A stretch of 64,000 bases of DNA, from positions 1 to 64,000 of the forward strand of contig JANQNO010000007.1 of assembly GCA_028279555.1 (NCBI GenBank), written 5' to 3'. The DNA is from Sphingorhabdus sp. Its GTDB lineage: Bacteria; Pseudomonadota; Alphaproteobacteria; Sphingomonadales; Sphingomonadaceae. A model generated the notes under the pieces. That model did no database searches. It saw only the letters and a list, made by a program, of their open reading frames with translations, and was not told where the DNA came from. The translations under genes were made by a program, and so were the position numbers. Positions 1-64,000 of the stretch are shown piece by piece (the stretch's first letter is position 1; each line of letters starts with the position of its first letter).

Positions 1-106
1 TGGTGATGATAAACATGATGAGGAGAACGAGCATGACGTCGATCAACGGCGTCGTGTTCATTTCCATCATCGGTTGGCCATCATCCTGACCGCCACTCAT
101 TGCCAT
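1..106 (-). CDS. exbD: ExbD/TolR-family protein, second copy (partial, 3' end outside window)
   Basis: Only the first 35 codons are inside the window. They show a short cytoplasmic N-terminus and the start of the single transmembrane helix, with the typical NTTPLIDVMLVLL signature; Asp23 corresponds to the protonatable membrane Asp of ExbD/TolR. ExbD works with ExbB as the inner-membrane proton channel that powers TonB. The gene is the last visible member of a tonB-exbB-exbD-exbD run on the minus strand, and its start lies 38 nt after the stop of the first exbD. Two consecutive exbD genes suggest a heteromeric motor. The start ATG at 106 is followed by a second ATG two codons later, so the exact start is open. 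Confidence 0.9.
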   Translation of the reverse strand, partial: MAMSGGQDDGQPMMEMNTTPLIDVMLVLLIMFIIT

Positions 107-144
107 AACAGCTACTCCTGAAATCTATGCCCGATTGCCCGGGA

Positions 145-690
145 TCAGTTAATCGTCATATTTAGGTCGATCGGCGAAGACACAAATCCAACCCGCGTAA
201 AGCCGGCAATCTGGACCGAGATGATCGCGCCGCCGATGCAACGATAGGGCGTGTTCACATCGCCGCGGATATGCGCTTCGGGAAGATCCTCCGGCAAGAC
301 ATCTCCCGCCAAAATAGCCTCTTCGCCGCCCAATGCTTCGATATTGCGCTCAAAGTGCGTTGTAGCCCTCTCGACCAGCTCATCCGAGCTCATCGGTGTC
401 AGGTTCCAATAGATACGGCACTCGCCATTCGGATTGGCCCCTTCATAGCCATCTTCGCCCGGATCGCGGCCGGCCGCATCGGTCGTGGTCACCGCCAGCA
501 GAACATTCTCATTCTTTGGCGAGGCGGGTTTGAATTCGACGACCGGAAGTTCCATCTCAACCGTCTGGATCACAACCGGAATGGCGATAAGAAAGATGAT
601 CAGAAGCACCAGCATGACGTCCACAAGCGGCGTCGTGTTGATGTCTGACATTGGCGTTTCGCCGCCATCGCCTCCCATACTGATTGCCAT
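145..690 (-). CDS. exbD: ExbD/TolR-family biopolymer transport protein
   Basis: 181 residues. A short cytoplasmic N-terminus leads into the NTTPLVDVMLVLL motif, with membrane Asp24 in a helix covering roughly residues 20-41; a periplasmic domain follows. ExbD proteins are usually about 130-150 residues. Here the periplasmic part carries a polar insertion (about residues 70-150) containing Cys91 and Cys151, which could form a disulfide in the periplasm (inference). The gene sits between exbB and a second exbD, and a GAGAGGA ribosome-binding site precedes the ATG. Role: proton-driven energisation of TonB-dependent outer-membrane uptake. The family call is firm; TolR is the alternative, but tonB next door favours ExbD. 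Confidence 0.93.
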   Translation of the reverse strand: MAISMGGDGGETPMSDINTTPLVDVMLVLLIIFLIAIPVVIQTVEMELPVVEFKPASPKNENVLLAVTTTDAAGRDPGEDGYEGANPNGECRIYWNLTPMSSDELVERATTHFERNIEALGGEEAILAGDVLPEDLPEAHIRGDVNTPYRCIGGAIISVQIAGFTRVGFVSSPIDLNMTIN

Positions 691-777
691 TGGCTAATCC
701 TCTCTAATTTGTCTGGTATCGCAAATATTGCGGTGTTGCAGGGACGAAATCTCGTCCCTGCCACCAATTCTCCAGAC

Positions 778-1551
778 TTACTTCTTCGCCGGCGCTGCGG
801 CAGGCTTGGCTGCCGGTTTGGCCGCAGGACGCGCAGCCGGTGCAGCAGTAACCGCCGGTTTCACCTTGCCGTCCGATGTGATGTAGCCCAGCACGTCATT
901 GGAGAAAGCAGACAGGCTACGGGCAATCGACTTGTTGCGGCTCTGCAGCCAGTTATAGGCAAACACCGCAGGCACGGCCACGAACAGACCGATAGCGGTC
1001 ATGATCAGTGCTTCACCAACCGGACCGGCAACGGCGTCAAGCGATGCCTGACCAGCCAGACCGATCTTGATGAGTGCGCGGTAAATACCGACCACCGTTC
1101 CCAGCAGCCCGACAAAGGGTGCCGTTGCACCCACGGTCGCGAGGAATGGAAGACCTCCGGCCAGCTTGTCGTTGATCGATTCTTCCGAGCGCGCCATCGC
1201 GCCATGCAACCAGTCATGCGCTTCGACAGGATCGCTCAGTTCGCCGTGATGCTTGCGCGCCTCCAGGCCATCATCCAGAAGCTGACGATAGGCGCTGTTT
1301 TTGTCCAGTTTCTTCGCGCCTTCGGCAAGGCCGTTTGCACGCCACACTGCCTGCGCTTCCTTGGCCTGCTTCATCACCTTGTTCTGTTCCATCAATTTGG
1401 TGAACAAAATGTAGAAGGAGCCCACGGACTGAATCACGAGAACGCCCAGGATGGCCCATGCAATCGGACCGCCCTGCTCCATCGCTTCGATGAAGCCAAA
1501 TTTATTTGCCGGCGCGTCTGCGGCAGCTGCTATAATCATTTCAATCGACAT
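778..1551 (-). CDS. exbB: MotA/TolQ/ExbB proton channel family protein
   Basis: 257 residues with three predicted transmembrane helices at about 28-52, 133-158 and 178-201. The last two form the conserved MotA/TolQ/ExbB channel block, with the ATAPFVGLLGTVVGIY stretch. The C-terminal 25 residues are a repetitive Ala/Pro/Lys tail that is probably cytoplasmic. ExbB forms the pentameric scaffold around ExbD that converts proton motive force into work by TonB. It lies 44 nt downstream of tonB and 87 nt upstream of exbD on the same strand, so the cluster is probably one operon. Confidence 0.95.
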   Translation of the reverse strand: MSIEMIIAAAADAPANKFGFIEAMEQGGPIAWAILGVLVIQSVGSFYILFTKLMEQNKVMKQAKEAQAVWRANGLAEGAKKLDKNSAYRQLLDDGLEARKHHGELSDPVEAHDWLHGAMARSEESINDKLAGGLPFLATVGATAPFVGLLGTVVGIYRALIKIGLAGQASLDAVAGPVGEALIMTAIGLFVAVPAVFAYNWLQSRNKSIARSLSAFSNDVLGYITSDGKVKPAVTAAPAARPAAKPAAKPAAAPAKK

Positions 1552-1595
1552 TTTACTTTCCTCTCAGAAAAATAGTTTTTGTATATTACCCCAAT

Positions 1596-2339
1596 TTACT
1601 TCGGAATCTGCCAACGGATCCGCGTGCTGAACGATCCGGTGGTTGGATTACCCGCCTTGTCCTTGGCCGGCGTGAATCGCGCGCGGCGCTGGGCATTGCG
1701 GCAGGCTGCCCGGTCAAGACCGGGATGACCGCTCGATCCGGTAACCTGACAAGCGGTTGCCCGGCCATTGGCACCAACCGTCAAGCGGATCGAAGTCGTA
1801 CCCTGATTTTCACGCTGCAAATCGCGGGTCGGGTAATCATTGGTCGTCACCCAGCGCGCACGATTATTGCGCGGGCGCGCCGGAGCGGACTCATCCCTTG
1901 GCTCAGGCGGACAAGTCGCCGTTCGGGGAATTTCTTGCCCGTTCCAACAGGTCTTTGTGGGAACCGCGACCGGTACACAGGTCCGCCCTTGCAGCCGCTG
2001 ACCTGTCGGGCAGGTCGGCAAGGTTTCTTTTGCCGGCGGCGGCGTGTCCAAATCCGGTGTCGTTGTTGTTGTCGTATTCCGCGTCGGTGCCGGGGTCTTG
2101 ATAGCAACCACGGGCGGCTGCGCGACAACGACCTCATCGGGCGGCGGTGGAGGCGGCTCCTCCTCGGGCGGTTCTTCTTCTTCGATATCGAGAACCTCAA
2201 GACGCTCCGTCACATTCTTGACCGCCTCATATGCAAGGCCGGTCACCAATGCGTAAGCGAGCCCGACATGAAGCAGCAGAACAATCGCAATCGCAATGAT
2301 CCGATTGGTGCTCATCCCTTTTTGGTCAGCATATGCCAT
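1596..2339 (-). CDS. tonB: TonB family energy transducer
   Basis: 247 residues. The N-terminal membrane anchor spans about residues 13-33. It is followed by a Glu/Pro-rich periplasmic spanner containing EEEPPPPPP (about residues 52-70) and a C-terminal TonB domain (about 165-247) with the usual pattern of a Gly-rich turn, a Cys pair and an ARFTPAKD strand. TonB contacts the TonB box of outer-membrane receptors to drive uptake of siderophores, cobalamin or glycans. It is the first gene of the tonB-exbB-exbD-exbD unit, with AGGAGAG shortly upstream of the ATG. No convincing Fur box was seen in the 240 nt upstream. Confidence 0.95.
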   Translation of the reverse strand: MAYADQKGMSTNRIIAIAIVLLLHVGLAYALVTGLAYEAVKNVTERLEVLDIEEEEPPEEEPPPPPPDEVVVAQPPVVAIKTPAPTRNTTTTTTPDLDTPPPAKETLPTCPTGQRLQGRTCVPVAVPTKTCWNGQEIPRTATCPPEPRDESAPARPRNNRARWVTTNDYPTRDLQRENQGTTSIRLTVGANGRATACQVTGSSGHPGLDRAACRNAQRRARFTPAKDKAGNPTTGSFSTRIRWQIPK

Positions 2340-2582
2340 GCGTAAGCAACTCTCCTAACTTCCCAAACAATACAGGCTTGCCCGCGAAAACTGTGCAGCT
2401 GGCAATGGCAACCCCATACGGATTTCGGTTTATTGTCTCTTCCTACCGATTCTTCGTGCTATTAGCCAAGCGCTAACCACGCTGCAACGGCTTTCTCGCA
2501 TTCAGCTATGATTCATTCTCTCCACCGGATGGGATGGTATGGCAAGATGACACAATTGGCAAATGCAGCTATAGGCGGCCTC

Positions 2583-3452
2583 ATGAAAATCATTGAAAAA
2601 TCGTATTTTTTGCCTGCAATCCTCGCGGTGGCAATGCCCGCCGAATCGCCTGTCAGCGCACAATCCGGACTGCCCGAAAATGGCTTTTCCCTGCCAGCGC
2701 AGGGGATCGGCTATGCCGATATTGCCGACCTCGTTACCGTCTCTCCCATGATCGTCGACTTGCAGATTCGCAAGATTCGCAAGCTGCCCGATTCGCAAAG
2801 CGTGGGCGTTCCCATCAACATCCAGCGCGCAGTGATAGAGGCCGATGTCCTGTCGCTTCTGCGCGGCCAGCAACGCGTGGCCGCACGGGTCAAATTCCTG
2901 CTCGATATTCCCAGGGATGCGCGCGGGCGCATACCCAAGCTGAAAAAGCGCCGTTATTTCGCAATGGCACGCGGCGTTCCCGGTCGCAGCGACATGATCC
3001 AGCTTGTCCGGCCCGATGCGATGATCGCTTTCAGCCAGACCAATAATGACATGGTGCGTGCGATCACCCGCGAAGCCGTTCAGATCGATGCGCCGCAAGC
3101 GATCACCGGTATCTCGAGCGCTTTTCACAGCCCCGGATCGATATTGGGCGAAGGCGAAACGCAGGTCTTTCTGACCACCGAGAATGGGCAGCCCTTCGGC
3201 CTGTCGATTGTGAGCCGCGTCGATGAGGAAAAGAAATGGACCGTTTCGACCAGCGAAGTCATCAGCGAAGCCGCGCCCGCGCCGCGGCGCAACACGCTTT
3301 TGTGGTACCGCCTGGCATGCGGTCTGCCTAAACAGCTGAGCCCCGAGCAGGTCGGCTCCGGCGAAGGTGCCCATGCAGCCAAAGCGCAGGCGGATTATCA
3401 ATTTGTCATTGATGCGCTCGGCCCATGCGGCCGCACCCGGCCGCAGCGCTAA
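2583..3452 (+). CDS. Conserved hypothetical secreted protein
   Basis: The chosen start gives 289 residues beginning with a signal-peptide-like segment (MKIIEKSYF, then a hydrophobic stretch ending near VSAQS). The frame is open upstream to 2508, but that extension would place the signal peptide internally. The rest is a soluble domain without recognised catalytic motifs; it contains a basic KLKKRR patch and ends with a Cys-containing segment (YRLACGLP). The gene stands alone, divergent from tonB, and its stop codon overlaps the stop of the convergent egtD by two bases. It resembles sphingomonad proteins of unknown function; I assign no role beyond likely export. Confidence 0.7.
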   Translation: MKIIEKSYFLPAILAVAMPAESPVSAQSGLPENGFSLPAQGIGYADIADLVTVSPMIVDLQIRKIRKLPDSQSVGVPINIQRAVIEADVLSLLRGQQRVAARVKFLLDIPRDARGRIPKLKKRRYFAMARGVPGRSDMIQLVRPDAMIAFSQTNNDMVRAITREAVQIDAPQAITGISSAFHSPGSILGEGETQVFLTTENGQPFGLSIVSRVDEEKKWTVSTSEVISEAAPAPRRNTLLWYRLACGLPKQLSPEQVGSGEGAHAAKAQADYQFVIDALGPCGRTRPQR

Positions 3453-4414
3453 GGTGCCATCCGCAGGGGTTGGGCCTCTGCCAGGACAAGCGAGAACCAG
3501 TCCTTTTCATCGCTCCAATCCATGATCGGCGTCCACGCGCCTGCCAGCAAGAGCGTATGCGCCGAGCGCAAGTCGTATTTGTGGCTGTTCTCGGTATGAA
3601 TGCTCTCTCCCGCCTGCATAGAGAATTCTTCACCAGCGATGGCAAAGCGCACATCGCTGCCTGCCACGAGATGCATCTCTATCCGGCTTTCGGCATCGTT
3701 CCAGATAGCCTTGTGATGGAACTTGCCAATATCGATGTCGGCCCCAAGCTCGCGGTTGATCCGTTCCAGCAGGTTCAAGTTGAACGACGCGGTCACGCCC
3801 TGCGCATCGTCATAGGCCGGGATCAGGATATCGCGCGGCTTGACCCGGTCGAAGCCGATCAGCAGCATCGCGCCTTCATCCAGCGTGTCGCGCATCGAAC
3901 GCAGCAGATTGACCGCGCTGTGCGGCACCATATTGCCGATCGTTGATCCGGGAAAGAAGCCAAGACGCTGCCCGTCTGCTACGCCGGTAGCCAGGCGGAT
4001 CGGCTTCATAAAGTCGGCTTCCACAGGATGGATCGGAAGGTCCGGAAAGTCCTTTTGCAATGCGCCTGCTGAACTGCGCAAAAAATCGCCTGAAATGTCG
4101 ATCGGAACGAAAGCAGACGGCAAGATCGCATTCAGCAGGAGCGGGATTTTGGTCACACTTCCAGCGCCAAATTCAACCAGCGCGCGGCCTTCGCCCACGA
4201 TTTCTGCCACTTGCGGAACAACCGCTTTGAGCAATGCAGTTTCGGTGCGTGTGGGATAATATTCGGGCAGCCGGGTAATCTCGTCGAACAGCTCCGATCC
4301 GGCAAGGTCATAAAGCCAGCGCGCCGGGACGGCCTTTTGCCGCTGTGACAGGCCAGCGATCACATCGCTCCGGAATTGCGGGTCGACGTCATTGCCTGCG
4401 GGATTAGATGTCAC
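3449..4414 (-). CDS. egtD: L-histidine N(alpha)-methyltransferase
   Basis: 321 residues. EgtD trimethylates histidine to hercynine with SAM, the first step of ergothioneine synthesis. Supporting features are the family block YDLAGSELFDEITRLPEYYP (about residues 35-54) and the SAM-binding loop EFGAGSVTKI (81-90), as well as the overall length. Its start overlaps the 3' end of egtB by 11 nt, which indicates translational coupling in an egtB-egtD operon. No egtC or egtE is visible, as expected for the short proteobacterial pathway, in which EgtE-type lyases lie elsewhere. Confidence 0.93.
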   Translation of the reverse strand: MTSNPAGNDVDPQFRSDVIAGLSQRQKAVPARWLYDLAGSELFDEITRLPEYYPTRTETALLKAVVPQVAEIVGEGRALVEFGAGSVTKIPLLLNAILPSAFVPIDISGDFLRSSAGALQKDFPDLPIHPVEADFMKPIRLATGVADGQRLGFFPGSTIGNMVPHSAVNLLRSMRDTLDEGAMLLIGFDRVKPRDILIPAYDDAQGVTASFNLNLLERINRELGADIDIGKFHHKAIWNDAESRIEMHLVAGSDVRFAIAGEEFSMQAGESIHTENSHKYDLRSAHTLLLAGAWTPIMDWSDEKDWFSLVLAEAQPLRMAP

Positions 4415-5738
4415 GGGCGAGCCTCACTCCACTAAATTGCCAGCGTTGATGCGGATAAAAAAAGTTGCGGTAGCTGGCCCGGCAATGCCCGCGCGGCGTG
4501 GCGCAGCTCCCGCCCTTCAGCACAAACTGGCCGCTCATGAATTTGCCGTTATATTCGCCGACCGCCCCCGGTGCCGGCCTGAAACCCGGATAGGGACGAT
4601 AGGCGCTGCCCGTCCATTCCCACACATTGCCGAACATGCCGGATAGCTTACCGCCGGTGGTGGCAACAGGAGCGATCGGCCCCGCTTCATCGAGCTGATG
4701 ACCGCTATCTGGAGCGACATTCGCAGCAGAAACTTCCCATTCTGCTTCAGTGGGCAGTCTTGCACCTTCCCATTGCGCACTGGCCCAACTGGCATAGGCA
4801 TCGGCTTCAAAGAGGCTGATATGGCTGACCGGTTGTGCGGTGTCGAGCGGGCTCAGACCATCGAGGCCGAATACATCCCAGCCGCCATCTGGACCCTGCT
4901 CCCAATAGAGCGGCGATGTGATCTTTTCCTCACGCACCCAGTCCCAGCCATCGGACAGCCAATGGCGCGCTTCTCCATAGCCGCCATCTTCCATGAATTG
5001 CAGCCACTCGCCATTGGTTACCGTGCGATCAGCGAGCGCAAAGGGCTTTAGCAGCACCTCATGCCTTGGCCCCTCGCAATCAAAGCCGAAACCGCGGCCA
5101 TCATGCCCGATCTCCGATATGCCGGAAGGTCCCTCGATCCAGGTAATATCCCGAATGTTGGCATGTGCAGCACCTCCATCGGAGCACGGCCAGATTGCGG
5201 GGCATAGCGGATTTTGCGCGAAGAGATGCTTGATATCCGTCAGCAGCAATTCCTGATGCTGCTGCTCATGATTGAGACCCAGCTCGATCAGCGGCAGGGC
5301 CGCTTCCGGCAGCGCAGGGATTGCTTCTTCTATGCGCGTATCGACATGCGCGCGATAGTCGCGCACCTCATCGAGCGAAGGCCGGGTTATCATCCCGCGC
5401 CGGGGCCGCGCATGGCGATCCCCTTCTGCCTCATAATAGCTGTTGAACAAAAAGGCATAGCCGCCATCGAAAGCGCGATATCCCGGCACATGATCGCGCA
5501 ATATGAAGCTTTCCCAAAACCAGGTCGTATGTGCCAGATGCCACTTTGCCGGCGATGCATCCTCCATCGACTGAACGGTGGCATCGGCATCGGATAGCCG
5601 CGCGCAAAGATCGATGGTCAGCGCGCGGACGGAGCGGAATCGCTGGATCAGGTCTTCCACAAGCTGGTCATTGTCCCGCGCGATGGTCTCTACTCCAATC
5701 CCCTGAGGCCAAGCAGGAACATAGAAGGAACACTCCAC
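4404..5738 (-). CDS. egtB: Ergothioneine biosynthesis sulfoxide synthase EgtB
   Basis: 444 residues. EgtB is a non-heme iron enzyme that couples hercynine to a thiol (gamma-Glu-Cys or Cys) with O2. It has an N-terminal DinB-like domain with candidate iron ligands His70 (HLAHTTWFWE), His157 and His161 (HEQQHQE), and a C-terminal FGE/sulfatase-modifying domain from about residue 190 to the end, with MFGNVWEWTG and GGSCATPRGHCR motifs. The start is uncertain. ATG at 5738 is used, but a GTG about 26 codons later (VEDLIQRF) would also precede all conserved sequence. It forms an operon with egtD. Confidence 0.93.
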   Translation of the reverse strand: MECSFYVPAWPQGIGVETIARDNDQLVEDLIQRFRSVRALTIDLCARLSDADATVQSMEDASPAKWHLAHTTWFWESFILRDHVPGYRAFDGGYAFLFNSYYEAEGDRHARPRRGMITRPSLDEVRDYRAHVDTRIEEAIPALPEAALPLIELGLNHEQQHQELLLTDIKHLFAQNPLCPAIWPCSDGGAAHANIRDITWIEGPSGISEIGHDGRGFGFDCEGPRHEVLLKPFALADRTVTNGEWLQFMEDGGYGEARHWLSDGWDWVREEKITSPLYWEQGPDGGWDVFGLDGLSPLDTAQPVSHISLFEADAYASWASAQWEGARLPTEAEWEVSAANVAPDSGHQLDEAGPIAPVATTGGKLSGMFGNVWEWTGSAYRPYPGFRPAPGAVGEYNGKFMSGQFVLKGGSCATPRGHCRASYRNFFYPHQRWQFSGVRLARDI

Positions 5739-5808
5739 AGGTCAATAGTGCATTTATGGAGCGGTATGCCCCCGTTTTCTTCGGCACAACGAAACAGGAG
5801 ATGGCAGT

Positions 5809-6399
5809 TTAGCGCGATTGGCCCGGCACCCATTCGACATCGCCGCCTTGCGTCTTGTTGATCACCCGGCAGAGCACGAAAATATAGTCCGACAGGCGGT
5901 TTAGGTAGGTGAGCGCCAACGGGTTGATGCGCACCGATTCCGCAGCAGCAGTGAGTGCCCGCTCTGCACGGCGCGTAATCGCGCGGCCCAGATGCATCTG
6001 GGCGGCGGCCATACTCCCGCCGGGCAGAATAAAGCTGGTCAGCGGCTCCAGGCTTTCATTGGCGTTGTCGATCGCTGCCTCCAGCCAGTCAACCTGCCCC
6101 TGCACCATCCGCAATGTCATATCGCCGGGCGCGAAATCATCATCGTCACCGGCCGGGGTTGCGATATCCGCGCCAAGATCGAACAGATCATTCTGGATAC
6201 GCTGCAAGGCGGCAACCATTTGCTCGTCAGCTTTGCTCTCTACCAGCGCGGCAATCGCAATTCCGAGCGCGCTGTTGGCCTCGTCGACCTCTCCGATCGC
6301 ATGCATTCTGGGATCGGATTTGCGGGTCCGGCTGCCGTCGACAAGCCCTGTCGTTCCGTCATCGCCGGTGCGTGTGTAGATCTTGTTGAGCTTGACCAT
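5809..6399 (-). CDS. Cob(I)yrinic acid a,c-diamide adenosyltransferase, PduO type
   Basis: 196 residues from MVKLNKIYTRTGDDG. This family transfers the adenosyl group of ATP to cob(I)alamin to make coenzyme B12. The N-terminal YTRTGDDGTTGL is the PduO-type ATP-binding signature, and the C-terminal segment with LNRLSDYIFVLCRVIN matches the helical-bundle end of the family. An upstream in-frame start (6453) would add 18 residues without family resemblance, so 6399 is preferred. The HIG1-type gene lies 16 nt upstream on the same strand, an arrangement I associate with sphingomonads. Confidence 0.92.
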   Translation of the reverse strand: MVKLNKIYTRTGDDGTTGLVDGSRTRKSDPRMHAIGEVDEANSALGIAIAALVESKADEQMVAALQRIQNDLFDLGADIATPAGDDDDFAPGDMTLRMVQGQVDWLEAAIDNANESLEPLTSFILPGGSMAAAQMHLGRAITRRAERALTAAAESVRINPLALTYLNRLSDYIFVLCRVINKTQGGDVEWVPGQSR

Positions 6400-6415
6400 C
6401 GGGAATTGCGGAAAA

Positions 6416-6643
6416 TCAGGCGGTCTGCGCCAAAAGCAGCAGCGCAACCACAATCACGATTGCAATCGCCTGCCATTTCACCCGGGCGAACATGGCTCTA
6501 TTCTGCATCGTCAACGATGTCGGGACGCCCTTCTCGTCGACCTCTTCGGGTTTGAGATTGGCAAAAGCGTGCAGGCCGCGGATGACCGCAAACACCACCG
6601 CGCCCATGGCACCAAGAAGCAGAAGGATGAGAAGTATATTCAT
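6416..6643 (-). CDS. Small twin-transmembrane protein, HIG1 domain
   Basis: 75 residues from MNILLILLLL. Two transmembrane helices (about 2-20 and 53-72) flank a short loop with the pattern GLHAFANLKPEEVDEKG, typical of bacterial HIG1 (hypoxia-induced gene 1) proteins. Mitochondrial relatives help to assemble or stabilise respiratory supercomplexes; the bacterial role is less clear. It is placed directly upstream of the cobalamin adenosyltransferase. A start 11 codons upstream is possible, but that extension is polar and unconserved. Confidence 0.8.
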   Translation of the reverse strand: MNILLILLLLGAMGAVVFAVIRGLHAFANLKPEEVDEKGVPTSLTMQNRAMFARVKWQAIAIVIVVALLLLAQTA

Positions 6644-6688
6644 GTTGGAGCGTTCCTTGATCTCGCCCTTACCCAAGCTTTTCTTTAC

Positions 6689-7588
6689 CTAGGCTTTTGA
6701 CAGCGTCATGCCAAGGGGCAGTTCCCCATTACGCAGGCTGACCGCAAATGCAAATCCATCCATTCCGCTTGCGCGAATTGACCGGAGCGATGCCGATTTG
6801 CGGCTTTTGGCGAGCTTGTCGCCTTGCTCGTCCACAATGAGCGGATGATGCCACCAGGCCGGCTCCGGCAGGTCCAGAAGCTGTTGCAACAGCCGGTGCA
6901 GGCCGGAATAGGCGAAGAGATCCATCCCGCGCACGATATGCGTGATGCCATCGCCTGCATCATCGAGCGTGGCCGCCAGATGGTAGCTGGCCGGGGCATC
7001 TTTGCGCCAAAGCACGATATCGCCGAACAGCGCCGGATCGCCGCGTTGCAGGCCAGCCGCCAGATCGAACCAGCTTTGCTGGCCTGCCTGTTTGATGGCC
7101 CTGGCCATGTCCAGCCGCCAGCAATGCGGCTGCGCCAGGTCGATATCGCGGTGCCTGCAAGTCCCCGGATAGACCGGCCCGTCGGGACCATGCCGGGCGG
7201 GCTGTTTCTTCAGCGCAGCGGCTATGTCTTTTCGCGTGCAAATGCAGGGATAGACAAGCCCCTTGTCTTTGAGCCGCTCAAGCGCCGCCGCATAGCTTTC
7301 ACTGCGCGTCGATTGAAAAATCACGTCGCCATCCCACCCGAGGCCCAACCATTGCAGATCTTCAACAATGGCATCGGCATATTCGCGCCGGCTCCTGCTG
7401 CCGTCGATATCCTCGATTCTCAGCAGAAATCTCCCGCCACCGGCGCGGGCAAAATCATGCGCGGCTATCGCAGCATAGGCATGGCCCAGATGCAGATAGC
7501 CATTGGGGCTGGGGGCAAACCGTGTGACGATATTGCGACCGCTTGCTGCGGCCTGTTGCGCGAATGCCGCGGCCTCGGCCAACACCAT
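6689..7588 (-). CDS. gluQ: Glutamyl-Q tRNA(Asp) synthetase
   Basis: About 299 residues. GluQ is a paralogue of the GluRS catalytic domain that attaches Glu to queuosine in tRNA(Asp). Seen here: TRFAPSPNGYLHLGHA with the HIGH-type motif, LLRIEDIDGSR, a zinc-site pattern CICTRKD with a later Cys (GTCRHR), and the KMSKS equivalent KLAKSRKS. The protein ends soon after, with no anticodon-binding domain, as expected for GluQ and not for GluRS. The frame is open to an earlier ATG at 7618; the start at 7588 is preferred because the conserved core begins soon after it. Confidence 0.92.
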   Translation of the reverse strand: MVLAEAAAFAQQAAASGRNIVTRFAPSPNGYLHLGHAYAAIAAHDFARAGGGRFLLRIEDIDGSRSRREYADAIVEDLQWLGLGWDGDVIFQSTRSESYAAALERLKDKGLVYPCICTRKDIAAALKKQPARHGPDGPVYPGTCRHRDIDLAQPHCWRLDMARAIKQAGQQSWFDLAAGLQRGDPALFGDIVLWRKDAPASYHLAATLDDAGDGITHIVRGMDLFAYSGLHRLLQQLLDLPEPAWWHHPLIVDEQGDKLAKSRKSASLRSIRASGMDGFAFAVSLRNGELPLGMTLSKA

Positions 7589-7872
7589 ATCTCGTGGCTC
7601 AACCCCTCTTGACGTCATTTTCTTTGCACATATTGTGGCCGCTGCAACGAAGCTGCAACAAAATTGGGGTTGAGGATGTTCGGCATCATTCGGGTGACAG
7701 TGTCAGAACGCATCAAGCACATGGCCGTGACTTGGAAGAGAAAAGGCCATAACAAGGAAAGAGTGAGGAGAACAGACTTCTATTTGACGAACGAACAACG
7801 CAGCTACGGCCTTTTCCGGCCAAGCCCATCGCGGCAGATGCGATTGGTGGGCTCTGGCCCCGGGTGTAGCGC

Positions 7873-8457
7873 ATGATCCATGCAAGCGAGTTTGAAGCCG
7901 CAGAAAGGGCGCGGCACCCGGAAAATTGCCCGGCGCTGGTGTTGAATGCAGACTATACGCCGCTCAGCTACTATCCCTTGAGCCTCTGGCCCTGGCAGGC
8001 TGCAATCAAGGCGGTTTTCCTCGAAAAAGTCGACATCGTCGAAAATTACGAGCAGCGCGTGCACAGCCCGAGCGTCGATATGCAAATCCCTTCGGTGATC
8101 GCGCTCAAGCAATATGTGAAGCCGTCCGAATATCCGGCATTCACGCGCTTCAACCTGTTCCTGCGCGACAAATTCCAGTGCGTCTATTGCGGCAGCGAAG
8201 AGAATCTGACCTTCGATCATGTTATTCCGCGCCGTCTCGGCGGTATCACCAGCTGGGAGAATGTCGCCACCGCCTGCCTGAAGTGCAATCTGAAGAAAGG
8301 CGGGCGCACACCGGAGCAGGCGCATATGCAGATGAGCATGAAGCCGATCCGCCCGACCAGCTGGCAACTGCAGGATCGTGGCCGCAGCTTCCCGCCCAAC
8401 CATCTGCATGAAACCTGGATGGACTGGCTATACTGGGATATCGAACTGGAAAGCTGA
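7873..8457 (+). CDS. HNH endonuclease family protein
   Basis: 194 residues. The C-terminal half holds a zinc-stabilised HNH fold: CVYCG (Cys103, Cys106), LTFDHVIPRRLGG with His116, the SWENVATAC segment, and CLKCN (Cys135, Cys138). The N-terminal 95 residues (LNADYTPLSYYPLSLW) are typical of a widespread single-copy alphaproteobacterial HNH family of unknown physiological role, so this is probably a housekeeping DNA or RNA enzyme and not a mobile element. It stands alone; 284 nt separate it from divergent gluQ. Confidence 0.9.
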   Translation: MIHASEFEAAERARHPENCPALVLNADYTPLSYYPLSLWPWQAAIKAVFLEKVDIVENYEQRVHSPSVDMQIPSVIALKQYVKPSEYPAFTRFNLFLRDKFQCVYCGSEENLTFDHVIPRRLGGITSWENVATACLKCNLKKGGRTPEQAHMQMSMKPIRPTSWQLQDRGRSFPPNHLHETWMDWLYWDIELES

Positions 8458-8520
8458 TTTCGGCCGAATCCGGTTGTTGTGATATGACCGCTTTCAAAGA
8501 AGCGACGGAGGAACGGAAAA

Positions 8521-8985
8521 ATGGCGAACTGGATAGAAGACGGATATCACAGCGTTACACCTTATCTAACGGTCAATGACGCGGCCGCAGCCATCGATTT
8601 TTATGTGAAGGCTTTCGGCGCGACCGAAGTCATGCGCATGCCGATGGGCGACAAGATCGGCCATGCCGACATTATGATCGGCGACAGCCATGTCATGCTC
8701 GCCGACGAATTTCCCGATATGGAAAAGCTGGGACCCAAATCGCGCGGCGGGCCCACTTCCAGCCTGATGGTCTATGTCGAAGATGTCGATGCCGCCTATG
8801 ACAGGGCGGTGGCCGCCGGGGCGACGCCGACGCGCGCTGTCGAAGATCAATTCTATGGCGACCGGTCGGGTTGGCTGCTCGATCCTTTCGGCCATGAATG
8901 GACTATCTCCACGCATGTCGAGGATGTCACTCCGGAAGAGATGAACCGGAGGATGCAGGAAATGATGGCGGGTGAAAGTGCCTGA
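8521..8985 (+). CDS. VOC (glyoxalase/bleomycin resistance) superfamily protein
   Basis: 154 residues. The opening HSVTPYLTVNDAAAAIDFY, the HADIMIGDSHVMLADE block and the closing YGDRSGWLLDPFGHEWTI are the PhnB-like branch of the VOC superfamily. A strong GACGGAGGAA ribosome-binding site precedes the ATG. Substrate cannot be inferred, since such proteins bind varied small molecules or metals. It is probably its own transcription unit 63 nt after the HNH gene. Confidence 0.88.
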   Translation: MANWIEDGYHSVTPYLTVNDAAAAIDFYVKAFGATEVMRMPMGDKIGHADIMIGDSHVMLADEFPDMEKLGPKSRGGPTSSLMVYVEDVDAAYDRAVAAGATPTRAVEDQFYGDRSGWLLDPFGHEWTISTHVEDVTPEEMNRRMQEMMAGESA

Positions 8986-8997
8986 CCTGGCTTAAAT

Positions 8998-9450
8998 TCA
9001 GGCTGCAAGACCAACGGTAGCAATTTTGGTTTCGTGGGCCGGGTCAGGATCATCGTTTGCCGCTGGCTTGCGAGGCGGTTTGCTTGCCACGTCACGGCGG
9101 TGGCGGGCAGCTGGCCTGCGGCAACGGAAGATAGCAGCCACGCGGGATTTGATCGCCCACCAGACCGACTTCGCCCTGGCGGCGAATGCCGCCAAATAAG
9201 CGGTGATAACGGCATCATAGTAAAGCGACAGATCCGCGATGATCAATGTCGCCATTTCCAATGACATCAGCGGAAGCAGGCTGTGCATCATCATGATCAT
9301 CAGGATGAAATAGATAAACTGGCGGCGCTCGAACCGGGCGGCAGCGTCGATCAGCCCGACGACCAGATGCTTGTGCAGCCATTTTGCTGCTGCCGTTTTC
9401 GGAAAGAACAGCATGATGCAAAGGGGAATGGCGATCAGCGCGGTTGTCAC
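8998..9450 (-). CDS. Hypothetical membrane-associated protein, GTG start
   Basis: 150 residues if translation starts at the GTG at 9450, whose bases overlap the stop codon of the upstream 2Fe-2S gene (GTGA), so it is probably translationally coupled. The N-terminus has one hydrophobic segment (about residues 2-15) and a second at about 42-56 (IYFILMIMMMHSLLPL). The C-terminal third is basic and rich in Arg/Ala/Pro. I recognise no family. Its coupling to an orphan iron-sulfur subunit is its only contextual clue. Confidence 0.6.
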   Translation of the reverse strand: MTTALIAIPLCIMLFFPKTAAAKWLHKHLVVGLIDAAARFERRQFIYFILMIMMMHSLLPLMSLEMATLIIADLSLYYDAVITAYLAAFAARAKSVWWAIKSRVAAIFRCRRPAARHRRDVASKPPRKPAANDDPDPAHETKIATVGLAA

Positions 9451-9989
9451 TCCACCGGCTCCCGTATCGCAGGCACGGCCTCGGCGGCATCTTCGGGCGC
9501 AATGCCGGGCGGCGGCGCGGCGGCTATCCTCTCTTCGCCGCGCATCACACGGCCCGCCCGCCGAACCGCCTCGCGCAGCCGCGGATAAACACCGCAGCGG
9601 CAAAGATTGGTAATCGCGGCATCGATTTCCTCGTCGCTCGGATTGGTCGTTTTGCGAAGCAACGCCGCTGCATTCATGACAATGCCGGGCGTGCAGAAAC
9701 CGCACTGGATCGCGCCATCGGCGACCATCGCCTGCTGCACCGGGTGGCTGCGATCACGGCTCAGCCCCTCGATCGTCGTGACAAAGCGCCCTTCCGCCTC
9801 GGCAATGGTGACAAGGCAGCTGCGGATCGCCTCGCCATCGATGATCACCATGCAGGCCCCGCAATCGCCGACGCCGCAGCCATATTTCGTGCCTGTGAGG
9901 TTGGACGCATCGCGCAGCGCCCACAGCAGCGGCGTTTCGGGGTCCATCTTATACTCGACCGGGCGGTCATTGACGGTGAGTTTGGTCAT
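9447..9989 (-). CDS. (2Fe-2S)-binding small subunit of xanthine-dehydrogenase-type oxidoreductase (IorA-like)
   Basis: 180 residues. Two [2Fe-2S] sites are visible: the plant-type ferredoxin site with Cys38, 43, 46 and 58 (YGCGVGDCGACMV), and the helical site with Cys96, 99, 130 and 132 (CGFCTPG and CRCG). This is the small subunit of molybdenum hydroxylases such as isoquinoline 1-oxidoreductase. The Moco-binding large subunit is expected beside it but is not present here; the only linked gene is the unknown 8998-9450. The C-terminal 30 residues are an Ala/Pro/Glu-rich tail. It may work with a partner encoded elsewhere. Confidence 0.88.
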   Translation of the reverse strand: MTKLTVNDRPVEYKMDPETPLLWALRDASNLTGTKYGCGVGDCGACMVIIDGEAIRSCLVTIAEAEGRFVTTIEGLSRDRSHPVQQAMVADGAIQCGFCTPGIVMNAAALLRKTTNPSDEEIDAAITNLCRCGVYPRLREAVRRAGRVMRGEERIAAAPPPGIAPEDAAEAVPAIREPVE

Positions 9990-10142
9990 GCTGCCGAAGC
10001 CTATACCGAAGTGCCGGGCTTTGTCGAAGCACGTTTCTCAAGATTGCGCGCGAGGACAGACGCCCTTCGACTTTCGTCAGCGCAAGGGCGCTGAAGGCTC
10101 AGGGCTTGCGGTGTCAGTTTGGTGTCCGGTGGAAATCGTTGC

Positions 10143-10176
10143 AAAAAGGCCGCATTCCTTGATTTCTGCGGCTTTT
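10143..10176. terminator. Hairpin with flanking A and T runs, candidate intrinsic terminator
   Basis: GCCGCA (10149-10154) pairs with TGCGGC (10167-10172) around a 12-nt loop, with AAAAA before and TTTT after, so it could act on either strand. It lies in the 335-nt gap between the 2Fe-2S gene and rpsU. The rest of that gap contains a small CAGCGC/GCGCTG stem at 10078-10093 and presumably the promoters of both genes, but no other feature that I can support. Confidence 0.45.
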
Positions 10177-10324
10177 GCTGCTATATCCCCTTGATATTGG
10201 TTGCAGGCGCGGCTAATGCGCGCCTCGTTCGGCCGCAAAGCTTTGCGGCTGTTTCTATTTTTACGGCAGAAAACGGCCCTCTCGCGCCAGTTCGCGCCGA
10301 ATCGAGTTTGGAGTAGATGAGTTT

Positions 10325-10531
10325 ATGCAGATAATGGTTCGCGACAATAATGTTGATCAGGCGCTCCGCGCCCTGAAGAAGAAGCTTCAGCGCGAAGGTG
10401 TCTATCGCGAAATGAAGCTGCGCCGCCATTATGAAAAGCCATCGGAAAAGCGCGCCCGCGAAAAGGCCGCTGCTATCCGCCGCGCCCGCAAGATGGAGCG
10501 CAAGATCGCCGAGCGCGACGGCCGCATCTGA
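10325..10531 (+). CDS. rpsU: 30S ribosomal protein S21
   Basis: 68 residues, highly basic. It begins [20 protein letters not shown], with [20 protein letters not shown] in the middle, which is unmistakable S21. S21 sits on the small-subunit platform and helps mRNA anti-SD pairing during initiation. It stands alone and is followed 25 nt later by a clear intrinsic terminator, so it is probably monocistronic. ATG at 10334 is an alternative start, but the longer form matches the family N-terminus. Confidence 0.97.
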
Positions 10532-10555
10532 TCATCTGCCAATCGAGAGTATAAG

Positions 10556-10585
10556 GAGCGTCCCCTTGCAGGCGCTCTTTTTTTT
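10556..10585 (+). terminator. Intrinsic terminator of rpsU
   Basis: GAGCGTC (10556-10562) pairs with GGCGCTC (10571-10577), seven pairs including one G-U, around an 8-nt loop, directly followed by eight T residues (10578-10585). Confidence 0.85.
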
Positions 10586-10628
10586 GTTCAATTAATCTGT
10601 CAGAATTTTCCTAGCCGGAAAATCGCCA

Positions 10629-10698
10629 CACCAGCCCACTCCCCCAACCCGGCCCCCAACTATACTTTGGTGTGGCCGGGTGGGGGAGTGGGCTGGTG
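10629..10698. repeat. Long near-perfect palindrome (25-bp arms)
   Basis: The left arm 10629-10654 and right arm 10674-10698 are reverse complements except for one extra A in the left arm; the loop is 19 nt. The arms are strongly GC-rich (CACCAGCCCACTCCCCC and its complement). It lies between the rpsU terminator and the FKBP gene. No T run follows, so it resembles a REP-type extragenic palindrome or a cruciform or processing element more than a simple terminator. Confidence 0.8.
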
Positions 10699-10788
10699 CC
10701 GTAGCGCTTCAATGCATAAACATCATGCTTGAGAAATCGGTCGCACGCTCTAAGACATCGGCAAACACACCAACACAGGCAGCCCTTC

Positions 10789-11439
10789 ATGTCCGCAACC
10801 ACCGTTCCCATTCCGCCCACATCGCGCAGCGCGCTGGCAAAATACTGGATCGGCATCGCGCTGATTGTTGCTGCGGGGATTGGCCTTGCTTGGTGGGGCA
10901 CCGCCGACGTGCGCGAAAAATATGGCGATACCCGCAGCTATCTGGCCGATATTGCCAATGATGATGGCGTCGAAACGACCGATTCCGGTTTGCTTTTCAA
11001 GGTGGTTCGCAGCGGTGAAGGGCCATCGCCAACCGACGAGGACATAGCGCTCATCGGCTATAAGGGCAGCCTGCGAGACGGCACCGTTTTCGATGAGCAG
11101 CCGCAAGCCCCGATGCCGGTGCAGGGCGTTGTCCCCGGATTTTCCGAAGCGCTCAAAAAAATGCAGAAAGGCGGTAAATATGAAATATGGATCCCGCCCG
11201 CCTTGGGGTATGGGGCCGAGGACCGCAGCAATCCGCAAACCGGAGAGGTTGTGATTCCGGGCAACAGCGTGCTCAAATTCGAGGTCGAACTATTCGAATT
11301 CCGCTCGCGCCAGGAAATCGAGGAAATGCAAAGGCAGATGGAAGAACAGCAAGGCCAGCAAGGCGGCGCTGCTCCGCAAGGCCTTCCGCCCGAACTCCAA
11401 CGCCAGCTCGAACAGCAGCTGCGCCAGCAGGGACGCTAA
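10789..11439 (+). CDS. FKBP-type peptidyl-prolyl cis-trans isomerase, membrane anchored
   Basis: 216 residues from MSATTVPIPP; the open frame upstream to 10729 is not family-like. One transmembrane helix (about 17-37) is followed by an FKBP domain (about 60-170) with GYKGSLRDGTVFDE, the flap around VPGFSEALKKM and the WIPPALGYG active-site strand. The C-terminal 40 residues are a Gln/Glu-rich probable coiled coil. The protein probably acts as a periplasmic folding helper tethered to the inner membrane. The SDR gene follows after 58 nt on the same strand. Confidence 0.92.
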   Translation: MSATTVPIPPTSRSALAKYWIGIALIVAAGIGLAWWGTADVREKYGDTRSYLADIANDDGVETTDSGLLFKVVRSGEGPSPTDEDIALIGYKGSLRDGTVFDEQPQAPMPVQGVVPGFSEALKKMQKGGKYEIWIPPALGYGAEDRSNPQTGEVVIPGNSVLKFEVELFEFRSRQEIEEMQRQMEEQQGQQGGAAPQGLPPELQRQLEQQLRQQGR

Positions 11440-11467
11440 AGCCTGCTTGACCTGAGCCGGTTGCTGC

Positions 11468-11492
11468 GCTCTCCTCCTTTTTGAAGGAGAGC
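11468..11492 (+). promoter_or_regulatory. Hairpin that encloses the ribosome-binding site of the SDR gene
   Basis: GCTCTCCT (11468-11475) can pair perfectly with AGGAGAGC (11485-11492). The right arm contains the Shine-Dalgarno AAGGAG placed 8 nt before the ATG at 11498, so the hairpin would hide it. This could be a simple translational switch, an RNA thermometer or an attenuating remnant. Confidence 0.45.
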
Positions 11493-11497
11493 GGTCG

Positions 11498-12340
11498 ATG
11501 GAATTCGAGGGCAAGACAGCCGTCATCACCGGCGGCGCGACAGGTATAGGCTTTGCGCTGGCCAAACAGATGGGCGGGGCCGGCAGCCGGATCATCATTA
11601 GCGAGCCACGCGAAAACCGGCTGGCCGGGGCTGTCGAAGCGCTGACCGAACTGGGCATCGATGCCAGATATTTTGTCGGCGATGTCACCGATCCGGCCAG
11701 CGTAGAAGCGCTCGCCGATTTCGCCTTGGCCGAGAATGGCCGGGCGGATATCATCGTCAATAATGCCGGCATCGGCGGCGACCGCGATTTTGTGCTCGAT
11801 ATGGACCTCGCCAAGGCGCGCGCGCTCTATGAAGTGAATTTCTGGGGCGTTTGGCATGGCATCCAGAGCTTTGGCCGGCGCTTCCGCGAAGATGGAAAAC
11901 CATCGGCCATCTACACCACCGCCAGCGAAAACAGCCTGTTCAACGCGCTGCCGCAAACGGGCGGCGCCTATGTGTCGGGCAAGCAAGGCGTGCTCGGCCT
12001 GATGGATGTGCTGCGCCGCGAAGCGCCGGACAATATCGAGCTGGGCGTCATCATCCCCGGCTGGGTCAAGTCGGAGCTTTCCGAATTGCAGGCCGATGAG
12101 GCGATGGACACGGACGAATTTGCCGCGCGCATCTTCCCGCAAATGCAGGCTGGCGAATATTATCTCGTCAGCCACCCCTATAATGTCGTGCGGATGAAGG
12201 AACGCTGGGACGAGGTTTATGCCGCCTTTCACAAATACGCACCGCGCGAAGAGGGCGACGATGAGAGCGATGTGCAGCTCTGGTTTCAGCGCATGATGGC
12301 GGCACGGCAAAAGGCTGGCGAAGAGAGGGCCAAGGATTGA
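11498..12340 (+). CDS. Short-chain dehydrogenase/reductase (SDR) family protein
   Basis: 280 residues. Classical SDR signatures: cofactor loop TGGATGIG (11-18), NNAG (88-91), candidate Ser143 in TASENS, and the YVSGK catalytic pair Tyr158/Lys162. The segment after Ile32 (SEPRENR) lacks a clear acidic residue at the end of beta-2, so NAD versus NADP preference is open. The C-terminal 40 residues are charged. The substrate is unknown. The DUF4386 gene follows after 31 nt, beyond a palindromic operator-like site, so they may be separate units. Confidence 0.9.
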   Translation: MEFEGKTAVITGGATGIGFALAKQMGGAGSRIIISEPRENRLAGAVEALTELGIDARYFVGDVTDPASVEALADFALAENGRADIIVNNAGIGGDRDFVLDMDLAKARALYEVNFWGVWHGIQSFGRRFREDGKPSAIYTTASENSLFNALPQTGGAYVSGKQGVLGLMDVLRREAPDNIELGVIIPGWVKSELSELQADEAMDTDEFAARIFPQMQAGEYYLVSHPYNVVRMKERWDEVYAAFHKYAPREEGDDESDVQLWFQRMMAARQKAGEERAKD

Positions 12341-12345
12341 CTCTG

Positions 12346-12359
12346 CTGTATTAATACAG
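12346..12359. promoter_or_regulatory. Perfect 14-bp palindrome CTGTATTAATACAG, candidate operator
   Basis: A perfect palindrome lying between the SDR stop and the DUF4386 start, ending exactly 12 nt before the ATG at 12372. The same half-sites recur with longer spacers at 36142-36163 and 56257-56278, also upstream of plus-strand genes. The dyad looks like the site of a dimeric repressor; the regulator is not identifiable here. Confidence 0.55.
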
Positions 12360-12371
12360 AAAATCAGCTAG

Positions 12372-13076
12372 ATGACCACCGAAACTTCTGGCTATCGAAA
12401 AATGCTCGCCCGCTATGTGGGCTGGGCGATGCTGGGGTTGATTGTCATCGGCCTGCTAACGGCCTTCACGGTTGCTCAAGGCATAGACATCAATCTCACT
12501 GCCGAAGTGCGCGTCACGGCCGAAAACATGCTGCAGTCCGAGCAAAATTTGCGTGCCAAGGCCTATATTGGCGGGCTGATGTTCATCCTGGAAATGCTGG
12601 TCGCTATCGGTCTCTTCGTCCTGCTGTGCAGGCAGGAAAAGGCCATGGCCGCGCTCAGCCTTTCCCTTGCATCTGCGGCCGCTTTGCTGACTTTGCTGGG
12701 CGCGGTGTTCGCGCTCAATGCCGCTGAATTTGCCGGCGACGCTGCATACCGGAACATTGCCGACGGGCAGCAGCGCCTGATGCTCGCCGGTCTGCAAGCT
12801 ACGTCGGATTACACCTCTTTCCATCTCGCGCTTATTCTCGGCAGCCTGGCAAAGGCCGGATATTATTTGCTGTTTCTGCGGTCGGCCCTGATCCCGAAGA
12901 TCATCGCCGGATGGGGCCTGTTTGCCTCGCTCTTCGTCGCTTTCACGATCGTCGCGCGCGACTTTTGGCCGTTATTGGGGCATGGCGGAGTTACCGCAGC
13001 ATTTATGCTTTCCAACCTAATCGCGCTGCTATCGACAGGCATCTATCTCGCCTGGTTCGGCATCCGGCAGCAATAG
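12372..13076 (+). CDS. DUF4386-family membrane protein
   Basis: 234 residues with about six transmembrane helices (roughly 16-34, 65-85, 90-113, 150-170, 175-196 and 205-228). The pattern of a polar loop after helix 1 and the final FWPLLGHGG with a terminal helix fits DUF4386, a family of polytopic membrane proteins without known function. No clear Shine-Dalgarno is seen; instead the perfect dyad ends 12 nt before the ATG, so expression is probably repressor-controlled from a promoter within or just upstream of the dyad. Confidence 0.8.
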   Translation: MTTETSGYRKMLARYVGWAMLGLIVIGLLTAFTVAQGIDINLTAEVRVTAENMLQSEQNLRAKAYIGGLMFILEMLVAIGLFVLLCRQEKAMAALSLSLASAAALLTLLGAVFALNAAEFAGDAAYRNIADGQQRLMLAGLQATSDYTSFHLALILGSLAKAGYYLLFLRSALIPKIIAGWGLFASLFVAFTIVARDFWPLLGHGGVTAAFMLSNLIALLSTGIYLAWFGIRQQ

Positions 13077-13097
13077 AAGATTTGGGCCGCAGTTGGG

Positions 13098-13592
13098 CTA
13101 GGCATCCTCGCGCGCCTGGACATGTTCGCGCAGAAAATCCAAAATGCGCGTACCTTCTTCATGAAGGTCAAACTTGCCACCGCGCCGCCAGAAAATGACA
13201 AGGAAAATTAGCATTGCCGGGACCGCGATCACTGCTGCCCGCACCCAAACGGGCGCATCCTCTGATGATTGCATCAAGGCACCGGTAAACAGAAAATAGC
13301 CAAGAAGAACCAATATCGACCAACGCGCATATCCAAGCCGCCATACTTTCCCGAATCGCCCTGTAATGAGTGTGCCTCCATCATGCGCCTGCATGTCGGC
13401 CCTTAGCTCGATACGCGGAATCCAGCCGCCCTTATGCGCAACATGCAGCCGCATCTCCGATTCGGTCCCCCATCCCATAACCCGGCCCTGCCGCTTCTCC
13501 CTGTCCGACCAGCCGCCGCTCATCTCCTTTTTGAGAGAATTGGCGAGTGCTATCGGATCAAGCGGAGAGACGAGGCGGATATTGCGGGCCAT
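13098..13592 (-). CDS. Hypothetical membrane protein
   Basis: 164 residues. An N-terminal soluble part (about 1-88, with VSPLDPIALANSLKKEMSGG) is followed by two adjacent transmembrane helices (about 90-108 and 117-135) and a short charged C-terminus. I do not recognise the family. It is convergent with the DUF4386 gene and lies 9 nt downstream of the lipoprotein gene 13602-14021, so these two minus-strand genes are probably co-transcribed. Confidence 0.65.
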   Translation of the reverse strand: MARNIRLVSPLDPIALANSLKKEMSGGWSDREKRQGRVMGWGTESEMRLHVAHKGGWIPRIELRADMQAHDGGTLITGRFGKVWRLGYARWSILVLLGYFLFTGALMQSSEDAPVWVRAAVIAVPAMLIFLVIFWRRGGKFDLHEEGTRILDFLREHVQAREDA

Positions 13593-13601
13593 GCCTCTAT
13601 G

Positions 13602-14021
13602 TCAGGACGCGACTATAGTAAAGCCGGGAACGGCCTCCTTCTCGACATGCCGCTTGTGATACATGTCCATCCAGATTTCGCTTTTGGCCGGTTCCGAACC
13701 GTCGCAGCGCACATCGTATATGTCGACGATATTCCCGTAAGGCCCGATGCCAGCACTACCGATCCGCGCAAAGGTCGGCGCTTTTCCATCGGCGCAGCGC
13801 AATCGTGCCAGATAGGCACGCTGCCCCGGCGGGAAATCGGCCCTGACCGGATTTTTCTCGGAACCCAGCGGGAATTGAGAGACCTTTGCGATAGTCTCTT
13901 CCAATTTCTTCCCGGTCATCTGTGGCCCGAAGAGTCCTCCAAGTCCACCCGAAGATGGCGGCGGCGCTGTAGCGCAGCCAGCCAGCGCCAACACCGATAA
14001 AATTGTGGCAATCATTCGCAT
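13602..14021 (-). CDS. Putative lipoprotein
   Basis: 139 residues from MRMIATILSV, with a lipobox LALAGC placing the lipidated Cys near residue 15. Two further Cys (LRCADG and VRCDGS) may form a disulfide in the periplasm. There is a Gly/Pro-rich linker after the lipid site and no known domain. An upstream in-frame ATG at 14042 would spoil the signal peptide and is not used. It is probably in one unit with the following membrane protein and lies 49 nt downstream of fumC. Confidence 0.72.
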   Translation of the reverse strand: MRMIATILSVLALAGCATAPPPSSGGLGGLFGPQMTGKKLEETIAKVSQFPLGSEKNPVRADFPPGQRAYLARLRCADGKAPTFARIGSAGIGPYGNIVDIYDVRCDGSEPAKSEIWMDMYHKRHVEKEAVPGFTIVAS

Positions 14022-14070
14022 GATCTCTCCCCTGCTAAGCACCTTCTTCTCCAGCCTGCGGGGGCATCCG

Positions 14071-15489
14071 TCAATCCTTCGGTTTGATCATGTCGGCAGG
14101 CACAACCCACTCGGCAAACTGTTCTTCGGTGAGCAGGCCCAGCTCCAATGCACTTTCCTTCAGGGTAGTGCCGTCGGCATGCGCCTTTTTGGCGATCTTG
14201 GCCGCATTGTCATAACCAATATGGGGGTTGAGGGCGGTCACCAGCATCAGGCTTTCATTGAGCAGCTTGGCAATGCGCTCTTCATTGGCTTCGATACCGG
14301 TCACGCAATTGTCGGTAAAACTGCGCGATGCATCGGCAATCAGCCGGATCGATTGCAGCACATTATAGATCATCACGGGCTTGAAGACGTTGAGTTCAAA
14401 ATGCCCGTTCGATCCGGCCACGGTTACGGCGACGTGGTTGCCCATGACTTGCGCGCAGACCATCGTCAGCGCCTCGCATTGCGTGGGATTGACCTTGCCC
14501 GGCATGATCGAGGAACCGGGCTCGTTTGCCGGCAGCGAAATTTCACCGATGCCGCAGCGCGGCCCAGAGCCGAGGAACCTGATATCATTGGCAATTTTCA
14601 TTAGGCTGGCGGCCAACACGTTGAGCGCGCCCGAAGCCTCGACCAAAGCGTCATGCGCCGCCAGTGCTTCGAACTTGTTTTTGGCACTGGTGAAAGGCAA
14701 TCCGGTTATCGCCGAGACATTCTCGGCAAATTTTTCTGCAAAGCCGGCTTTCGAATTGATCCCCGTCCCGACCGCGGTTCCGCCCTGGGCCAGTTCGGAG
14801 AGGCGCGGCAGCGCCGCTTTGACGCGATCGATTCCATAGGCGACTTGCTGCGCATAGCCGGAAAACTCCTGGCCCAGCGTAAGCGGCGTTGCATCCTGGG
14901 TATGCGTCCGCCCGATCTTCACGATGTCCGAAAAACTCCCGGCTTTGCTGTCGAGCGCCTGATGCAGATGCTCCAATGCCGGCAGCAACAGCTGATGCAG
15001 TTGCTCGACCGCCGCGATATGCATCGCGGTTGGAAATGTGTCGTTGGAAGACTGCCCCATATTACAATGGTCATTGGGGTGCACAGGCTCTTTCCCGCCG
15101 CGCGTGCCCGAAAGCGCTTCGTTAGCGCGGCCCGCAATAACCTCATTTGCATTCATGTTGCTTTGCGTGCCCGAACCGGTTTGCCAAACGGCTAGCGGAA
15201 ACTGATCCGCCAATGTGCCGTCGATAACTTCGTCCGCCGCTGCGGCTATGGCATTGCCCAGCGTCTCATCGAGCACGCCGAGCGCCATGTTGGAGAGCGC
15301 CGATGCTTTTTTTTGTATTCCCAGGGCCCGGACAAGCGGGGCCGGCATCTTTTCCACCCCGATGTCGAAATTCTTCAGGCTTCTTTGCGTTTGCGCGCCC
15401 CAATAGTTTGCTGCCGGAACGGCGATCTCCCCAATCGAGTCGCTCTCCATGCGGGTCTGATTCTCTTCGTCTTTCATATTCTCTGCCAT
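14071..15489 (-). CDS. fumC: Class II fumarate hydratase
   Basis: 472 residues. This is the iron-independent fumarase of the TCA cycle. It has the superfamily signature [13 protein letters not shown] (near residue 330), the [16 protein letters not shown] block (near 195), [13 protein letters not shown] and the C-terminal [17 protein letters not shown]. The first 13 codons are poorly conserved, so the ATG giving [12 protein letters not shown] (15450) is a plausible alternative start. It is followed on the same strand by the lipoprotein gene. The iron-free class II enzyme would suit aerobic or oxidative growth. Confidence 0.96.
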
Positions 15490-15610
15490 CTTGTGTCCAA
15501 CGGCCTTTCCAAGGCAATACCATTTGATCGGGCTTTAGGAGACTGCCCGGGCAGACGCAATAAGCCCATGGTGGACTTTGGCCCAACGCGATCTCGGCCA
15601 TGATATGGGC

Positions 15611-15648
15611 GCAAAGAAAAAGGCCCGCCGGCGGGGGGCGGGCCTTTT
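15611..15648 (-). terminator. Intrinsic terminator after the autotransporter gene
   Basis: AAAAGGCCCGCC (15618-15629) pairs with GGCGGGCCTTTT (15637-15648) around a 7-nt loop. Read on the minus strand it ends in a T-rich run (complement of 15611-15621). It lies 23 nt beyond the stop of the autotransporter gene. Confidence 0.85.
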
Positions 15649-15670
15649 CTCATTCTCGTTATCTGAAAGA

Positions 15671-18600
15671 TCAGAAGCGGAAGGTGACCCCGGCCGAATA
15701 GACCTGGTTCTGGGCATTGTCTCGTGCAAGCGTGGAGTCAGCCGACACATACAGGCTCACATTGCCACTATTGTACGACATGCCAACGCCAAATTCACCC
15801 CATGCCCGATCGTCTTCCGCCAGCCGGAATGGCGCAAAGGCACCAATGCCGCCAACGAAATTCGCCGTTACGAAGTCTGCTGCATTGTCATATTCATACA
15901 CCGCATTGGCGCTCAAGCGGAATTGCAGCTTCTTCTCGGGGTTCGACTTGAATTCGATGCCCAGACGGCCCTGCAGGCTTTCATAGTCGTTGCGGTTGAT
16001 CGCCAATGCCGGGCCGCCGCCAGTCTCGGTTACCGGATCCAGATCCGCCTTGGCATACCGCAGCGAAATTCCAGGCGAGATAATCCCACCAGTCTTCGTC
16101 TTGAACTGCTTGGTTAGGCCAAGTTCAGCACCAAAGATCGAGGTATCATCATCGGTGCGAAGCGTGAAAGGCGTCGCACCAAGCGCGACATTGCGGGTCG
16201 TGGTCAGGTCCATCCGGCCGTAGGTAATCGCACCGTCGAGATACCAGTTTTCCACCAGTCCAAACTGGCCGTAGAGCGACCCGGAGAAGATCTTACCCGT
16301 GGCTTGCTGGCCCAAAGCCGCATTGGCATCAAGATCGCTGTAATAGGCGGCAAAACCGATCATCGATTTGTCGCTGAGATAACGCTCGATGCCACCGGCA
16401 AGATAGAAGCCGTCAAAATCTTCATTGATCTGCTCGTTGGGATTGCCGAGTGGCATAGACTGCGCTTCACCGTCGATATAGCCACCAGCCAGATAGATTG
16501 CGGTATCTTCATTGATACCGCCATCATATTTATTCTCTGCCGAGCTATTCGCAGCATCGGAAGCGCGGGCAATCTGGCCGCCCACAGCCATCGATGCCAT
16601 CCGCATCGGATTGCCGATGGTGGCAACCGTTCCGCCATTGTCATAACGGCTTGCCGCATTTTGCCGCCCGGCGACGAAATTCGCCGAGTTGTTCCACATC
16701 GCATTTGCCAGCGACATGATCGTGGTTTCTGTCGTCGGTGCCCAGCTATCGAAGGTTGCCTGGATCGTTGCCTGATCGGCGAAATCGAGGAAGGCATACA
16801 AATCGTCAAAGCCGGTGGCCGTACGATTACGATCCATCAGCCTTGCATAGCTGGTCTGGACATCATTGCCTTGCTGGACAGCAGACAGATAGGTTTGCGG
16901 GCGGATTCGAACATTAACGGCTGTGCCCGTATAGAAATATTGGGCCCGCAGGATTGCGGACATGTCAGTCTCAATGAATGTCCCGGTTACACCGCCAGCA
17001 GCAGTCAGAATCTGATAGTTGCTGGTCACCCGGCTGTTAAATCCAGCGACCGGCGCAAAGGCGACATTGCCACCGACATTCGCTTCACCCGTTACGGTGA
17101 TCAGATCAGAATTGCCCGATGCACCAAGATCGATAAGAAGCGCGGAACCGGAAGCAAGAATGAGGTTTCCGTCGAAATTCAGCGTTCCGATGGTGCCCAT
17201 CGTCCCCGGAGCAATCATGCCTGCAATGCTCGTGGTGAAGGGCGACGTTACCGTACCCGAACCCGACAGCATACCGCTGAAGATCGTGTAATCGAAAGCG
17301 CTTGCGATATCGCCGTCGACGATTATCCGGCCGCCGGTCTGGTTGATGTCATTTTCCATTGTCAGCGACGCACCGGCCGCAATGTTGAGGGCAGCAGCGC
17401 CGCCGACATTCAACCGGTCGATTGTCCGTGCACTGGAAAGCGTCGTCGTGCCTGCCTGATTCAAGGTAACCTCGAAATAGCGTCCCTGCACACCGCCGCC
17501 GACATCGTCATTGACATTGTCGGGGACGAAACCGGTTGCACCCGGCAGACCATTGTCCAGCGTGGGTGCAGGATTGGCTGTGTCGGTGAATTCAGGCGAA
17601 CCACCGTCGGAGGCTTGGGGCTCCTCCTCTGCCATTTCAGCGCCGCCGTCGGCATGCGGAGAGTCTTCCGCCATTTCTACGCCGGTATGCGGTGCCTGTT
17701 CACCGCCAAGGATCATCGCATTGCCGTCATTATGCGATTGATTCTCAGCGCCCATGATCATGCCGCTACGAGTGCCAGGCGAACCCGACACTGCGGCTAC
17801 CGCCACTGGCGCTTCGCCGGCATCATTGCCGCCTGCTAGTGCAGGTTGCGGAGCATCTTGAACCGTTTCCGGTCCGGCAGCATTGGCTGCCTCGACTGTT
17901 GTTGAAGGCTCAGCAGCGCTGACCGCCTCCTGCGTTACCGATTCGGCAGTATTGCTGTTCGGTGCAGCAGCCGAAACGAGCAGATCAGGGTCAACCTGCG
18001 CCCGGCCGTCGACAATATTGTCAGCAATATTCCGCGCCGGCGGTGTCAGGTTGCCGGTGGCCAGATCCTGACACTCATCACCTGGATTATCGCCTTCGGG
18101 GTCAAAGCAAACCTCGCCAAACTCGGGCGCAGCCTGCTCTGGTCCACCGCCCAGAGTGGTAGGCAGCCCATTTACAACATTGCCATTCGCATCGATGATG
18201 CGGAAGGCAGGATCGAGATCGGTTTGCCAATGGTTGGGGTCTTCCCAGTTGCCATCACCTGCAACCGCGCTCACATAGCGGTAAGGGCTGGTTGCCACGA
18301 TATAGTCCCAGTATGGGAAGAGTGGCTGATAAAAGCTGTTGGTGCCGTAAGAGCTGAAGACCTGCGCGCCAAAGAAGCGTGAACCACCGGATAGCACGCC
18401 AATCTGCAAGTCCTCGCCCGCATTTGCCGCTAGGGCATTATTGGCCGCATCGAGGATCAGCGGGCCACCCGAGTCGCCACCCGCAGTCGTGCCCTCGCGC
18501 TCAAGCGGCTCGTCCTTGTAGAGGTTGAAATCGAACGGGTTGGTCTTGTTCGGATCGTCGAAATCAAGATGGTAGAGAACCTGCGGCAGATCGCCGAAGG

Positions 18601-19303
18601 CATTGCCGAACAGGAAGAGGTTGCGATTGTTGAGAGACGTAAGCGCGCCTAGCATATTCTCGGCCGACTTGCGGCGCCAGTCGATACCGAAGGAAGCACC
18701 GGTCGTGCCGCTGCCGCTCCGGCCATAACCGGTAATATTCACATGATAGCCCGTGCCGGTCGTGTCATCGATCGCGCCGGGATCAGGAAGCGGCGAGAAG
18801 AGAAGCGCCCATGTCGGGATATTCTGCGCAGGTGTATCAAGCGTCGCAATAGCGATATCGGCCTCGAGGAAACCGAGGGCCGCTGGATCAGCGAGCGACC
18901 GAGGATCATAGGCTACACGGCTGATGTTATAGACAAAAAGATCCGGGTTGGATTGGAAACCGCCAATCCAGCTAAGAAATCCTGGGAGCGAATTGCCCTG
19001 AAAGGAAAAGGCCGACTGAATGACTGGACCATAGTCACTTTCAGGACGGTCATTCACGCAGTGCGCCGCGAAGAGAACGGTCCGCGGGTTAATGAGCGTA
19101 CCGGTACAGACAAAGCCGTCATTGCGGAAAAATTGCCCAACGCCATTTACGCTGTCTTCCGGATCGCTGATGTCGGCCGGCGTGAAATTGTCATTCGGCA
19201 CAATTGCATTGGCCGGAGCGGTCATCGCCATGGCGGCTATGGTGCCAACGGCAGCAGAACGGAGGAGAACGGAGCGCACGCGGCGCGAAGTTGGATTGGT
19301 CAT
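15671..19303 (-). CDS. Autotransporter with trypsin-like serine protease passenger
   Basis: 1210 residues from MTNPTSRRVR; the frame is open further upstream, but a Sec signal peptide (about 1-33, ending APANA) begins here. The passenger starts with an S1 trypsin-fold domain with triad His81 (AAHC), Asp149 (EADIAIATLD) and Ser278 (GGDSGGP). A long acidic Glu/Ala/Pro-rich linker follows (about 460-620), then a short beta-helical autotransporter-associated repeat region (about 640-800), a linker, and a C-terminal type V beta-barrel ending in the canonical aromatic residue (VTFRF). It is probably a surface-bound or secreted protease acting on host or environmental protein, or processing itself. 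It is a single-gene unit with its own terminator. Confidence 0.93.
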   Translation of the reverse strand: MTNPTSRRVRSVLLRSAAVGTIAAMAMTAPANAIVPNDNFTPADISDPEDSVNGVGQFFRNDGFVCTGTLINPRTVLFAAHCVNDRPESDYGPVIQSAFSFQGNSLPGFLSWIGGFQSNPDLFVYNISRVAYDPRSLADPAALGFLEADIAIATLDTPAQNIPTWALLFSPLPDPGAIDDTTGTGYHVNITGYGRSGSGTTGASFGIDWRRKSAENMLGALTSLNNRNLFLFGNAFGDLPQVLYHLDFDDPNKTNPFDFNLYKDEPLEREGTTAGGDSGGPLILDAANNALAANAGEDLQIGVLSGGSRFFGAQVFSSYGTNSFYQPLFPYWDYIVATSPYRYVSAVAGDGNWEDPNHWQTDLDPAFRIIDANGNVVNGLPTTLGGGPEQAAPEFGEVCFDPEGDNPGDECQDLATGNLTPPARNIADNIVDGRAQVDPDLLVSAAAPNSNTAESVTQEAVSAAEPSTTVEAANAAGPETVQDAPQPALAGGNDAGEAPVAVAAVSGSPGTRSGMIMGAENQSHNDGNAMILGGEQAPHTGVEMAEDSPHADGGAEMAEEEPQASDGGSPEFTDTANPAPTLDNGLPGATGFVPDNVNDDVGGGVQGRYFEVTLNQAGTTTLSSARTIDRLNVGGAAALNIAAGASLTMENDINQTGGRIIVDGDIASAFDYTIFSGMLSGSGTVTSPFTTSIAGMIAPGTMGTIGTLNFDGNLILASGSALLIDLGASGNSDLITVTGEANVGGNVAFAPVAGFNSRVTSNYQILTAAGGVTGTFIETDMSAILRAQYFYTGTAVNVRIRPQTYLSAVQQGNDVQTSYARLMDRNRTATGFDDLYAFLDFADQATIQATFDSWAPTTETTIMSLANAMWNNSANFVAGRQNAASRYDNGGTVATIGNPMRMASMAVGGQIARASDAANSSAENKYDGGINEDTAIYLAGGYIDGEAQSMPLGNPNEQINEDFDGFYLAGGIERYLSDKSMIGFAAYYSDLDANAALGQQATGKIFSGSLYGQFGLVENWYLDGAITYGRMDLTTTRNVALGATPFTLRTDDDTSIFGAELGLTKQFKTKTGGIISPGISLRYAKADLDPVTETGGGPALAINRNDYESLQGRLGIEFKSNPEKKLQFRLSANAVYEYDNAADFVTANFVGGIGAFAPFRLAEDDRAWGEFGVGMSYNSGNVSLYVSADSTLARDNAQNQVYSAGVTFRF

Positions 19304-20156
19304 AATTTTCCCTGTCCCTAGATCAACAATATAAAACGCGACCTCATTTTGTCTTACGCGTCCTTTTTGGATGGTTCGGTCATAGCGAAATTTACATGGC
19401 TGCCAAGGGGAGCAAGCCTTTTTTAACCATAGAGTCACCAAAACAGCACAGTAGAGGCCTGAATCTGTTTGAATTGATGCTTTCTAGCGCTCTTTGGCAA
19501 CCCGATTCACGGCGGCAAACTCCCGTTACATTTCGTGATAAGCGTCAAATTGGCTTCGGGACAGGAAAGCGGATTCGCGGTCAGCATCGTCGCTTTGAAA
19601 AAGCGGTATGGATATGTTCACCGCCTGGTCGACCGTCGATGCCAAAGACGGTGGACTTGGCTGCGCCAACTTTTCCGCAAGGCAAAAGTTCAATTTTTTT
19701 GATCTACCCCCTTGCGCGAAATTCAACCTCTAGGAACTCCATGCGTCGCTGCGTTGCAGCAAAAAATGGGGTGCGACGAAGCGAATCAGAAGAGCGATAA
19801 AATGAGTGGCAGATTTACCATTTACCCCCTTGCGTTTCAAAATGATTGAGGCACTATAGGTAGCGGTCGGCCATTGGGGGCATACCTACAAATTGTGTTT
19901 CTTGCCGCAGAGGCTGTTTCTGTGGACAGGATTGTTTTCCCCGGTGACAAGTTGGGGATAACGCAAAAATTTTGCCCCTTCTGACCGAAAAAAATGCTAT
20001 CAGGGGTGGTTCATGCCCCGAGTCGAACATGATGTGAACATCGGCGGGAAGTAACGGCTTCCATCTCGGGTGATTGCATCGCTTTGGAAAAACGGTTCTG
20101 GTGGTCGGGGTGACCGCGCTTCAGGGCCTCGAGTTGAAACGGGAGCAGGAGTTAAA
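19304..20156. other. Divergent intergenic region between autotransporter and nrdA
   Basis: About 850 nt without a convincing gene. Several short open frames exist, but none has a good start, ribosome site or protein-like composition. The region is less GC-rich than its surroundings and must hold the promoters for both flanking genes. A partial dyad ACAAATTGTGT at 19888-19898 weakly recalls half of an NrdR box but does not match well enough to call. Confidence 0.6.
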
Positions 20157-22196
20157 ATGGAATTCAGGGATACGGGCCGGGAAAGTGACGGAGATATAAT
20201 GACTGACGTGCTGGAACTGGATGCACCAAAAACAAAAAAGCCGAAAAGCGAAAAGAAGGCGGGCAAGAAGAAAATGGCGGACAAGGTGAAATCGGAAACA
20301 CCGGCCGAGACCGCTCCAGCTAAGGTAAAGAAGCCGGCACCGGACAGCAAGAAGGTCAACAAGCGCCGTTTTGCCATCGAGACCGATGCGTCGCGCGACG
20401 ATCTGCTCACCGAATTTGGCAAGGAAACGCTCAAAGATCGCTATCTGCTGCCTGACGAGAGTTTTCAGGATCTCTTTGCGCGCGTTGCCGACGCCTATGC
20501 CGATGACGGCGATCATGCACAGCGGCTCTATGACTATATCTCGCGGCTCTGGTTCATGCCGGCAACGCCTGTCCTGTCCAATGGCGGCACGGGCCGCGGC
20601 CTGCCGATCAGTTGCTACCTGAATTCGGTGGATGACAGCCTGGGCGGCATCGTCAATACCTGGAACGAGAATGTCTGGCTCGCCTCGCGCGGCGGCGGCA
20701 TTGGCACCTATTGGGGCAGCGTGCGCGGCATTGGCGAGCCGGTCGGCCTCAATGGCAAGACCAGCGGCATCATCCCCTTTGTGCGGGTGATGGACAGCCT
20801 GACGCTCGCCATCAGCCAAGGCAGTCTGCGCCGGGGCAGCGCCGCCTGCTATCTCGATATCGATCATCCGGAGATCGAGGAATTCCTCGAAATCCGCAAA
20901 CCCTCTGGCGACTTCAACCGTAAAGCGCTCAACCTGCATCACGGCGTGCTCATCACCGATGAATTCATGGAAGCCGTGCGCGAGGGCGCGGAATTCGATC
21001 TCAAATCGCCAAAAACCGGCGAAGTGCGCGGCACCGTCGATGCCCGCTCGCTTTTCCAGAAGCTGGTCGAGACGCGGCTGGCCACCGGCGAGCCCTATAT
21101 CGTCTTTGCCGATACGGTGAACAACAATATGCCCAAGCATCATCGCGATCTGGGCCTCAAAGTATCCACCTCTAACCTGTGCAGCGAGATCACCCTGCCG
21201 ACGGGCAAGGATCATCTTGGTGCGGACCGCACGGCCGTCTGCTGCCTCTCCTCGCTCAATCTTGAAAAATGGGACGAGTGGAGCGTCGAGAAAGGCTTCA
21301 TCGAGGATGTCATGCGCATGCTCGACAATGTGCTCTCCGATTTTATCGAACGCGCGCCAGATGAAATGGCGCGGGCGAAATATAGCGCGGCACGCGAACG
21401 CAGCGTCGGCCTCGGCGTGATGGGCTTCCACAGCTTCCTGCAGGCGCGCGGGCTTGGCTTCGAAAGCGCGCTGGCCAAATCCTGGAACCTCAAAATCTTC
21501 AAGCATATCCGCGCGCAGGTCGACGAGGCATCGATGATGCTGGCCACCGAGCGCGGCCCTTGCCCCGATGCCGAGGATCAGGGCGTGATGGAACGCTTCA
21601 GCTGCAAGATGGCGATCGCGCCGACCGCATCGATCAGCATCATCTGCGGCGGCACATCGGCCTGTATCGAGCCGATCCCGGCCAATATCTATACGCACAA
21701 GACGCTGTCGGGCAGCTTCATTGTCAAGAATCCCTATCTTGAAAAACTGCTCACCGAGAAATCGAAGGACACGACCAATGTCTGGAATTCGATTCTCGAA
21801 AAGGGCGGCAGCGTGCAGCATCTCGATTTCCTCTCATCCGAGGAGAAGGATAGCTTCAAGACCAGCTTCGAGATCGATCAGCGCTGGCTGCTCGAACTCG
21901 CCGCCGACCGCGCGCCCTATATCGATCAGGCGCAGTCGCTGAACCTCTTCATCCCTGCCGATGTCGAGAAATGGGATCTGCTGATGCTCCACTTCCGCGC
22001 CTGGGAGCTGGGCATCAAGTCGCTCTATTATCTGCGCAGTAAATCGATGCAGCGCGCGGGCTTTGCCGGCAGCGAGGAGAAGACAGATGAACTCTCCGGC
22101 GGCGTCGAGGCGGATAACACGCTCGATCCCAAAACGGTCGAGCTGATGACCACGCAGGGCACCACCGATTATGACGAGTGCCTGGCGTGTCAGTAG
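20157..22196 (+). CDS. nrdA: Ribonucleoside-diphosphate reductase class I alpha subunit
   Basis: 679 residues from the ATG at 20157 (preceded by AGGAG); ATG at 20199 (MTDVLELDAPK, also with GGAG) is nearly as good. It reduces ribonucleotides to deoxyribonucleotides. Seen: active-site block STSNLCSEITLP (the Asn-Cys-Glu triad of the thiyl site), PTASISIICGGTSACIEP near the C-terminus, and the terminal ECLACQ Cys pair that re-reduces the active site. The first 55 residues are a Lys/Ala/Pro-rich tail and no ATP-cone is recognisable, so dATP feedback through a cone seems absent. nrdB lies 529 nt downstream, with an HNH gene between. Confidence 0.95.
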   Translation: MEFRDTGRESDGDIMTDVLELDAPKTKKPKSEKKAGKKKMADKVKSETPAETAPAKVKKPAPDSKKVNKRRFAIETDASRDDLLTEFGKETLKDRYLLPDESFQDLFARVADAYADDGDHAQRLYDYISRLWFMPATPVLSNGGTGRGLPISCYLNSVDDSLGGIVNTWNENVWLASRGGGIGTYWGSVRGIGEPVGLNGKTSGIIPFVRVMDSLTLAISQGSLRRGSAACYLDIDHPEIEEFLEIRKPSGDFNRKALNLHHGVLITDEFMEAVREGAEFDLKSPKTGEVRGTVDARSLFQKLVETRLATGEPYIVFADTVNNNMPKHHRDLGLKVSTSNLCSEITLPTGKDHLGADRTAVCCLSSLNLEKWDEWSVEKGFIEDVMRMLDNVLSDFIERAPDEMARAKYSAARERSVGLGVMGFHSFLQARGLGFESALAKSWNLKIFKHIRAQVDEASMMLATERGPCPDAEDQGVMERFSCKMAIAPTASISIICGGTSACIEPIPANIYTHKTLSGSFIVKNPYLEKLLTEKSKDTTNVWNSILEKGGSVQHLDFLSSEEKDSFKTSFEIDQRWLLELAADRAPYIDQAQSLNLFIPADVEKWDLLMLHFRAWELGIKSLYYLRSKSMQRAGFAGSEEKTDELSGGVEADNTLDPKTVELMTTQGTTDYDECLACQ

Positions 22197-22207
22197 TTTC
22201 GATCAAA

Positions 22208-22224
22208 GTGGTACTTTGACCGAG
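22208..22224 (+). repeat. Short copy of a dispersed intergenic repeat
   Basis: GTGGTACTTTGACCGAG lies 11 nt after the nrdA stop and matches 15 of 17 bases of 23816-23832, which follows nrdB. It looks like the 3' end of the longer repeat seen at 23789-23834. Confidence 0.45.
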
Positions 22225-22237
22225 TTTGGAGAATGAA

Positions 22238-22552
22238 ATGAGTATGTTTGGTAGAGGTATAGGCAGCGGCCTACTTGGAGAGGAAAGAAAGCGCGCTGCT
22301 TGGTCAAGATGTCGCGCACTCACCGTTTGGGAAAAAATCCCCTTGGGTTACGGCGACTTTCGAGTTGACGACTATGGGAATATCATTCGGTGGGAAGACT
22401 ATGGTAATACCAATTCCGAATATGGTTGGGAAATAGACCATATTCACCCGTCCGCTCTTGGGGGTAGCGATAGATATGCCAACCTTAGGGCATTGCACTT
22501 TAGAACAAACAGAAGCCTAGGAGGGCAACTTAACGCCCTTTTGGGGAGATAA
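22238..22552 (+). CDS. Small free-standing HNH endonuclease between nrdA and nrdB
   Basis: 104 residues from ATG 22238, with GGAG 6 nt upstream. The C-terminal half carries an HNH core, WEIDHIHPSALGGSD (Asp-His), ANLRALHF and RTNRSLGG, preceded by the aromatic strand DDYGNIIRWEDYG. The last His of the classical motif appears as Asn (HNN variant), which is common in the family. Codon use is visibly AT-richer than in nrdA and nrdB, suggesting acquisition. The position between the two reductase genes parallels the T-even phage homing endonuclease MobE. It is followed by two GC-rich hairpins (22561-22596 and 22672-22690). Confidence 0.82.
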   Translation: MSMFGRGIGSGLLGEERKRAAWSRCRALTVWEKIPLGYGDFRVDDYGNIIRWEDYGNTNSEYGWEIDHIHPSALGGSDRYANLRALHFRTNRSLGGQLNALLGR

Positions 22553-22560
22553 GTAATTTG

Positions 22561-22596
22561 CCCTTCCCCCCAAGAAACAAATGGCTTGGGGAAGGG
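22561..22596. repeat. Hairpin after the HNH gene
   Basis: CCCTTCCCCCCAAG (22561-22574) pairs with CTTGGGGAAGGG (22585-22596), twelve pairs with a 2-nt bulge and a 10-nt loop. It begins 9 nt after the HNH stop. No T run follows on the plus strand, so this may be a REP-like palindrome or an mRNA-processing or stabilising hairpin. Confidence 0.55.
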
Positions 22597-22671
22597 TTGG
22601 GATGGGGGCCTGATGCGCAAGCGTCAGCAAAAAAGACTAGGCTGTCTTTGTTTGGTGCCCCCACCTCCCGT

Positions 22672-22690
22672 CCTCCCCACAAGGGGGAGG
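22672..22690. repeat. Second GC-rich hairpin before nrdB
   Basis: CCTCCCC (22672-22678) pairs with GGGGAGG (22684-22690) around a short ACAAG loop, 36 nt before the nrdB start. Together with 22561-22596 it makes a 173-nt, hairpin-bearing gap between HNH and nrdB. Confidence 0.45.
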
Positions 22691-22725
22691 AGGCTAAAAG
22701 ACAATTGGAAATTGGAGTCTGTTGA

Positions 22726-23775
22726 ATGTCACTTTTGGAATCGCGCAAATCCTACAAGCCCTTTGAATATCCCTGGGCCTATGATTTCTGGAAGCGGCAG
22801 CAGCAGATTCACTGGCTGCCCGAGGAAGTGCCGCTGGGCGAGGATTGCCGCGACTGGGCGCAGAAAATCTCCGAGCATGAGCGCAACCTGCTCACGCAGA
22901 TCTTCCGCTTCTTCACCCAGGCCGATGTCGAGGTGCAGGATTGCTATCACGATAAATATGGCCGCGTCTTCAAACCCACCGAAGTCAAAATGATGCTTAC
23001 CGCCTTCAGCAATATGGAGACGGTGCATATCGCCGCCTATTCGCATTTGCTCGACACGATCGGCATGCCCGAAACCGAATATTCGGCCTTCCTCGAATAT
23101 GAAGAGATGGCCGACAAATGCAGCTATATGCATGAATTCGGCGTCGATAATGACGAGGATATCGCCCGCACGCTCGCCATGTTCGGCGGCTTTACAGAGG
23201 GCGTGCAGCTCTTCGCCAGCTTTGCGATGCTGATGAACTTCCCGCGTTTCAACAAGATGAAGGGCATGGGGCAGATCGTCAGCTGGTCGGTGCGCGACGA
23301 AAGCCTTCACTGCGAAGGCATCACGCGCCTCTTCCACGCCTTCACCGAAGAGCGCGACTGCCTGACCAAGGCGGTGAAGGAAGACATCATCGATTGCTGT
23401 CAGAAGGTCGTGCGGCTTGAGGATAATTTCATCGATCTCGCCTTCGAGATGGGCCCCGTGCCCGGCATGACGGCGAAGGAAATCAAGCGCTATATCCGCT
23501 ATATCGCCGACTGGCGCCTGTCGCAGCTCGGCCTCTCGCCCGTCTATATGGTCGATGAGCATCCGCTGCCCTGGCTCGCGCCGCTCCTCAATGGCGTTGA
23601 GCATGCCAATTTCTTCGAGACCCGCGCGACGGAATACTCGAAAGCCTCGACGCGCGGCGACTGGAACGAGGTATGGGGCGCCTTCGACAAGCGCAAGAAG
23701 GCGGTCGCCAACGAAGACGAAGCGGCCGACGAGGGCGAGGATATGTTCGAAGCCGCAGGAGTCGCGGCGGAGTAA
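22726..23775 (+). CDS. nrdB: Ribonucleoside-diphosphate reductase class I beta subunit
   Basis: 349 residues. This is the metal and radical-bearing subunit. Ligand motifs: Glu98 and His101 in NMETVHIAAYSHLL, with Tyr105 at the E-plus-7 position that matches the radical tyrosine of class Ia enzymes; the FTEGVQLF Glu; and RDESLHCEG with the Glu and His pair. The C-terminal tail is acidic (EDEAADEGEDMFEAAG), as expected for docking to NrdA. No ATP-cone is seen at the N-terminus. It is probably transcribed with nrdA through the inserted HNH gene, or from a promoter in the 173-nt gap. Confidence 0.95.
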   Translation: MSLLESRKSYKPFEYPWAYDFWKRQQQIHWLPEEVPLGEDCRDWAQKISEHERNLLTQIFRFFTQADVEVQDCYHDKYGRVFKPTEVKMMLTAFSNMETVHIAAYSHLLDTIGMPETEYSAFLEYEEMADKCSYMHEFGVDNDEDIARTLAMFGGFTEGVQLFASFAMLMNFPRFNKMKGMGQIVSWSVRDESLHCEGITRLFHAFTEERDCLTKAVKEDIIDCCQKVVRLEDNFIDLAFEMGPVPGMTAKEIKRYIRYIADWRLSQLGLSPVYMVDEHPLPWLAPLLNGVEHANFFETRATEYSKASTRGDWNEVWGAFDKRKKAVANEDEAADEGEDMFEAAGVAAE

Positions 23776-23788
23776 CGGGGTTTGGGGC

Positions 23789-23834
23789 GAAAGCCTGTCC
23801 TGAACTTGTTTCAGGGTAGTACTTTGGCCGAGGA
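23789..23834 (+). repeat. Dispersed intergenic repeat, copy after nrdB
   Basis: The segment starting AAAGCCTGTCCTGAAC and ending TTTGGCCGAGGAT aligns at about 74 percent (34 of 46) with the complement of 26043-26090. It lies just after the nrdB stop and before the DUF3800 gene. This type of short unit is common in sphingomonad intergenic DNA. Confidence 0.55.
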
Positions 23835-23936
23835 TTTTCAGAGCGGAAAATCGCCTGAGATAAAATAGAGTTTTCTGGAAACTGGTTGGGCTGGAAAACA
23901 CAAAACATATTATATTGATTACAATGAATAAATTGA

Positions 23937-24791
23937 ATGACCCAGCGCTACATTATCTATTGTGACGAGTCAGACACCAAAGGCCGCTTCTATTCCCACT
24001 TCTATGGTGGCATCATAATCGATGCTGCTAAACAGCAAGCAATTCAAGATGAGTTGCAAGATGTCAAAAATGAACTGAATATATTTGATGGTGAGATGAA
24101 GTGGCAGCGCATTACAGCGCCTTATACCGATAAATATATTGACTTTGTGAATTCAGTTTTCGACATAATAGATAGAGGCGATATCAAAGCCCGAATCATG
24201 TTCACCCAAAATCGTTATGTCCCTTATCTCGACGATTATCAGATAGATAATGAGTATTTTCTATTATATTATCAATTCATCAAGCATGCTTTCGGCCTAC
24301 AATTCTCAACGCCAGCTGATGGCACCGCCAGCGCGGCAATTTTGCTTGATGATATTCCACATAATCGAGAAAAGCTGGAAGAATTCAAACGCTATATGTC
24401 CAGCTTGTCAGATTACCCGGTTTGGCGGCGCGCTGGCTTTTCTATCAATGCCGAAGACATAACAGATGTCGATTCAAAAAAGCACAACATTTTGCAGGCT
24501 CTAGATGTAATTTTGGGCGGGATACAATCGAGGTTGAACGAGAAACATACCAAACCTATTCCTCCGGCCAAACGCCGCACAAAAAGAGCAAGGGCAAAGG
24601 AGCAAGTTTATAAGGCGATAAAGGATAGAATTTTTTCTATCTATCCAAATTTCAATGTTGGCAACTCAACTGGTCAGGCCAATGGCCCTCAAGACCGGTT
24701 TCATCACCCATACCGTCATTGGTTATTCATTCCCAACGGCGCCAAAATCGATCAAAAGCGAACCAAGAAAGCAGCAGGTGTAAGAAAATGA
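23937..24791 (+). CDS. DUF3800 domain protein
   Basis: 284 residues. It opens with RYIIYCDESDTKGRFYSHFYGG, the acidic beta-strand start typical of DUF3800 (a predicted RNase H-like fold), with the later acidic ILLDDIPHN strand and the Asp near DVDSKKHNILQALDVIL. The C-terminus is basic. DUF3800 proteins are frequent in phages and genomic islands, and some are linked with defence, but the function is not established. The gene is clearly AT-richer than nrdB and is preceded by a dispersed repeat, both consistent with acquisition. Cleavage activity is an inference only. Confidence 0.82.
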   Translation: MTQRYIIYCDESDTKGRFYSHFYGGIIIDAAKQQAIQDELQDVKNELNIFDGEMKWQRITAPYTDKYIDFVNSVFDIIDRGDIKARIMFTQNRYVPYLDDYQIDNEYFLLYYQFIKHAFGLQFSTPADGTASAAILLDDIPHNREKLEEFKRYMSSLSDYPVWRRAGFSINAEDITDVDSKKHNILQALDVILGGIQSRLNEKHTKPIPPAKRRTKRARAKEQVYKAIKDRIFSIYPNFNVGNSTGQANGPQDRFHHPYRHWLFIPNGAKIDQKRTKKAAGVRK

Positions 24792-25314
24792 CCCCACACA
24801 AACCTAATAACACCTCTCGCAGAGCGTGAGGTTTCGATTTGCGCAGGGCCAAATTAAGCATAAACATTTTTTCACAAAACAACACTACAAATTGTGGCTC
24901 TGACTCAAATTATACACAATTTATCGACAAGTTTGCCAACAATCGACCAAGTCGAGATTCCAGTTAGGCCCTGCTGAGAAAAAGAGCTTTGGCCATAATG
25001 CGGAGTGACGAATGGCCATTTGTTTCAGCAATGCTCCGCCCCCCCCCCCTTCCAATCCATAACCCAATCCGCTAACCCGTTCTTGCAATGCGCAAACTCG
25101 CATTGTGAGGCATGGTAACCTCACCACAACGCAAGCTCTGGTCGATAGATATATCGGCCGGGTGGCCGTTACGTATGTCCAGGGCTTCGCCTAAAGGTGC
25201 GGCGCTCTGTGCTTGCGCGGAGTTACCATCCCCGGCTTTTCGGCCCGTCGCCATCCCGACATCGCCAATGCCGGCCATGCCTCTTCACTTTAAGGCCGAA
25301 GGGGCAGCCGGCAG
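24792..25314. other. Gene-poor gap after DUF3800 with hairpins and a poly-C tract
   Basis: Contains a candidate terminator hairpin ACCTC-T-CGC/GCG-T-GAGGT (24812-24832), an AT-rich stretch to about 24960, a run of 11 C (25039-25049), a CAATGCG/CGCATTG hairpin (25086-25105) and then normal-GC sequence. A 68-codon frame (25112-25318) is open but does not look like a protein I know. Possibly a junction between acquired and resident DNA. Confidence 0.5.
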
Positions 25315-25479
25315 ATGAAGCATTTCCTGTTATTTGTGATCGACAGCGCCGGGCAGATCCGCGCCCGCTGGCGCGCATGGAACCGGCAGCTCGGAAAGCT
25401 CCTCGTGATAGAGGTCGCCTTCCTGATCCTCATCGTCCCCTATCTGCTCTTCCGCTGGCTTTTGGTGGACATTTACTGA
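25315..25479 (+). CDS. Small single-pass membrane protein (54 residues)
   Basis: Starts MKHFLLFVIDSAGQIRARWR, with a basic N-terminal half and one transmembrane helix at about 32-51 (EVAFLILIVPYLLFRWLLV). The basic-then-helix layout suggests an N-in inner-membrane anchor. The ribosome site is weak (GGGGCAGCCGGCAG). It is independent of both neighbours. No family is recognised; it is supported by composition and a complete hydrophobic helix only. Confidence 0.5.
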   Translation: MKHFLLFVIDSAGQIRARWRAWNRQLGKLLVIEVAFLILIVPYLLFRWLLVDIY

Positions 25480-25634
25480 GCCGGTCGTTCCTTCTCCGTT
25501 ACCCAAGATTTGATCCGCACAATTGTGATCCCCAGACTTGATCTGGGGTCCAGAATCCAAATGCAGACATTCCGGAAGTCAAACCCCCTTCTTCCATTTT
25601 CTTCTGTTTCTTCCGTGTTGTCTTCCATCGCGCT

Positions 25635-25979
25635 CTACCCCCGAACCACTATTTCAATGGCATCAACAGGCACATTGAAATTTGCAGCCAGCCCCTGCTT
25701 GGCCTGATCGATTGTCAGCTTCCTGACCGGCTTTTCCGTTCCACCCGCTACATAGTCGAATGAGACAGTTTCGTTGGCTATGTCGACATTCGTTGATTTC
25801 CACCCTGCCAATTCCCAGGATTTGCTTTGTCCCCGCCCCTGATTGGCCCACCATGCCGGATATTGGCGGGCACTTTCGGGCAGCGGCACGCCAATGACGC
25901 GTTCGACCTCTTCAAAAGTCGCGTCCCATCGATTGCCTTTCACTTTGGTGAGATGTTCCGTCAGCTTCTGATATTTCAT
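25635..25979 (-). CDS. DUF7662-type small protein
   Basis: 114 residues from MKYQKLTEHL, with AGGAG 8 nt before the ATG. The pattern KYQKLTEHL, WDATFEEVERVIGVPLPESA and YPAWWANQ is a recurring small alphaproteobacterial domain of unknown function that I know as DUF7662; it often appears alone or fused to DNA-related domains. The longer open frame to 26051 is not conserved. The gene is monocistronic in this context, between the 54-residue gene (convergent) and the PilZ gene (divergent). Confidence 0.72.
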   Translation of the reverse strand: MKYQKLTEHLTKVKGNRWDATFEEVERVIGVPLPESARQYPAWWANQGRGQSKSWELAGWKSTNVDIANETVSFDYVAGGTEKPVRKLTIDQAKQGLAANFNVPVDAIEIVVRG

Positions 25980-26042
25980 AATATAGTCTCCTAATCGGAG
26001 ACCGTATAAATTATACATATAACATATGTCAATATTAATTTT

Positions 26043-26090
26043 CAACCTCAATCAAAGCTCCACCCTTCGACATGCTCAGGACAGGCTTTT
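26043..26090 (-). repeat. Dispersed intergenic repeat, copy in reverse orientation
   Basis: Read on the minus strand this begins AAAAGCCTGTCCTGAGC, continues with ATGTCGAAGGGTGGAGC and ends TTTGATTGAGG. It is related to 23789-23834 and lies between the DUF7662 and PilZ genes. Confidence 0.55.
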
Positions 26091-26133
26091 GATCGAAAGG
26101 AAATCTTCACCCCGCGCTGTTACAGCAGATTAC

Positions 26134-26535
26134 ATGTTACAGAAGCGGACAATTGGACAAGGCATTGGCGGGCGAACATTCGGAAAGCTCGGCAAGCGCG
26201 CGGCTGCGCGGATCGACGCCGGCATCGATGGCGGGCTGGCGACCACCGGCCACTCGGCGCAGTGCCGCATCGACAATGTCTCGCGCGACGGATGCTGCCT
26301 GCATCTTTCCGGCGCAGGCGCAGAAAGCCCGCCGCGTCTGGGCGCGGATGTGCTGGTGCGGATCGAGCGCGTCGAGGCGCTGGGCCGCATCGCCTGGAGC
26401 CGCAGTGGCCGCTGCGGCGTGAAATTCGCAGAGCCGCTCGCGCCTGCCGCGCTCAAACGCCTGCGCTGGATGGTGGCCAACACCGACAAGCATGAGCGCA
26501 ATGTCGCCAGCAGCGCGACCGCCATGTGGCGTTAA
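26134..26535 (+). CDS. PilZ domain protein
   Basis: 133 residues from MLQKRTIGQG. It contains a single PilZ-like fold: a basic N-terminal segment (GKRAAARIDAG), then CRIDNVSRDGCCLHL, matching the D/N-x-S-x-x-G core, and LGRIAWSRSGRCGVKF. PilZ domains usually bind cyclic-di-GMP through an RxxxR plus DxSxxG pair. Here the second motif reads NVSRDG and the upstream Arg spacing is irregular, so c-di-GMP binding is uncertain. The 43-nt direct repeat begins at its stop codon. Confidence 0.8.
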   Translation: MLQKRTIGQGIGGRTFGKLGKRAAARIDAGIDGGLATTGHSAQCRIDNVSRDGCCLHLSGAGAESPPRLGADVLVRIERVEALGRIAWSRSGRCGVKFAEPLAPAALKRLRWMVANTDKHERNVASSATAMWR

Positions 26536-26577
26536 CACCAGTCGCGTTTGTAACCTTGCCACCTTTCGGCGAGTCCT
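26535..26577 (+). repeat. 43-nt direct repeat, first copy
   Basis: ACACCAGTCGCGTTTGTAAC followed by CTTGCCACCTTTCGGCGAGTCCT, matching 27481-27523 at 41 of 43 positions in the same orientation. It starts at the last base of the PilZ stop codon. The two copies flank the secreted-protein gene 26706-27395. Confidence 0.85.
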
Positions 26578-26705
26578 ATCGGCATGTAAAAGCGACTCTG
26601 CCGACGAAAATTTCAGGCGGGCAGTGTTTGAACCTGCTTGTCAGACGGGAATAAACCCCTATTGGTGTGTTTCCAATTGTAAGCAATGGCTTGGGGGAGC
26701 TAATC

Positions 26706-27395
26706 ATGAAATATCTGGGGTTAATATCTGCCGCATGTGCAATGGCCACGACACCGGCATGGGCGCAGGAAACACTGTCGCCGGTACAAGTGGAAGAAAC
26801 AGCAACAGATGCGGAAACAACCACACAGGAGCTGCCGGACAATGTCCTGGCCGCGCCTGTAGCCGAGCAACCCGCACCTGTCGAAACCAGAACGGCTACC
26901 CTGCCAGCGAATACCGAGATAATGTTTCGTATGGACAAGACTCTGGCCAGCGACAAGCGTGAAAGAGTGAAAGGCGCACCCAAACCACCCAAGGGTAAAA
27001 GGCGGCTCACAAATGCCGGTGACAGTTTCACGATGACAGTTATCAATGACGTTACTGCAGACGGTGTCGTGATTATCCCGCAAGGCTCAATCGGTCATGG
27101 CGAAGTAATATATGTCACTGGTAAGGGCAGCTTTGGCAAATCGGGAAAAATCGAAATCAAGATGAACCATGTCGAAGTGGGTGACCAGCAATATCCGCTC
27201 ACCGGAACCTATCTGCAAAAAGGCAAAGGCCGCGGAGGGGCTGCTGTTGCAGGAACGGTCATAGCTGGTGTTCTTGCCGGTGTCTTCATCAAGGGTTCGG
27301 AAGCGGATATTCCGCTAGGCGCAGAGATTGCCTTTCGTACAGCAGAAGACATAACCACCGAAGGCCCCGTAGAGACTTCGGTTGCCACAAATTAG
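26706..27395 (+). CDS. Hypothetical exported protein
   Basis: 229 residues. A signal peptide (MKYLGLISAACAMATTPAWA) is followed by a Thr/Glu/Pro-rich region (about 21-65) and a C-terminal domain with NTEIMFRMDK, MTVINDVTADGVVIIPQGS, GHGEVIYVTGKG and a Gly/Ala hydrophobic stretch (about 180-195, GGAAVAGTVIAGVLAGVFIKG). The NDV...IIPQGS pattern resembles a small beta-barrel found in exported proteins of unknown role (TrbI/VirB10-like strands are an alternative). It lies alone between two 43-nt direct repeats. Confidence 0.7.
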   Translation: MKYLGLISAACAMATTPAWAQETLSPVQVEETATDAETTTQELPDNVLAAPVAEQPAPVETRTATLPANTEIMFRMDKTLASDKRERVKGAPKPPKGKRRLTNAGDSFTMTVINDVTADGVVIIPQGSIGHGEVIYVTGKGSFGKSGKIEIKMNHVEVGDQQYPLTGTYLQKGKGRGGAAVAGTVIAGVLAGVFIKGSEADIPLGAEIAFRTAEDITTEGPVETSVATN

Positions 27396-27480
27396 GGTGT
27401 AAGTATTGGCGCTCGCCGCGAGCAGGTTTCTCCCATAAGAAAATTGACATTGCTTGATATCGCCAGAGCGGTGTCCTTTG

Positions 27481-27523
27481 ACACCAGTCGCGTTTGTAAC
27501 CCTGCCACCTTTCGGCAAGTCCT
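27481..27523 (+). repeat. 43-nt direct repeat, second copy
   Basis: Nearly identical to 26535-26577. This copy is preceded by a GGTGTC/GACACC hairpin (about 27469-27484) and followed by a GCGACA/TGTCGC hairpin (27527-27542), so the repeat may be the core of a larger folded element filling the 295-nt gap before the Excalibur gene. Confidence 0.8.
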
Positions 27524-27690
27524 TCGGCGACAAGCCTGTCGCCCAGGCTTTGCCCATCGCGTTACCACCCTCAAGTCGCGGCCATATTTGTCCTGGCTGC
27601 GGCCATCCGGATTTGCCGCCAGAGAGAAGCTACCGGCATCGGTATCCGCCATTTACCGAACAATAACCATGATGCGCATATTCTTCGCCA

Positions 27691-27966
27691 GTGAAGAAAG
27701 CCACGCCTCTCGATTATCTGAAGGTCCTCGCGCTGCCCGTTGCGCTGGTCTTTGCGGTGGTTTTCCAGGCAACACCGCCGAATATGCTGATGAGCGAGGA
27801 AGAGAAAACCGCCAGCGAGCAATCAGCCTACTATCCGCGCTGTTCTGCTGCACGTGCAGCCGGAAAAGCACCGCTTTATCGCGGCGATCCGGGTTATCGT
27901 CCGGAGCTGGACGCTGACAATGACGGCATAGCCTGCGAGCCCTATCCCCGCCACCGCCGCTGGTAG
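27691..27966 (+). CDS. Excalibur calcium-binding domain protein
   Basis: 91 residues, GTG start. The N-terminal hydrophobic segment (about 10-28) is a membrane anchor or signal. The C-terminal YPRCSAARAAGKAPLYRGDP, then LDADNDGIACEPY, is the Excalibur motif, with a DxDxDG EF-hand-like calcium loop held by two Cys. Such proteins are extracytoplasmic; the domain is often attached to nucleases but here stands alone. No strong ribosome site is visible, so the start is tentative. Confidence 0.82.
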   Translation: MKKATPLDYLKVLALPVALVFAVVFQATPPNMLMSEEEKTASEQSAYYPRCSAARAAGKAPLYRGDPGYRPELDADNDGIACEPYPRHRRW

Positions 27967-28068
27967 CGATGTCCATATGGCGGTAAGACGCATCCCCTAA
28001 GAATTTCGCCAAACAGGCGCCCCTGTGCTATGCGCCCTTTCGTCATGTAAAACCGGGAGGAGAAGGAA

Positions 28069-28443
28069 ATGCGACCCTTGAAATATCTCGCCGCCGCGCC
28101 GCTGGCAGGGCTGGCCATGCTGACTATGCCGGGGCTGGAAGCGCCGGCCGAGGCCGCAACCAAAGGGCGGCTTTGCAATGTCGATCATGTCGCGGTGATA
28201 AGCAGCCGTATTCATGTCAAATGCACGCCCAATGCGAAGGAAGGCTATACGAGCGATCTGCGCTATTATGCGATGAAGCTGTCGGAGCCGCGGGTGAAGA
28301 TCGACAATATTATCAAGATGGCGATCGAATCGAAGCGCATGAAGAAACCAGTGCGGCTGTGGTTTGATCCGAACGACTATCAATCGGTGCCCGGCTGCCA
28401 GGGCAGCAATTGCCGCCGTTTGAAAGGCCTAGCGCTCGAATAG
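28069..28443 (+). CDS. Hypothetical exported protein
   Basis: 124 residues. A strong GGGAGGAGAAGG ribosome site precedes the ATG. Signal peptide at about 1-30 (ending EAPAEAA). The mature part has four Cys (LCNV, VKCTP, GCQG, NCRR), suggesting two disulfides, and a beta-rich look (HVAVISSRIHVKC, RLWFDPND). The pattern is of a small secreted sphingomonad protein; no function is assigned. It is convergent with 28480-28965, with a shared terminator hairpin. Confidence 0.75.
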   Translation: MRPLKYLAAAPLAGLAMLTMPGLEAPAEAATKGRLCNVDHVAVISSRIHVKCTPNAKEGYTSDLRYYAMKLSEPRVKIDNIIKMAIESKRMKKPVRLWFDPNDYQSVPGCQGSNCRRLKGLALE

Positions 28444-28448
28444 GATAG

Positions 28449-28481
28449 GAGCGCCTCCCCAACCAGGGAGGTGATGCGCTC
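28449..28481. terminator. Shared hairpin between convergent genes
   Basis: GAGCGC (28449-28454) pairs with GCGCTC (28476-28481), with an inner CTCCC/GGGAG stem, and a T-rich stretch follows on the plus strand. Its right arm overlaps the stop codon of the minus-strand gene. Confidence 0.55.
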
Positions 28482-28965
28482 ACTCTTTCTCAGGCGTCTG
28501 CGATTCCAGCAGCGGCGCGATCGAGCCGCAAAATTCCCACCGGTCCTTCATCGCGCCATACAGGTCGATCATGTGGTCGAGCGCGCCGGGCTTGCTCAGG
28601 TCGCCAACCAGCGCCAGCTTCACGCCATCGCCTTCGACGAAGATGAATGTGTCGCCGGGGCCCAATTGGGTCACCTTGGTCCAGTCGACTGTCCAGCGCG
28701 CCTCGGTTTCCTTGCCCGTCAGGGTGGTGACGCAATCCTCGCTTTTGACAGCGGCCAGCATACGGTCGGGCTCATCGCTCAGGTCATCCTCGATCTGCAG
28801 CGGCAGCTTGCCTGCATGCTCGGCAATCGCATCCTTGAATGGAATATCATCGAGATCGGGTGCTGCGAGAACCGGAGGCGGCGGCGAGGCAAATGCGAGC
28901 AGAAATGAAGAAAGAATGCCGATCATGCCGGCGGCGTTAGCCCAAATTTCACGCGATAGCCACAT
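28480..28965 (-). CDS. Hypothetical exported protein
   Basis: 161 residues. The N-terminal 35 residues are a hydrophobic signal-type segment (IGILSSFLLAFASPPPPVLA). The mature part has two Cys (EDCVTT, EFCGS) and acidic character, with no recognised domain. ATG at 28926 is a possible shorter start; the longer one supplies the basic n-region and is preferred. Single gene. Confidence 0.62.
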   Translation of the reverse strand: MWLSREIWANAAGMIGILSSFLLAFASPPPPVLAAPDLDDIPFKDAIAEHAGKLPLQIEDDLSDEPDRMLAAVKSEDCVTTLTGKETEARWTVDWTKVTQLGPGDTFIFVEGDGVKLALVGDLSKPGALDHMIDLYGAMKDRWEFCGSIAPLLESQTPEKE

Positions 28966-29111
28966 GGCAGGAAAGAACCGCTGTCCTACAGCCGGCGAAT
29001 CGGGTTAAGGACAGGCAACGCTCTTTGACATAGCGGCGGCGCGCTGCGCTGCTCTATAAATGTCCTTATACAGGGCCTCAACTTTAGCAACTTTGGAAGA
29101 AAATTTCCTAC

Positions 29112-29435
29112 ATGACCAAAGCAGATGACCGGCCCGCAATCGCCTTCAAAATCCTGACCGCGGGGGAGTGGGAGGCTTTTCAGGCAGCGGGCGAATTTGC
29201 CGGCGCTCCGGTCGATATAGCCGATGGCTATATTCATCTGTCGACCGAAAGGCAGCTCAAGGGCACGCTGGAGAAGCATTTCGCCGGGCAGTCGGGCCTG
29301 GTGATTGCCGAGATCAATCTTGCGCAGCTTGGCGGCAATATCCGCTGGGAAGCCGCGCGCGGCGGCGCGCTTTTCCCGCATCTTTATAATCAGCCGCTGC
29401 CGATGGCGGCGGTACTCTCCAGCCGCCCGGCATAA
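29112..29435 (+). CDS. DUF952 family protein
   Basis: 107 residues matching DUF952: FKILTAGEWEAFQAAGEF, DIADGYIHLSTERQL and the RWEAARGGALFPHLYN ending, with conserved His and Arg residues. The fold is related to ADP-ribosyltransferase-like or RNase-like small enzymes, and the activity is unknown. Its last 46 nt overlap the 3' end of the convergent SRAP-like gene. Confidence 0.85.
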   Translation: MTKADDRPAIAFKILTAGEWEAFQAAGEFAGAPVDIADGYIHLSTERQLKGTLEKHFAGQSGLVIAEINLAQLGGNIRWEAARGGALFPHLYNQPLPMAAVLSSRPA

Positions 29436-30022
29436 CTTTTTACCAACTCCTGCGCTTCCCTCCACTCCGCCGTCAGCCAGCACCGGCAATCATCCGGAGC
29501 CAGAATGACCGGCATCGCGGCATCGGGGTTGATCTCGGCAGCATCGCCCGCTGCATCGACGGTCAGCACCGCGAAAACCGGCATATCGGTGAGATCGCGC
29601 CAGATGCCTGCCATCGCGAATATTTCCTCGCCTTTCGGCCTGAGCCAATGTTGCCGCTTCTTTCCCGTTTGCGGATCGATCGCGGATGACCAGACGGGGA
29701 CGGCGGTCGCGGGAATAAGGCAGCGCAGCTCGGTATGGCGCAGGTTGCCGATCCAGAAAGGACTCTGCAGATTGCGCACCCTAGCCACCCAACGCGGCGT
29801 CTGCCCGGTCGCAATCGCCGCTTCGGCGCTATAGCCAGGCGGCGGAAACCCCATATGCATCGGACGCAGCACCCGCCGACCGGTCTTCTGATGCCTGACG
29901 ACAACCGGGGCAAATTTGCCCGGTGCCACATAGCCGCCAGCCCAGGCATCGCGGCCAGCATCCGCTGCCAGTATGCCGGCGATTTCCTCCGAGCGGGCAT
30001 CGAGACGATAGTGACTGCTCAT
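29390..30022 (-). CDS. Degenerate SRAP (SOS response-associated peptidase, HMCES/YedK-like) protein
   Basis: 210 residues from MSSHYRLDAR. The SRAP scaffold is recognisable (LRPMHMGFPPPGYS, RCLIPATAVPVW, IFAMAGIWRDL, FAVLTVDAAG, AMPVILAPDD). Active SRAP proteins begin Met-Cys and use Cys2 to form a thiazolidine crosslink with abasic sites, helped by Asn, Glu and His residues. Here residue 2 is Ser, the Asn of the N-x-A-R motif appears as Val (RWVARVRN), the Glu of the FYEW position is missing (AVPVW), and the H-x-R-M-P His is absent (NPDAAMPVIL). I therefore read it as a catalytically inactive homologue. Confidence 0.75.
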   Translation of the reverse strand: MSSHYRLDARSEEIAGILAADAGRDAWAGGYVAPGKFAPVVVRHQKTGRRVLRPMHMGFPPPGYSAEAAIATGQTPRWVARVRNLQSPFWIGNLRHTELRCLIPATAVPVWSSAIDPQTGKKRQHWLRPKGEEIFAMAGIWRDLTDMPVFAVLTVDAAGDAAEINPDAAMPVILAPDDCRCWLTAEWREAQELVKSYAGRLESTAAIGSG

Positions 30023-30175
30023 GCGCTCCGTCGTTAGGCGAGCAGGCCTTGCCGCGCCAGCCCTTGCGGTCATCGCTCCTGCATGAGAGGATTGTCAGAT
30101 TCGAATAGCGAGTCGGCAAGGGAGACAGCGCGGCAAGCAGCGGACGCCTACCCCTGAAATCCAAGGAGAGAATAG

Positions 30176-30574
30176 ATGACAGATGCAACCGCAGAAGCAA
30201 CGCGCACAGTCGAAGAAATCGCGCAGGAATTTACCGACCTGTGCCGACAGGGCGAATTCGACGAGGCCGGCGCAAAATACTGGTCCGACAATGTGGTCAG
30301 CCTCGAGCCTGGCGGCGGAGATATGGCGCGCTGCGAAGGACGCCAAGCTGTCCAGGCCAAGGGCGAATGGTGGAGCAATGCGCATGAAACGCATGGCTTT
30401 GAAGTCGGCCAGCCAGTCGTCAATGACAATCAGTTCATGGTCAATTTCAAGATGGATGTGACCAACAAGGAAAGCGGCATGCGCATGCAGATGGACGAGC
30501 AGGCGCTATATACTGTCGATGATGGAAAGATTGTCGAGGAACGCTTTTTCTATCCCGCTCCGCCTCAGGGCTGA
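30176..30574 (+). CDS. SnoaL-like / NTF2-fold protein
   Basis: 132 residues with an AAGGAGAG ribosome site. An N-terminal helix pair (EEIAQEFTDLCRQGEFDEAG) is followed by the YWSDNVVSLEPGGG strand and a C-terminal curved sheet (EQALYTVDDGKIVEERFFY), the NTF2-like cone fold of the SnoaL superfamily. Role unknown; members are isomerases, hydrolases or stress-related binding proteins. Confidence 0.82.
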   Translation: MTDATAEATRTVEEIAQEFTDLCRQGEFDEAGAKYWSDNVVSLEPGGGDMARCEGRQAVQAKGEWWSNAHETHGFEVGQPVVNDNQFMVNFKMDVTNKESGMRMQMDEQALYTVDDGKIVEERFFYPAPPQG

Positions 30575-30622
30575 AAATTCGGTGGGCCAGCCGGCCCCGG
30601 GATCGGAATTGGTTTCGGGGCC

Positions 30623-30850
30623 TCAGACTGGCCGCGCAAATACACCATTTTGCAGCTCGGTGACGAATTCGGCCGCTCGTTCGCGCGCAACGCCGGTCAC
30701 CTCTACAATATGCGCAATGGCATGACGCGGCTGACCATCCTTCAGCAAGTCCTCGACCTCGCGCAGCAGCAGCGCCGCTGCGACATCCTCGGCATCTTTC
30801 GCCTGCTCGGCTGGCTGTTTGCCCGAGAAGTTTCGAGAATCGACTCGCAT
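30623..30850 (-). CDS. Small hypothetical protein with RHAIAHIVEV motif
   Basis: 75 residues from ATG 30850; a TTG three codons earlier is possible. The predicted helical C-terminal half contains RHAIAHIVEVTGVARERAAE, closely parallel to DRAIAHVMQVKRVDRDEAEK in the protein 31922-32368. The shared pattern suggests a small helical domain present in two proteins of this region. No known family was recognised. It stands alone between the convergent SnoaL-like gene and the upstream NRDE gene. Confidence 0.6.
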   Translation of the reverse strand: MRVDSRNFSGKQPAEQAKDAEDVAAALLLREVEDLLKDGQPRHAIAHIVEVTGVARERAAEFVTELQNGVFARPV

Positions 30851-30942
30851 TGTTGCCAAGCGGTAGCATCCAATTGTTACGAAAGCGCAAAGTCACGGCA
30901 AATTTTACATCGAAATTTGTGGATAAGTCATCTTCGCCATTC

Positions 30943-31683
30943 TCACGCGTCCACCGGCCATCGAAAATCTATGCTGCTTGTGCCAGCTTCGATTCCACCT
31001 GCGCCGAAACGCCGCTCGATTATCTGCCCCGCGCCGCCAGCATCGATGGCGATGATCGTGCTGCAGCGCGTGCCGTAGGCCTGACCACTCAGAAAGTTGG
31101 GCAGGCTCCCTTCATCGCCGCCTTCCTCGCTGCGCAATATCGAGAGCAAGTCGCGAAGATCATCGCTGTTCTGGCGCGTCCAGGCCTGCAGCTCAGCCGC
31201 CAGCCTGTCCTTTCGCGGCCACCGCGCCTGTCTGCCTCCGTTGGAAAGCGCGAGAATGCCGTCGCCGATGTCATGGGCGGAATGGTCCGGGCTGTTTGTG
31301 AAGTGAACCGCGCGGCCCCGATGCTCCAGTGTGAGCAAGTGAAACGGATTGAACGCATCCAACCGCTGCATTTCCAGCCGGGAAAACTCCCCGCTTCCGC
31401 GCAGAAAGTCCGCCACCAATGCGCCGCGCGAGGCTTTGCCCGGATCGGGCGGCGAACTGCTGCGAATATTGGTGACGACCGCCAGCCTTCCTCTTTCCGA
31501 AACGCCAAGCCAGCTTCCTCCCGATTCCAGATCGCGCCCGCCAATGACGTGATGATCGGCTTCCCCCGCCTTGCCCCAGCGGGCGATGGCAGCCGAAGGC
31601 CGGGCGTGAAATTCGTCACGGTTGCCGATGAGCAGGACCGGCCGGCGCGGATCAACATTCAAGGCAATGGCAACAACGCACAT
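30943..31683 (-). CDS. NRDE (TANGO2-like) family protein
   Basis: 246 residues. It begins MCVVAIAL, with Cys2 as the probable Ntn-type nucleophile, followed by LLIGNRDEFHARPS carrying the eponymous NRDE motif. The C-terminal GTRCSTIIAID block is also typical. The family relates to eukaryotic TANGO2, implicated in heme or lipid homeostasis; the bacterial function is unresolved. A single gene, divergent from the 37-residue gene at 31807. Confidence 0.9.
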   Translation of the reverse strand: MCVVAIALNVDPRRPVLLIGNRDEFHARPSAAIARWGKAGEADHHVIGGRDLESGGSWLGVSERGRLAVVTNIRSSSPPDPGKASRGALVADFLRGSGEFSRLEMQRLDAFNPFHLLTLEHRGRAVHFTNSPDHSAHDIGDGILALSNGGRQARWPRKDRLAAELQAWTRQNSDDLRDLLSILRSEEGGDEGSLPNFLSGQAYGTRCSTIIAIDAGGAGQIIERRFGAGGIEAGTSSIDFRWPVDA

Positions 31684-31731
31684 GGCAGCTTCCTATGGGA
31701 GTTTTTGGAAGTTGGACAGAATTGGGGCAAT

Positions 31732-31745
31732 TTGACCTCGATCAA
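31732..31745. promoter_or_regulatory. FNR/FixK-like box
   Basis: TTGAC-CTCG-ATCAA matches the TTGAT-N4-ATCAA consensus in nine of ten positions. It lies in the divergent gap between the NRDE gene (minus) and the 37-residue membrane protein gene (plus), 61 nt before the latter's start; a class II promoter would start near 31780. Confidence 0.45.
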
Positions 31746-31806
31746 TGCAGGCATACGCAGCATTTCCTAGCCATGCTCCTGCAAACCGAAACAAGGAGTA
31801 GGAAAC

Positions 31807-31920
31807 ATGGTTGAGCAGCTCATGCCATATGCACCGCATATCTTTACCGGGATGGGTGTAGCCTTCATGGCTGTCCTGTTGAGCGTCAGCATCGCCGACG
31901 CCTTCTACAAAGAGGCCTGA
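31807..31920 (+). CDS. Micro-protein with one transmembrane helix (37 residues)
   Basis: Too short for usual gene callers. It reads MVEQLMPYAPHIFTGMGVAF and then MAVLLSVSIADAFYKEA, with one helix at about 12-29 and a short charged C-terminus. AAGGAGTAGG lies 8 nt before the ATG. The FNR/FixK-like box upstream suggests induction at low oxygen. The size resembles respiratory-oxidase micro-subunits such as CydX or CcoQ, but no sequence similarity is claimed. Confidence 0.62.
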   Translation: MVEQLMPYAPHIFTGMGVAFMAVLLSVSIADAFYKEA

Positions 31921-31921
31921 T

Positions 31922-32368
31922 TCAAGCCGACTCGCCGGCAAATCCGGCAATGATCTTTTCGGCTTCGTCGCGGTCTACGCGTTTGACCTGCATCACATGG
32001 GCAATTGCGCGGTCGGGGCGCTGTTGCAATAACATCGCCTTTACTTCGCGCTCCATGAGCTGTTCCGCGCTATAGGTGCTTTCAATTTCGTTGTCGCCCA
32101 GCACCGGCTGACGCGGCCTGGTTGACGCCTCGGCGATAGGCGCATGTGGGTCCGCCACGCGCTCGGGCTCTTCCAGATCCATATTCTCCCGTTCGGGCAA
32201 TACAGCAACGCGCATGCCTGCCTCGCCAGCGGCGAGATCTTCCAGCGGTGGGGGCGAAAGCAGGTCGCGCTCACGGCTGCCTTTCAGGCCTATTCTGATG
32301 ATCACCAACATGAATATGAGGATCGCCGAAGCGGCAATTGTCACGATCAGCAATATGTCGTCGCTCAT
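31922..32368 (-). CDS. Hypothetical membrane-anchored protein with RAIAHVMQV motif
   Basis: 148 residues. One N-terminal transmembrane helix (about 5-25, LLIVTIAASAILIFMLVIIR) leads to an acidic, Pro/Glu-rich linker and a C-terminal helical region with RAIAHVMQVKRVDRDEAEKI. That motif is shared with 30623-30850. Its ATG overlaps the stop of the upstream lipoprotein gene (ATGA), so it is the third gene of an M23 peptidase operon. Function unknown. Confidence 0.68.
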   Translation of the reverse strand: MSDDILLIVTIAASAILIFMLVIIRIGLKGSRERDLLSPPPLEDLAAGEAGMRVAVLPERENMDLEEPERVADPHAPIAEASTRPRQPVLGDNEIESTYSAEQLMEREVKAMLLQQRPDRAIAHVMQVKRVDRDEAEKIIAGFAGESA

Positions 32369-32775
32369 TGCACTGCCTCCCGAAACGATATCGTCACCTT
32401 GGCGTCGCTGCCTTCGGCAATATCTTCCTTCGATGCAACGGCCCGATCAACTTCGACAAGGTAACCCGCATGGCTGCTGGCATCGACGGCCATCGTCTTC
32501 CAACGGCTTTCGCCGATCATGGCAAAGATAGGTGTAGGCCCTATCGTCGGCGTTTTCCCCGATTTCATGCGGCGGAATGTTCCGGCGTCTTTCTCCTCGA
32601 TGTAGAAAAACAGCTTGCCAGAATTAAAGCTGTTATCATCACGCCATTTCCAGATTTTTGCGCTTATGGTGAGCTGAGCAGTTGTTTCTTCATCCGCCGC
32701 GGACATGGATTCTCCTCTCGTCGTGCTGCAGGCTGCGAGCAGACATAGCAGCAATGGCCAGACCTGCCACTTCAC
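32365..32775 (-). CDS. Putative lipoprotein, GTG start
   Basis: 136 residues starting at GTG 32775, which overlaps the stop of the M23 gene (GTGA). The N-terminus is a lipoprotein signal with lipobox LLAAC (Cys about residue 16). The rest is a small beta-rich domain (TISAKIWKWRDD, KLFFYIEEKD) with conserved Trp residues. No family is recognised. The longer frame to 32835 would bury the signal peptide, so the GTG start is preferred. Confidence 0.65.
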   Translation of the reverse strand: MKWQVWPLLLCLLAACSTTRGESMSAADEETTAQLTISAKIWKWRDDNSFNSGKLFFYIEEKDAGTFRRMKSGKTPTIGPTPIFAMIGESRWKTMAVDASSHAGYLVEVDRAVASKEDIAEGSDAKVTISFREAVQ

Positions 32776-33719
32776 GGCCTTTTTGGCAGTAAAGGCAAGG
32801 GATCGAGCCGCGCCGCTTTCCACATCAAGCTCCAATGCAGATGCGGGCCGGTGCCGATTCCCGTCGCGCCGACAAGACCGATGGCTTGGCCTTGCTTCAC
32901 AATGTCACCTTTTTTCACGAGCAATTTGGACGAATGCACGAATGCGCTGTTGAGCCCCATGCCGTGATCGATCATCAACAGATATCCCTCGCGCGAAAAG
33001 GGCTGCTCGGTCGCTAGCGTCACAACCCCGTCGGCTGGCGCGACATAGGGCGTTCCGGTTGGCGCGGCGATATCCAGCCCGGTGTGATAGCCGCCTGGCG
33101 ACCCACGATAAAAGCGCTGCGACCCGAACACGCCCGAAATCCTGCCGCGCCGAATATTCCAATACTCTATTGGCCAGATAAAGTCCTGCCGCCAGCCTGC
33201 GGTTGGATGATTTTCCGCTCGCGCCGCTTTGATTGCCGCCAATTCGCGGTTGCGGCGCTCCGTTGCTTTCCTGCCGCGCGGCAGGGATACATTGACATGC
33301 TGGATTTTCCAGCTGCGTTGCGCGACATCAAAAACGCGCTCGCCGGCTTGGCCGTCCGCGCTCGTCCAGGTTAGTGTCTGCTGGACGGGTGCATCGCGGT
33401 TGAAACCAATGATAAAAAATCCATCATCGGCCATTTCGACTGACTGATCATCCAATTTCAGCGCGGAAACTCCGCTAGGCGCGCGCGCCTTTAGCAACGC
33501 GCCTTGCCTCGCACTGCTGCTGAACCAGAATTCGCTGCGTTTGGGCTTAACCAATGTCGCCGGAGCCACCGACGCATTGTCTGTATGCTTGGAATCGGTG
33601 ACAGCTTGGACCGTGGGCTCTCTTGTTGTTGAATCGTCGCCTGCTGCCGGCGGCACAGCTGTACAGGCCAAGGCAATAGCCAGCAGCGGAATCAGTGCTG
33701 AAATGCGCAAAGACAACAT
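32772..33719 (-). CDS. M23 (LytM-type) peptidase
   Basis: 315 residues. An N-terminal signal or lipobox-like segment (IALAC, Cys19) precedes a beta-domain (about 60-145), and a C-terminal M23 zinc peptidase has ligands His212 and Asp216 (YHTGLDIAAP), His293 and His295 (GPHLHW). It either cleaves peptidoglycan cross-bridges or activates other hydrolases. All ligand positions are present, so it is probably active. It is the second gene of a four-gene unit (DUF2093, M23, lipoprotein, RAIAHV protein) with overlaps or gaps of a few bases. Confidence 0.9.
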   Translation of the reverse strand: MLSLRISALIPLLAIALACTAVPPAAGDDSTTREPTVQAVTDSKHTDNASVAPATLVKPKRSEFWFSSSARQGALLKARAPSGVSALKLDDQSVEMADDGFFIIGFNRDAPVQQTLTWTSADGQAGERVFDVAQRSWKIQHVNVSLPRGRKATERRNRELAAIKAARAENHPTAGWRQDFIWPIEYWNIRRGRISGVFGSQRFYRGSPGGYHTGLDIAAPTGTPYVAPADGVVTLATEQPFSREGYLLMIDHGMGLNSAFVHSSKLLVKKGDIVKQGQAIGLVGATGIGTGPHLHWSLMWKAARLDPLPLLPKRP

Positions 33720-33724
33720 TCGGG

Positions 33725-33952
33725 TTATGCCTTGCCGAGCGCCGCGCGGGTTGAAACTTCAGCGCTGGCATAGGCTTCCTGCCGTTCCACGCTCCAATAG
33801 CGCAGATCTTCCAGACTGATCTTCTCGCCGCTCACGGCGCAAATGACATGATCTCCATTCGAGAGCAAACGAAAGCCATTGGGCATATAGTGCAGTTTCG
33901 CTGCCCGGTTTTTGGGTGACATAAGCATAGGGTATTTCATGCCCGAAAGCAT
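33725..33952 (-). CDS. DUF2093 protein
   Basis: 75 residues from MLSGMKYPML. The pattern KLHYMPNGFRLLSNGDHVIC, then EDLRYWSVERQEAY, is the alphaproteobacterial DUF2093 family, of unknown function. The open frame continues upstream to 34081, but that part overlaps the divergent isomerase gene and is not conserved. The stop lies 5 nt before the M23 start. Confidence 0.85.
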   Translation of the reverse strand: MLSGMKYPMLMSPKNRAAKLHYMPNGFRLLSNGDHVICAVSGEKISLEDLRYWSVERQEAYASAEVSTRAALGKA

Positions 33953-34063
33953 GGCTCCAGACAAGGGGTGATAGCCTTTCGCAAACGCTGGCGCCGCGCA
34001 ATATCCGTTGATTTTTGGCCGCTGCCCCAATAGCGCTTTCGCCCCACGGGAGGCTATAGACCG

Positions 34064-34882
34064 ATGAAACTGCTGCTCCAAAAACTACTGCGCGAGCCGC
34101 TGCTGCATTTTTTGCTTGCCGGTTTCATTGTCTTCCTCATTCTCGGACGGAGCGGAGCCTACAGTGACCCTGAAAGCCGCGTCATCACGGTCGACGAGGA
34201 CCGTGTATCGCAGCTTGTGGCCAGCTTTTCGGCCATTTGGAAAAGAGCGCCCACCCCGAAGGAGATCGACAGCCTCATCCGGGATTATATTCGCGAGGAA
34301 GTCTATTACCGGGAAGCCAAAAAACTCGGCCTCGATATCAACGATCCGATTATCCGCCGCCGTCTCAGGGCGAAGATGGAGGAGCTCGCATCGGCTGCAG
34401 CCGAAAGCGCCGATCCCGACGATGCAGCACTTCAGCAATTGATCGAGAGCAATCCCGCAAAGTATGCAATCGGCGGTAAACTGAGCTTTCGGCAAATCTG
34501 GCTGGGACGCGAAGGCGATGCAGCGGCAGCTCTGGCGCAGCTCAAGGAGGGCGGAGATCCGGCAAAAATCGGAGGAACCATATCGCTGCCGGCGCAAATG
34601 CGGGCAGCCACGCCCGAAGAGATCGACCGCGAATTTGGCGAGGGGTTTGCCGAAAAGCTGGCCGAATTTCCGGATGGCCAGTGGACCGGACCGCTGTCAT
34701 CGGGATTCGGAGAGCATTTGGCCTGTGTCGAAAGCAGAACGGATGGCCGTGTGCCGATCGTCGACGAAATTCGGCAGAGGCTCGAGAATGACTGGCGCGC
34801 CGCCAGTATCTCGAAGCGAAAGGATCGTGCTTATCAGGCGCTGCTCGATGGCTATGACATCAGAATCGAAAAGCCGGAATGA
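34064..34882 (+). CDS. PpiC-like peptidyl-prolyl isomerase
   Basis: 272 residues. An N-terminal membrane anchor (about 14-30, LHFLLAGFIVFLIL) is followed by a helical chaperone-like segment (about 40-130) with RDYIREEVYYREAKKLGLD, typical of SurA/PpiD-type N-domains, and a weakly conserved parvulin-like region (about 140-225). It probably acts at the periplasmic face of the membrane. It overlaps the next gene by 4 nt (ATGA). I associate this isomerase plus HupE-like pair with alphaproteobacteria. Confidence 0.85.
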   Translation: MKLLLQKLLREPLLHFLLAGFIVFLILGRSGAYSDPESRVITVDEDRVSQLVASFSAIWKRAPTPKEIDSLIRDYIREEVYYREAKKLGLDINDPIIRRRLRAKMEELASAAAESADPDDAALQQLIESNPAKYAIGGKLSFRQIWLGREGDAAAALAQLKEGGDPAKIGGTISLPAQMRAATPEEIDREFGEGFAEKLAEFPDGQWTGPLSSGFGEHLACVESRTDGRVPIVDEIRQRLENDWRAASISKRKDRAYQALLDGYDIRIEKPE

Positions 34883-35886
34883 CACGAGTCTGTGTTTTTT
34901 GGTTGGTCTTGCTGGCTGGCCTCGGTGCTTTCTCCGGCGCGGCCCGGGCGGATGAGCTGCGGCCCGGCTATCTCGAATTGACTGAGAAGAGCGTGGGCGG
35001 CTGGAGAATCGTTTGGAAAGCACCGCTGAGGGGCGGCATAATGCCCGAAACCCAGCCGATACTGCCGGAAAATTGTACGCTCAAATCCGAAATGACACGC
35101 GAAATGGTACCGCTAGCTGCTATTTCGCGCGGCGAAATGGCCTGCCAAGGCAGCGTGCTGGGCAAGCAAATCGGCCTTTCCAATTTCGCCGCTGCACAAA
35201 ATGACGTGCTTGTCCGGATTGCACCGCTTGGTTCGGAAACGCTGGCTTTACGGCTTACCGCCGACGCACCCGTTGCAGCGATTCCCGACGGACAAAATGA
35301 CGACTCTGTGCTGGGCGGCAATGTTGCCTGGACCTACTTCATCATCGGTATCGAGCATATCGTCTTCGGAATCGATCATCTGCTTTTCGTGCTTTGCCTT
35401 GTCCTGCTGATAAGCGGCAAATGGCAGATTGTAAAAACTGTCACTGCTTTCACCATCGCCCATTCGATCACGCTCGCAGGCGTGACGCTGGGCTGGTTTG
35501 GCCTGCCGCAACAACCCGTCGAAGTCGTGATCGCCCTGTCGATCATTTTTCTGGCCGTGGAGATCGTCAAGAAAGACCCGGATAATCCTAGGCTGTCAGA
35601 GCGTATTCCCTGGGTCGTAGCCTTCCTGTTCGGCCTGCTCCATGGCTTCGGCTTTGCTGGCGCACTGAAGGAAATCGGCCTGCCCGAAGGTGAAGTTCCA
35701 ATCGCCCTCTTGACCTTCAATCTGGGCGTCGAAGCGGGGCAACTGGTGATCGTTGCTGTTGCAATCGCCCTGCTGGCGTTTCTGCGCCGGATCAATGCCA
35801 ATATGATGCAGCCGTCCATCCGCATTGCCAGCTACGCGATTGGCGTCGTCGCATCGCTCTGGTTTATCGAAAGACTGATTGTCTGA
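34879..35886 (+). CDS. HupE/UreJ-family membrane protein
   Basis: 335 residues. Signal peptide (about 1-24), a periplasmic domain (about 25-150), then about six or seven helices. The key motif GIEHIVFGIDHLLFVLCL is the HupE/UreJ signature, with further His in AFTIAHSITLAG and GLLHGFGFAGAL that could bind Ni or other metals. HupE/UreJ proteins are thought to be nickel or cobalt transporters. Here no hydrogenase or urease is near, so the substrate is unknown. It is translationally coupled to the upstream isomerase. Confidence 0.87.
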   Translation: MTRVCVFWLVLLAGLGAFSGAARADELRPGYLELTEKSVGGWRIVWKAPLRGGIMPETQPILPENCTLKSEMTREMVPLAAISRGEMACQGSVLGKQIGLSNFAAAQNDVLVRIAPLGSETLALRLTADAPVAAIPDGQNDDSVLGGNVAWTYFIIGIEHIVFGIDHLLFVLCLVLLISGKWQIVKTVTAFTIAHSITLAGVTLGWFGLPQQPVEVVIALSIIFLAVEIVKKDPDNPRLSERIPWVVAFLFGLLHGFGFAGALKEIGLPEGEVPIALLTFNLGVEAGQLVIVAVAIALLAFLRRINANMMQPSIRIASYAIGVVASLWFIERLIV

Positions 35887-35897
35887 GCGCCATAAAA

Positions 35898-35971
35898 TGG
35901 AGGCCCGAGCCGGAATCGAACCGGCGTACAAGGATTTGCAGTCCTCTGCGTAACCACTCCGCCATCGGGCC
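35898..35971 (-). tRNA. tRNA-Cys (GCA)
   Basis: 74 nt including an encoded CCA. The acceptor arms GGCCCGA and TCGGGCC pair perfectly, the T arm carries GGTTCGATTCC, and the anticodon loop is CTGCAAA with anticodon GCA (complement of 35937-35939). The discriminator base U is as expected for tRNA-Cys. It lies convergent with the HupE-like gene. Confidence 0.97.
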
Positions 35972-36131
35972 TCATTTGCACATCAAATATGCGGAGAGCC
36001 GCGCTCTAGCGAGTTGGCCTTTTCATTGCAACGGGATTCGGCCCCTCGTTGCATCCGGGTGACGTTTGCGGCGAAAAATGGGGGGTTTGTCTTAAAGTTA
36101 CTTGGCCTTGCAGCGCAGCACGGCTAGACCA

Positions 36132-36174
36132 CAATGGCAAGCTGTATTGCATTTCTAATACAGTCATGCCATTG
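36132..36174 (+). promoter_or_regulatory. Two-tier palindrome before pcm-tolC, containing a CTGTATT..AATACAG site
   Basis: Outer arms CAATGGCA (36132-36139) and TGCCATTG (36167-36174) enclose inner arms CTGTATT (36142-36148) and AATACAG (36157-36163) with an 8-nt loop. It ends 26 nt before the pcm start. The inner half-sites repeat the palindrome at 12346-12359 and that at 56257-56278. It may be a DNA operator, an mRNA leader hairpin, or both. Confidence 0.6.
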
Positions 36175-36200
36175 CCAAGAGGTTCGTAGAAATAGTCCTA

Positions 36201-36857
36201 ATGCCCAAAGCAGACTTCCAGCCCGCCCGTCAGGCGATGATCGATAGTCAACTCCGCACCAGCGGGGTCAATGAGCGTTGGGTTCTGGAAGCCATGGACC
36301 GCGTCGCCCGCGAGGAATTTGTGCCGAAAGAACGCGCGGGCATCTGCTATATGGACCGCTCGGTTCCGGTGGGTGAAAGCCGCTATCTCAATCCCGCCCT
36401 AGCGACAGGCATGATGATGGAGGCAGCCAAGCCCCTGGAAAGCGACAATACTCTGCTCGTCGGCGCGGCCACAGGCTATGTTGCCGCGTTGCTGGCCCCC
36501 ATGGTGGACAGTGTCGTCGCCACCGAACGCAAAGGCCGCCTTGCGACGGCGGCAAGAAAAAGGCTGGCGGATTTCTCCAATCTAAAGTTGCAGACCGTGT
36601 CGAACCTGAGCGAAGGATATGCCAAAAACGCGCCCTATTCGTTGCTTTGGATCGATGGCGGTATCGAACAGCTACCGGCCAGCCTGAAGGACCAGATTGC
36701 AGATGGCGGCAGGATTGTTGCGGGCCTCAAGGAGGGGCCCGTCTCGCGGCTGGCTTTCGGCGTGAAACGCGGCGATGAGCTTGCTTTGCGACCTTTTGCG
36801 GATGTCGAGATCGCGCCGCTTTCCGATTTTGAAAAGACAAGGGAATTTGCATTTTGA
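36201..36857 (+). CDS. Protein-L-isoaspartate O-methyltransferase family protein
   Basis: 218 residues. The N-terminal block ARQAMIDSQLRTSGVNERWV, REEFVPKE and the SAM-site strand LLVGAATGYVAALLAP identify the Pcm family. The glycine-rich loop reads GAATGY instead of the usual GxGxGY, and several catalytic-loop positions look divergent, so true isoaspartyl repair activity is uncertain. Its stop overlaps the TTG start of the downstream TolC gene, a pairing typical of sphingomonads. Confidence 0.87.
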   Translation: MPKADFQPARQAMIDSQLRTSGVNERWVLEAMDRVAREEFVPKERAGICYMDRSVPVGESRYLNPALATGMMMEAAKPLESDNTLLVGAATGYVAALLAPMVDSVVATERKGRLATAARKRLADFSNLKLQTVSNLSEGYAKNAPYSLLWIDGGIEQLPASLKDQIADGGRIVAGLKEGPVSRLAFGVKRGDELALRPFADVEIAPLSDFEKTREFAF

Positions 36858-38332
36858 CGCGCATTTCCAGAAAAAGCCTGCTGCTCGCTGGCGGATTATT
36901 GGCAGCTTCAAGCGCGGCGCAGGCCGATACGCTGCGCGAGGCGCTGACCTCTGCCTATCAGACCAATCCGACTTTGACGGCTGCACGGGAAGGGCAGAAA
37001 GCCACCAATGAAGGCGTCCCGCTTGCCAAGGCCAATGGCCGGCCCAGCGCCAATGTGCAGCCCAGCCTGACCGAATTTGTCATTACCGACAGTTCCAGTT
37101 CAGTCGTTCAGGGGCGTTCCTTTTCCGCACCCGTTTCCATCTCGGTTCCGCTCTATCAGGGCGGCGGCGTGAAAAACGCCGTTCGCGCAGCGGAGAACCG
37201 GGTCGAGGCTGGCTTTGCTGGGCTTCGCGGCACGGAAAGCGCCATATTTTCGGCCGTCGTTGCGGCCTATATGGATGTGATCCGCGACGAGTCGATTGTC
37301 GAGCTCAATCGCGCGCAGGTCGGCGTTTTGCAGGTCAATCTGGAATCGACCAAGGACCGGTTTGAAATTGGCGATTTGACACGGACCGATGTGGCCCAAT
37401 CGGAAGCGCGGCTGGCGGGCGCGATCAGCCAGATGGAAGCTGCACGCTCGAATCTGATCACGTCGAAGGAGACCTATATCCGGCTCGTCGGCAATCCGCC
37501 GGGGGATCTGGAAGCTCCACCGCCTTTGCCCAATCTGCCAAAAACGCCCGATATGGCGGTTGAGGTTGCGCTGGAACATAATCCCGATTTGATAGCCGCA
37601 CGGGAATCGCGAGAAGCGGCACATTATGATCGCCGCGCCGCCAACGCCTCCCGCCTGCCGACCGTGAGCGGTTTTGGGCAAAGCAGCTATACCAACGCGC
37701 TTGGCTCGCTCAGCAGCAACATTCCGGGCTTTGTGCCCAACAATTCATCCTTCACCGCCCAGGTGGGCGTGCGCGCAACCGTTCCAATTTATCAGGGCGG
37801 GCGTCCAGCAGCGCAAATCCGGCAGGCGCAGGCCCTGCTCGGTCAAGCGATGGAACAGGAAATCGCCGCTGAGCGCGATGTGATCGCGCAAACCCGCGCT
37901 GCCTATGCCAGCTGGCAGGCATCGCTGGAACTGATCCGGTCATCGGAGCGCGCCGTATCGGCCAACGAATTGTCGCTCGAGGGTGTGCGCGCCGAAAACA
38001 GCGTCGGCAACCGTACGATCCTCGACATCTTGAATGCTGAACAGGAGTTGCTCAACAGCAAGGTCAATCTGGTTACAGCACGCCGTAATGCCTATGTGGC
38101 TGGCTTCACGTTGCTCGCCGCGATGGGCAAGGCTGAAGCGCGCGATCTGGGCCTGGAAGGCGGTCCGCTCTATGATCCGATCGCAGATTATGAGAAGATT
38201 GAGGGCGCATGGAATGACTGGTCCTCGCGCCCCGACCCCAACGCTGCGGCGACGCGCACCATTGACACGCCGGCCCAAAAGGCCGAAATAGTGCCGCTGC
38301 CGGACTATTCCAAAGGAAATACCGGCAAATAG
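36854..38332 (+). CDS. tolC: TolC family outer-membrane efflux protein, TTG start
   Basis: 492 residues. The start is TTG 36854 (TTGA overlap with the pcm stop), which gives a clean signal peptide MTRISRKSLLLAGGLLAASS. TolC architecture: two internal repeats of coiled-coil plus beta-strand, each with the family pattern (LREALTSAYQTNPTLTAARE; GDLTRTDVAQSEARLAGA in the first; NRTILDILNAEQELLNSKV in the second). It forms a trimeric outer-membrane and periplasmic duct for type I secretion or RND pumps. A Pro/Asp-rich C-terminal tail follows. Confidence 0.94.
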   Translation: MTRISRKSLLLAGGLLAASSAAQADTLREALTSAYQTNPTLTAAREGQKATNEGVPLAKANGRPSANVQPSLTEFVITDSSSSVVQGRSFSAPVSISVPLYQGGGVKNAVRAAENRVEAGFAGLRGTESAIFSAVVAAYMDVIRDESIVELNRAQVGVLQVNLESTKDRFEIGDLTRTDVAQSEARLAGAISQMEAARSNLITSKETYIRLVGNPPGDLEAPPPLPNLPKTPDMAVEVALEHNPDLIAARESREAAHYDRRAANASRLPTVSGFGQSSYTNALGSLSSNIPGFVPNNSSFTAQVGVRATVPIYQGGRPAAQIRQAQALLGQAMEQEIAAERDVIAQTRAAYASWQASLELIRSSERAVSANELSLEGVRAENSVGNRTILDILNAEQELLNSKVNLVTARRNAYVAGFTLLAAMGKAEARDLGLEGGPLYDPIADYEKIEGAWNDWSSRPDPNAAATRTIDTPAQKAEIVPLPDYSKGNTGK

Positions 38333-38349
38333 CAGCGGGGGCTGATCCT

Positions 38350-38763
38350 ATGGCGGACGAAAGCAACGAACCATCGATGGAAGAGATTCTCTCTTCGATC
38401 AAGCGGATCATAGCCGATGATGAAAAGGTCGCGCCGGCGCGCGGAAAAAAATCTTCTGGAAAGAGCAACAAGACCGCAGAATCCAGCGCAGATGAGGTAC
38501 TGGAGTTGACCGATGCTGTCGATGAAGATCAACTTCTCGATGATGGCAAGGCACAGAGCTTGGCCCGCAGCTTCTCGGCATTGCAGACTCTGAGCGAGCC
38601 CGGTGCTTCGCCGCAGCTTGTGCGGTCAGGCGAAACGTCGCTCGAGGCGCTCACGCGCGATTTGATGAAGCCCATGCTGAAGGACTGGCTGGATGAAAAT
38701 CTGCCGCAGATTGTCGAGGCTATGGTCGCCCGCGAAATTTCGCGGATCACCAAGAAAGACTAG
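38350..38763 (+). CDS. DUF2497 (PopZ-like polar organizing) protein
   Basis: 137 residues. The N-terminus EPSMEEILSSIKRIIADDE and the C-terminus LMKPMLKDWLDENLPQIVEA are the two conserved blocks of DUF2497, the family of Caulobacter PopZ, separated by a disordered acidic linker. PopZ assembles polar matrices that anchor ParB-parS. It lies 17 nt after tolC; in related genomes valS often follows, but here a convergent quinone reductase does. A localisation role is inferred from family membership. Confidence 0.88.
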   Translation: MADESNEPSMEEILSSIKRIIADDEKVAPARGKKSSGKSNKTAESSADEVLELTDAVDEDQLLDDGKAQSLARSFSALQTLSEPGASPQLVRSGETSLEALTRDLMKPMLKDWLDENLPQIVEAMVAREISRITKKD

Positions 38764-38809
38764 GGTCAGGGCAGCGATTTCGCTAGGCCAATATGGCCAC
38801 ACGCACGGC

Positions 38810-39814
38810 TTAATCCGTCACTTTCAGGACAATCTTCCCGACATGCCCGCCGCTTTCCATATGGGCATGGGCGGCAGCGGCCTCGGTCAGCGGAAAGCTC
38901 CTGTCCATTTCCGGGCGCAGCCGGCCCGCCTCGACATCAGGCCACACGCTGCGATAGATTTCGTCGGTCAGCAGCGCCTTGAATTGCGGCGTGCGCGGAC
39001 GCAGCGTCGATCCGGTTAGCGTCAGGCGGCGCATCATCACCTGCGCCATATTGACCTCGGTAGTCATCCCGCCCTGCACCGCAATAGTCACGTGGCGACC
39101 ATCTTCGGCGAGGCAGGAAAGATTACGCGGCACATTGTCGCCCGCGACCATATCGAGCACCAGATTGACGCCCTTGCCATCGGTACTCGTTTTCACCTCT
39201 TCGACAAAATCAGATGATTTGTAATTTATCGCATGATGCGCCCCAATCTTCTTTGCCGCCGCGCATTTTTCATCGCTTCCACAGGTCACGATGATGGTGA
39301 TGTCGAAAAGCCCGGCCAGCTTGATCGCCATCGATCCGATCCCGCTGGTCCCGCCATGGACCAGCACCGTTTCGCCTTCGCTGGCATAACCGCGCTCGAA
39401 CATATTGTGCCATACGGTCATCAAGGTTTCCGGGATGGCAGCAGCTTCATCCATCGACAGGCCATCGGGCACTGGAAAGCACTGGCCAGCGCGGGCAAGG
39501 CAATATTCGGCATAGCCGCCGCCTTCAACCAGGGCGCAGACCTTTGTCCCGATATCATAGCCATCGACGCCGCTTCCCTTTGCCACGACTTCCCCCGAAA
39601 TCTCCAATCCGGGCAGGTCGCTTGCATCGGGCGGCGCAGGATAGCGGCCCTGGCGCTGCACGACATCCGGCCGGTTAACGCCAGCCGCGGCAACGCGCAC
39701 CAGCAGCTGGCCTGCTTCCGGCTCTGGAACAGGGCGCTGGCAGGGCTTCAAAACTTCGGGACCTCCCGGTTCTGAAATTTCGATTGCTGTCATGCTTTTG
39801 GGAATATCAGACAC
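38810..39814 (-). CDS. NAD(P)H-quinone oxidoreductase, PIG3/zeta-crystallin type
   Basis: 334 residues from a GTG start at 39814 (SDIPKSMTAIEISEPGG), preceded by a purine-rich GGGGGAACGGAA; ATG at 39793 is an alternative. It is an MDR superfamily enzyme without zinc ligands. Seen: LPGLEISGEVVAKG, AAIPETLMTVWHNMF, the cofactor loop GGTSGIGSMAIKLA and the C-terminal ESGGHVGKIVLKV. It reduces quinones or related alkenals with NADPH. It is divergent from the DUF1192 gene. Confidence 0.9.
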   Translation of the reverse strand: MSDIPKSMTAIEISEPGGPEVLKPCQRPVPEPEAGQLLVRVAAAGVNRPDVVQRQGRYPAPPDASDLPGLEISGEVVAKGSGVDGYDIGTKVCALVEGGGYAEYCLARAGQCFPVPDGLSMDEAAAIPETLMTVWHNMFERGYASEGETVLVHGGTSGIGSMAIKLAGLFDITIIVTCGSDEKCAAAKKIGAHHAINYKSSDFVEEVKTSTDGKGVNLVLDMVAGDNVPRNLSCLAEDGRHVTIAVQGGMTTEVNMAQVMMRRLTLTGSTLRPRTPQFKALLTDEIYRSVWPDVEAGRLRPEMDRSFPLTEAAAAHAHMESGGHVGKIVLKVTD

Positions 39815-39911
39815 TTCCGTTCCCCCGCCTTCCAAATTTGCCGCCAAGCCCTCCGGCCCGTAAGGCGACTGCTTATTGACAGATGCAACCGGTCAGTCAA
39901 CTATTGCAGCC

Positions 39912-40106
39912 ATGGATGATGATCTTCCCTTGCGCCGTGACGATCCGCTCGCGCAGCTTGCAAAACAGGATCTCGATCCGCTGTCGCTGGATGAGCTCGA
40001 TGAGAGAATTGCGCAGCTCAGGCAGGAGATTTCGCGCTGCGAGGCCAAGAAGGGAGCCGCAAGCAGCCATATGAAAGCCGCAGACGCTCTGTTCAAGAAA
40101 GGATGA
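39912..40106 (+). CDS. DUF1192 small protein
   Basis: 64 residues from MDDDLPLRRDDPLAQLAKQD, with LDPLSLDELDERIAQLRQEI and a C-terminal coiled coil; this is the conserved alphaproteobacterial DUF1192 family, of unknown function. The frame extends upstream to 39876 without family similarity. No strong ribosome site is seen. It is divergent from the quinone reductase, a common arrangement for this family. Confidence 0.85.
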   Translation: MDDDLPLRRDDPLAQLAKQDLDPLSLDELDERIAQLRQEISRCEAKKGAASSHMKAADALFKKG

Positions 40107-40160
40107 AACACACGGCATCCGGAATATGGTTAACGGCTTGGTAATCTTTTTTGGTGTTAA

Positions 40161-40196
40161 TGCTGCATGAGCAGCAGGCGGCAGTTGAAAGCCGCC
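40161..40196 (+). promoter_or_regulatory. Tandem hairpins in the clpA leader
   Basis: TGCTGC-ATGA-GCAGCA (40161-40176) is immediately followed by GGCGGC-AGTTGAAA-GCCGCC (40177-40196). They lie 58 nt before the clpA start, without a T run, so they are more likely an mRNA leader structure than a terminator. Confidence 0.45.
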
Positions 40197-40254
40197 ACCG
40201 CAAGGACAATATGATAAGGAACGACAACGCGACCCGCCTATTTGGAGCCCATTC

Positions 40255-42606
40255 ATGCCATCATTTGCAGAATCCCTAGAGTCAACGCTCCATCAGGCGC
40301 TCAAACATGCCGCCGATCGTTCCCATGAATATGCAACGCTCGAGCATCTCCTGTTGGCGCTTGTCGATGATGGCGATGCCATGAAAGTCATGCAGGCCTG
40401 CGGCGTCGATCTTGGCGAACTTTCCGACACCATCACCCAATATCTCGATGAAGAGCTCGACAGTCTGAAGATCACGGGCACCGTCGATCCCTCTCCAACC
40501 AGTGGGTTCCAGCGCGTCGTTCAGCGCGCAATCCTGCATGTGCAATCGTCGGGCAAGGATGTCGTCACTGGTGCCAATGTGCTGGTTGCCCTCTTTAGTG
40601 AGCGTGAAAGCTATGCCGTCTACTTTCTGCAGCAACAGGATATGAGCCGCCTCGATGCCGTCAGCTATATCAGCCACGGCATCGGCAAGGACGGCAAGAT
40701 TGCTGACAGCGCACCGGTTTCCGGGGGCGAGGCTGCTGAAGAAGAAAAGACATCGGACGGCAAGGACAAGAAGGGCAAGGAAACCGCGCTCGAACAATTT
40801 ACCGTCAACCTCAACCAGAAGGCCGAGCAGGGCCGGATCGATCCGCTTATCGGACGCGGCGAAGAAGTCGATCGGACGGTCCAGATCTTGTGCCGGCGCT
40901 CCAAGAATAACCCGCTCTATGTTGGCGAACCAGGCGTCGGCAAAACCGCCATTGCCGAGGGACTTGCCCGGCGCATCTTCGAAGACGACGTTCCCGACGT
41001 TTTGAAACCGGCAGTCATCTATTCGCTCGATATGGGCTCGCTGCTGGCTGGAACCCGCTATCGCGGCGACTTTGAGGAGCGTTTGAAAGCCGTCGTGACC
41101 GAGCTTGAAAAGCTTCCCGACGCGATCCTCTTCATCGACGAAATCCATACGGTCATCGGTGCCGGGGCAACCTCGGGCGGGGCAATGGATGCGTCCAACC
41201 TGCTCAAGCCGGCCTTGTCGGGCGGCACGATCCGCTGCATCGGATCGACCACCTATAAGGAATTCCGGAACCATTTCGAAAAAGACCGCGCGCTTCTGCG
41301 GCGTTTCCAGAAGATCGATGTCAATGAACCTTCGATCGAGGATACAGTCAAAATTCTTGCCGGCCTGCGCAAGGCCTTCGAGGCGCATCACAATGTTCGC
41401 TATACCCCGGATGCGTTGAAGAGCGCGGTCGAGCTGTCGGCACGCTATATCAACGACCGCAAGCTGCCCGACAAGGCGATCGACGTTATAGACGAAGTCG
41501 GCGCGATGCAGATGCTCAAGCCCAAATCGCGGCGGCGCAAGGTCATCAATGTTGGCGAGATCGAAGCTGTCATATCGACAATGGCGCGGATTCCGCCCAA
41601 AAATGTATCCACCGACGACAAGGCCGCGCTGGGCAATCTTGAGGCCGACCTGAAGCGCGTGGTCTTCGGGCAGGATGTTGCCATCGAAACGCTTTCGAGC
41701 GCAATCAAGCTTGCACGCGCCGGATTACGCGAACCCGACAAGCCGATTGGCAACTATCTTTTCAGCGGCCCGACCGGCGTCGGCAAGACCGAGGTCGCGC
41801 GGCAGCTTGCGAGCATCATGGGCATTCCCCTGAAGCGCTTCGATATGAGCGAATATATGGAGCGGCACAGCGTATCGCGCCTGATCGGCGCGCCTCCGGG
41901 CTATGTCGGCTATGATCAGGGCGGTCTTTTGACCGACGCGGTCGACCAGAATCCGCATTGCGTGCTGCTGCTCGACGAGATCGAGAAGGCGCATCCCGAC
42001 CTGTTCAATATCCTGCTCCAGGTGATGGATAATGGCAGCCTGACCGATCATCACGGCAAAACCATAGATTTCCGCAATGTCATTTTGATCATGACGACCA
42101 ATGCAGGTGCGTCCGACATGGCGAAAGAAGGCATCGGTTTCGGCAACAATATCAGCAAGGAAGATGCTGGCGACGAGGCGGTGAAGAAGATGTTCACGCC
42201 CGAATTCCGCAACCGCCTGGATGCGATCGTGCCATTTTCCTATCTGCCTCCCAAAGTTGTCGCGATGGTGGTCGACAAGTTCATCCTGCAGCTCGAATTG
42301 CAGCTTGCCGATCAGGAAGTGCATATCAAGCTCGACGATGATGCGCGCAAATGGCTGACCGAGCGCGGTTATGACAAGCTGTATGGTGCGCGCCCGATGG
42401 GCCGCCTGATTCAGGAAAAGATCAAGCAGCCGCTGGCAGAGGAGCTGCTCTTCGGCAAGCTCGTCAATGGCGGCGAGGTCGAAGTGCATATCAAGGATGA
42501 AAAGCCGGCCTTTGTCATTACGCCTGCTGCGCCCAAGGATGGCGGAAAGGGCAAAAACAAGAGAAAGCCGGCAAAGAAAAAACCGGCGGCTAAGAAGGCC
42601 AAATAA
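40255..42606 (+). CDS. clpA: ATP-dependent Clp protease ATP-binding subunit ClpA
   Basis: 783 residues. The N-terminal Clp-N domain is followed by AAA module 1 (Walker A GEPGVGKT, Walker B ILFIDEIHT) and AAA module 2 (Walker A GPTGVGKT), with the SEYMERHSVSRLIGAPPGYVG pore-adjacent block and a Lys-rich C-terminal tail. ClpA unfolds substrates for ClpP. There is no large M-domain coiled coil, which argues against ClpB. The usual neighbour clpS is not present here. Two small hairpins lie in its leader. Confidence 0.96.
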   Translation: MPSFAESLESTLHQALKHAADRSHEYATLEHLLLALVDDGDAMKVMQACGVDLGELSDTITQYLDEELDSLKITGTVDPSPTSGFQRVVQRAILHVQSSGKDVVTGANVLVALFSERESYAVYFLQQQDMSRLDAVSYISHGIGKDGKIADSAPVSGGEAAEEEKTSDGKDKKGKETALEQFTVNLNQKAEQGRIDPLIGRGEEVDRTVQILCRRSKNNPLYVGEPGVGKTAIAEGLARRIFEDDVPDVLKPAVIYSLDMGSLLAGTRYRGDFEERLKAVVTELEKLPDAILFIDEIHTVIGAGATSGGAMDASNLLKPALSGGTIRCIGSTTYKEFRNHFEKDRALLRRFQKIDVNEPSIEDTVKILAGLRKAFEAHHNVRYTPDALKSAVELSARYINDRKLPDKAIDVIDEVGAMQMLKPKSRRRKVINVGEIEAVISTMARIPPKNVSTDDKAALGNLEADLKRVVFGQDVAIETLSSAIKLARAGLREPDKPIGNYLFSGPTGVGKTEVARQLASIMGIPLKRFDMSEYMERHSVSRLIGAPPGYVGYDQGGLLTDAVDQNPHCVLLLDEIEKAHPDLFNILLQVMDNGSLTDHHGKTIDFRNVILIMTTNAGASDMAKEGIGFGNNISKEDAGDEAVKKMFTPEFRNRLDAIVPFSYLPPKVVAMVVDKFILQLELQLADQEVHIKLDDDARKWLTERGYDKLYGARPMGRLIQEKIKQPLAEELLFGKLVNGGEVEVHIKDEKPAFVITPAAPKDGGKGKNKRKPAKKKPAAKKAK

Positions 42607-42655
42607 ACCCTTCTGCTTTTTGCCATTTCGCGAAAATCTGGGCCGGTCTGCAATT

Positions 42656-42669
42656 TTGATCCAGATCAT
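42656..42669 (+). promoter_or_regulatory. FNR/FixK-like box upstream of the DUF2189 gene
   Basis: TTGAT-CCAG-ATCAT matches TTGAT-N4-ATCAA with one mismatch. A -10-like GAATAT follows at 42692-42697, which puts the box close to -41.5 relative to a start near 42704, the class II activation geometry. Confidence 0.5.
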
Positions 42670-42753
42670 TGGCAATTCGGCTAGCGTCTCCGAATATGCG
42701 AGCATGTGGAGTCTCGGCAAAGTCGCACTTGCCGGGAAAGAGGGAGAGAATCT

Positions 42754-43536
42754 ATGGCCAAGGGCAACCAGGTCCAGGTGGCATCCAACACGGTCGCGAG
42801 CGATATGTCGATTGCCGACCTGGGCAAAGCGCTGGCGGCGGGCTGGCGCGATTTTCTCGGCGCGCCGCTCTTCGGGCTGTTCTTTGCCGGAATCTACGTG
42901 GTAGCAGGGATTTTCATCTATTTCGCGCTCTTTACGCGCGGAGAGATTGTCTGGCTGATACCGGCGGCTGCGGGTTTTCCGCTGCTTGCGCCCTTCATCG
43001 CGGTCGGCCTCTATGAAGTCAGCCGCAGGCGCGAGGCGGGCCTGCCACTCACCTGGAAAGCAATATTGGGCGCGCTCGGCGGGCGCGGCGAGCAGCAGAT
43101 ATTGAGCATGGGCGTGATCCTCTTTGTCGGCTTTTCCTTCTGGATGATCATTGCGCACGGTATCTTTGCGATTTTCCTGGCAGAATCGGGCATCGGATCG
43201 GAATCGCTGGAGATATTCCGCACGACCGCAGGAATGCTGATGCTGCTGGTAGGCAGTATCGTCGGCGCGCTGCTCGCAATTGCCTTTTACGCGGTCACGG
43301 TGATCAGCCTGCCCATGTTGATCGACCGCGATGTCGATTTCCTGACCGCGATTATCGTCAGCCTGGCGACGGTGCGCTCGAACGGCTTCGTCATGCTGGC
43401 TTGGGCGGCCATTCTCGCCGTTCTTCTCTTCGCCGCCATGCTGCCTTTCTTTCTGGGCCTACTAGTCCTGCTGCCGGTTCTCGCGCATGCCACCTGGCAT
43501 CTCTATAAACGAGCAGTGGGCGAGCCGGACGGCTAG
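42754..43536 (+). CDS. DUF2189 membrane protein
   Basis: 260 residues from MAKGNQVQVASN with a GGGAGAG ribosome site. About six transmembrane helices (roughly 45-65, 70-92, 125-150, 165-190, 215-235 and 236-252). The GWRDFLGAPLFGLFFAGIYV block and VGLYEVSRRREAGLP are the DUF2189 (COG5473) signature, an integral membrane family of unknown function. The FNR/FixK-like box upstream suggests oxygen-responsive expression. It is convergent with recF, with stops 2 nt apart. Confidence 0.85.
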   Translation: MAKGNQVQVASNTVASDMSIADLGKALAAGWRDFLGAPLFGLFFAGIYVVAGIFIYFALFTRGEIVWLIPAAAGFPLLAPFIAVGLYEVSRRREAGLPLTWKAILGALGGRGEQQILSMGVILFVGFSFWMIIAHGIFAIFLAESGIGSESLEIFRTTAGMLMLLVGSIVGALLAIAFYAVTVISLPMLIDRDVDFLTAIIVSLATVRSNGFVMLAWAAILAVLLFAAMLPFFLGLLVLLPVLAHATWHLYKRAVGEPDG

Positions 43537-43538
43537 GG

Positions 43539-44594
43539 TCACGAGCCCAGGCCGACAAGCTGCGCGTCTGGCCCGGCCGCTTCAAACAGGCCAGCCTCGG
43601 TGCCTGTCATCCAGACCTGACCGCCGACCTGTGCAAGCCTGTTGAAAAGCGCTTTGCGCCGTTCGGGGTCAAGATGCGCCGCCACCTCGTCGAGCAACAA
43701 TATTGGCGGTTCACCGCGCTGCTGCGCCACCAGGCGGGCATGTGCCAGGATGATCGACAGCAGCATTGCTTTCTGTTCGCCCGTCGAACAGCGCGCTGCG
43801 TCCTCCGCTTTCTTGCGGTGCTGAACAACAAGATCGCTGCGATGCGGCCCCGCCAATGTCCGGCCGGCTGCAGCATCGCGCGCTCTTCCCTCGCGCCATA
43901 TTTCGGTCAGATCTCCGCTCTCGGCAACGGTCAGCCCTCCCAATGCGAGCTGCGGAATCGCAAAGACGTCATCCGCCTGCCCGGCAAGATGATTGTCGAG
44001 CTGCTCGATCATCCCGGCGCGCGCGCGGACAATATTGCTGGCTGCTTCGGCCATGCGCGCTTCGATGGCGTCGAGCCAAGCGGGGTCCGGACGATTATCA
44101 TCCGCGAGCAGGCGATTGCGTTCGCGCATCGCCGCCTCATAGCGGCTGGAGTAGCGGGCATGCTCGGCGTGCAGCGCCAGCACCAGCCGGTCCACAAAAC
44201 GCCGCCTGCCGCCGCTTCCTTCCGAGAATAGACGATCCATCGCTGGTGTAAGCCAAAGCACGGCCAGCCATTCGGAAAGGCTGTTGATGCTGGCATTGGC
44301 ACCATTGATGCGCACCTTGCGCCTTTCGGGAGACGCAGCTTCAGTGCCCGTTCCGATGTGAATATCGCCAAGCTGGGCCGCGATCGAAAAGCCGCCCAGT
44401 CCGTTCGATCGCGCCATTTCTGCAAGCGCTGCCCGGCGCAGTCCCCTTCCAGGAACAAGCATGGAAACCGCCTCGAGGATGTTGGTTTTACCTGCGCCAT
44501 TCGGCCCGTGCAGCACCACGAAATCCTGCATTGGCTCGATCACGAACTGTGCGTGATTGCGGAAATCGCTGAGCGAAAGGCGGGTCAAAGCCAT
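43539..44594 (-). CDS. recF: DNA replication and repair protein RecF
   Basis: 351 residues. An SMC-like ATPase of the recombinational gap-repair pathway (RecFOR). Walker A is [11 protein letters not shown] near residue 35; the signature region lies around [12 protein letters not shown], and Walker B is [15 protein letters not shown] near the C-terminus. A TTG two codons upstream is a possible start; ATG 44594 is preferred. The dnaA-dnaN-recF linkage of model bacteria is absent. Its promoter must lie in the same 257-nt gap as the sigma-54 promoter of the divergent micro-protein unit. Confidence 0.93.
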
Positions 44595-44742
44595 CGCCAA
44601 CCGGTGGCTCGGCCCGCGGCGAAGGTCAACCGCAATGTGAAGCTGAATGGCCGATGAACAACAATCCTAGATGTTGGGGAAAATTCCCAATATTTGGAAT
44701 CATGATGCTTGTCTGACAGCACGCTGGATTAGTTAAGTGCCT

Positions 44743-44754
44743 ATTATGCATAAT
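44743..44754. promoter_or_regulatory. Palindrome ATTATGCATAAT upstream of the sigma-54 promoter
   Basis: A perfect 12-bp dyad ending 12 nt before the -24 GG of the sigma-54 promoter. It may be an upstream activator or IHF-type site, or chance in an AT-rich gap. Confidence 0.3.
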
Positions 44755-44764
44755 TTAAACTAAA

Positions 44765-44782
44765 TTGGCACGTTCTCTGCTA
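44765..44782 (+). promoter_or_regulatory. Sigma-54 (-24/-12) promoter for the micro-protein/PspC unit
   Basis: TTGGCACGTTCTCTGCTA contains the GG-N10-GC core (GG at 44767-44768, GC at 44779-44780) and the TGGCAC half of the consensus. Transcription would start near 44792, about 60 nt before the first micro-protein ATG. In enterobacteria, psp operons are transcribed from sigma-54 promoters by PspF, which fits the downstream pspC. Confidence 0.65.
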
Positions 44783-44851
44783 CGCTTTGGGTGTAACCAA
44801 CAGAGATTATCAAACGAAACCAACCAAGTTCAAATTGAAAGGAAAATGAAA

Positions 44852-44971
44852 ATGACCCTCTCCACTTCCAAGCATTTCACCGCAGCATTCGCAGCTCTCT
44901 TCACCGCCGCTCTTTTTGTCGGCACGAGCATTGCTCCTGCTGTTAACGTCTATTCTTCGGTCGCCGCATAA
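44852..44971 (+). CDS. 39-residue membrane micro-protein, first tandem copy
   Basis: It reads MTLSTSKHFTAAFAALFTAA and then LFVGTSIAPAVNVYSSVAA. One hydrophobic helix at about 9-28 is flanked by a short polar start and an AVN-Y-S tail. An ATG two codons earlier exists, but the parallel second copy starts at MTLS, and AAAGGA sits 9 nt before this ATG. It is 27 of 39 residues identical to the next gene, so the two are recent duplicates. First gene after the sigma-54 promoter. Confidence 0.72.
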   Translation: MTLSTSKHFTAAFAALFTAALFVGTSIAPAVNVYSSVAA

Positions 44972-45009
44972 CCGGCACCACAATAAACAATCATAAAAAG
45001 GAAAAAACG

Positions 45010-45129
45010 ATGACCCTCTCCGCTTCAAACCACCTCGCCGCCGCTTTCGCCGCTGTGCTCACCGCCATCCTTTTCGTTGGCACCAGCGTAGCTCCGGCAG
45101 TGAACGCCTATGCAAGTCTGGCTGCCTGA
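45010..45129 (+). CDS. 39-residue membrane micro-protein, second tandem copy
   Basis: It reads MTLSASNHLAAAFAAVLTAI and then LFVGTSVAPAVNAYASLAA, with AAAAAGGAAAAAA before the ATG. It has the same length and layout as the first copy, with conservative substitutions at third-position-like spacing, suggesting selection on the protein. A small CTGCC/GGCAG hairpin overlaps the stop. pspC follows 51 nt later. The family is unknown to me; a membrane-stress micro-peptide is a reasonable inference. Confidence 0.72.
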   Translation: MTLSASNHLAAAFAAVLTAILFVGTSVAPAVNAYASLAA

Positions 45130-45180
45130 CCGGCAGTTAGCCAAATAGTTTCAACACTCTCTTCGACAAAGGAAAGCTTA

Positions 45181-45357
45181 ATGTCTAAACTCGTTTTGGA
45201 TCGCGCCAATAAAAAACTGCTCGGCGTATGCGCTGGCCTCGCCAACTGGTCGGGAATTGATGTCGGCATAATGCGGATCATCTTCGTCCTCGCCACGTTG
45301 GTTGGCGTCGGATCACCGATCCTGATTTACGTTATTTTAGCCTTGATACTTGACTGA
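45181..45357 (+). CDS. pspC: PspC domain protein
   Basis: 58 residues from MSKLVLDRANKKLLGVCAGL with one transmembrane helix (about 30-55). KLLGVCAGLANWSGID, then the MRIIFVLATLVG helix, is the PspC domain of the phage-shock response, an inner-membrane sensor of envelope damage. A GACAAAGGAAAG ribosome site precedes it. It consists of little more than the domain. No pspA, pspB or pspF is present in this window. Confidence 0.88.
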   Translation: MSKLVLDRANKKLLGVCAGLANWSGIDVGIMRIIFVLATLVGVGSPILIYVILALILD

Positions 45358-45428
45358 ATTTTTTACTTGCCATCTGCTAGTTGAAGCCTGCATTAAGCGC
45401 TACTGTTGAGGCAATTTACAAGGTGAGC

Positions 45429-45764
45429 ATGGCGGGCGACAACTCCGAAGGCGAAGACCATGGTGTCAATGCCCGTGAGCATGGGCGTGACGCCGTGGCC
45501 ATCTATGCCGATATCCGCGAGCATGGTGCCGGCAAATACAAGGTTCACATCATCGATCTGTCGCAATCGGGTTTTCGGATCAAAACCTCCTCGGTCTTGC
45601 GCGATGACCGCTCTCTTTTTCTGACCATTCCCGGCTATGCGCCGCTTGAAGCCAGAGTGGCTTGGCATCGTGGCAATGAATATGGCTGCCGTTTCCTAAG
45701 CCCGCTGCATGAAGCGATTTACGAGCATATCGTAAAAACCCACCCCTCGTTGAAGGTAGAGTGA
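45429..45764 (+). CDS. PilZ domain protein
   Basis: 111 residues from MAGDNSEGED with an AAGGTGAG ribosome site. PilZ pattern: the NAREHGRDAVAIYAD strand, then HIIDLSQSGFRIKTSS, matching D-x-S-x-x-G, and the LEARVAWHRGNEYGCRFLS end. The upstream basic residues (RxxxR-like) are present as REHGR, so c-di-GMP binding is plausible. Its stop overlaps the GTG start of the nuclease gene, implying coupling. Confidence 0.82.
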   Translation: MAGDNSEGEDHGVNAREHGRDAVAIYADIREHGAGKYKVHIIDLSQSGFRIKTSSVLRDDRSLFLTIPGYAPLEARVAWHRGNEYGCRFLSPLHEAIYEHIVKTHPSLKVE

Positions 45765-46360
45765 AGCTGGGGCGTCGCCGCGGCACTGTCCTGAAATTTC
45801 CTTCCAGAAAGGGACAAGACGTCAAGAGGGGTTTACGCCTGGGCAAATCTGTCAAAGCGATATCCGTGCTGCTTCTCATGGGCGTTCTGGCCTGGGCATA
45901 TGGCAAGCTGACCGACACCCGCGAATCCATAAAGCGCCAAAATAACGAGACTGTCTTTGCTTCGGACGGCGACAGTTTTGTGATCGGGAAGCGCAAGTTT
46001 CGCCTGACCGGCGCTGATGCGCCTGAACTTCGTCAGGAATGCCAGGACAAGGCCGGAGTGCCATGGCCCTGCGGACGGGCCGCACAGGGCATGCTGACAA
46101 CATTGCTGGCGCAGCCCGGCCTGTCCTGCGAAGCCGAAGCCGCAGACCGCTTCGGCAGATCGCTCGCCACCTGCAAGACCAATCTGACGCAGGACATCGC
46201 CGCCGAAATGGTGTCCTCCGGGATGGCAGTCAGCAACGAATTTTACGGATTGCGTGACTATGGCGACGAAGAAGACGCTGCGCGCGATGCCAAAAAGGGA
46301 GTCTGGCAGGGAGAGTTTCAGCATCCCAAAGAATGGCGCGCGGCCAACCCCTGGCTCTGA
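45761..46360 (+). CDS. Thermonuclease (SNase-like) family protein, GTG start
   Basis: 199 residues. An N-terminal basic segment and a transmembrane helix or uncleaved signal (about 32-48) precede an SNase-fold domain (about 65-190): DGDSFVIGKRKFRLTGADAPE, DRFGRSLATC and GMAVSNEFYG, with Arg and Asp/Glu residues in the catalytic positions. Family enzymes cleave DNA or RNA with calcium. It is probably membrane-tethered with the domain in the periplasm. The GTG start overlaps the PilZ stop. Its stop abuts that of the convergent ketoacyl synthase. Confidence 0.87.
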   Translation: MKLGRRRGTVLKFPSRKGQDVKRGLRLGKSVKAISVLLLMGVLAWAYGKLTDTRESIKRQNNETVFASDGDSFVIGKRKFRLTGADAPELRQECQDKAGVPWPCGRAAQGMLTTLLAQPGLSCEAEAADRFGRSLATCKTNLTQDIAAEMVSSGMAVSNEFYGLRDYGDEEDAARDAKKGVWQGEFQHPKEWRAANPWL

Positions 46361-47485
46361 TCACCCTGCCTTGCGGACGAATACGCTCCCGGCGGAATAG
46401 CCTGCCCCGAAAGAGCAGATCAGCCCGGTATCGCCAGCGGCCAGATCCTCGCTGTGCTTGTGGAAAGCAATGATCGATCCGGCGCTGGACGTGTTGGCGT
46501 AGGTATCGAGCACAGTCGGGCTTTCATCTTCGCTCGCCTCATGGCCCAGAACCCGCTGCGCGATCAGCCGGTTCATGCCGGCATTGGCCTGATGCAGCCA
46601 GAGCCTGCGAAGCTCCTCTCCTTTCAGACCCAGCCGCTCGGCATGATCGAGGATCATCTGGGCGACCATCGGAACCACTTCCTTGAAGACCTTGCGCCCT
46701 TCCTGAATGAACAGCTTGTCGGTATCGGGGCTGTCCTGCTCGATTCCGCCATGAGTCCGGTTCAGAAAGCCGAAGTTGTTGCGGATATTGTTCGAAAACT
46801 GGGTCTTCAGATTGGTGCCCAATATTTCCCAATGCTGCTTTGGCGCGATTGAAATTTCTTCGACCAGAACCGCCGTGGCGACATCGCCAAAGATGAAGTG
46901 GCTGTCGCGGTCGCGCCAATTGAGATGACCGGATGTAATCTCGGGGCTCACCACCAAAACCGATTTGGCACTGCCCGACCGGACATAGTCGGCTGCCGTC
47001 TGGATTCCGAAAGTGGCCGACGAGCATGCGACATTCATGTCGAATGCAAAGCCCTCCTCCATGCCGAGTTCGGCCTGAATTTCGACCGCCATGGCCGGAT
47101 AGGCACGCTGCATATTGGAAGCCGCGCACAGCACGGCATCGACAGCGCCTGCTTCGCGTCCTGCGGCCGCCAATGCCGCATTTGCAGCCTTTACGCCGAT
47201 CTCGGCCATTACCGAAACCTGCTCGTTCGGTCTTTCTTCAAGTCTGGGGCACATAATGTCCGGATCGAGCACCGATGCCTTGTCCACGACATGGCGCGAT
47301 TTGATACCGCTCGCTTTCTCGATAAACTCGACCGAGCTGTGGATCAGCGGTTCGGCATCGGGATGCTCGGCATTATATTTGTCGGCATAGGCATTGTAGC
47401 TTGCCACCAGCTCTTCATTGCTGATGCTTTCTTCAGGCGTGAAAAGACCGGTCGACGAAATGACCGGGACGAATTGGCTTGTCAT
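46361..47485 (-). CDS. Beta-ketoacyl-ACP synthase III, PA3286 type
   Basis: 374 residues, longer than E. coli FabH. The Cys-His-Asn triad is visible as NVACSSATFG, LHQANAGMN and YANTSSAG. The FIEKASGIKSRHVVDKA, RDRDSHFIFGD and NNIRNNFGFLNR blocks match the Pseudomonas PA3286 type, which condenses medium-chain acyl-CoA from beta-oxidation with malonyl-ACP. Together with the nearby acyltransferase and FadJ-like genes, this suggests local recycling of acyl chains, though the strands differ. Confidence 0.9.
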   Translation of the reverse strand: MTSQFVPVISSTGLFTPEESISNEELVASYNAYADKYNAEHPDAEPLIHSSVEFIEKASGIKSRHVVDKASVLDPDIMCPRLEERPNEQVSVMAEIGVKAANAALAAAGREAGAVDAVLCAASNMQRAYPAMAVEIQAELGMEEGFAFDMNVACSSATFGIQTAADYVRSGSAKSVLVVSPEITSGHLNWRDRDSHFIFGDVATAVLVEEISIAPKQHWEILGTNLKTQFSNNIRNNFGFLNRTHGGIEQDSPDTDKLFIQEGRKVFKEVVPMVAQMILDHAERLGLKGEELRRLWLHQANAGMNRLIAQRVLGHEASEDESPTVLDTYANTSSAGSIIAFHKHSEDLAAGDTGLICSFGAGYSAGSVFVRKAG

Positions 47486-47602
47486 TAAAAGATCCCGCTA
47501 TGTCTGTTTGGCCATATTTCTAAACCCGCTGCCGATAAGGCACAAGCCAATTGCATCATCGCTGCCAAACCGGCATGACGATATTCGGAGAGAGGAACAT
47601 TC

Positions 47603-48205
47603 ATGGCATTGCATGAGCGCAGGCCCAGCCTGCTGTCGCGATTTGTACGCTGGGTCATCTTGCGCTTTTATAAATTGTTCGGCTGGACAGCCTTCGGCGA
47701 AGTCCCCGAGCCGCGCCGCTTTGTGCTCGTGGCAGCGCCGCACACCAGCAATTGGGACTTTGTGTTTTTTGCCGGACTGACGGCAGACCTTGGATTCCAG
47801 CCGCATTTCATGGCAAAAAAATCGCTCTTTCGCTGGCCCTGGAAGAATTTTCTGCTCGATCTGGGGGGTATTCCGATCGATCGCAGCAAAGCCGGCAATA
47901 TCGTCGACCAGATGGCCGAGGAATTTGCGCGGCGAAAGGAGTTTATGCTGACGATCGCGCCGGAAGGAACGCGCGGCGAAGTCGGTAAATGGAAGACGGG
48001 CTTCTATCATATCGCGATGGCCGCCAATGTCCCGCTTGTCATCGGCATGATGGATTACGGGAAAAAGCGAGGCGGATTGGGGCCGACCATCATGCCGACA
48101 GGAGATTTCGATGCCGATATGGCCAGGATCAAACCCTATTATGACAGCGTCCTCCCGAAACATCCCGAACGCGCCGTTAAAAAAATCACCGGCAAGGAAG
48201 AATAG
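47603..48205 (+). CDS. Lysophospholipid acyltransferase family protein
   Basis: 200 residues with a GGAGAGAGGAA ribosome site. PlsC-type motifs: HTSNWD (the H-x4-D catalytic pair), FMAKKSLFRWPW, GGIPIDRS and APEGTRG. It transfers an acyl chain to lysophosphatidate or a similar glycerolipid, probably at the inner membrane via the N-terminal hydrophobic segment. It is divergent from the ketoacyl synthase gene by 117 nt and is followed by a DoxX-like gene. Confidence 0.88.
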   Translation: MALHERRPSLLSRFVRWVILRFYKLFGWTAFGEVPEPRRFVLVAAPHTSNWDFVFFAGLTADLGFQPHFMAKKSLFRWPWKNFLLDLGGIPIDRSKAGNIVDQMAEEFARRKEFMLTIAPEGTRGEVGKWKTGFYHIAMAANVPLVIGMMDYGKKRGGLGPTIMPTGDFDADMARIKPYYDSVLPKHPERAVKKITGKEE

Positions 48206-48274
48206 CGCCCATCGGTAACGAACCGGGCCGCATCGCCGAATAACGTCTGGATATTCAACTGGGGAGTATTATCA

Positions 48275-48700
48275 ATGAAAGCGGCAAGCCTACTTTTTCT
48301 GCGCATTTCAACTGCGCTGCTCATAATAATCTGGGGATTGATCAAGGTGCGCGCGCCGGACAAGGCCATCGGCGTTTCTGAAAAATATTACGGCGGCATG
48401 GTTTCGGCCGAGATGCTGCAAATGCCATGGGGGCTGTTTCAGGTTGCGATTGGACTACTCGTGATTCTCGGGCTGTTTCGCCGCATCGTTTATCCCTTGC
48501 AGGCCGCAATATTGGTCATCGGCGCGCTCGCCATATGGAACCACATACTCGACCCGTTCGGCCTGTATCTGTTTGGCGAAGATGGCGGCGCGAATATTCT
48601 CTTCTTCCCTTCGCTATGCCTGGCGGCGGCAACGCTTGTTGTCTGGGCATTTATCGATGAAGACAAGCTGTCGCTGGATGTGAAACGCACCAAAGGCTAA
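48275..48700 (+). CDS. DoxX-like membrane protein
   Basis: 141 residues with four predicted helices (about 5-22, 48-68, 72-92 and 105-125). The overall four-helix layout with a [11 protein letters not shown] loop after helix 1 resembles DoxX/SURF4-type proteins. The function is unknown; family members are linked to thiosulfate or quinone-linked redox. It has a CTGGGGAG ribosome site and is upstream of the fadJ-like gene by 58 nt. Confidence 0.72.
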
Positions 48701-48758
48701 GGCTTGGCTCCAGACGTTTTGCCCGATTCTGCGGGTAACTGCGACGAAGGAGTATGCG

Positions 48759-50795
48759 ATGCCTGTTGTCACCACCGAACGCCATGATGATATCCTCGTC
48801 ATCATCTCAGACAATCCGCCCGTCAATGCGCTCCGGCAGGCTGTCCGCGAAGGACTGGTGGCCGGTATCGATGAGGCCATGTCCGATGACAGCGTGCAGG
48901 CGGTCGTAATCCGCTGTGACGGCAGGACATTTTTCGCGGGCGCGGATATCACCGAATTTGGCAAAGCGATGAAGGGCCCTAGCCTGCTCGAAGCCATAGA
49001 CCGGATGGAGGCAAGCGAAAAACCGGTGGTTGCCGCCATCCACGGCACGGCGCTGGGCGGAGGGTGCGAGGTTGCGCTTGCCTGCCACTACCGGGTTGCG
49101 GTTCCTTCGGCCAAGCTGGGCCTGCCGGAGGTCAAGCTGGGGCTGATACCGGGGGCTGCGGGAACGCAGCGTCTGCCCCGACTGGCGGGGGCGGAGGCTG
49201 CGCTACCTATGGTCGCCATCGGCAACCCGATTTCCGCCCAGAAAGCCCAGAGCATTGGTCTGGTCGACAAGATCGTTGGCGAAGACAGCCTCGCAGCAGA
49301 CGCAATTGCCTTTGCCCGCGAGCAGATCGGCAAGCCGGTTCCGCGCGCGTCGGAGGGTACTGCCAATGAAGATGGCGTGAAGAATCCGGCGATATTCGAT
49401 GAATTCCGCCAGAAAATGGCGCGCAAAATTCGTGGCTTCGATGCGCCCAATGCCGGGATAGAGGCGGTCAAGGCAGCGGGTGAACTGTCTTACCAGGAGG
49501 GCGTTGCCAGGGAACGCGAGCTGTTTCTGAAACTGATGGCCGGTACCCAGTCGGCGGCAATGCGGCATTATTTCTTTGCAGAGCGCGCCGCAGGCAAAAT
49601 TGACGGCATTGATCCGGCGACCCCGCTCATTCCAATCAGCAAAGTCGGCGTGATTGGCGCCGGCACGATGGGCGGCGGCATTGCGATGAATTTCCTCTCG
49701 GCTGGAGTGCCTGTGACAATCGTCGAAATGAAGCGGGAAGCGCTCGATCGCGGCACCGGCGTAATGCGCAAGAATTACGAGAATACGGCGAGGCGCGGCC
49801 GTATGACGATGGAACAGGCCCAGACGGCCATGTCCCTGCTGACCCCCAGCCTGTCCTATGACGATCTGGCCGATTGCGATCTCGTGATTGAGGCAGTTTT
49901 CGAAGATATGGGCGTCAAAAAGGAGGTGTTCGGAAAACTCGACAGCATCGTCAAAAAGGGCGCTATTCTCGCTTCCAACACCAGCTATCTCGATGTGAAT
50001 GAGATCGCTTCGGCAACGAAGCGCCCGGAATATGTGCTCGGCATGCATTTCTTCTCACCGGCCAATATCATGAAGCTGCTGGAGCTGGTGCGCGGCGAAA
50101 AGACCGCCGATGACGTGTTGCTGACGGTCATGAAGCTGTCGAAGAAGATCGGGAAGATCGCGGCCGTTTCGGGCGTGTGCCCCGGTTTCATCGGCAATCG
50201 CATGCTCAGCCCGCGGCAGCAGCAGGCCAATGCGATGATCATGGAAGGTGCCAACTATTGGGAAGTCGACGACGTTCTGCTCGAATTCGGCTTTCCGATG
50301 GGGCCGTTTCAGATGAGCGATCTGGCAGGGATCGACATTGGCTGGCACCGCGATCCGGACAAAATCGAGACAATGCGCGATGCGCTTTGCGCGGCTGGCC
50401 GCTGGGGGCAGAAGGTCGGCAAGGGCTTTTACGACTATGACGAGGCCCGCCAGCGCACGCCATCCGACGAGGTGAAAGCGCTGATCGCCGAATGGGCTGC
50501 AAAAGAAGGAAAAGAGCAGCGGGAGATTTCGAAGGACGAAATTCACGAACGCCTGCTCTATCCGATGGTCAATGAAGGCGCGATGATCCTGGAAGAAGGC
50601 ATGGCCCAGCGCGCAAGCGATATCGACGTTGTCTGGATCAACGGCTATGGCTGGCCGCTCTATACAGGCGGCCCGATGTTCTGGGCGGATACAATCGGCC
50701 TTGATGCGATCGTTGCCGGGCTGGAGAAACATGGCCTGCCAGTGGCAGAAATGCTGAGCAAGAAAGCGGCTGCCGGCGAGACTTTCAACGGCTAA
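48759..50795 (+). CDS. fadJ: Bifunctional enoyl-CoA hydratase/3-hydroxyacyl-CoA dehydrogenase
   Basis: 678 residues with a GAAGGAG ribosome site. N-terminal crotonase domain (about 1-190) with the oxyanion loop region [18 protein letters not shown] and the catalytic Glu in [16 protein letters not shown]. The NAD-binding domain starts near residue 295 ([18 protein letters not shown]) and is followed by 3HCDH C-terminal domains (about 470-675). It performs two middle steps of beta-oxidation. No thiolase is adjacent. The length and order fit FadJ/peroxisomal-type enzymes. Confidence 0.93.
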
Positions 50796-50813
50796 CGCGC
50801 ATAACCATATTGG

Positions 50814-52034
50814 CTATTTCACAAGCCAGATTTCACCATAGCCGTTAAATGCCGGAGCGATTTTGTGCTGCGGTTTCTTGTCAGGCGCAAAGGCCAGATT
50901 CGGAAAGCGCTCGAACAGCATGGGCAAGGCAATCCGCCCCTGCGCCTTGCCCAGCGCAGCGCCAAGGCAATAATGCGCACCGCCGCCAAAGGCGAAATGA
51001 TTGATTTTCTCGCGGGTGATATCGAACGCCTCCGGCTGCGCGTTCATTTCAGGATCAAAATGCACCCCGAAGAGCGACATATGCAGCGTATCGCCGGCCT
51101 TCACCTGCTTGTCGGCGACCTCCATATCCTCATGCGCGCTGCGCAGCACCTGCGCGACCGGCGGCTCGATCCGCAATATCTCATCGAGCGCATTCTCGAT
51201 CAGCGACGGGTCGGCTTTCAGCTTTTCGAGCTGCTCGGGATTTTTGAGGAACTGGACGACCCCGCTCGAAATCATGTCCGTGGTCGTGCTGTTGCCGGCA
51301 ATCAGCAGCAAGCGAATGAGCAGCACGAGCTCTTCGGTCGTGGCCTTTTCCCCTTCTTCTTCGGCGCCGGCAAGGCCGCTGATCAGATCGTCACCAGGAT
51401 TGTCGCGCCGTTTGTCGACCTCGCGCGCCAGATAGTCCGCAAGCACGGTGGTCGATTCCTCGTAGAGCGCCGTTTGTTCCTCGCTGCGGAAGGGGTTGAG
51501 CGCCTGCATGCAGCCTAGCGACCATCGCCGGAAATCGCGGCGATCTGCGGCATTGATGCCTAGGAGCTCGGCCATCACCGTTGTCGGTAGCGGCGAACCG
51601 AAGAGCTGAATGAAGTCGAACTCGTCCTGCTCCGCTTCGATATCATCGGCGAGCTCATTTGCGATCTTCTCGATCTTCGGAAGCATCGCGTTGACTGCGC
51701 GCTGATTGAAGGCTTGCAAGACCAGCCCGCGCAACCGGCCATGCTCGGGATCGTCCATCATCAGAATGGAGAGTTCCTTGCTGTTATTGCCGTAGAGCGT
51801 TTGCGAAAAACTGCCCGGATTGGCCTTTTTCGGATCGGCATTCAGCTTGCGGTTCTTTATCAGTTCCGACACTTCCCGCCCGCGCGTCAGAAAATAGCGG
51901 TTCAGCTGCTCATCCTTGTGCACCGGGTCGGCTTCGCGCAGCGGCTTCAGCTTTTCCCAGGGGCATTCGCGGTAGACCGGATCCATCGCCGAGAGTTGAT
52001 ATCCGGTAGGCAAAGCATCTTTTTCTTCAGACAT
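50814..52034 (-). CDS. Cytochrome P450
   Basis: 406 residues from MSEEKDALPTGYQLS with an AGGAAGAA ribosome site; the upstream frame overlaps rsh and is not P450-like. Motifs: I-helix LLLIAGNSTTTD (A/G-G-x-x-T), the E-x-x-R of LDEILRIEPP, and the heme loop FAFGGGAHYCLG with the thiolate Cys. It is a soluble bacterial class needing ferredoxin and reductase, which are not visible here. The start overlaps the rsh stop by 8 nt. Substrate unknown. Confidence 0.92.
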   Translation of the reverse strand: MSEEKDALPTGYQLSAMDPVYRECPWEKLKPLREADPVHKDEQLNRYFLTRGREVSELIKNRKLNADPKKANPGSFSQTLYGNNSKELSILMMDDPEHGRLRGLVLQAFNQRAVNAMLPKIEKIANELADDIEAEQDEFDFIQLFGSPLPTTVMAELLGINAADRRDFRRWSLGCMQALNPFRSEEQTALYEESTTVLADYLAREVDKRRDNPGDDLISGLAGAEEEGEKATTEELVLLIRLLLIAGNSTTTDMISSGVVQFLKNPEQLEKLKADPSLIENALDEILRIEPPVAQVLRSAHEDMEVADKQVKAGDTLHMSLFGVHFDPEMNAQPEAFDITREKINHFAFGGGAHYCLGAALGKAQGRIALPMLFERFPNLAFAPDKKPQHKIAPAFNGYGEIWLVK

Positions 52035-54168
52035 TTTCTTCCTGTTTCTGCTGTTTTTCCTGTTCGGCCAGCGCCGGTGCTTCGTAGACGCGTTCGGCAT
52101 TGGCCACTGCTTCGGAAGCGCGCAGCGCCGATATTATGCGCATCAAATGCTGCAGGTCATGCACCTCTGTGTCGATCTCGAAGCTGTGAAATTCGATGTC
52201 CCGGCTGGTCAGCCGCAGATTGAGGATGTTCGCCTTGTGATAGCCGAAGATACCCGCAACCTCGCCCAATGTACCGGGCCGGTTATGCAGGATAACGCGC
52301 AGGCGCGCCGAGCCGCCATCGCTGCCCTTGCCCCAGCTTAGATCGATCCAGTCCTCGTCCACGCCGCTGGCAAGCGCATCGCAGTCTATCGTGTGCACTT
52401 CCACCGGCTGGCCTTCGCGGCGCAGGCCGACGATCCGGTCGCCCGGTATGGGGTGGCAGCATTCGCCCAGGCTATATCCCATGCCCGGGGTCAGCCCGCG
52501 AATCGAAATAGCCTGTCCCTGAACGCCCCAATCCTTGGTCTCTTCGGGATCGAACCCCGGTACCAGCGCCTCCATCAGGTCGCGGTCGCGCAGCGAGCCG
52601 GAGCCTACCGCATACATCAGTTCCTCTTCATCCCGGTATTCCAGCCGCTTGATAGCGGCTTTGAGCGCCTTTTTTCCAATCCGGCCCGGCAGGCGGGCCA
52701 CGATTTCCTTGTAAAGATCGCGGCCAATATCGATCAATTCGTCGCGTTCCTGATGGCGGACATGGCGGCGGATAGCCGCGCGTGCCTTGCCGGTTGCGAC
52801 AAAATTGAGCCAGCTTGGCTGCGGCACCTGTGCATCGCTCTTCAATATCTCGACCATGTCACCGTTGGACAAGAGCGTGCGCATCGGTACATGGCGGCCA
52901 TTGACCTTTGCGCCGACCGCCTTGTCGCCCAGATCGGTATGCACGGCATAGGCAAAATCGACGGGTGTCGATCCCTTGGGTAACTGGTGCAGCGCGCCCT
53001 TGGGCGAAAAGGCAAATATGCGATCCTGATACATCGCCATGCGCGTATTTTCGAGCAGCTCTTCGGCACCGTGGCTGGTTTCGAGAATTTCGATAAGGTC
53101 CCGTATCCAGCCGGCTTGGCCATCGGGCGTATCGGCCTGCTTGTAGGCCCAGTGCGCAGCAAGCCCATATTCGTTGGCCCGGTGCATGTCGGCGGTGCGA
53201 ATTTGCACCTCGACGCGCATATTCTTCTCGAACATGATCGTCGTGTGGATCGACCGGTATCCGTTGCGTTTGGGCGTCGAGATAAAATCCTTGAAGCGCC
53301 CCGGCACCATCTGCCAGCGCTGATGCAGCTCGCCGAGCACGCGGTAGCAATCCTCGATATTTTCGGTGATGATGCGAAAGGCATTGATGTCGGTCAGCTG
53401 CTCAAAGGCGACGTGACGTTCCTGCATCTTGCGCCAGATCGAATAAGGATGCTTCTCGCGGCCCGACACGGTGACTTTCAGGTCGGCCTCCATCATCGCC
53501 AGCTTGATCGTCTGGCTGATGGCTTCCACCTCGACATCGCCTTTTTTCCGGATCTGGGCAAGCCGCCCCGTGATCGTCTTGAAGGCATCGGGTTCCAGTT
53601 GCTCGAAGGCCAGCAGCTGCATCTCATGCATATATTCATACATGCCTATCCGCTCGGCCAGCGGGGCATATATGTCCATTGTCTCGCGGGCTATCCGGCG
53701 GCGTTTTTCCTCGCTCTTGATAAAATTCAGCGTGCGCATATTGTGCAACCGGTCGGCCAGCTTGACCAGCAGCACGCGAATATCATCGGAAATCGCCAAC
53801 AGGAATTTACGCAGATTCTCCGCTGCCCGTTCGTCTTCGGTCTGTGCCTCGATCTTCGATAATTTGGTGACTCCATCCACCAGCCGCGCGACATTATCGC
53901 CAAATTTTTCGCCCACTTCCTCGATAGTGGTGAGCGTGTCTTCTACCGTGTCATGCAACAGGGCGGTGATGATGGTATCTTCATCCATGCGCAGGTCCGT
54001 CATCAAACCTGCTACCTCCACCGGATGGCTGAAATAGGGGTCTCCGCTCGCACGCTTCTGGCTGCCATGCATCTTGACCGTGTAGACATAGGCGCGGTTC
54101 AGACGGTCCTCGTCGACGTCCGGATCATAGGCGCGCACACGCTCCACAAGTTCATACTGGCGGATCAT
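52027..54168 (-). CDS. rsh: Bifunctional (p)ppGpp synthetase/hydrolase (Rsh family)
   Basis: 713 residues. HD hydrolase domain with HPVEVAGLM and the LLHDTVEDT metal ligands (about 45-80), synthetase domain with FISTPKRNGYRSIHTTI (about 285-305), TGS domain (near 400) and a C-terminal ACT domain (about 640-700). It sets the alarmone level in the stringent response. Both active sites appear intact; most alphaproteobacteria carry a single such enzyme. It is probably cotranscribed with the P450 gene downstream. Confidence 0.95.
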   Translation of the reverse strand: MIRQYELVERVRAYDPDVDEDRLNRAYVYTVKMHGSQKRASGDPYFSHPVEVAGLMTDLRMDEDTIITALLHDTVEDTLTTIEEVGEKFGDNVARLVDGVTKLSKIEAQTEDERAAENLRKFLLAISDDIRVLLVKLADRLHNMRTLNFIKSEEKRRRIARETMDIYAPLAERIGMYEYMHEMQLLAFEQLEPDAFKTITGRLAQIRKKGDVEVEAISQTIKLAMMEADLKVTVSGREKHPYSIWRKMQERHVAFEQLTDINAFRIITENIEDCYRVLGELHQRWQMVPGRFKDFISTPKRNGYRSIHTTIMFEKNMRVEVQIRTADMHRANEYGLAAHWAYKQADTPDGQAGWIRDLIEILETSHGAEELLENTRMAMYQDRIFAFSPKGALHQLPKGSTPVDFAYAVHTDLGDKAVGAKVNGRHVPMRTLLSNGDMVEILKSDAQVPQPSWLNFVATGKARAAIRRHVRHQERDELIDIGRDLYKEIVARLPGRIGKKALKAAIKRLEYRDEEELMYAVGSGSLRDRDLMEALVPGFDPEETKDWGVQGQAISIRGLTPGMGYSLGECCHPIPGDRIVGLRREGQPVEVHTIDCDALASGVDEDWIDLSWGKGSDGGSARLRVILHNRPGTLGEVAGIFGYHKANILNLRLTSRDIEFHSFEIDTEVHDLQHLMRIISALRASEAVANAERVYEAPALAEQEKQQKQEENV

Positions 54169-54203
54169 GCATGCTAGCTTCGCCGATTTGCGCGATGTTG
54201 CAA

Positions 54204-54243
54204 CAAAAAAATGCGCCGCAAGACATCTGAATGTCCGCGGCGC
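54204..54243 (-). terminator. Intrinsic terminator after the CC_3452-family gene
   Basis: GCGCCGC (54213-54219) pairs with GCGGCGC (54237-54243), with an inner GACAT/ATGTC stem and a CTGA loop. On the minus strand it is followed by seven T residues (complement of 54205-54211). It separates this gene from rsh. Confidence 0.88.
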
Positions 54244-54325
54244 TCAGGCTTTCGGCTTGCAATTGCCATCGGGGGCGATGGCGATCGGGGATCGAGGAGA
54301 GAAGCCGAATAATATTTCTTTCAGA

Positions 54326-54703
54326 TCAGTTGCTTGCGAGACGCTCCAGTTCCTGGATTTTCGCCTGCGCGCGCTTGTCGCCATTGCATTTGGCCAGTGC
54401 CTCGGTGTCGAATTCGCGCTTGCCGGCGCGGAATGCGGTAACTTCGCCAAATTCACGTGCGATGCTCACGCACATATTCTTGGCCGAAGTGCTGGCTTTT
54501 TTCGCGCGGCAATTGTTGCCTTCGCATTTCAGCGACGTACCGCGCATAATCATCCTTGTGCTCGGCGCGGGCTTGGCCAGTTCAGCCTGAAAATACGGTC
54601 CGCTGGCAGCATGCGCCATCGGGATGCCAACGGTGTTGCCGACGCCCAGCATGGCCGCTCCGGCAAAAATGAATACACGCTTTGAAAGGTGGGAGAGGGT
54701 CAT
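54326..54703 (-). CDS. CC_3452-family exported protein
   Basis: 125 residues. Signal peptide at about 1-33 (ending PMAHAAS). The mature part fits the CC_3452 pattern: SLKCEGNNCRAKKAS, MCVSIAREFGEVTAFRAG and FDTEALAKCNG, with paired Cys. The family is secreted and of unknown function in caulobacters and sphingomonads. A single gene with its own terminator. Confidence 0.8.
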   Translation of the reverse strand: MTLSHLSKRVFIFAGAAMLGVGNTVGIPMAHAASGPYFQAELAKPAPSTRMIMRGTSLKCEGNNCRAKKASTSAKNMCVSIAREFGEVTAFRAGKREFDTEALAKCNGDKRAQAKIQELERLASN

Positions 54704-54802
54704 CTGCTTATTCCTTGTGCTAATTTTCCGTTTCCTGACCGCCGGGTTTATCCATCTGGACCCTTCGAATCAGGGCAACCCAAAAATCAGTTGCGAATCG
54801 CT

Positions 54803-54818
54803 ACCTAATCGATTAGGT
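54803..54818. promoter_or_regulatory. Perfect 16-bp palindrome ACCTAATCGATTAGGT
   Basis: Located 81 nt before the HxlR-family start, with a second perfect dyad AGTTGCAACT at 54823-54832. HxlR regulators often bind dyads near their own promoters, so this is a candidate operator for self-regulation or for control of the divergent CC_3452 gene. Confidence 0.5.
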
Positions 54819-54899
54819 TTTTAGTTGCAACTTAAAACTTAAATTTTTTTTGGAATATTGCCAATTGGCCGCTAACCAAGGGTCTGAGAGGAAAATGCT

Positions 54900-55418
54900 A
54901 TGGGAAAATTGCGGGAACCGCTTGCAGAGATGACCGAATGCGGCCTTCCGAATGCCTTGGAAGCCATGGGTGAAAAATGGTCTTTCATGATTCTCAGGGC
55001 GGCCTTCAACAATGTCCGGCATTTTGAAGAATTTCTCTCGGAAATCGGAATCGCCCGCAATATTCTGGCAAACAGGCTCACCAAGCTGACGCAGGCCGGC
55101 ATATTGCACCGCACGCCCTGCCCCGATGACAAGCGCAAGGTCGAATACCGCCTTACCGACAAGGGCATCGACCTGCTCCCGACGATGATTTCATTGCGGC
55201 AATGGGGCGAAAAATGGGGAACCGGGGTGCCATCCAACCCCGTGCTTGTCGATGAACAGGATAAACAGCCCATTCGCCGTATTACCATTCGCAGCCATGA
55301 TGACCGGATATTGTCCAACATGGATCTGTGCTGGATGGATGTTAATGACATCAAGGATCTCGGTGATAAAGCCGGCAGCGAGACTCCTGAAAACATGCGC
55401 AAGCTCAGCGCCATTTGA
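54900..55418 (+). CDS. HxlR-family transcriptional regulator
   Basis: 172 residues. The winged-helix HxlR domain (about 10-115) has ALEAMGEKWSFMILRAAFNN, FLSEIGIARNILANRLTKL and RKVEYRLTDKGIDLLP. The remaining 50 residues form a C-terminal extension with His, Cys and Asp residues (SHDDRILSNMDLCWMDV). It binds DNA as a dimer, often in response to reactive small molecules. Cys14 near the N-terminus (MTECGLP) is in the region used for redox or electrophile sensing in some members. Confidence 0.88.
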   Translation: MGKLREPLAEMTECGLPNALEAMGEKWSFMILRAAFNNVRHFEEFLSEIGIARNILANRLTKLTQAGILHRTPCPDDKRKVEYRLTDKGIDLLPTMISLRQWGEKWGTGVPSNPVLVDEQDKQPIRRITIRSHDDRILSNMDLCWMDVNDIKDLGDKAGSETPENMRKLSAI

Positions 55419-55643
55419 CGCCCTTTCCCGCGGACTCTTGCTGACACGGCTGCAAGCAACATTGTAATTTTGTTACGAATCTGCTACATAATTGTGAAAG
55501 CCGCCCGAAAAGGTGGCTTTTGCTAACTCCAACGCAAAGAGAATTGATGCAGGCCAAGCAGCTTTTCCGGAAATTTCGAGCATAACTGCCTTTCCGGTGA
55601 ATGATGGCGGCTGCAAAATCCGATAATTGAAAGGGTTCGTATT

Positions 55644-56174
55644 ATGACGTCCTCAGCGGTGTCCTTCGACGTAGGCGACTATGTTGTTTATCCCAAGCAT
55701 GGGGTCGGCCGGGTGGTCGAACTTCAGAATGAAGAAATTGCCGGCATGCAGCTCGAGCTTTATGTGCTGCGCTTCGAAAAGGAAAAGATGACGCTGCGCG
55801 TGCCTTTCAACAAGGCGGAAAGCGTCGGCATGCGGAAATTGTCTTCCGACAAGACGCTCAAGGAAGCCATGGAAACGCTGAAAGGCAAGCCGAAGGTAAA
55901 ACGCACCATGTGGTCGCGCCGCGCGCAGGAATATGAAGCGAAGATCAATTCGGGCGATCTGGTTTCGATCGCCGAAGTGACCCGCGATCTGTTCCGCCCG
56001 GAGGATCAGCCGGAGCAAAGCTATTCGGAACGCCAGATATTCGAAGCAGCCTCCTCGCGTCTGGCGCGCGAGCTGGCCGCTATGGAAAAGACCGACGAGC
56101 CGACTGCGCTTGAAAAAATCCTCGAAGTCCTCAATGAGGCCGCTCCGCAATGGTATGAGCAAGCCGAAGACTGA
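55644..56174 (+). CDS. carD: CarD family RNA polymerase-binding transcription factor
   Basis: 176 residues. An N-terminal RNAP-interacting Tudor-like domain (about 1-70: FDVGDYVVYPKHGVGRVVEL, YVLRFEKEKMTLRVPF) and a helical DNA-contacting C-domain (about 80-165) with TMWSRRAQEYEAKI. CarD stabilises open promoter complexes and affects rRNA transcription. It is monocistronic with a clear terminator after the gene. The 225-nt leader before it is plain and holds no other gene. Confidence 0.95.
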   Translation: MTSSAVSFDVGDYVVYPKHGVGRVVELQNEEIAGMQLELYVLRFEKEKMTLRVPFNKAESVGMRKLSSDKTLKEAMETLKGKPKVKRTMWSRRAQEYEAKINSGDLVSIAEVTRDLFRPEDQPEQSYSERQIFEAASSRLARELAAMEKTDEPTALEKILEVLNEAAPQWYEQAED

Positions 56175-56202
56175 CATATTCCCAACCAAATTCAGCTTAT
56201 TT

Positions 56203-56232
56203 GGGGCACCTACATGGGTGCCCCCTTTCTTT
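56203..56232 (+). terminator. Intrinsic terminator after carD
   Basis: GGGGCACC (56203-56210) pairs with GGTGCCCC (56217-56224) around a 6-nt loop, and a T-rich tail follows (CTTTCTTTT). Confidence 0.85.
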
Positions 56233-56256
56233 TGGCTTGCCAGTCAAACTGCAGCG

Positions 56257-56278
56257 CTGTATTACTACGGTAATACAG
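56257..56278. promoter_or_regulatory. Inverted repeat CTGTATTA-N6-TAATACAG, candidate operator
   Basis: Eight-base perfect arms (56257-56264 and 56271-56278). It ends exactly 12 nt before the ATG of the GIN-domain lipoprotein, the same distance as the palindrome before the DUF4386 gene. Confidence 0.6.
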
Positions 56279-56290
56279 ATGGAGATCGAC

Positions 56291-57037
56291 ATGCGAATTT
56301 TAGCCCTTTCCCTTCCCTTGTTCATGCTCTCAGCCTGCGGCTATTCGGTTTTCGATGCCGCTGAGGATATTTCGCAAGCGGCCAATAATGGCATGAAAGA
56401 TGGCAAAAAAATCGGAACCGATCCGGCGACAATCGGCAATTTCACCAAATTGGCAAGCGTCGGGCCGGACAACATCGTCTTCAAAACCGGCGATAGTTTC
56501 CAGATTAGCGCGAGCGGCAATGCAGAAGCCATCGCCGAGCTGCGCTACAAGCTGAAAGACGGCAAGCTGGTAATCGGGCGGGAAAGCGCCAACTGGGCAG
56601 ATCTCGGCGGAAAAGCAGCCACCGTGCATGTCAGCGCGCCGACGCTGGCGGCAATCAGTATCGCCGGTTCAGGCAATATCAGCGCGGACGGCCTGAGAAC
56701 CGATGACATTAAAATCAGCGTTGCCGGCTCTGGCAATGCCATGGTCAAGCAGCTTCAGGCCAGCGCCCTGAGCGCCGCCATTGCCGGATCAGGCGACGTC
56801 GAGGTGTCCGGGCAGGCGCAGAATGCAAAATACTCGATTGCCGGCTCGGGCGATATCAGCGCCAGCGAGTTCAAAACAGCAAAGGCCGAGGCATCGATCG
56901 CCGGTTCGGGCGATATCGACCTTTTTGCCAGCGAAAGCGTCAGCGCAAAGCTGGTGGGTAGCGGCGATGTCAACGTGGCAGGCGGCGCAAAATGCACGTC
57001 CAAATCGCTTGGTTCAGGCGAACTTAACTGTTCCTAG
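56291..57037 (+). CDS. GIN-domain (DUF2807) lipoprotein
   Basis: 248 residues from MRILALSLPLFMLSACG, with the lipobox giving Cys16 and GGAG 7 nt before the ATG. The body is a right-handed beta-solenoid of the head-GIN type, visible as regularly spaced AGSGN and AGSGD turns about every 20 residues. Such domains occur in putative adhesins of the envelope or cell surface. It shares operator-like DNA with other genes, and a second GIN protein follows after 83 nt. Confidence 0.87.
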   Translation: MRILALSLPLFMLSACGYSVFDAAEDISQAANNGMKDGKKIGTDPATIGNFTKLASVGPDNIVFKTGDSFQISASGNAEAIAELRYKLKDGKLVIGRESANWADLGGKAATVHVSAPTLAAISIAGSGNISADGLRTDDIKISVAGSGNAMVKQLQASALSAAIAGSGDVEVSGQAQNAKYSIAGSGDISASEFKTAKAEASIAGSGDIDLFASESVSAKLVGSGDVNVAGGAKCTSKSLGSGELNCS

Positions 57038-57120
57038 GCTACCATATGGCCTGCAACAGCAATTGACCATCGCCGCCATGTCGGCCTAACATTTGATGGC
57101 CAATCAGCGGGAGACGGGCA

Positions 57121-57831
57121 ATGCGATGGATTTTGGCTTCTTTTGCAGCGGCGATACTCTTTGCAGGATCAGCAGAGGCCGCAGAACGCAAGCTGCTCAT
57201 GGCCGGGTTCAAGGATCTGCTTATCCAGGATGACATCGAGGTCGACCTGACCGTCGGAAAAGCGCCGCGCGCTGTCGTAACCGGTGAGAAACGCGAACTT
57301 TCCCGGGTTATTCTGGAACGGCGCGGTGCGAAGCTGGTGATCCGGCTGCGCAGCAAGATCAACAATGCGCCGCAGCGGACGGGCGGCGAACCGCTGAAAC
57401 TGACAATCAGCAATTATGATCTGGAAAATGTGGAGATACGCGGCAACGGGCTTTTGACGGCCAGCGCGCTTGAAAATAGCGGCAAGGCCAAGATTCTTGT
57501 GGTCGGCAGCGGCAACGTCAATATCGACCATATCGATGCGGACAGGCTTGTCGCAACGGTCGTAGGTAATGGACGGGTGACCCTTGGCGGCGGCAAGGTC
57601 CGCAGCGGGCTGGTGGAGATTCAGGGCAGCGCCGAAATCGATGCATCCGCGGTCGCTTTCCGCGATCTCAGCATCACCCATGACGGCAATGGCAGCAGCA
57701 GCGCCAACGTGGCCAATGCCGCCACCATCACAAATAACGGCCGCGGTGCGATCAGCATCAGCGGAAAGGGCCGCTGCTTCATCAGGCAGGCGGGGGCTGC
57801 AACCATCGATTGCCCCAAATATGGGCGCTGA
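57121..57831 (+). CDS. GIN-domain (DUF2807) exported protein
   Basis: 236 residues. Signal peptide at about 1-20 (MRWILASFAAAILFAGSAEA). A beta-solenoid with ENVEIRGNGLLTAS, VVGSGNVNIDHID, VVGNGRVTLGGG and IQGSAEIDAS turns; two Cys at the C-terminus (RCFIRQAG, DCPKYG) may lock the last coil. It is less similar to the previous gene than tandem duplicates would be, so probably an old pair. The last 11 nt overlap the DUF192 gene. Confidence 0.85.
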   Translation: MRWILASFAAAILFAGSAEAAERKLLMAGFKDLLIQDDIEVDLTVGKAPRAVVTGEKRELSRVILERRGAKLVIRLRSKINNAPQRTGGEPLKLTISNYDLENVEIRGNGLLTASALENSGKAKILVVGSGNVNIDHIDADRLVATVVGNGRVTLGGGKVRSGLVEIQGSAEIDASAVAFRDLSITHDGNGSSSANVANAATITNNGRGAISISGKGRCFIRQAGAATIDCPKYGR

Positions 57832-58342
57832 CCCCCTGAAACGAGCTGCCGCCGCACTGGCTGCAATGCTGCTTGCAGCTTGCACGCTTCCTGCGGCAGA
57901 CGGTGATCGCACGGGCTCTGCGGCTGCCAGCTGTCAGCCGGGCGAGAAGCTCGGAACTTCAGAAGCGGGCCTCGAGCAGATCGGGCTATGCGTCGAGAGC
58001 GATGGCAAATCCCATGCCTTTACGGTCGAAGTGGCCAAGACGCCTCCGGAGCAAGCCCGGGGGATGATGTTCCGTACCGAGCTTGCCGATGATGCCGGAA
58101 TGTTCTTTCCCTATGATAAGCCGGAGATGCTGAGCTTCTGGATGAAGAACACCTTCATTCCGCTCGACATCATCTTTATCCGGCAGGACGGTTCGATAGA
58201 GAGCATCGCAGCCAACGCCATTCCTCATTCGCTGGAATCCATCCCATCGGGCGAGCCAGCCATAGCGGTACTCGAAATCCGCGGCGGATTGGCTGGAGAA
58301 CTCGGCATCGAACCCGGCGACAGGGTAAAATGGGCGCAATAG
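57821..58342 (+). CDS. DUF192 family lipoprotein
   Basis: 173 residues from MGADPLKRAA, with lipobox MLLAAC (Cys21). The mature domain is DUF192: VEVAKTPPEQARGMMFRTEL, MLSFWMKNTFIPLDIIFI and EIRGGLAGELGIEPGD. The family has a small beta-barrel fold, is exported, and has no known reaction. The start overlaps the GIN gene by 11 nt, supporting an operon GIN-GIN-DUF192. Confidence 0.9.
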   Translation: MGADPLKRAAAALAAMLLAACTLPAADGDRTGSAAASCQPGEKLGTSEAGLEQIGLCVESDGKSHAFTVEVAKTPPEQARGMMFRTELADDAGMFFPYDKPEMLSFWMKNTFIPLDIIFIRQDGSIESIAANAIPHSLESIPSGEPAIAVLEIRGGLAGELGIEPGDRVKWAQ

Positions 58343-58418
58343 CCCCTGGCCGCGCCGCCAACCGAAATTGCCGCTTTTTCATTGCACCTGCGCCAGCTTG
58401 GGCCTAATCGGCTTGGCC

Positions 58419-58805
58419 ATGGGCATTTTGTCAAAAATATTCACCTGGTGGGACGGTGCCACAATCGGCACCCTGCTGTGGAGTGCGCGCAAGGGCAGCA
58501 AGGTCGGCGAAGACGAATTCGGTAACCGCTATTTTCAATCGCGCGACGGCCAGCGGCGCTGGGTGATCTACAAGGGCGCAAACGATGCCAGCCGCGTTCC
58601 GCCTGATTGGCACGGCTGGCTTCACCATACACATGAAGGCGATCCGGAAGATTTCCTGCCGCCCGAACGCAAATGGGAGGCCGATCCGCTGCCCAACCTG
58701 ACCGGGACGGCAGATGCCTACAGGCCGGCAGGTGCCCTCGAGCGCGGTGGCAAACGCTCGGGAGCGACCGGCGACTATGAGGCATGGACACCGGACGCGT
58801 CATGA
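58419..58805 (+). CDS. NDUFA12-type complex I accessory subunit
   Basis: 128 residues from MGILSKIFTW. The block TWWDGATIGTLLWSARKGSK, EDEFGNRYFQ, RRWVIYKG and PPDWHGWLHH is the NDUFA12 (B17.2) family found in mitochondrial and alphaproteobacterial complex I. It is not in the nuo operon here, as is usual. Its stop overlaps the DUF2155 start (ATGA). Confidence 0.92.
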   Translation: MGILSKIFTWWDGATIGTLLWSARKGSKVGEDEFGNRYFQSRDGQRRWVIYKGANDASRVPPDWHGWLHHTHEGDPEDFLPPERKWEADPLPNLTGTADAYRPAGALERGGKRSGATGDYEAWTPDAS

Positions 58806-59464
58806 CCAGAATGCGCAAAACTGCGCTTCCCCTCCTGATTCTGGCGCTCGGCCTGTCGGCTTGCAATCAGGGCGCAGAGCAAAAAGCCAAAACCAAGGCC
58901 AAGCCGAAAATCGCTGCGGGAGCGCCGCTGCCCGAATTTGAAGGCGATGAGGTTGGAACCCCAATGGAAGAGCGCGTCGCGACGATTGGCCTTCTCAACA
59001 AGCGCACCGGCGAATCGCGCGATCTGGAGCTCAAGCCCGGACAAGAGCTGCGCTATGGCAAGGTTGTGATCCGGCTCCGCGCCTGCGAGCGAACTCGGCC
59101 TTGGGAGACCTTCCCCGACGAGGGGGCATTCCTCCAGATGGAGGTGCGCCAGCGGCCAGCGGGCACCAACGATGCCGAACGCTGGGAACGGGTATTTTCG
59201 GGCTGGCTGTTCAAGAATAATCCAGCCGCCAATGTCGTGCAGCATCCGGTCTATGATGTCTGGGTCAAAAGCTGCAATATGCGCTTTCCGGGCGAAGAAG
59301 AGCCGCCTCCTGCGCCACCTTCCGGCGATGCGGCACCCAAGGCAGCACCCAAAAACCCATCGAGAGCGCCCCAGTCGCCAGCACCCGAAGCCGAAGAGCC
59401 GGCTGAAGGAGCTGAAGCCGAGGATGACGGCGAAATCGTCGAAGAAGATGTGATAGAGACCTGA
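58802..59464 (+). CDS. DUF2155 lipoprotein
   Basis: 220 residues. Lipobox GLSAC (Cys21). The DUF2155 core is at about 55-165: TIGLLNKRTGESRDLELKPG, LRACERTRPWE and ERVFSGWLFKNNPAANVV, ending VWVKSCNM. The C-terminal 60 residues are a low-complexity Pro/Ala/Glu tail encoded in the part that overlaps aat. It is linked with NDUFA12 and aat in many alphaproteobacteria; function unknown. Confidence 0.9.
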   Translation: MTRMRKTALPLLILALGLSACNQGAEQKAKTKAKPKIAAGAPLPEFEGDEVGTPMEERVATIGLLNKRTGESRDLELKPGQELRYGKVVIRLRACERTRPWETFPDEGAFLQMEVRQRPAGTNDAERWERVFSGWLFKNNPAANVVQHPVYDVWVKSCNMRFPGEEEPPPAPPSGDAAPKAAPKNPSRAPQSPAPEAEEPAEGAEAEDDGEIVEEDVIET

Positions 59465-60093
59465 TCCTGATGCGATAACGCATCTTCGAGCCGCTGCAGA
59501 TAAGCCTGCTGGGAGATTTCGATAACCCCGAGGCTGGCCAGATGGTCGGTCATGAACTGGCAATCGAGCAGCTGATGCCCGCCAACGCGCAGCCTCGCGA
59601 CCAGCCAGACCAGAGCAACCTTTGACGCATCATTTTGGCGACTGAACATGCTTTCCCCAAAGAAAGCCCGTCCCAATGACAGACCATAGAGCCCACCAGC
59701 CAGCTCGCCATCCCGCCAGCATTCGACGCTATGCGCATGGCCCGCCCGATGCAGCGCATTGAATGCATCTTCAATATCGTCATTAATCCAGGTTTCGTTC
59801 CGGCCCGCGCTTTCCTCGGCGCAGGTCGCGATGACATCCGCAAAGGCTTTGTCAGCGGTGACCTTGAAACGGTCCTGTCTCACGCTCTTTGCAAGCGACC
59901 GGGAGATATGCAGTGCCTCCAGCGGCAGTATCGCGCGCCGCTGCGGCTCGATCCAGAAAGTGTGGGGATCATCGCGCGCATCGGACATGGGGAAGATACC
60001 ATGCGCATAGGCGCGCAGCATCAGATTAAGGTCAATTCCCAAGACGGTTTCTTTCCCAATCCTGCCCGCCCAGCAGCCCTGAAATAAAGGCAT
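59251..60093 (-). CDS. aat: Leucyl/phenylalanyl-tRNA-protein transferase with antisense-encoded C-terminal extension
   Basis: 280 residues. Aat conjugates Leu or Phe to N-terminal Lys/Arg of N-degron substrates that ClpA then handles. Seen: YAHGIFPMSDARDDP, TFWIEPQRRAILPLE, GRAFFGESMFSR and LLDCQFMTDHLASLG. The enzyme fold ends near residue 208; the remaining 70 residues (Ser/Gly/Ala-rich) are read from the antisense strand of DUF2155, giving a 214-nt convergent overlap. The start is uncertain; a TTG near residue 18 is possible. Confidence 0.92.
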   Translation of the reverse strand: MPLFQGCWAGRIGKETVLGIDLNLMLRAYAHGIFPMSDARDDPHTFWIEPQRRAILPLEALHISRSLAKSVRQDRFKVTADKAFADVIATCAEESAGRNETWINDDIEDAFNALHRAGHAHSVECWRDGELAGGLYGLSLGRAFFGESMFSRQNDASKVALVWLVARLRVGGHQLLDCQFMTDHLASLGVIEISQQAYLQRLEDALSHQDQVSITSSSTISPSSSASAPSAGSSASGAGDWGALDGFLGAALGAASPEGGAGGGSSSPGKRILQLLTQTS

Positions 60094-60210
60094 ATAGCGT
60101 ATCCATAACCTGCCCGATGGTGGCGTAGGGATACTCCGTCATAATCTGCTTTCCTTGCCGCGAATATCGTGCATCATGAAAGGGGAGTTGAGCATAGCAA
60201 GAGAGATACC

Positions 60211-61131
60211 ATGCAGAAACAGGCTGTCACCCCATTCCTTGCCGCCATCATGCTGTCCGGTTGCGGCGCTGCCGAGCAGAGCGCTGGCGGAAACCGCTCC
60301 TTCGACATTGCCGAAGAAGAGGCGGCCGAAGTCGCCGCCGATGCTGCTGACGCAGCAGCCGAAGAGGGCGACGGCGCAAGCGTCCCTTCCGGCGATATCA
60401 AAGTCGCCCGAGCTCCCCAGATTGCCTATACTTATCGCTATGGGTTCCGCGTCGATGCCAGCGCCATACCCGAGCTACAAAAAGCGCATGCCGAGCTTTG
60501 CGAAAGCAAGGGCGCGCAGGCCTGCCGCATCCTCAACCTCTCGCAATCGGGCGGAGAGGGCGACTATGCCAGCGGCCGGCTGGAGCTGGAAGTCGCGGCA
60601 AAACAGGCGCGCGGCTTTGGCGAGGAACTGGGCAAACTGGCCGAGAGCAAGGGCGGCGATCCGATCGAAACATCCATCGAGGGCGAGGATCTGTCCAAAC
60701 AGATCGTCGATACCGAGGCGCGGCTGCGCGCACGCATCGTGCTGCGCGACCGGCTGATGGAGATTCTGCAAAACCGGTCCGGCAAGGTATCCGAGCTGGT
60801 CGAAGCCGAGCGCGGCGTTGCGGCCGTCAATGAAGAAATCGACCAGGCGCAGAGCTGGCTCGCCGAAATGAAGGGGCGCGTCGCCTTTTCCAAAATGACC
60901 ATCAACTACAATGCCGGCTATCCTTCAGGCGGGGGATTTTTCGATCCGATCCGCAACGTGCTAGGCTCTGCCGGGACGATATTGGGGAACACGATCGCCT
61001 TCCTGATCGGCGCAGTGATCGTCGTATTTCCCATCGCCATTCTTTTGTGGCTGCTGCTCTGGAGCAGGCGGAAACTGGGCTGGCGCTTTCGTTTTTGGCG
61101 CAAAGACAAGGCGGCAAACAAAGAGAGTTGA
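60211..61131 (+). CDS. DUF4349 lipoprotein
   Basis: 306 residues from MQKQAVTPFL, with lipobox AIMLSGC (Cys near 18). A central DUF4349 domain (about 80-240) with a long helical region (RLRARIVLRDRLMEILQNRS), probably coiled coil, is followed by a C-terminal transmembrane helix (about 265-290) and a basic tail. The combination of lipid anchor and membrane helix suggests a periplasmic loop held at the inner membrane. The family resembles putative mechanosensing or anti-sigma accessory proteins, with no proven role. Confidence 0.85.
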   Translation: MQKQAVTPFLAAIMLSGCGAAEQSAGGNRSFDIAEEEAAEVAADAADAAAEEGDGASVPSGDIKVARAPQIAYTYRYGFRVDASAIPELQKAHAELCESKGAQACRILNLSQSGGEGDYASGRLELEVAAKQARGFGEELGKLAESKGGDPIETSIEGEDLSKQIVDTEARLRARIVLRDRLMEILQNRSGKVSELVEAERGVAAVNEEIDQAQSWLAEMKGRVAFSKMTINYNAGYPSGGGFFDPIRNVLGSAGTILGNTIAFLIGAVIVVFPIAILLWLLLWSRRKLGWRFRFWRKDKAANKES

Positions 61132-61261
61132 TTGCGCCAGCGCCCAACAGCGCCTATAGTCCGGGAAAAGCCCCGGCAGCGCCGAGTCTCTTAATCGAGG
61201 CCCGCTTTTGCCGGGGTTCCTATTTTGAAGCGCCATGCACGACTACAGGGGCAATATTGTA

Positions 61262-62041
61262 ATGACTCGCCGCCGCAAAATCTATGAAGGCAAGGCCAAA
61301 ATCCTGTATGAAGGGCCCGAACCGGGCACGATTATCCAGTATTTCAAGGATGATGCCACCGCTTTCAACGCCACCAAAAAAGGGACCATCGCCGGCAAAG
61401 GCGTGGTCAACAACCGGGTTTCCGAGCATGTTTTTATGCGGTTGGCGCATATCGGCATCCCGACCCATTTCATCCGCCGGCTGAATATGCGCGAACAGCT
61501 GGTCCGGCAGGTAGAGATCGTCCCCGTTGAAGTGATTGTCCGCAATGTCGCGGCTGGGACGCTGACCAAAAGGCTCGGCATCGAGGAAGGCACGCCGCTG
61601 CCGCACACCTTGCTCGAATATTGCTACAAGGATGATGAACTTGGCGATCCGTTGATTGCCGAAGAACATATCGCCTGTTTCGGCTGGGCCACGCAGGAAG
61701 AGATGCAGGATATCGCTGCGATGGCCATTCGCATCAACGACTTCATGAGCGGTATGTTTGCAGGCATCGGCATCAAGCTGGTCGATTTCAAGCTCGAATT
61801 CGGGCGGCTTTTCGACGGCGATTTTTCGCGCATTATTCTCGCCGATGAAATCAGCCCCGATGGCTGCCGCCTTTGGGATATCGAGACCGGCGAAAAGCTG
61901 GACAAGGACCGCTTCCGCCGCGATCTCGGCGGCGAGATGGAAGCCTATCAGGAAGTCGCGCGCCGGCTTGGCCTGCTGCCTGAAGAAGGCGAGTCTTCCG
62001 TGCTGGATCTCGACAGCCACCGCGCCAAAAAAGGCAAATAA
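61262..62041 (+). CDS. purC: Phosphoribosylaminoimidazole-succinocarboxamide synthase
   Basis: 259 residues. [56 protein letters not shown] and [10 protein letters not shown] are hallmark SAICAR synthetase motifs. It catalyses the ATP-dependent joining of CAIR and aspartate in purine synthesis. The open frame extends upstream to 61235; ATG 61262 is preferred. A loose stem AGCCCCGGC/GCCGGGGTT lies in the preceding gap (about 61169-61217), of uncertain meaning. Confidence 0.96.
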
Positions 62042-62084
62042 CACACGCATTTCGCGCTTGCCTGCGCGCCATCCATTGATAATC

Positions 62085-64000
62085 ATGCACGGCATGACTT
62101 TTCTAACCCGGCCGCTTCTCGCAGCGACATTGTTGTGGGCGCTTGCAGTGCCAGGGCCGGCAATTGCCAGCCACCCTGCACCACCTGCCGGCACCGAGCG
62201 CACCGAGCCATGGAATGCAGAAACCTCCGACCTGGAACCTGACCGGAGCATCATTTTCGGCCGGCTGCCCAATGGTATGCACTATGCCATCCGTCCCAAT
62301 AACCGCCCGGAAAATCAGGTCATTATCCGCATGGCGGTTGATTTCGGATCGGCTGCGGAAGCAGAGGATGAACAGGGACTCGCGCATTTTATCGAACATA
62401 TGGCTTTCAACGGATCTACCAATGTTCCCGAAGGCGAAATGGTCAAAATGCTCGAACGGCTCGGCCTGCAATTTGGCGCGGACACCAACGCATCCACCGG
62501 ATATACCCGGACCACCTACAAGCTCGATCTGCCGCGGTCCGACACATCGCTCATCGACAAGGCGCTGTTTTTGATGCGCGAAACCGCCAGCGAGGTGACC
62601 TTCGATCCAGCCGCGGTCGAACGCGAACGCGGCGTCGTGATTGCCGAAATGCGCCAGCGGGAAAATTTCGGCTTTCAGGCACTGCGCGCGCGCAATAATT
62701 TCCTTTATCCGGGCAGCTATTTCGCGACGCGCTATCCGATCGGGAAGCGAGAAATTGTCGAAGCGGCAAGCGCGTCGCAAATGAAAGCGCTTTATTCCAG
62801 ATGGTACCGGCCCGATCGGACCCGGCTGGTCATCGCCGGGCCAGTTGATCCAGCGCAGATGGAGAGAATGATCATCGCGCATTTTGGCGGCTGGCAAAAA
62901 GACGGACCGGAGCTGGGCGAAATCGACCGCTGCGCCTTCGATGAAGACCGGCCCAGTGCCGCCGCACAATTTGCGCATCCCAAGCTCACTGAAAATGTGA
63001 CGGTCACACAGCTGGTCAAAGACAAGAAACGCGCCGACACCTTCGACCGCGCGCTTTTGCAGCTCAAGATGCAGATAGCCGGCTCCATCATCAGCGATCG
63101 CATGACGCGGCTGTCACGCAGCCAGGATATCCCCTTTCTGGGCAGCAGCATGATTTTCGAACCCGGCTTTTGCGACGCACATGCCCGCATCGGTTTTTCG
63201 GTTTCGGGCAAGGATGGCAGCGTGCCCGAGCTGCTCCCCGTCGTCGAACAGAAACTGCGGCAAGCCGCGCGCTTCGGATTCTCTGCGCAGGAAGTGAAGG
63301 AACAGCTGCGCCGCTTCGATACGCGCTATGAAAATGCCGCCAAGGGTGCCAACACCCGGCAGAGCGCGGTATTTGCCAATGCGCTGGCGGCGCTCGATGA
63401 CAATGTCCTCAATGATCCGCGGCATCTACAACTGGTGTGGCTTTCCGCGCGGCCTTTCCTCACGCCGGATGCTATCAGCATGGAATTTGCGCGCTGGCAT
63501 GACCAGCTCGACCGGCCCCTGATCTTTTTTCAGGGGAAACAGGCACTGGAAGATCCCGACCAGTTGCTGGCGGTCTTTCGCGGCAGCCGGGCAGTCGCGG
63601 TATCCGCTCCGGAAACACGGGGCGCAACAGAGTTTGCCTATACCGATTTTGGCCCGCCCGGAGAGATCGTCGAAGACAGTCGGATTGCCGATCTCGATAT
63701 CCGCACCGTTCGCTTTGCCAACAATGTGTTGCTCAATATCAAAAAGACACCGTTTGAGGACAACCGTATCCGTTTCAGCTTGCGTATAGCCGGCGGCGAA
63801 TTGGCGCTGGGCAAAGAGAATGCAGCGCTTTCGGCGCTGATGAATGGTGCCTTTATTTCAGGCGGGCTCGAGGCGCACAGCCTCGATGATCTGCGTTCGA
63901 TATTTGCCGGAACCACAGTCAAATCCGCCTTTTCGATCCGCGATGAATATTTCGGCGGCAGCGGAAGCGTCGCGCCTGCCGATCTTGAAAAGCAGATGCA
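62085..64000 (+). CDS. M16 family zinc metallopeptidase (partial, 3' end outside window)
   Basis: About 638 codons are visible and the frame is open to the window end. Signal peptide at about 1-28 (LLAATLLWALAVPGPAIASH). The N-terminal M16 domain has the inverted zinc motif HFIEHMAFNGS (H-x-x-E-H) and downstream ERGVVIAEMRQRE supplying the third ligand Glu. A second M16 domain follows from about residue 220. Sphingomonad homologues are about 950 residues, so about a third is missing. It is a periplasmic or outer-membrane-associated peptidase similar to PqqL and insulinase. ATG 62094 is an alternative start. Confidence 0.92.
   Translation, partial: MHGMTFLTRPLLAATLLWALAVPGPAIASHPAPPAGTERTEPWNAETSDLEPDRSIIFGRLPNGMHYAIRPNNRPENQVIIRMAVDFGSAAEAEDEQGLAHFIEHMAFNGSTNVPEGEMVKMLERLGLQFGADTNASTGYTRTTYKLDLPRSDTSLIDKALFLMRETASEVTFDPAAVERERGVVIAEMRQRENFGFQALRARNNFLYPGSYFATRYPIGKREIVEAASASQMKALYSRWYRPDRTRLVIAGPVDPAQMERMIIAHFGGWQKDGPELGEIDRCAFDEDRPSAAAQFAHPKLTENVTVTQLVKDKKRADTFDRALLQLKMQIAGSIISDRMTRLSRSQDIPFLGSSMIFEPGFCDAHARIGFSVSGKDGSVPELLPVVEQKLRQAARFGFSAQEVKEQLRRFDTRYENAAKGANTRQSAVFANALAALDDNVLNDPRHLQLVWLSARPFLTPDAISMEFARWHDQLDRPLIFFQGKQALEDPDQLLAVFRGSRAVAVSAPETRGATEFAYTDFGPPGEIVEDSRIADLDIRTVRFANNVLLNIKKTPFEDNRIRFSLRIAGGELALGKENAALSALMNGAFISGGLEAHSLDDLRSIFAGTTVKSAFSIRDEYFGGSGSVAPADLEKQM

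Follow-up and report, generated by a model that had tools for sequence, protein, structure and literature searches.

A probable satellite unit of the phage-shock regulon in sphingomonads, with a sigma-54 promoter, tandem micropeptides and a domain-only PspC

Among envelope-stress systems, the phage-shock (Psp) response is a textbook example, and most work on it has been done in enterobacteria. The psp operons of enterobacteria use sigma-54 and PspF, and the control of PspF by PspA has been established for E. coli. One relative of the sphingomonads is Zymomonas. The available part of one review covers psp expression in this organism under ethanol stress (PMC11186258). According to the accessible part of PMC12719787, the small E. 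coli membrane protein YohP reduces membrane potential and acts as an inducer of PspA and PspC. LiaI/LiaH of Bacillus is named in the accessible text of the Psp survey PMC11237479; in that text and in the corresponding portion of a second survey, PMC9239133, no word begins with Sphingo and no micropeptides of the kind described here are named. The available part of PMC3162934 contains nothing on the subject. We found no description of such micropeptides in print, an absence that should be taken as provisional.

Here we describe a locus in a 64-kb window (the whole stretch of DNA that was analyzed) from a 2.75-Mb sphingomonad genome that is 99.9% complete. The locus probably belongs to the phage-shock (PspF/sigma-54) regulon as a satellite operon that encodes inner-membrane stress micropeptides and a minimal PspC; we put the probability of this reading at roughly 0.7.

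Layout and promoter of the unit

The unit and its neighbors comprise the following features:
up to 44600, minus strand: recF, the upstream neighbor, named from a RecF/RecN/SMC domain match
44666-45357, plus strand: the unit, in which a double dyad comes first and the sigma-54 site second, followed by a pair of 39-codon ORFs and finally the PspC-domain gene of 58 codons
44666-44699 (core 44666-44697), plus strand: predicted PspF-type upstream activating site (UAS), the double dyad CCTAGATGTTGG-N8-CCCAATATTTGG, identified by PWM score
44743-44754, no strand assigned: perfect palindrome ATTATGCATAAT, found once in the window, not conserved and probably incidental
44765-44781, plus strand: sigma-54 -24/-12 promoter TTGGCACGTTCTCTGCT, near-consensus, with a sigma-54-like site at the corresponding position of all 30 top-ranked loci
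44852-44971, plus strand: micropeptide 1, 39 residues with a single hydrophobic segment, ending SSVAA (41 residues from an alternative start at 44846)
45010-45129, plus strand: micropeptide 2, 39 residues, a tandem paralogue identical to peptide 1 at 28 of 39 positions, ending SLAA
45181-45357, plus strand: mini-PspC, 58 residues, PspC domain only (PF04024, E 2e-17)
45429-45764, plus strand: PilZ-domain gene, the downstream neighbor, on the same strand as the unit

A preliminary description of this DNA had already placed a GG-N10-GC sigma-54 promoter here, followed on one strand by two 39-residue ORFs and a PspC-domain gene with ribosome sites. Its coordinates are right; its count of 27 identical residues between the peptides becomes 28 on recounting. 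AGGA-type ribosome sites precede both peptide ORFs and the PspC gene, all on the plus strand. The 39-residue start of peptide 1 is favored because AGGA lies about 8 nt before 44852 but just 2 nt before 44846. The PilZ gene was considered as a further member of the unit and rejected, as a simple motif finds a PilZ-like ORF close behind pspC in only 3 of 32 sphingomonad loci. These three are the nearest kin.

The window PspC is a domain-only mini-PspC. It belongs to the PspC domain family by PF04024 (63.1 bits against a cut-off of 25). Against the TIGR02978 equivalog it scores 51.9 bits, below the cut-off of 104, and aligns to positions 3-59 of the 121 in the model; the PspC encoded in the canonical psp operon of this genome passes that model with 125.5 bits. 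The best AlphaFold2 model of the mini-PspC has three predicted helices (13-24, 28-41 and 45-57; pLDDT 86.5, pTM 0.66), with pLDDT ranging from 62 to 86 across the five models.

The genome matches the pattern TTGGCACGN5TGCT perfectly at 3 sites, including the promoter sequence TTGGCACGTTCTCTGCT, and carries a single copy of rpoN, so the unit has both a -24/-12 promoter and a genomic source of sigma-54. Genome-wide, the pattern with one mismatch is weakly enriched (28 matches vs 15 for reversed controls). A sigma-70 promoter was rejected as an alternative; there are 3 weak sites vs 1.0 expected. The genome has ten PF00158 matches, including seven strong sigma-54 activators (172-244 bits), one of which is PspF.

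Which activator might act at this promoter? The PWM for the UAS is a 34-nt motif trained solely on 26 pspF-pspA promoters and then applied to the unit promoters; the 26 come from 30 pspF loci after omission of four without a credible promoter (L139, L142, L151 and L157). Both these 30 pspF loci and the first 30 unit loci are best-scoring matches and hence selected by similarity, with the second copy of the duplicated genome G234 skipped. The null is a Markov model with 2050 shuffles, with a 99% level of 4.3 bits and a maximum of 18.8. The double dyad of the window unit scores 28.3 bits, or 27.9 when the three psp promoters of its own genus are left out of the training, and is the best site on either strand of the window, the next different site reaching 5.5 bits. 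It lies 65 nt from the -24 element, the same distance as in pspA promoters. Among the 30 unit promoters, this gap is 62-66 nt in 28 and 75 nt in two; 29 exceed the null 99% level and 20 the null maximum. The 99% level is also exceeded by 8 of 11 other micropeptide promoters and, in the next-ranked rows, by 35 of the 36 loci with a sigma-54 site (the exception is L312). Unit L091 and the promoters L128a, L129 and L135 fall below the null level. An unseeded motif search with the unit promoters alone returned the same motif as the pspF-pspA promoters. The E. coli K-12 pspF-pspA region has a weak match of 8.75 bits upstream of its sigma-54 site. By comparison, six other sigma-54-like sites in the source genome, among them sites labeled glnK and flagellar region from their downstream ORFs, score between -7 and -20 bits. 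The combined UAS and sigma-54 pattern occurs 46 times in 59 genomes vs 18 for reversed controls. In the source genome it has 6 matches; three are this unit, a second unit described below and pspA, and one of the other three lies inside recF.

Thus, the unit and pspA promoters have a predicted PspF site in common, and PspF very probably controls the window unit. The activator of the unit probably binds the double dyad at 44666-44697 and not ATTATGCATAAT, which the preliminary description had suggested as a possible activator or IHF site. The palindrome does exist at 44743-44754, but as an activator site it was rejected: of 71 promoter stretches compared, only that of the window contains it, the 70 others including 4 badly placed pspF loci.

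Distribution of the unit and its relation to the main psp operon

The preliminary description had called for a search of sphingomonad genomes for short peptides and pspC behind a sigma-54 box, and the arrangement proves to be widespread. The 58-residue PspC is matched in 233 of 249 family genomes, a number that is not a count of units because the PspC of the main operon matches too. In the top 30 PspC loci from the 249 genomes, the source genome included, a sigma-54 site, one or more peptide ORFs and pspC were present in 30 of 30, with one to four ORFs of 28-44 codons, each with a ribosome site, ahead of pspC. The micropeptide filter requires a ribosome site and, in later counts, also hydrophobicity and a sigma-54 site. 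In this strict form it was passed by 34 of the next 39 ranked rows. Of the remainder, the filter finds no peptide in L303 and L316, which do have the promoter and UAS, and L300, L304 and L319 have none of these, with pspA/B-like sequence upstream in L304 and L319. A scan of named genomes covered the best 80 of 397 relatives, with loci sorted by record title. Among these 80, the unit filter was passed by 31 of 40 sphingomonad-type loci, including L182, whose record title says no more than Alphaproteobacteria; L167 has only the promoter and UAS, and L169, L186, L188, L192, L197, L207, L230 and L239 have neither. None of the other 40 PspC loci in the best 80, from Bacteroidetes, Vibrio, Firmicutes and others, passed, although one of them, L181, has a sigma-54-like site without a UAS or peptide. 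The unit arrangement is not a chance occurrence. A protein search of plasmids returned 8 records, including one sphingomonad pspC at 45% identity.

The preliminary description placed the peptides in the first positions that pspA/pspB normally hold. They are no replacement for these genes in a rearranged psp operon. The same genome has its own pspF on contig C5 (locus L042), divergent from pspA-pspB-pspC, with three products passing NCBIfam equivalog cut-offs, and this canonical operon rules out rearrangement of an only psp operon. In addition, neither pspA nor pspB adjoins the mini-PspC. The window unit is instead a second PspF-type unit, satellite to the canonical operon and not a modified version of it.

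The unit and pspF tend to be found in the same genomes. PspF scores above its curated cut-off in 231 of 249 genomes, and rpoN is present in 244. Of the 16 genomes without a PspC match, 13 also fall under the PspF cut-off, while rpoN is present in each of these; PspF is present in the remaining three (G082, G190 and G231). Among the 69 top rows are 64 unit-bearing genomes, 63 of them with PspF above the cut-off. The exception is G065, a 120-contig draft whose best PspF match (E 1.7e-123) is under the cut-off. G219 has neither PspF nor the unit, and its pspC adjoins pspA/B.

Some micropeptide units have no pspC nearby. For example, the second unit of the source genome (L117, contig C3, 17000-24000) has a sigma-54 site, CTGGCACGCGATCTGCA, at 3225, a PspF-type site of 22.2 bits, and peptides at 3315-3425 (36 residues) and 3461-3580 (39 residues), with an aldehyde dehydrogenase gene 55 nt behind them. 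Ten further loci, L118-L127, from four genomes of genus g89 (G203, G089, G243 and G153), have two or three tandem peptides and no PspC in the stretch; a sigma-54 site is above threshold in seven, the others being L118, L125 and L127. These micropeptide-only loci (L117-L127) mean that partnership with PspC is not the whole function of the peptides. In three genomes of genus g77 (L129, L134 and L135), a peptide ORF abuts a pspA gene, which passes the PspA cut-off in L129 and L134 and was called from its frame in L135. In G068, units at 2919 and 4648 of locus L128 flank a recF-like gene, one with pspC and the other with three peptides only.

Micropeptides also occur in the main operon. A leader ORF, defined as having 40-75 codons, a hydrophobic segment, a ribosome site and a start no more than 110 nt from the promoter and before the pspA motif, precedes pspA in 21 of 26 pspF-pspA promoters, that of the source genome included. 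Hence, micropeptides head both kinds of PspF-type transcript. The source genome's leader peptide is a 63-residue, single-helix peptide ending GYLA (about 5735-5995 of L042), and A is the last residue in 21 of 21 leaders. By sequence, the unit and leader peptides appear to have features in common but no demonstrable homology. Outside the family, a class-wide search found PspF matches at E 1e-125 or better in 8 of 84 genomes; in four of these eight, pspA is preceded by a small membrane ORF of another kind, and by the filter the other four have none. In those four (L277, L278, L279 and L282), the small ORF lies between the sigma-54 site and pspA and has a C-terminal hydrophobic segment. It is possible that these ORFs are a second, independent type of leader in other alphaproteobacterial families.

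The micropeptides and their possible roles

Are the short ORFs made for their peptides or for the act of translating them? A two-row profile of the window peptides finds matches beside pspC in relatives. Over 55 ungapped peptide pairs from different loci, which are not independent but give the same picture as single close pairs, pN/pS is 0.248 in frame, compared with 1.24 and 2.94 in the two alternative frames, and differences at codon positions 1, 2 and 3 number 290, 124 and 693. The low in-frame ratio points to selection on the encoded peptide, in answer to the check on homologues that the preliminary description had suggested. The peptide frames are under purifying selection at the amino-acid level. 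The window peptides match no family in Pfam or NCBIfam, and the two peptides of the second unit and the psp leader of the source genome match none in NCBIfam.

These data bear on the idea that the ORFs are regulatory leader peptides for pspC and pspA, acting by attenuation or translational coupling rather than through functional products. Their position between the promoter and the main gene in both kinds of operon fits this idea. It is nonetheless unlikely, given that the peptide sequence is not free to vary, that the ORFs occur in as many as four tandem copies, and that peptide-only loci have no PspC in the stretch. There was also no structured-RNA match in Rfam up to E 1, which rules out a known structured RNA as the explanation.

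The anatomy of the peptides is consistent across 100 distinct unit peptides, drawn from 61 sources that are not independent, some genomes being in both this set and the pair set. First, hydrophobicity is strongest in a stretch that begins at about residue 10, behind which a tail of about 12 residues remains. Second, charge is nearly absent from the tail, with 12 charged residues among the 1200 at the last 12 positions. Third, every one of the 100 peptides terminates in A, I, V or L (A 62, I 24, V 12, L 2), against a fraction of 0.465 for these residues in the preceding tail, and V, L, F, I or M occupies the penultimate position in 93. Outside the set of 100, one peptide of the peptide-only unit in L128 (4304-4185) ends in S. 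In L096-L098 (genus g24), the peptides have only 28-29 residues, occur in three or four copies, and are hydrophobic to the end.

An end so constant suggests that something reads the C-terminus. Such ends (VAA, LAA, VLA or VIA, for example) may resemble FtsH and ssrA tails and the preferences of FtsH, Prc and PDZ domains. The peptides might therefore be protease decoys or degron-tagged signals whose C-terminus is bound by a membrane or periplasmic protease or PDZ domain of the FtsH, Prc or DegS type; made under stress, they would saturate or reprogram it. The invariant last residue, the hydrophobic penultimate position, the uncharged tail and the A that ends every leader peptide all agree with this. 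However, burial in the membrane could by itself account for a nonpolar end, and the S end in L128 breaks the rule; we consider the decoy role doubtful.

Could the hydrophobic segment be a signal peptide, with the unit secreting short peptides of about 10 residues? Many peptides have a P-A step after the helix, including APA in both window peptides. However, the first ten residues of the 100 peptides contain 77 K/R vs 57 D/E and so form no consistent positive N-region, and many peptides have VLPA or IVPA forms that lack a small residue at -3, making secretion extremely improbable. A toxin-like, depolarizing role, with the Psp system controlling a self-inflicted slow-down, would fit the size and hydrophobicity of the peptides and the effects described for YohP on membrane potential, PspA and PspC (PMC12719787, in its accessible part). 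Nevertheless, purifying selection acts on the peptides, and many genera retain them next to pspC; we regard such a role as highly unlikely.

The preferred reading is thus a satellite operon of stress effectors. The gene structure, the conservation of promoter and UAS, the purifying selection and the UAS in common with pspF-pspA have been established by computation, and they support the sigma-54 control, the real micropeptides and the tie to the Psp system that the preliminary description proposed. A mechanism can be sketched around them. If the E. coli model carries over, inner-membrane stress would free PspF from PspA. Freed PspF would bind the double dyad at 44666-44697 and act on sigma-54 polymerase at 44765-44781, presumably giving a single transcript for two single-span micropeptides and a minimal PspC-domain protein. 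The micropeptides would insert in the inner membrane and would most likely be small stress effectors there, probably together with the mini-PspC. The preliminary description had likewise suggested membrane-stress effectors or PspC partners. Their nonpolar C-terminus, which is conserved, probably serves as a recognition tail through which the peptides are turned over or bind a partner.

Implications and comparison with known systems

What are the implications of such a unit for the phage-shock response? First, relatives keep both the arrangement and the type of control site of the main operon, so the unit looks like an overlooked, peptide-based arm of the response. A bacterial family appears to head most of its PspF-type transcripts, the pspA operon included, with membrane micropeptides so small that annotation may miss them; comparative Psp surveys, in their available text, worked with known domains. 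Second, the analysis yields concrete candidate Psp components and a PspF-type site motif for sphingomonads. Third, duplication of the peptides, peptide-only units and the absence of the unit together with pspF provide a natural experiment on small stress-induced membrane proteins. Fourth, and speculatively, sphingomonad PspF transcripts may mostly start with dedicated single-span micropeptides whose nonpolar C-terminus is the working part, read by a membrane or periplasmic protease or by a PDZ domain. We give this little credence, but if true, the sphingomonad phage-shock response would reprogram envelope proteolysis through a multiplying peptide family and not act through PspA and PspBC alone.

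There are likenesses to several known systems. In LiaI/LiaH of Bacillus, as here, a small membrane protein is paired with a Psp-type stress response. Unlike the unit, that system has two-component control, a larger protein and no sigma-54. The window protein has its domain in common with PspC as modeled by TIGR02978 and PF04024, at 58 residues against 121. YohP, like the window peptides, has fewer than 50 residues, is hydrophobic and is linked to membrane stress; it is not named as a PspF target in the accessible part of PMC12719787, whereas the window peptides have PspF-type promoters, are duplicated and have a common nonpolar C-terminus. The closest likeness is to the PspF/sigma-54 regulon of enterobacteria, which has the same -24/-12 promoter, PspF-type site at a fixed distance and small membrane products. 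The separation of the unit from the main operon also recalls enterobacteria, in which pspG is an orphan beside pspABCDE. The annotation of E. coli K-12 has no CDS in the pspF-pspA interval, in contrast to the leader ORFs of sphingomonads. The sphingomonad system differs from the enterobacterial regulon in its micropeptides of 28-52 residues, often in tandem, and in its domain-only PspC.
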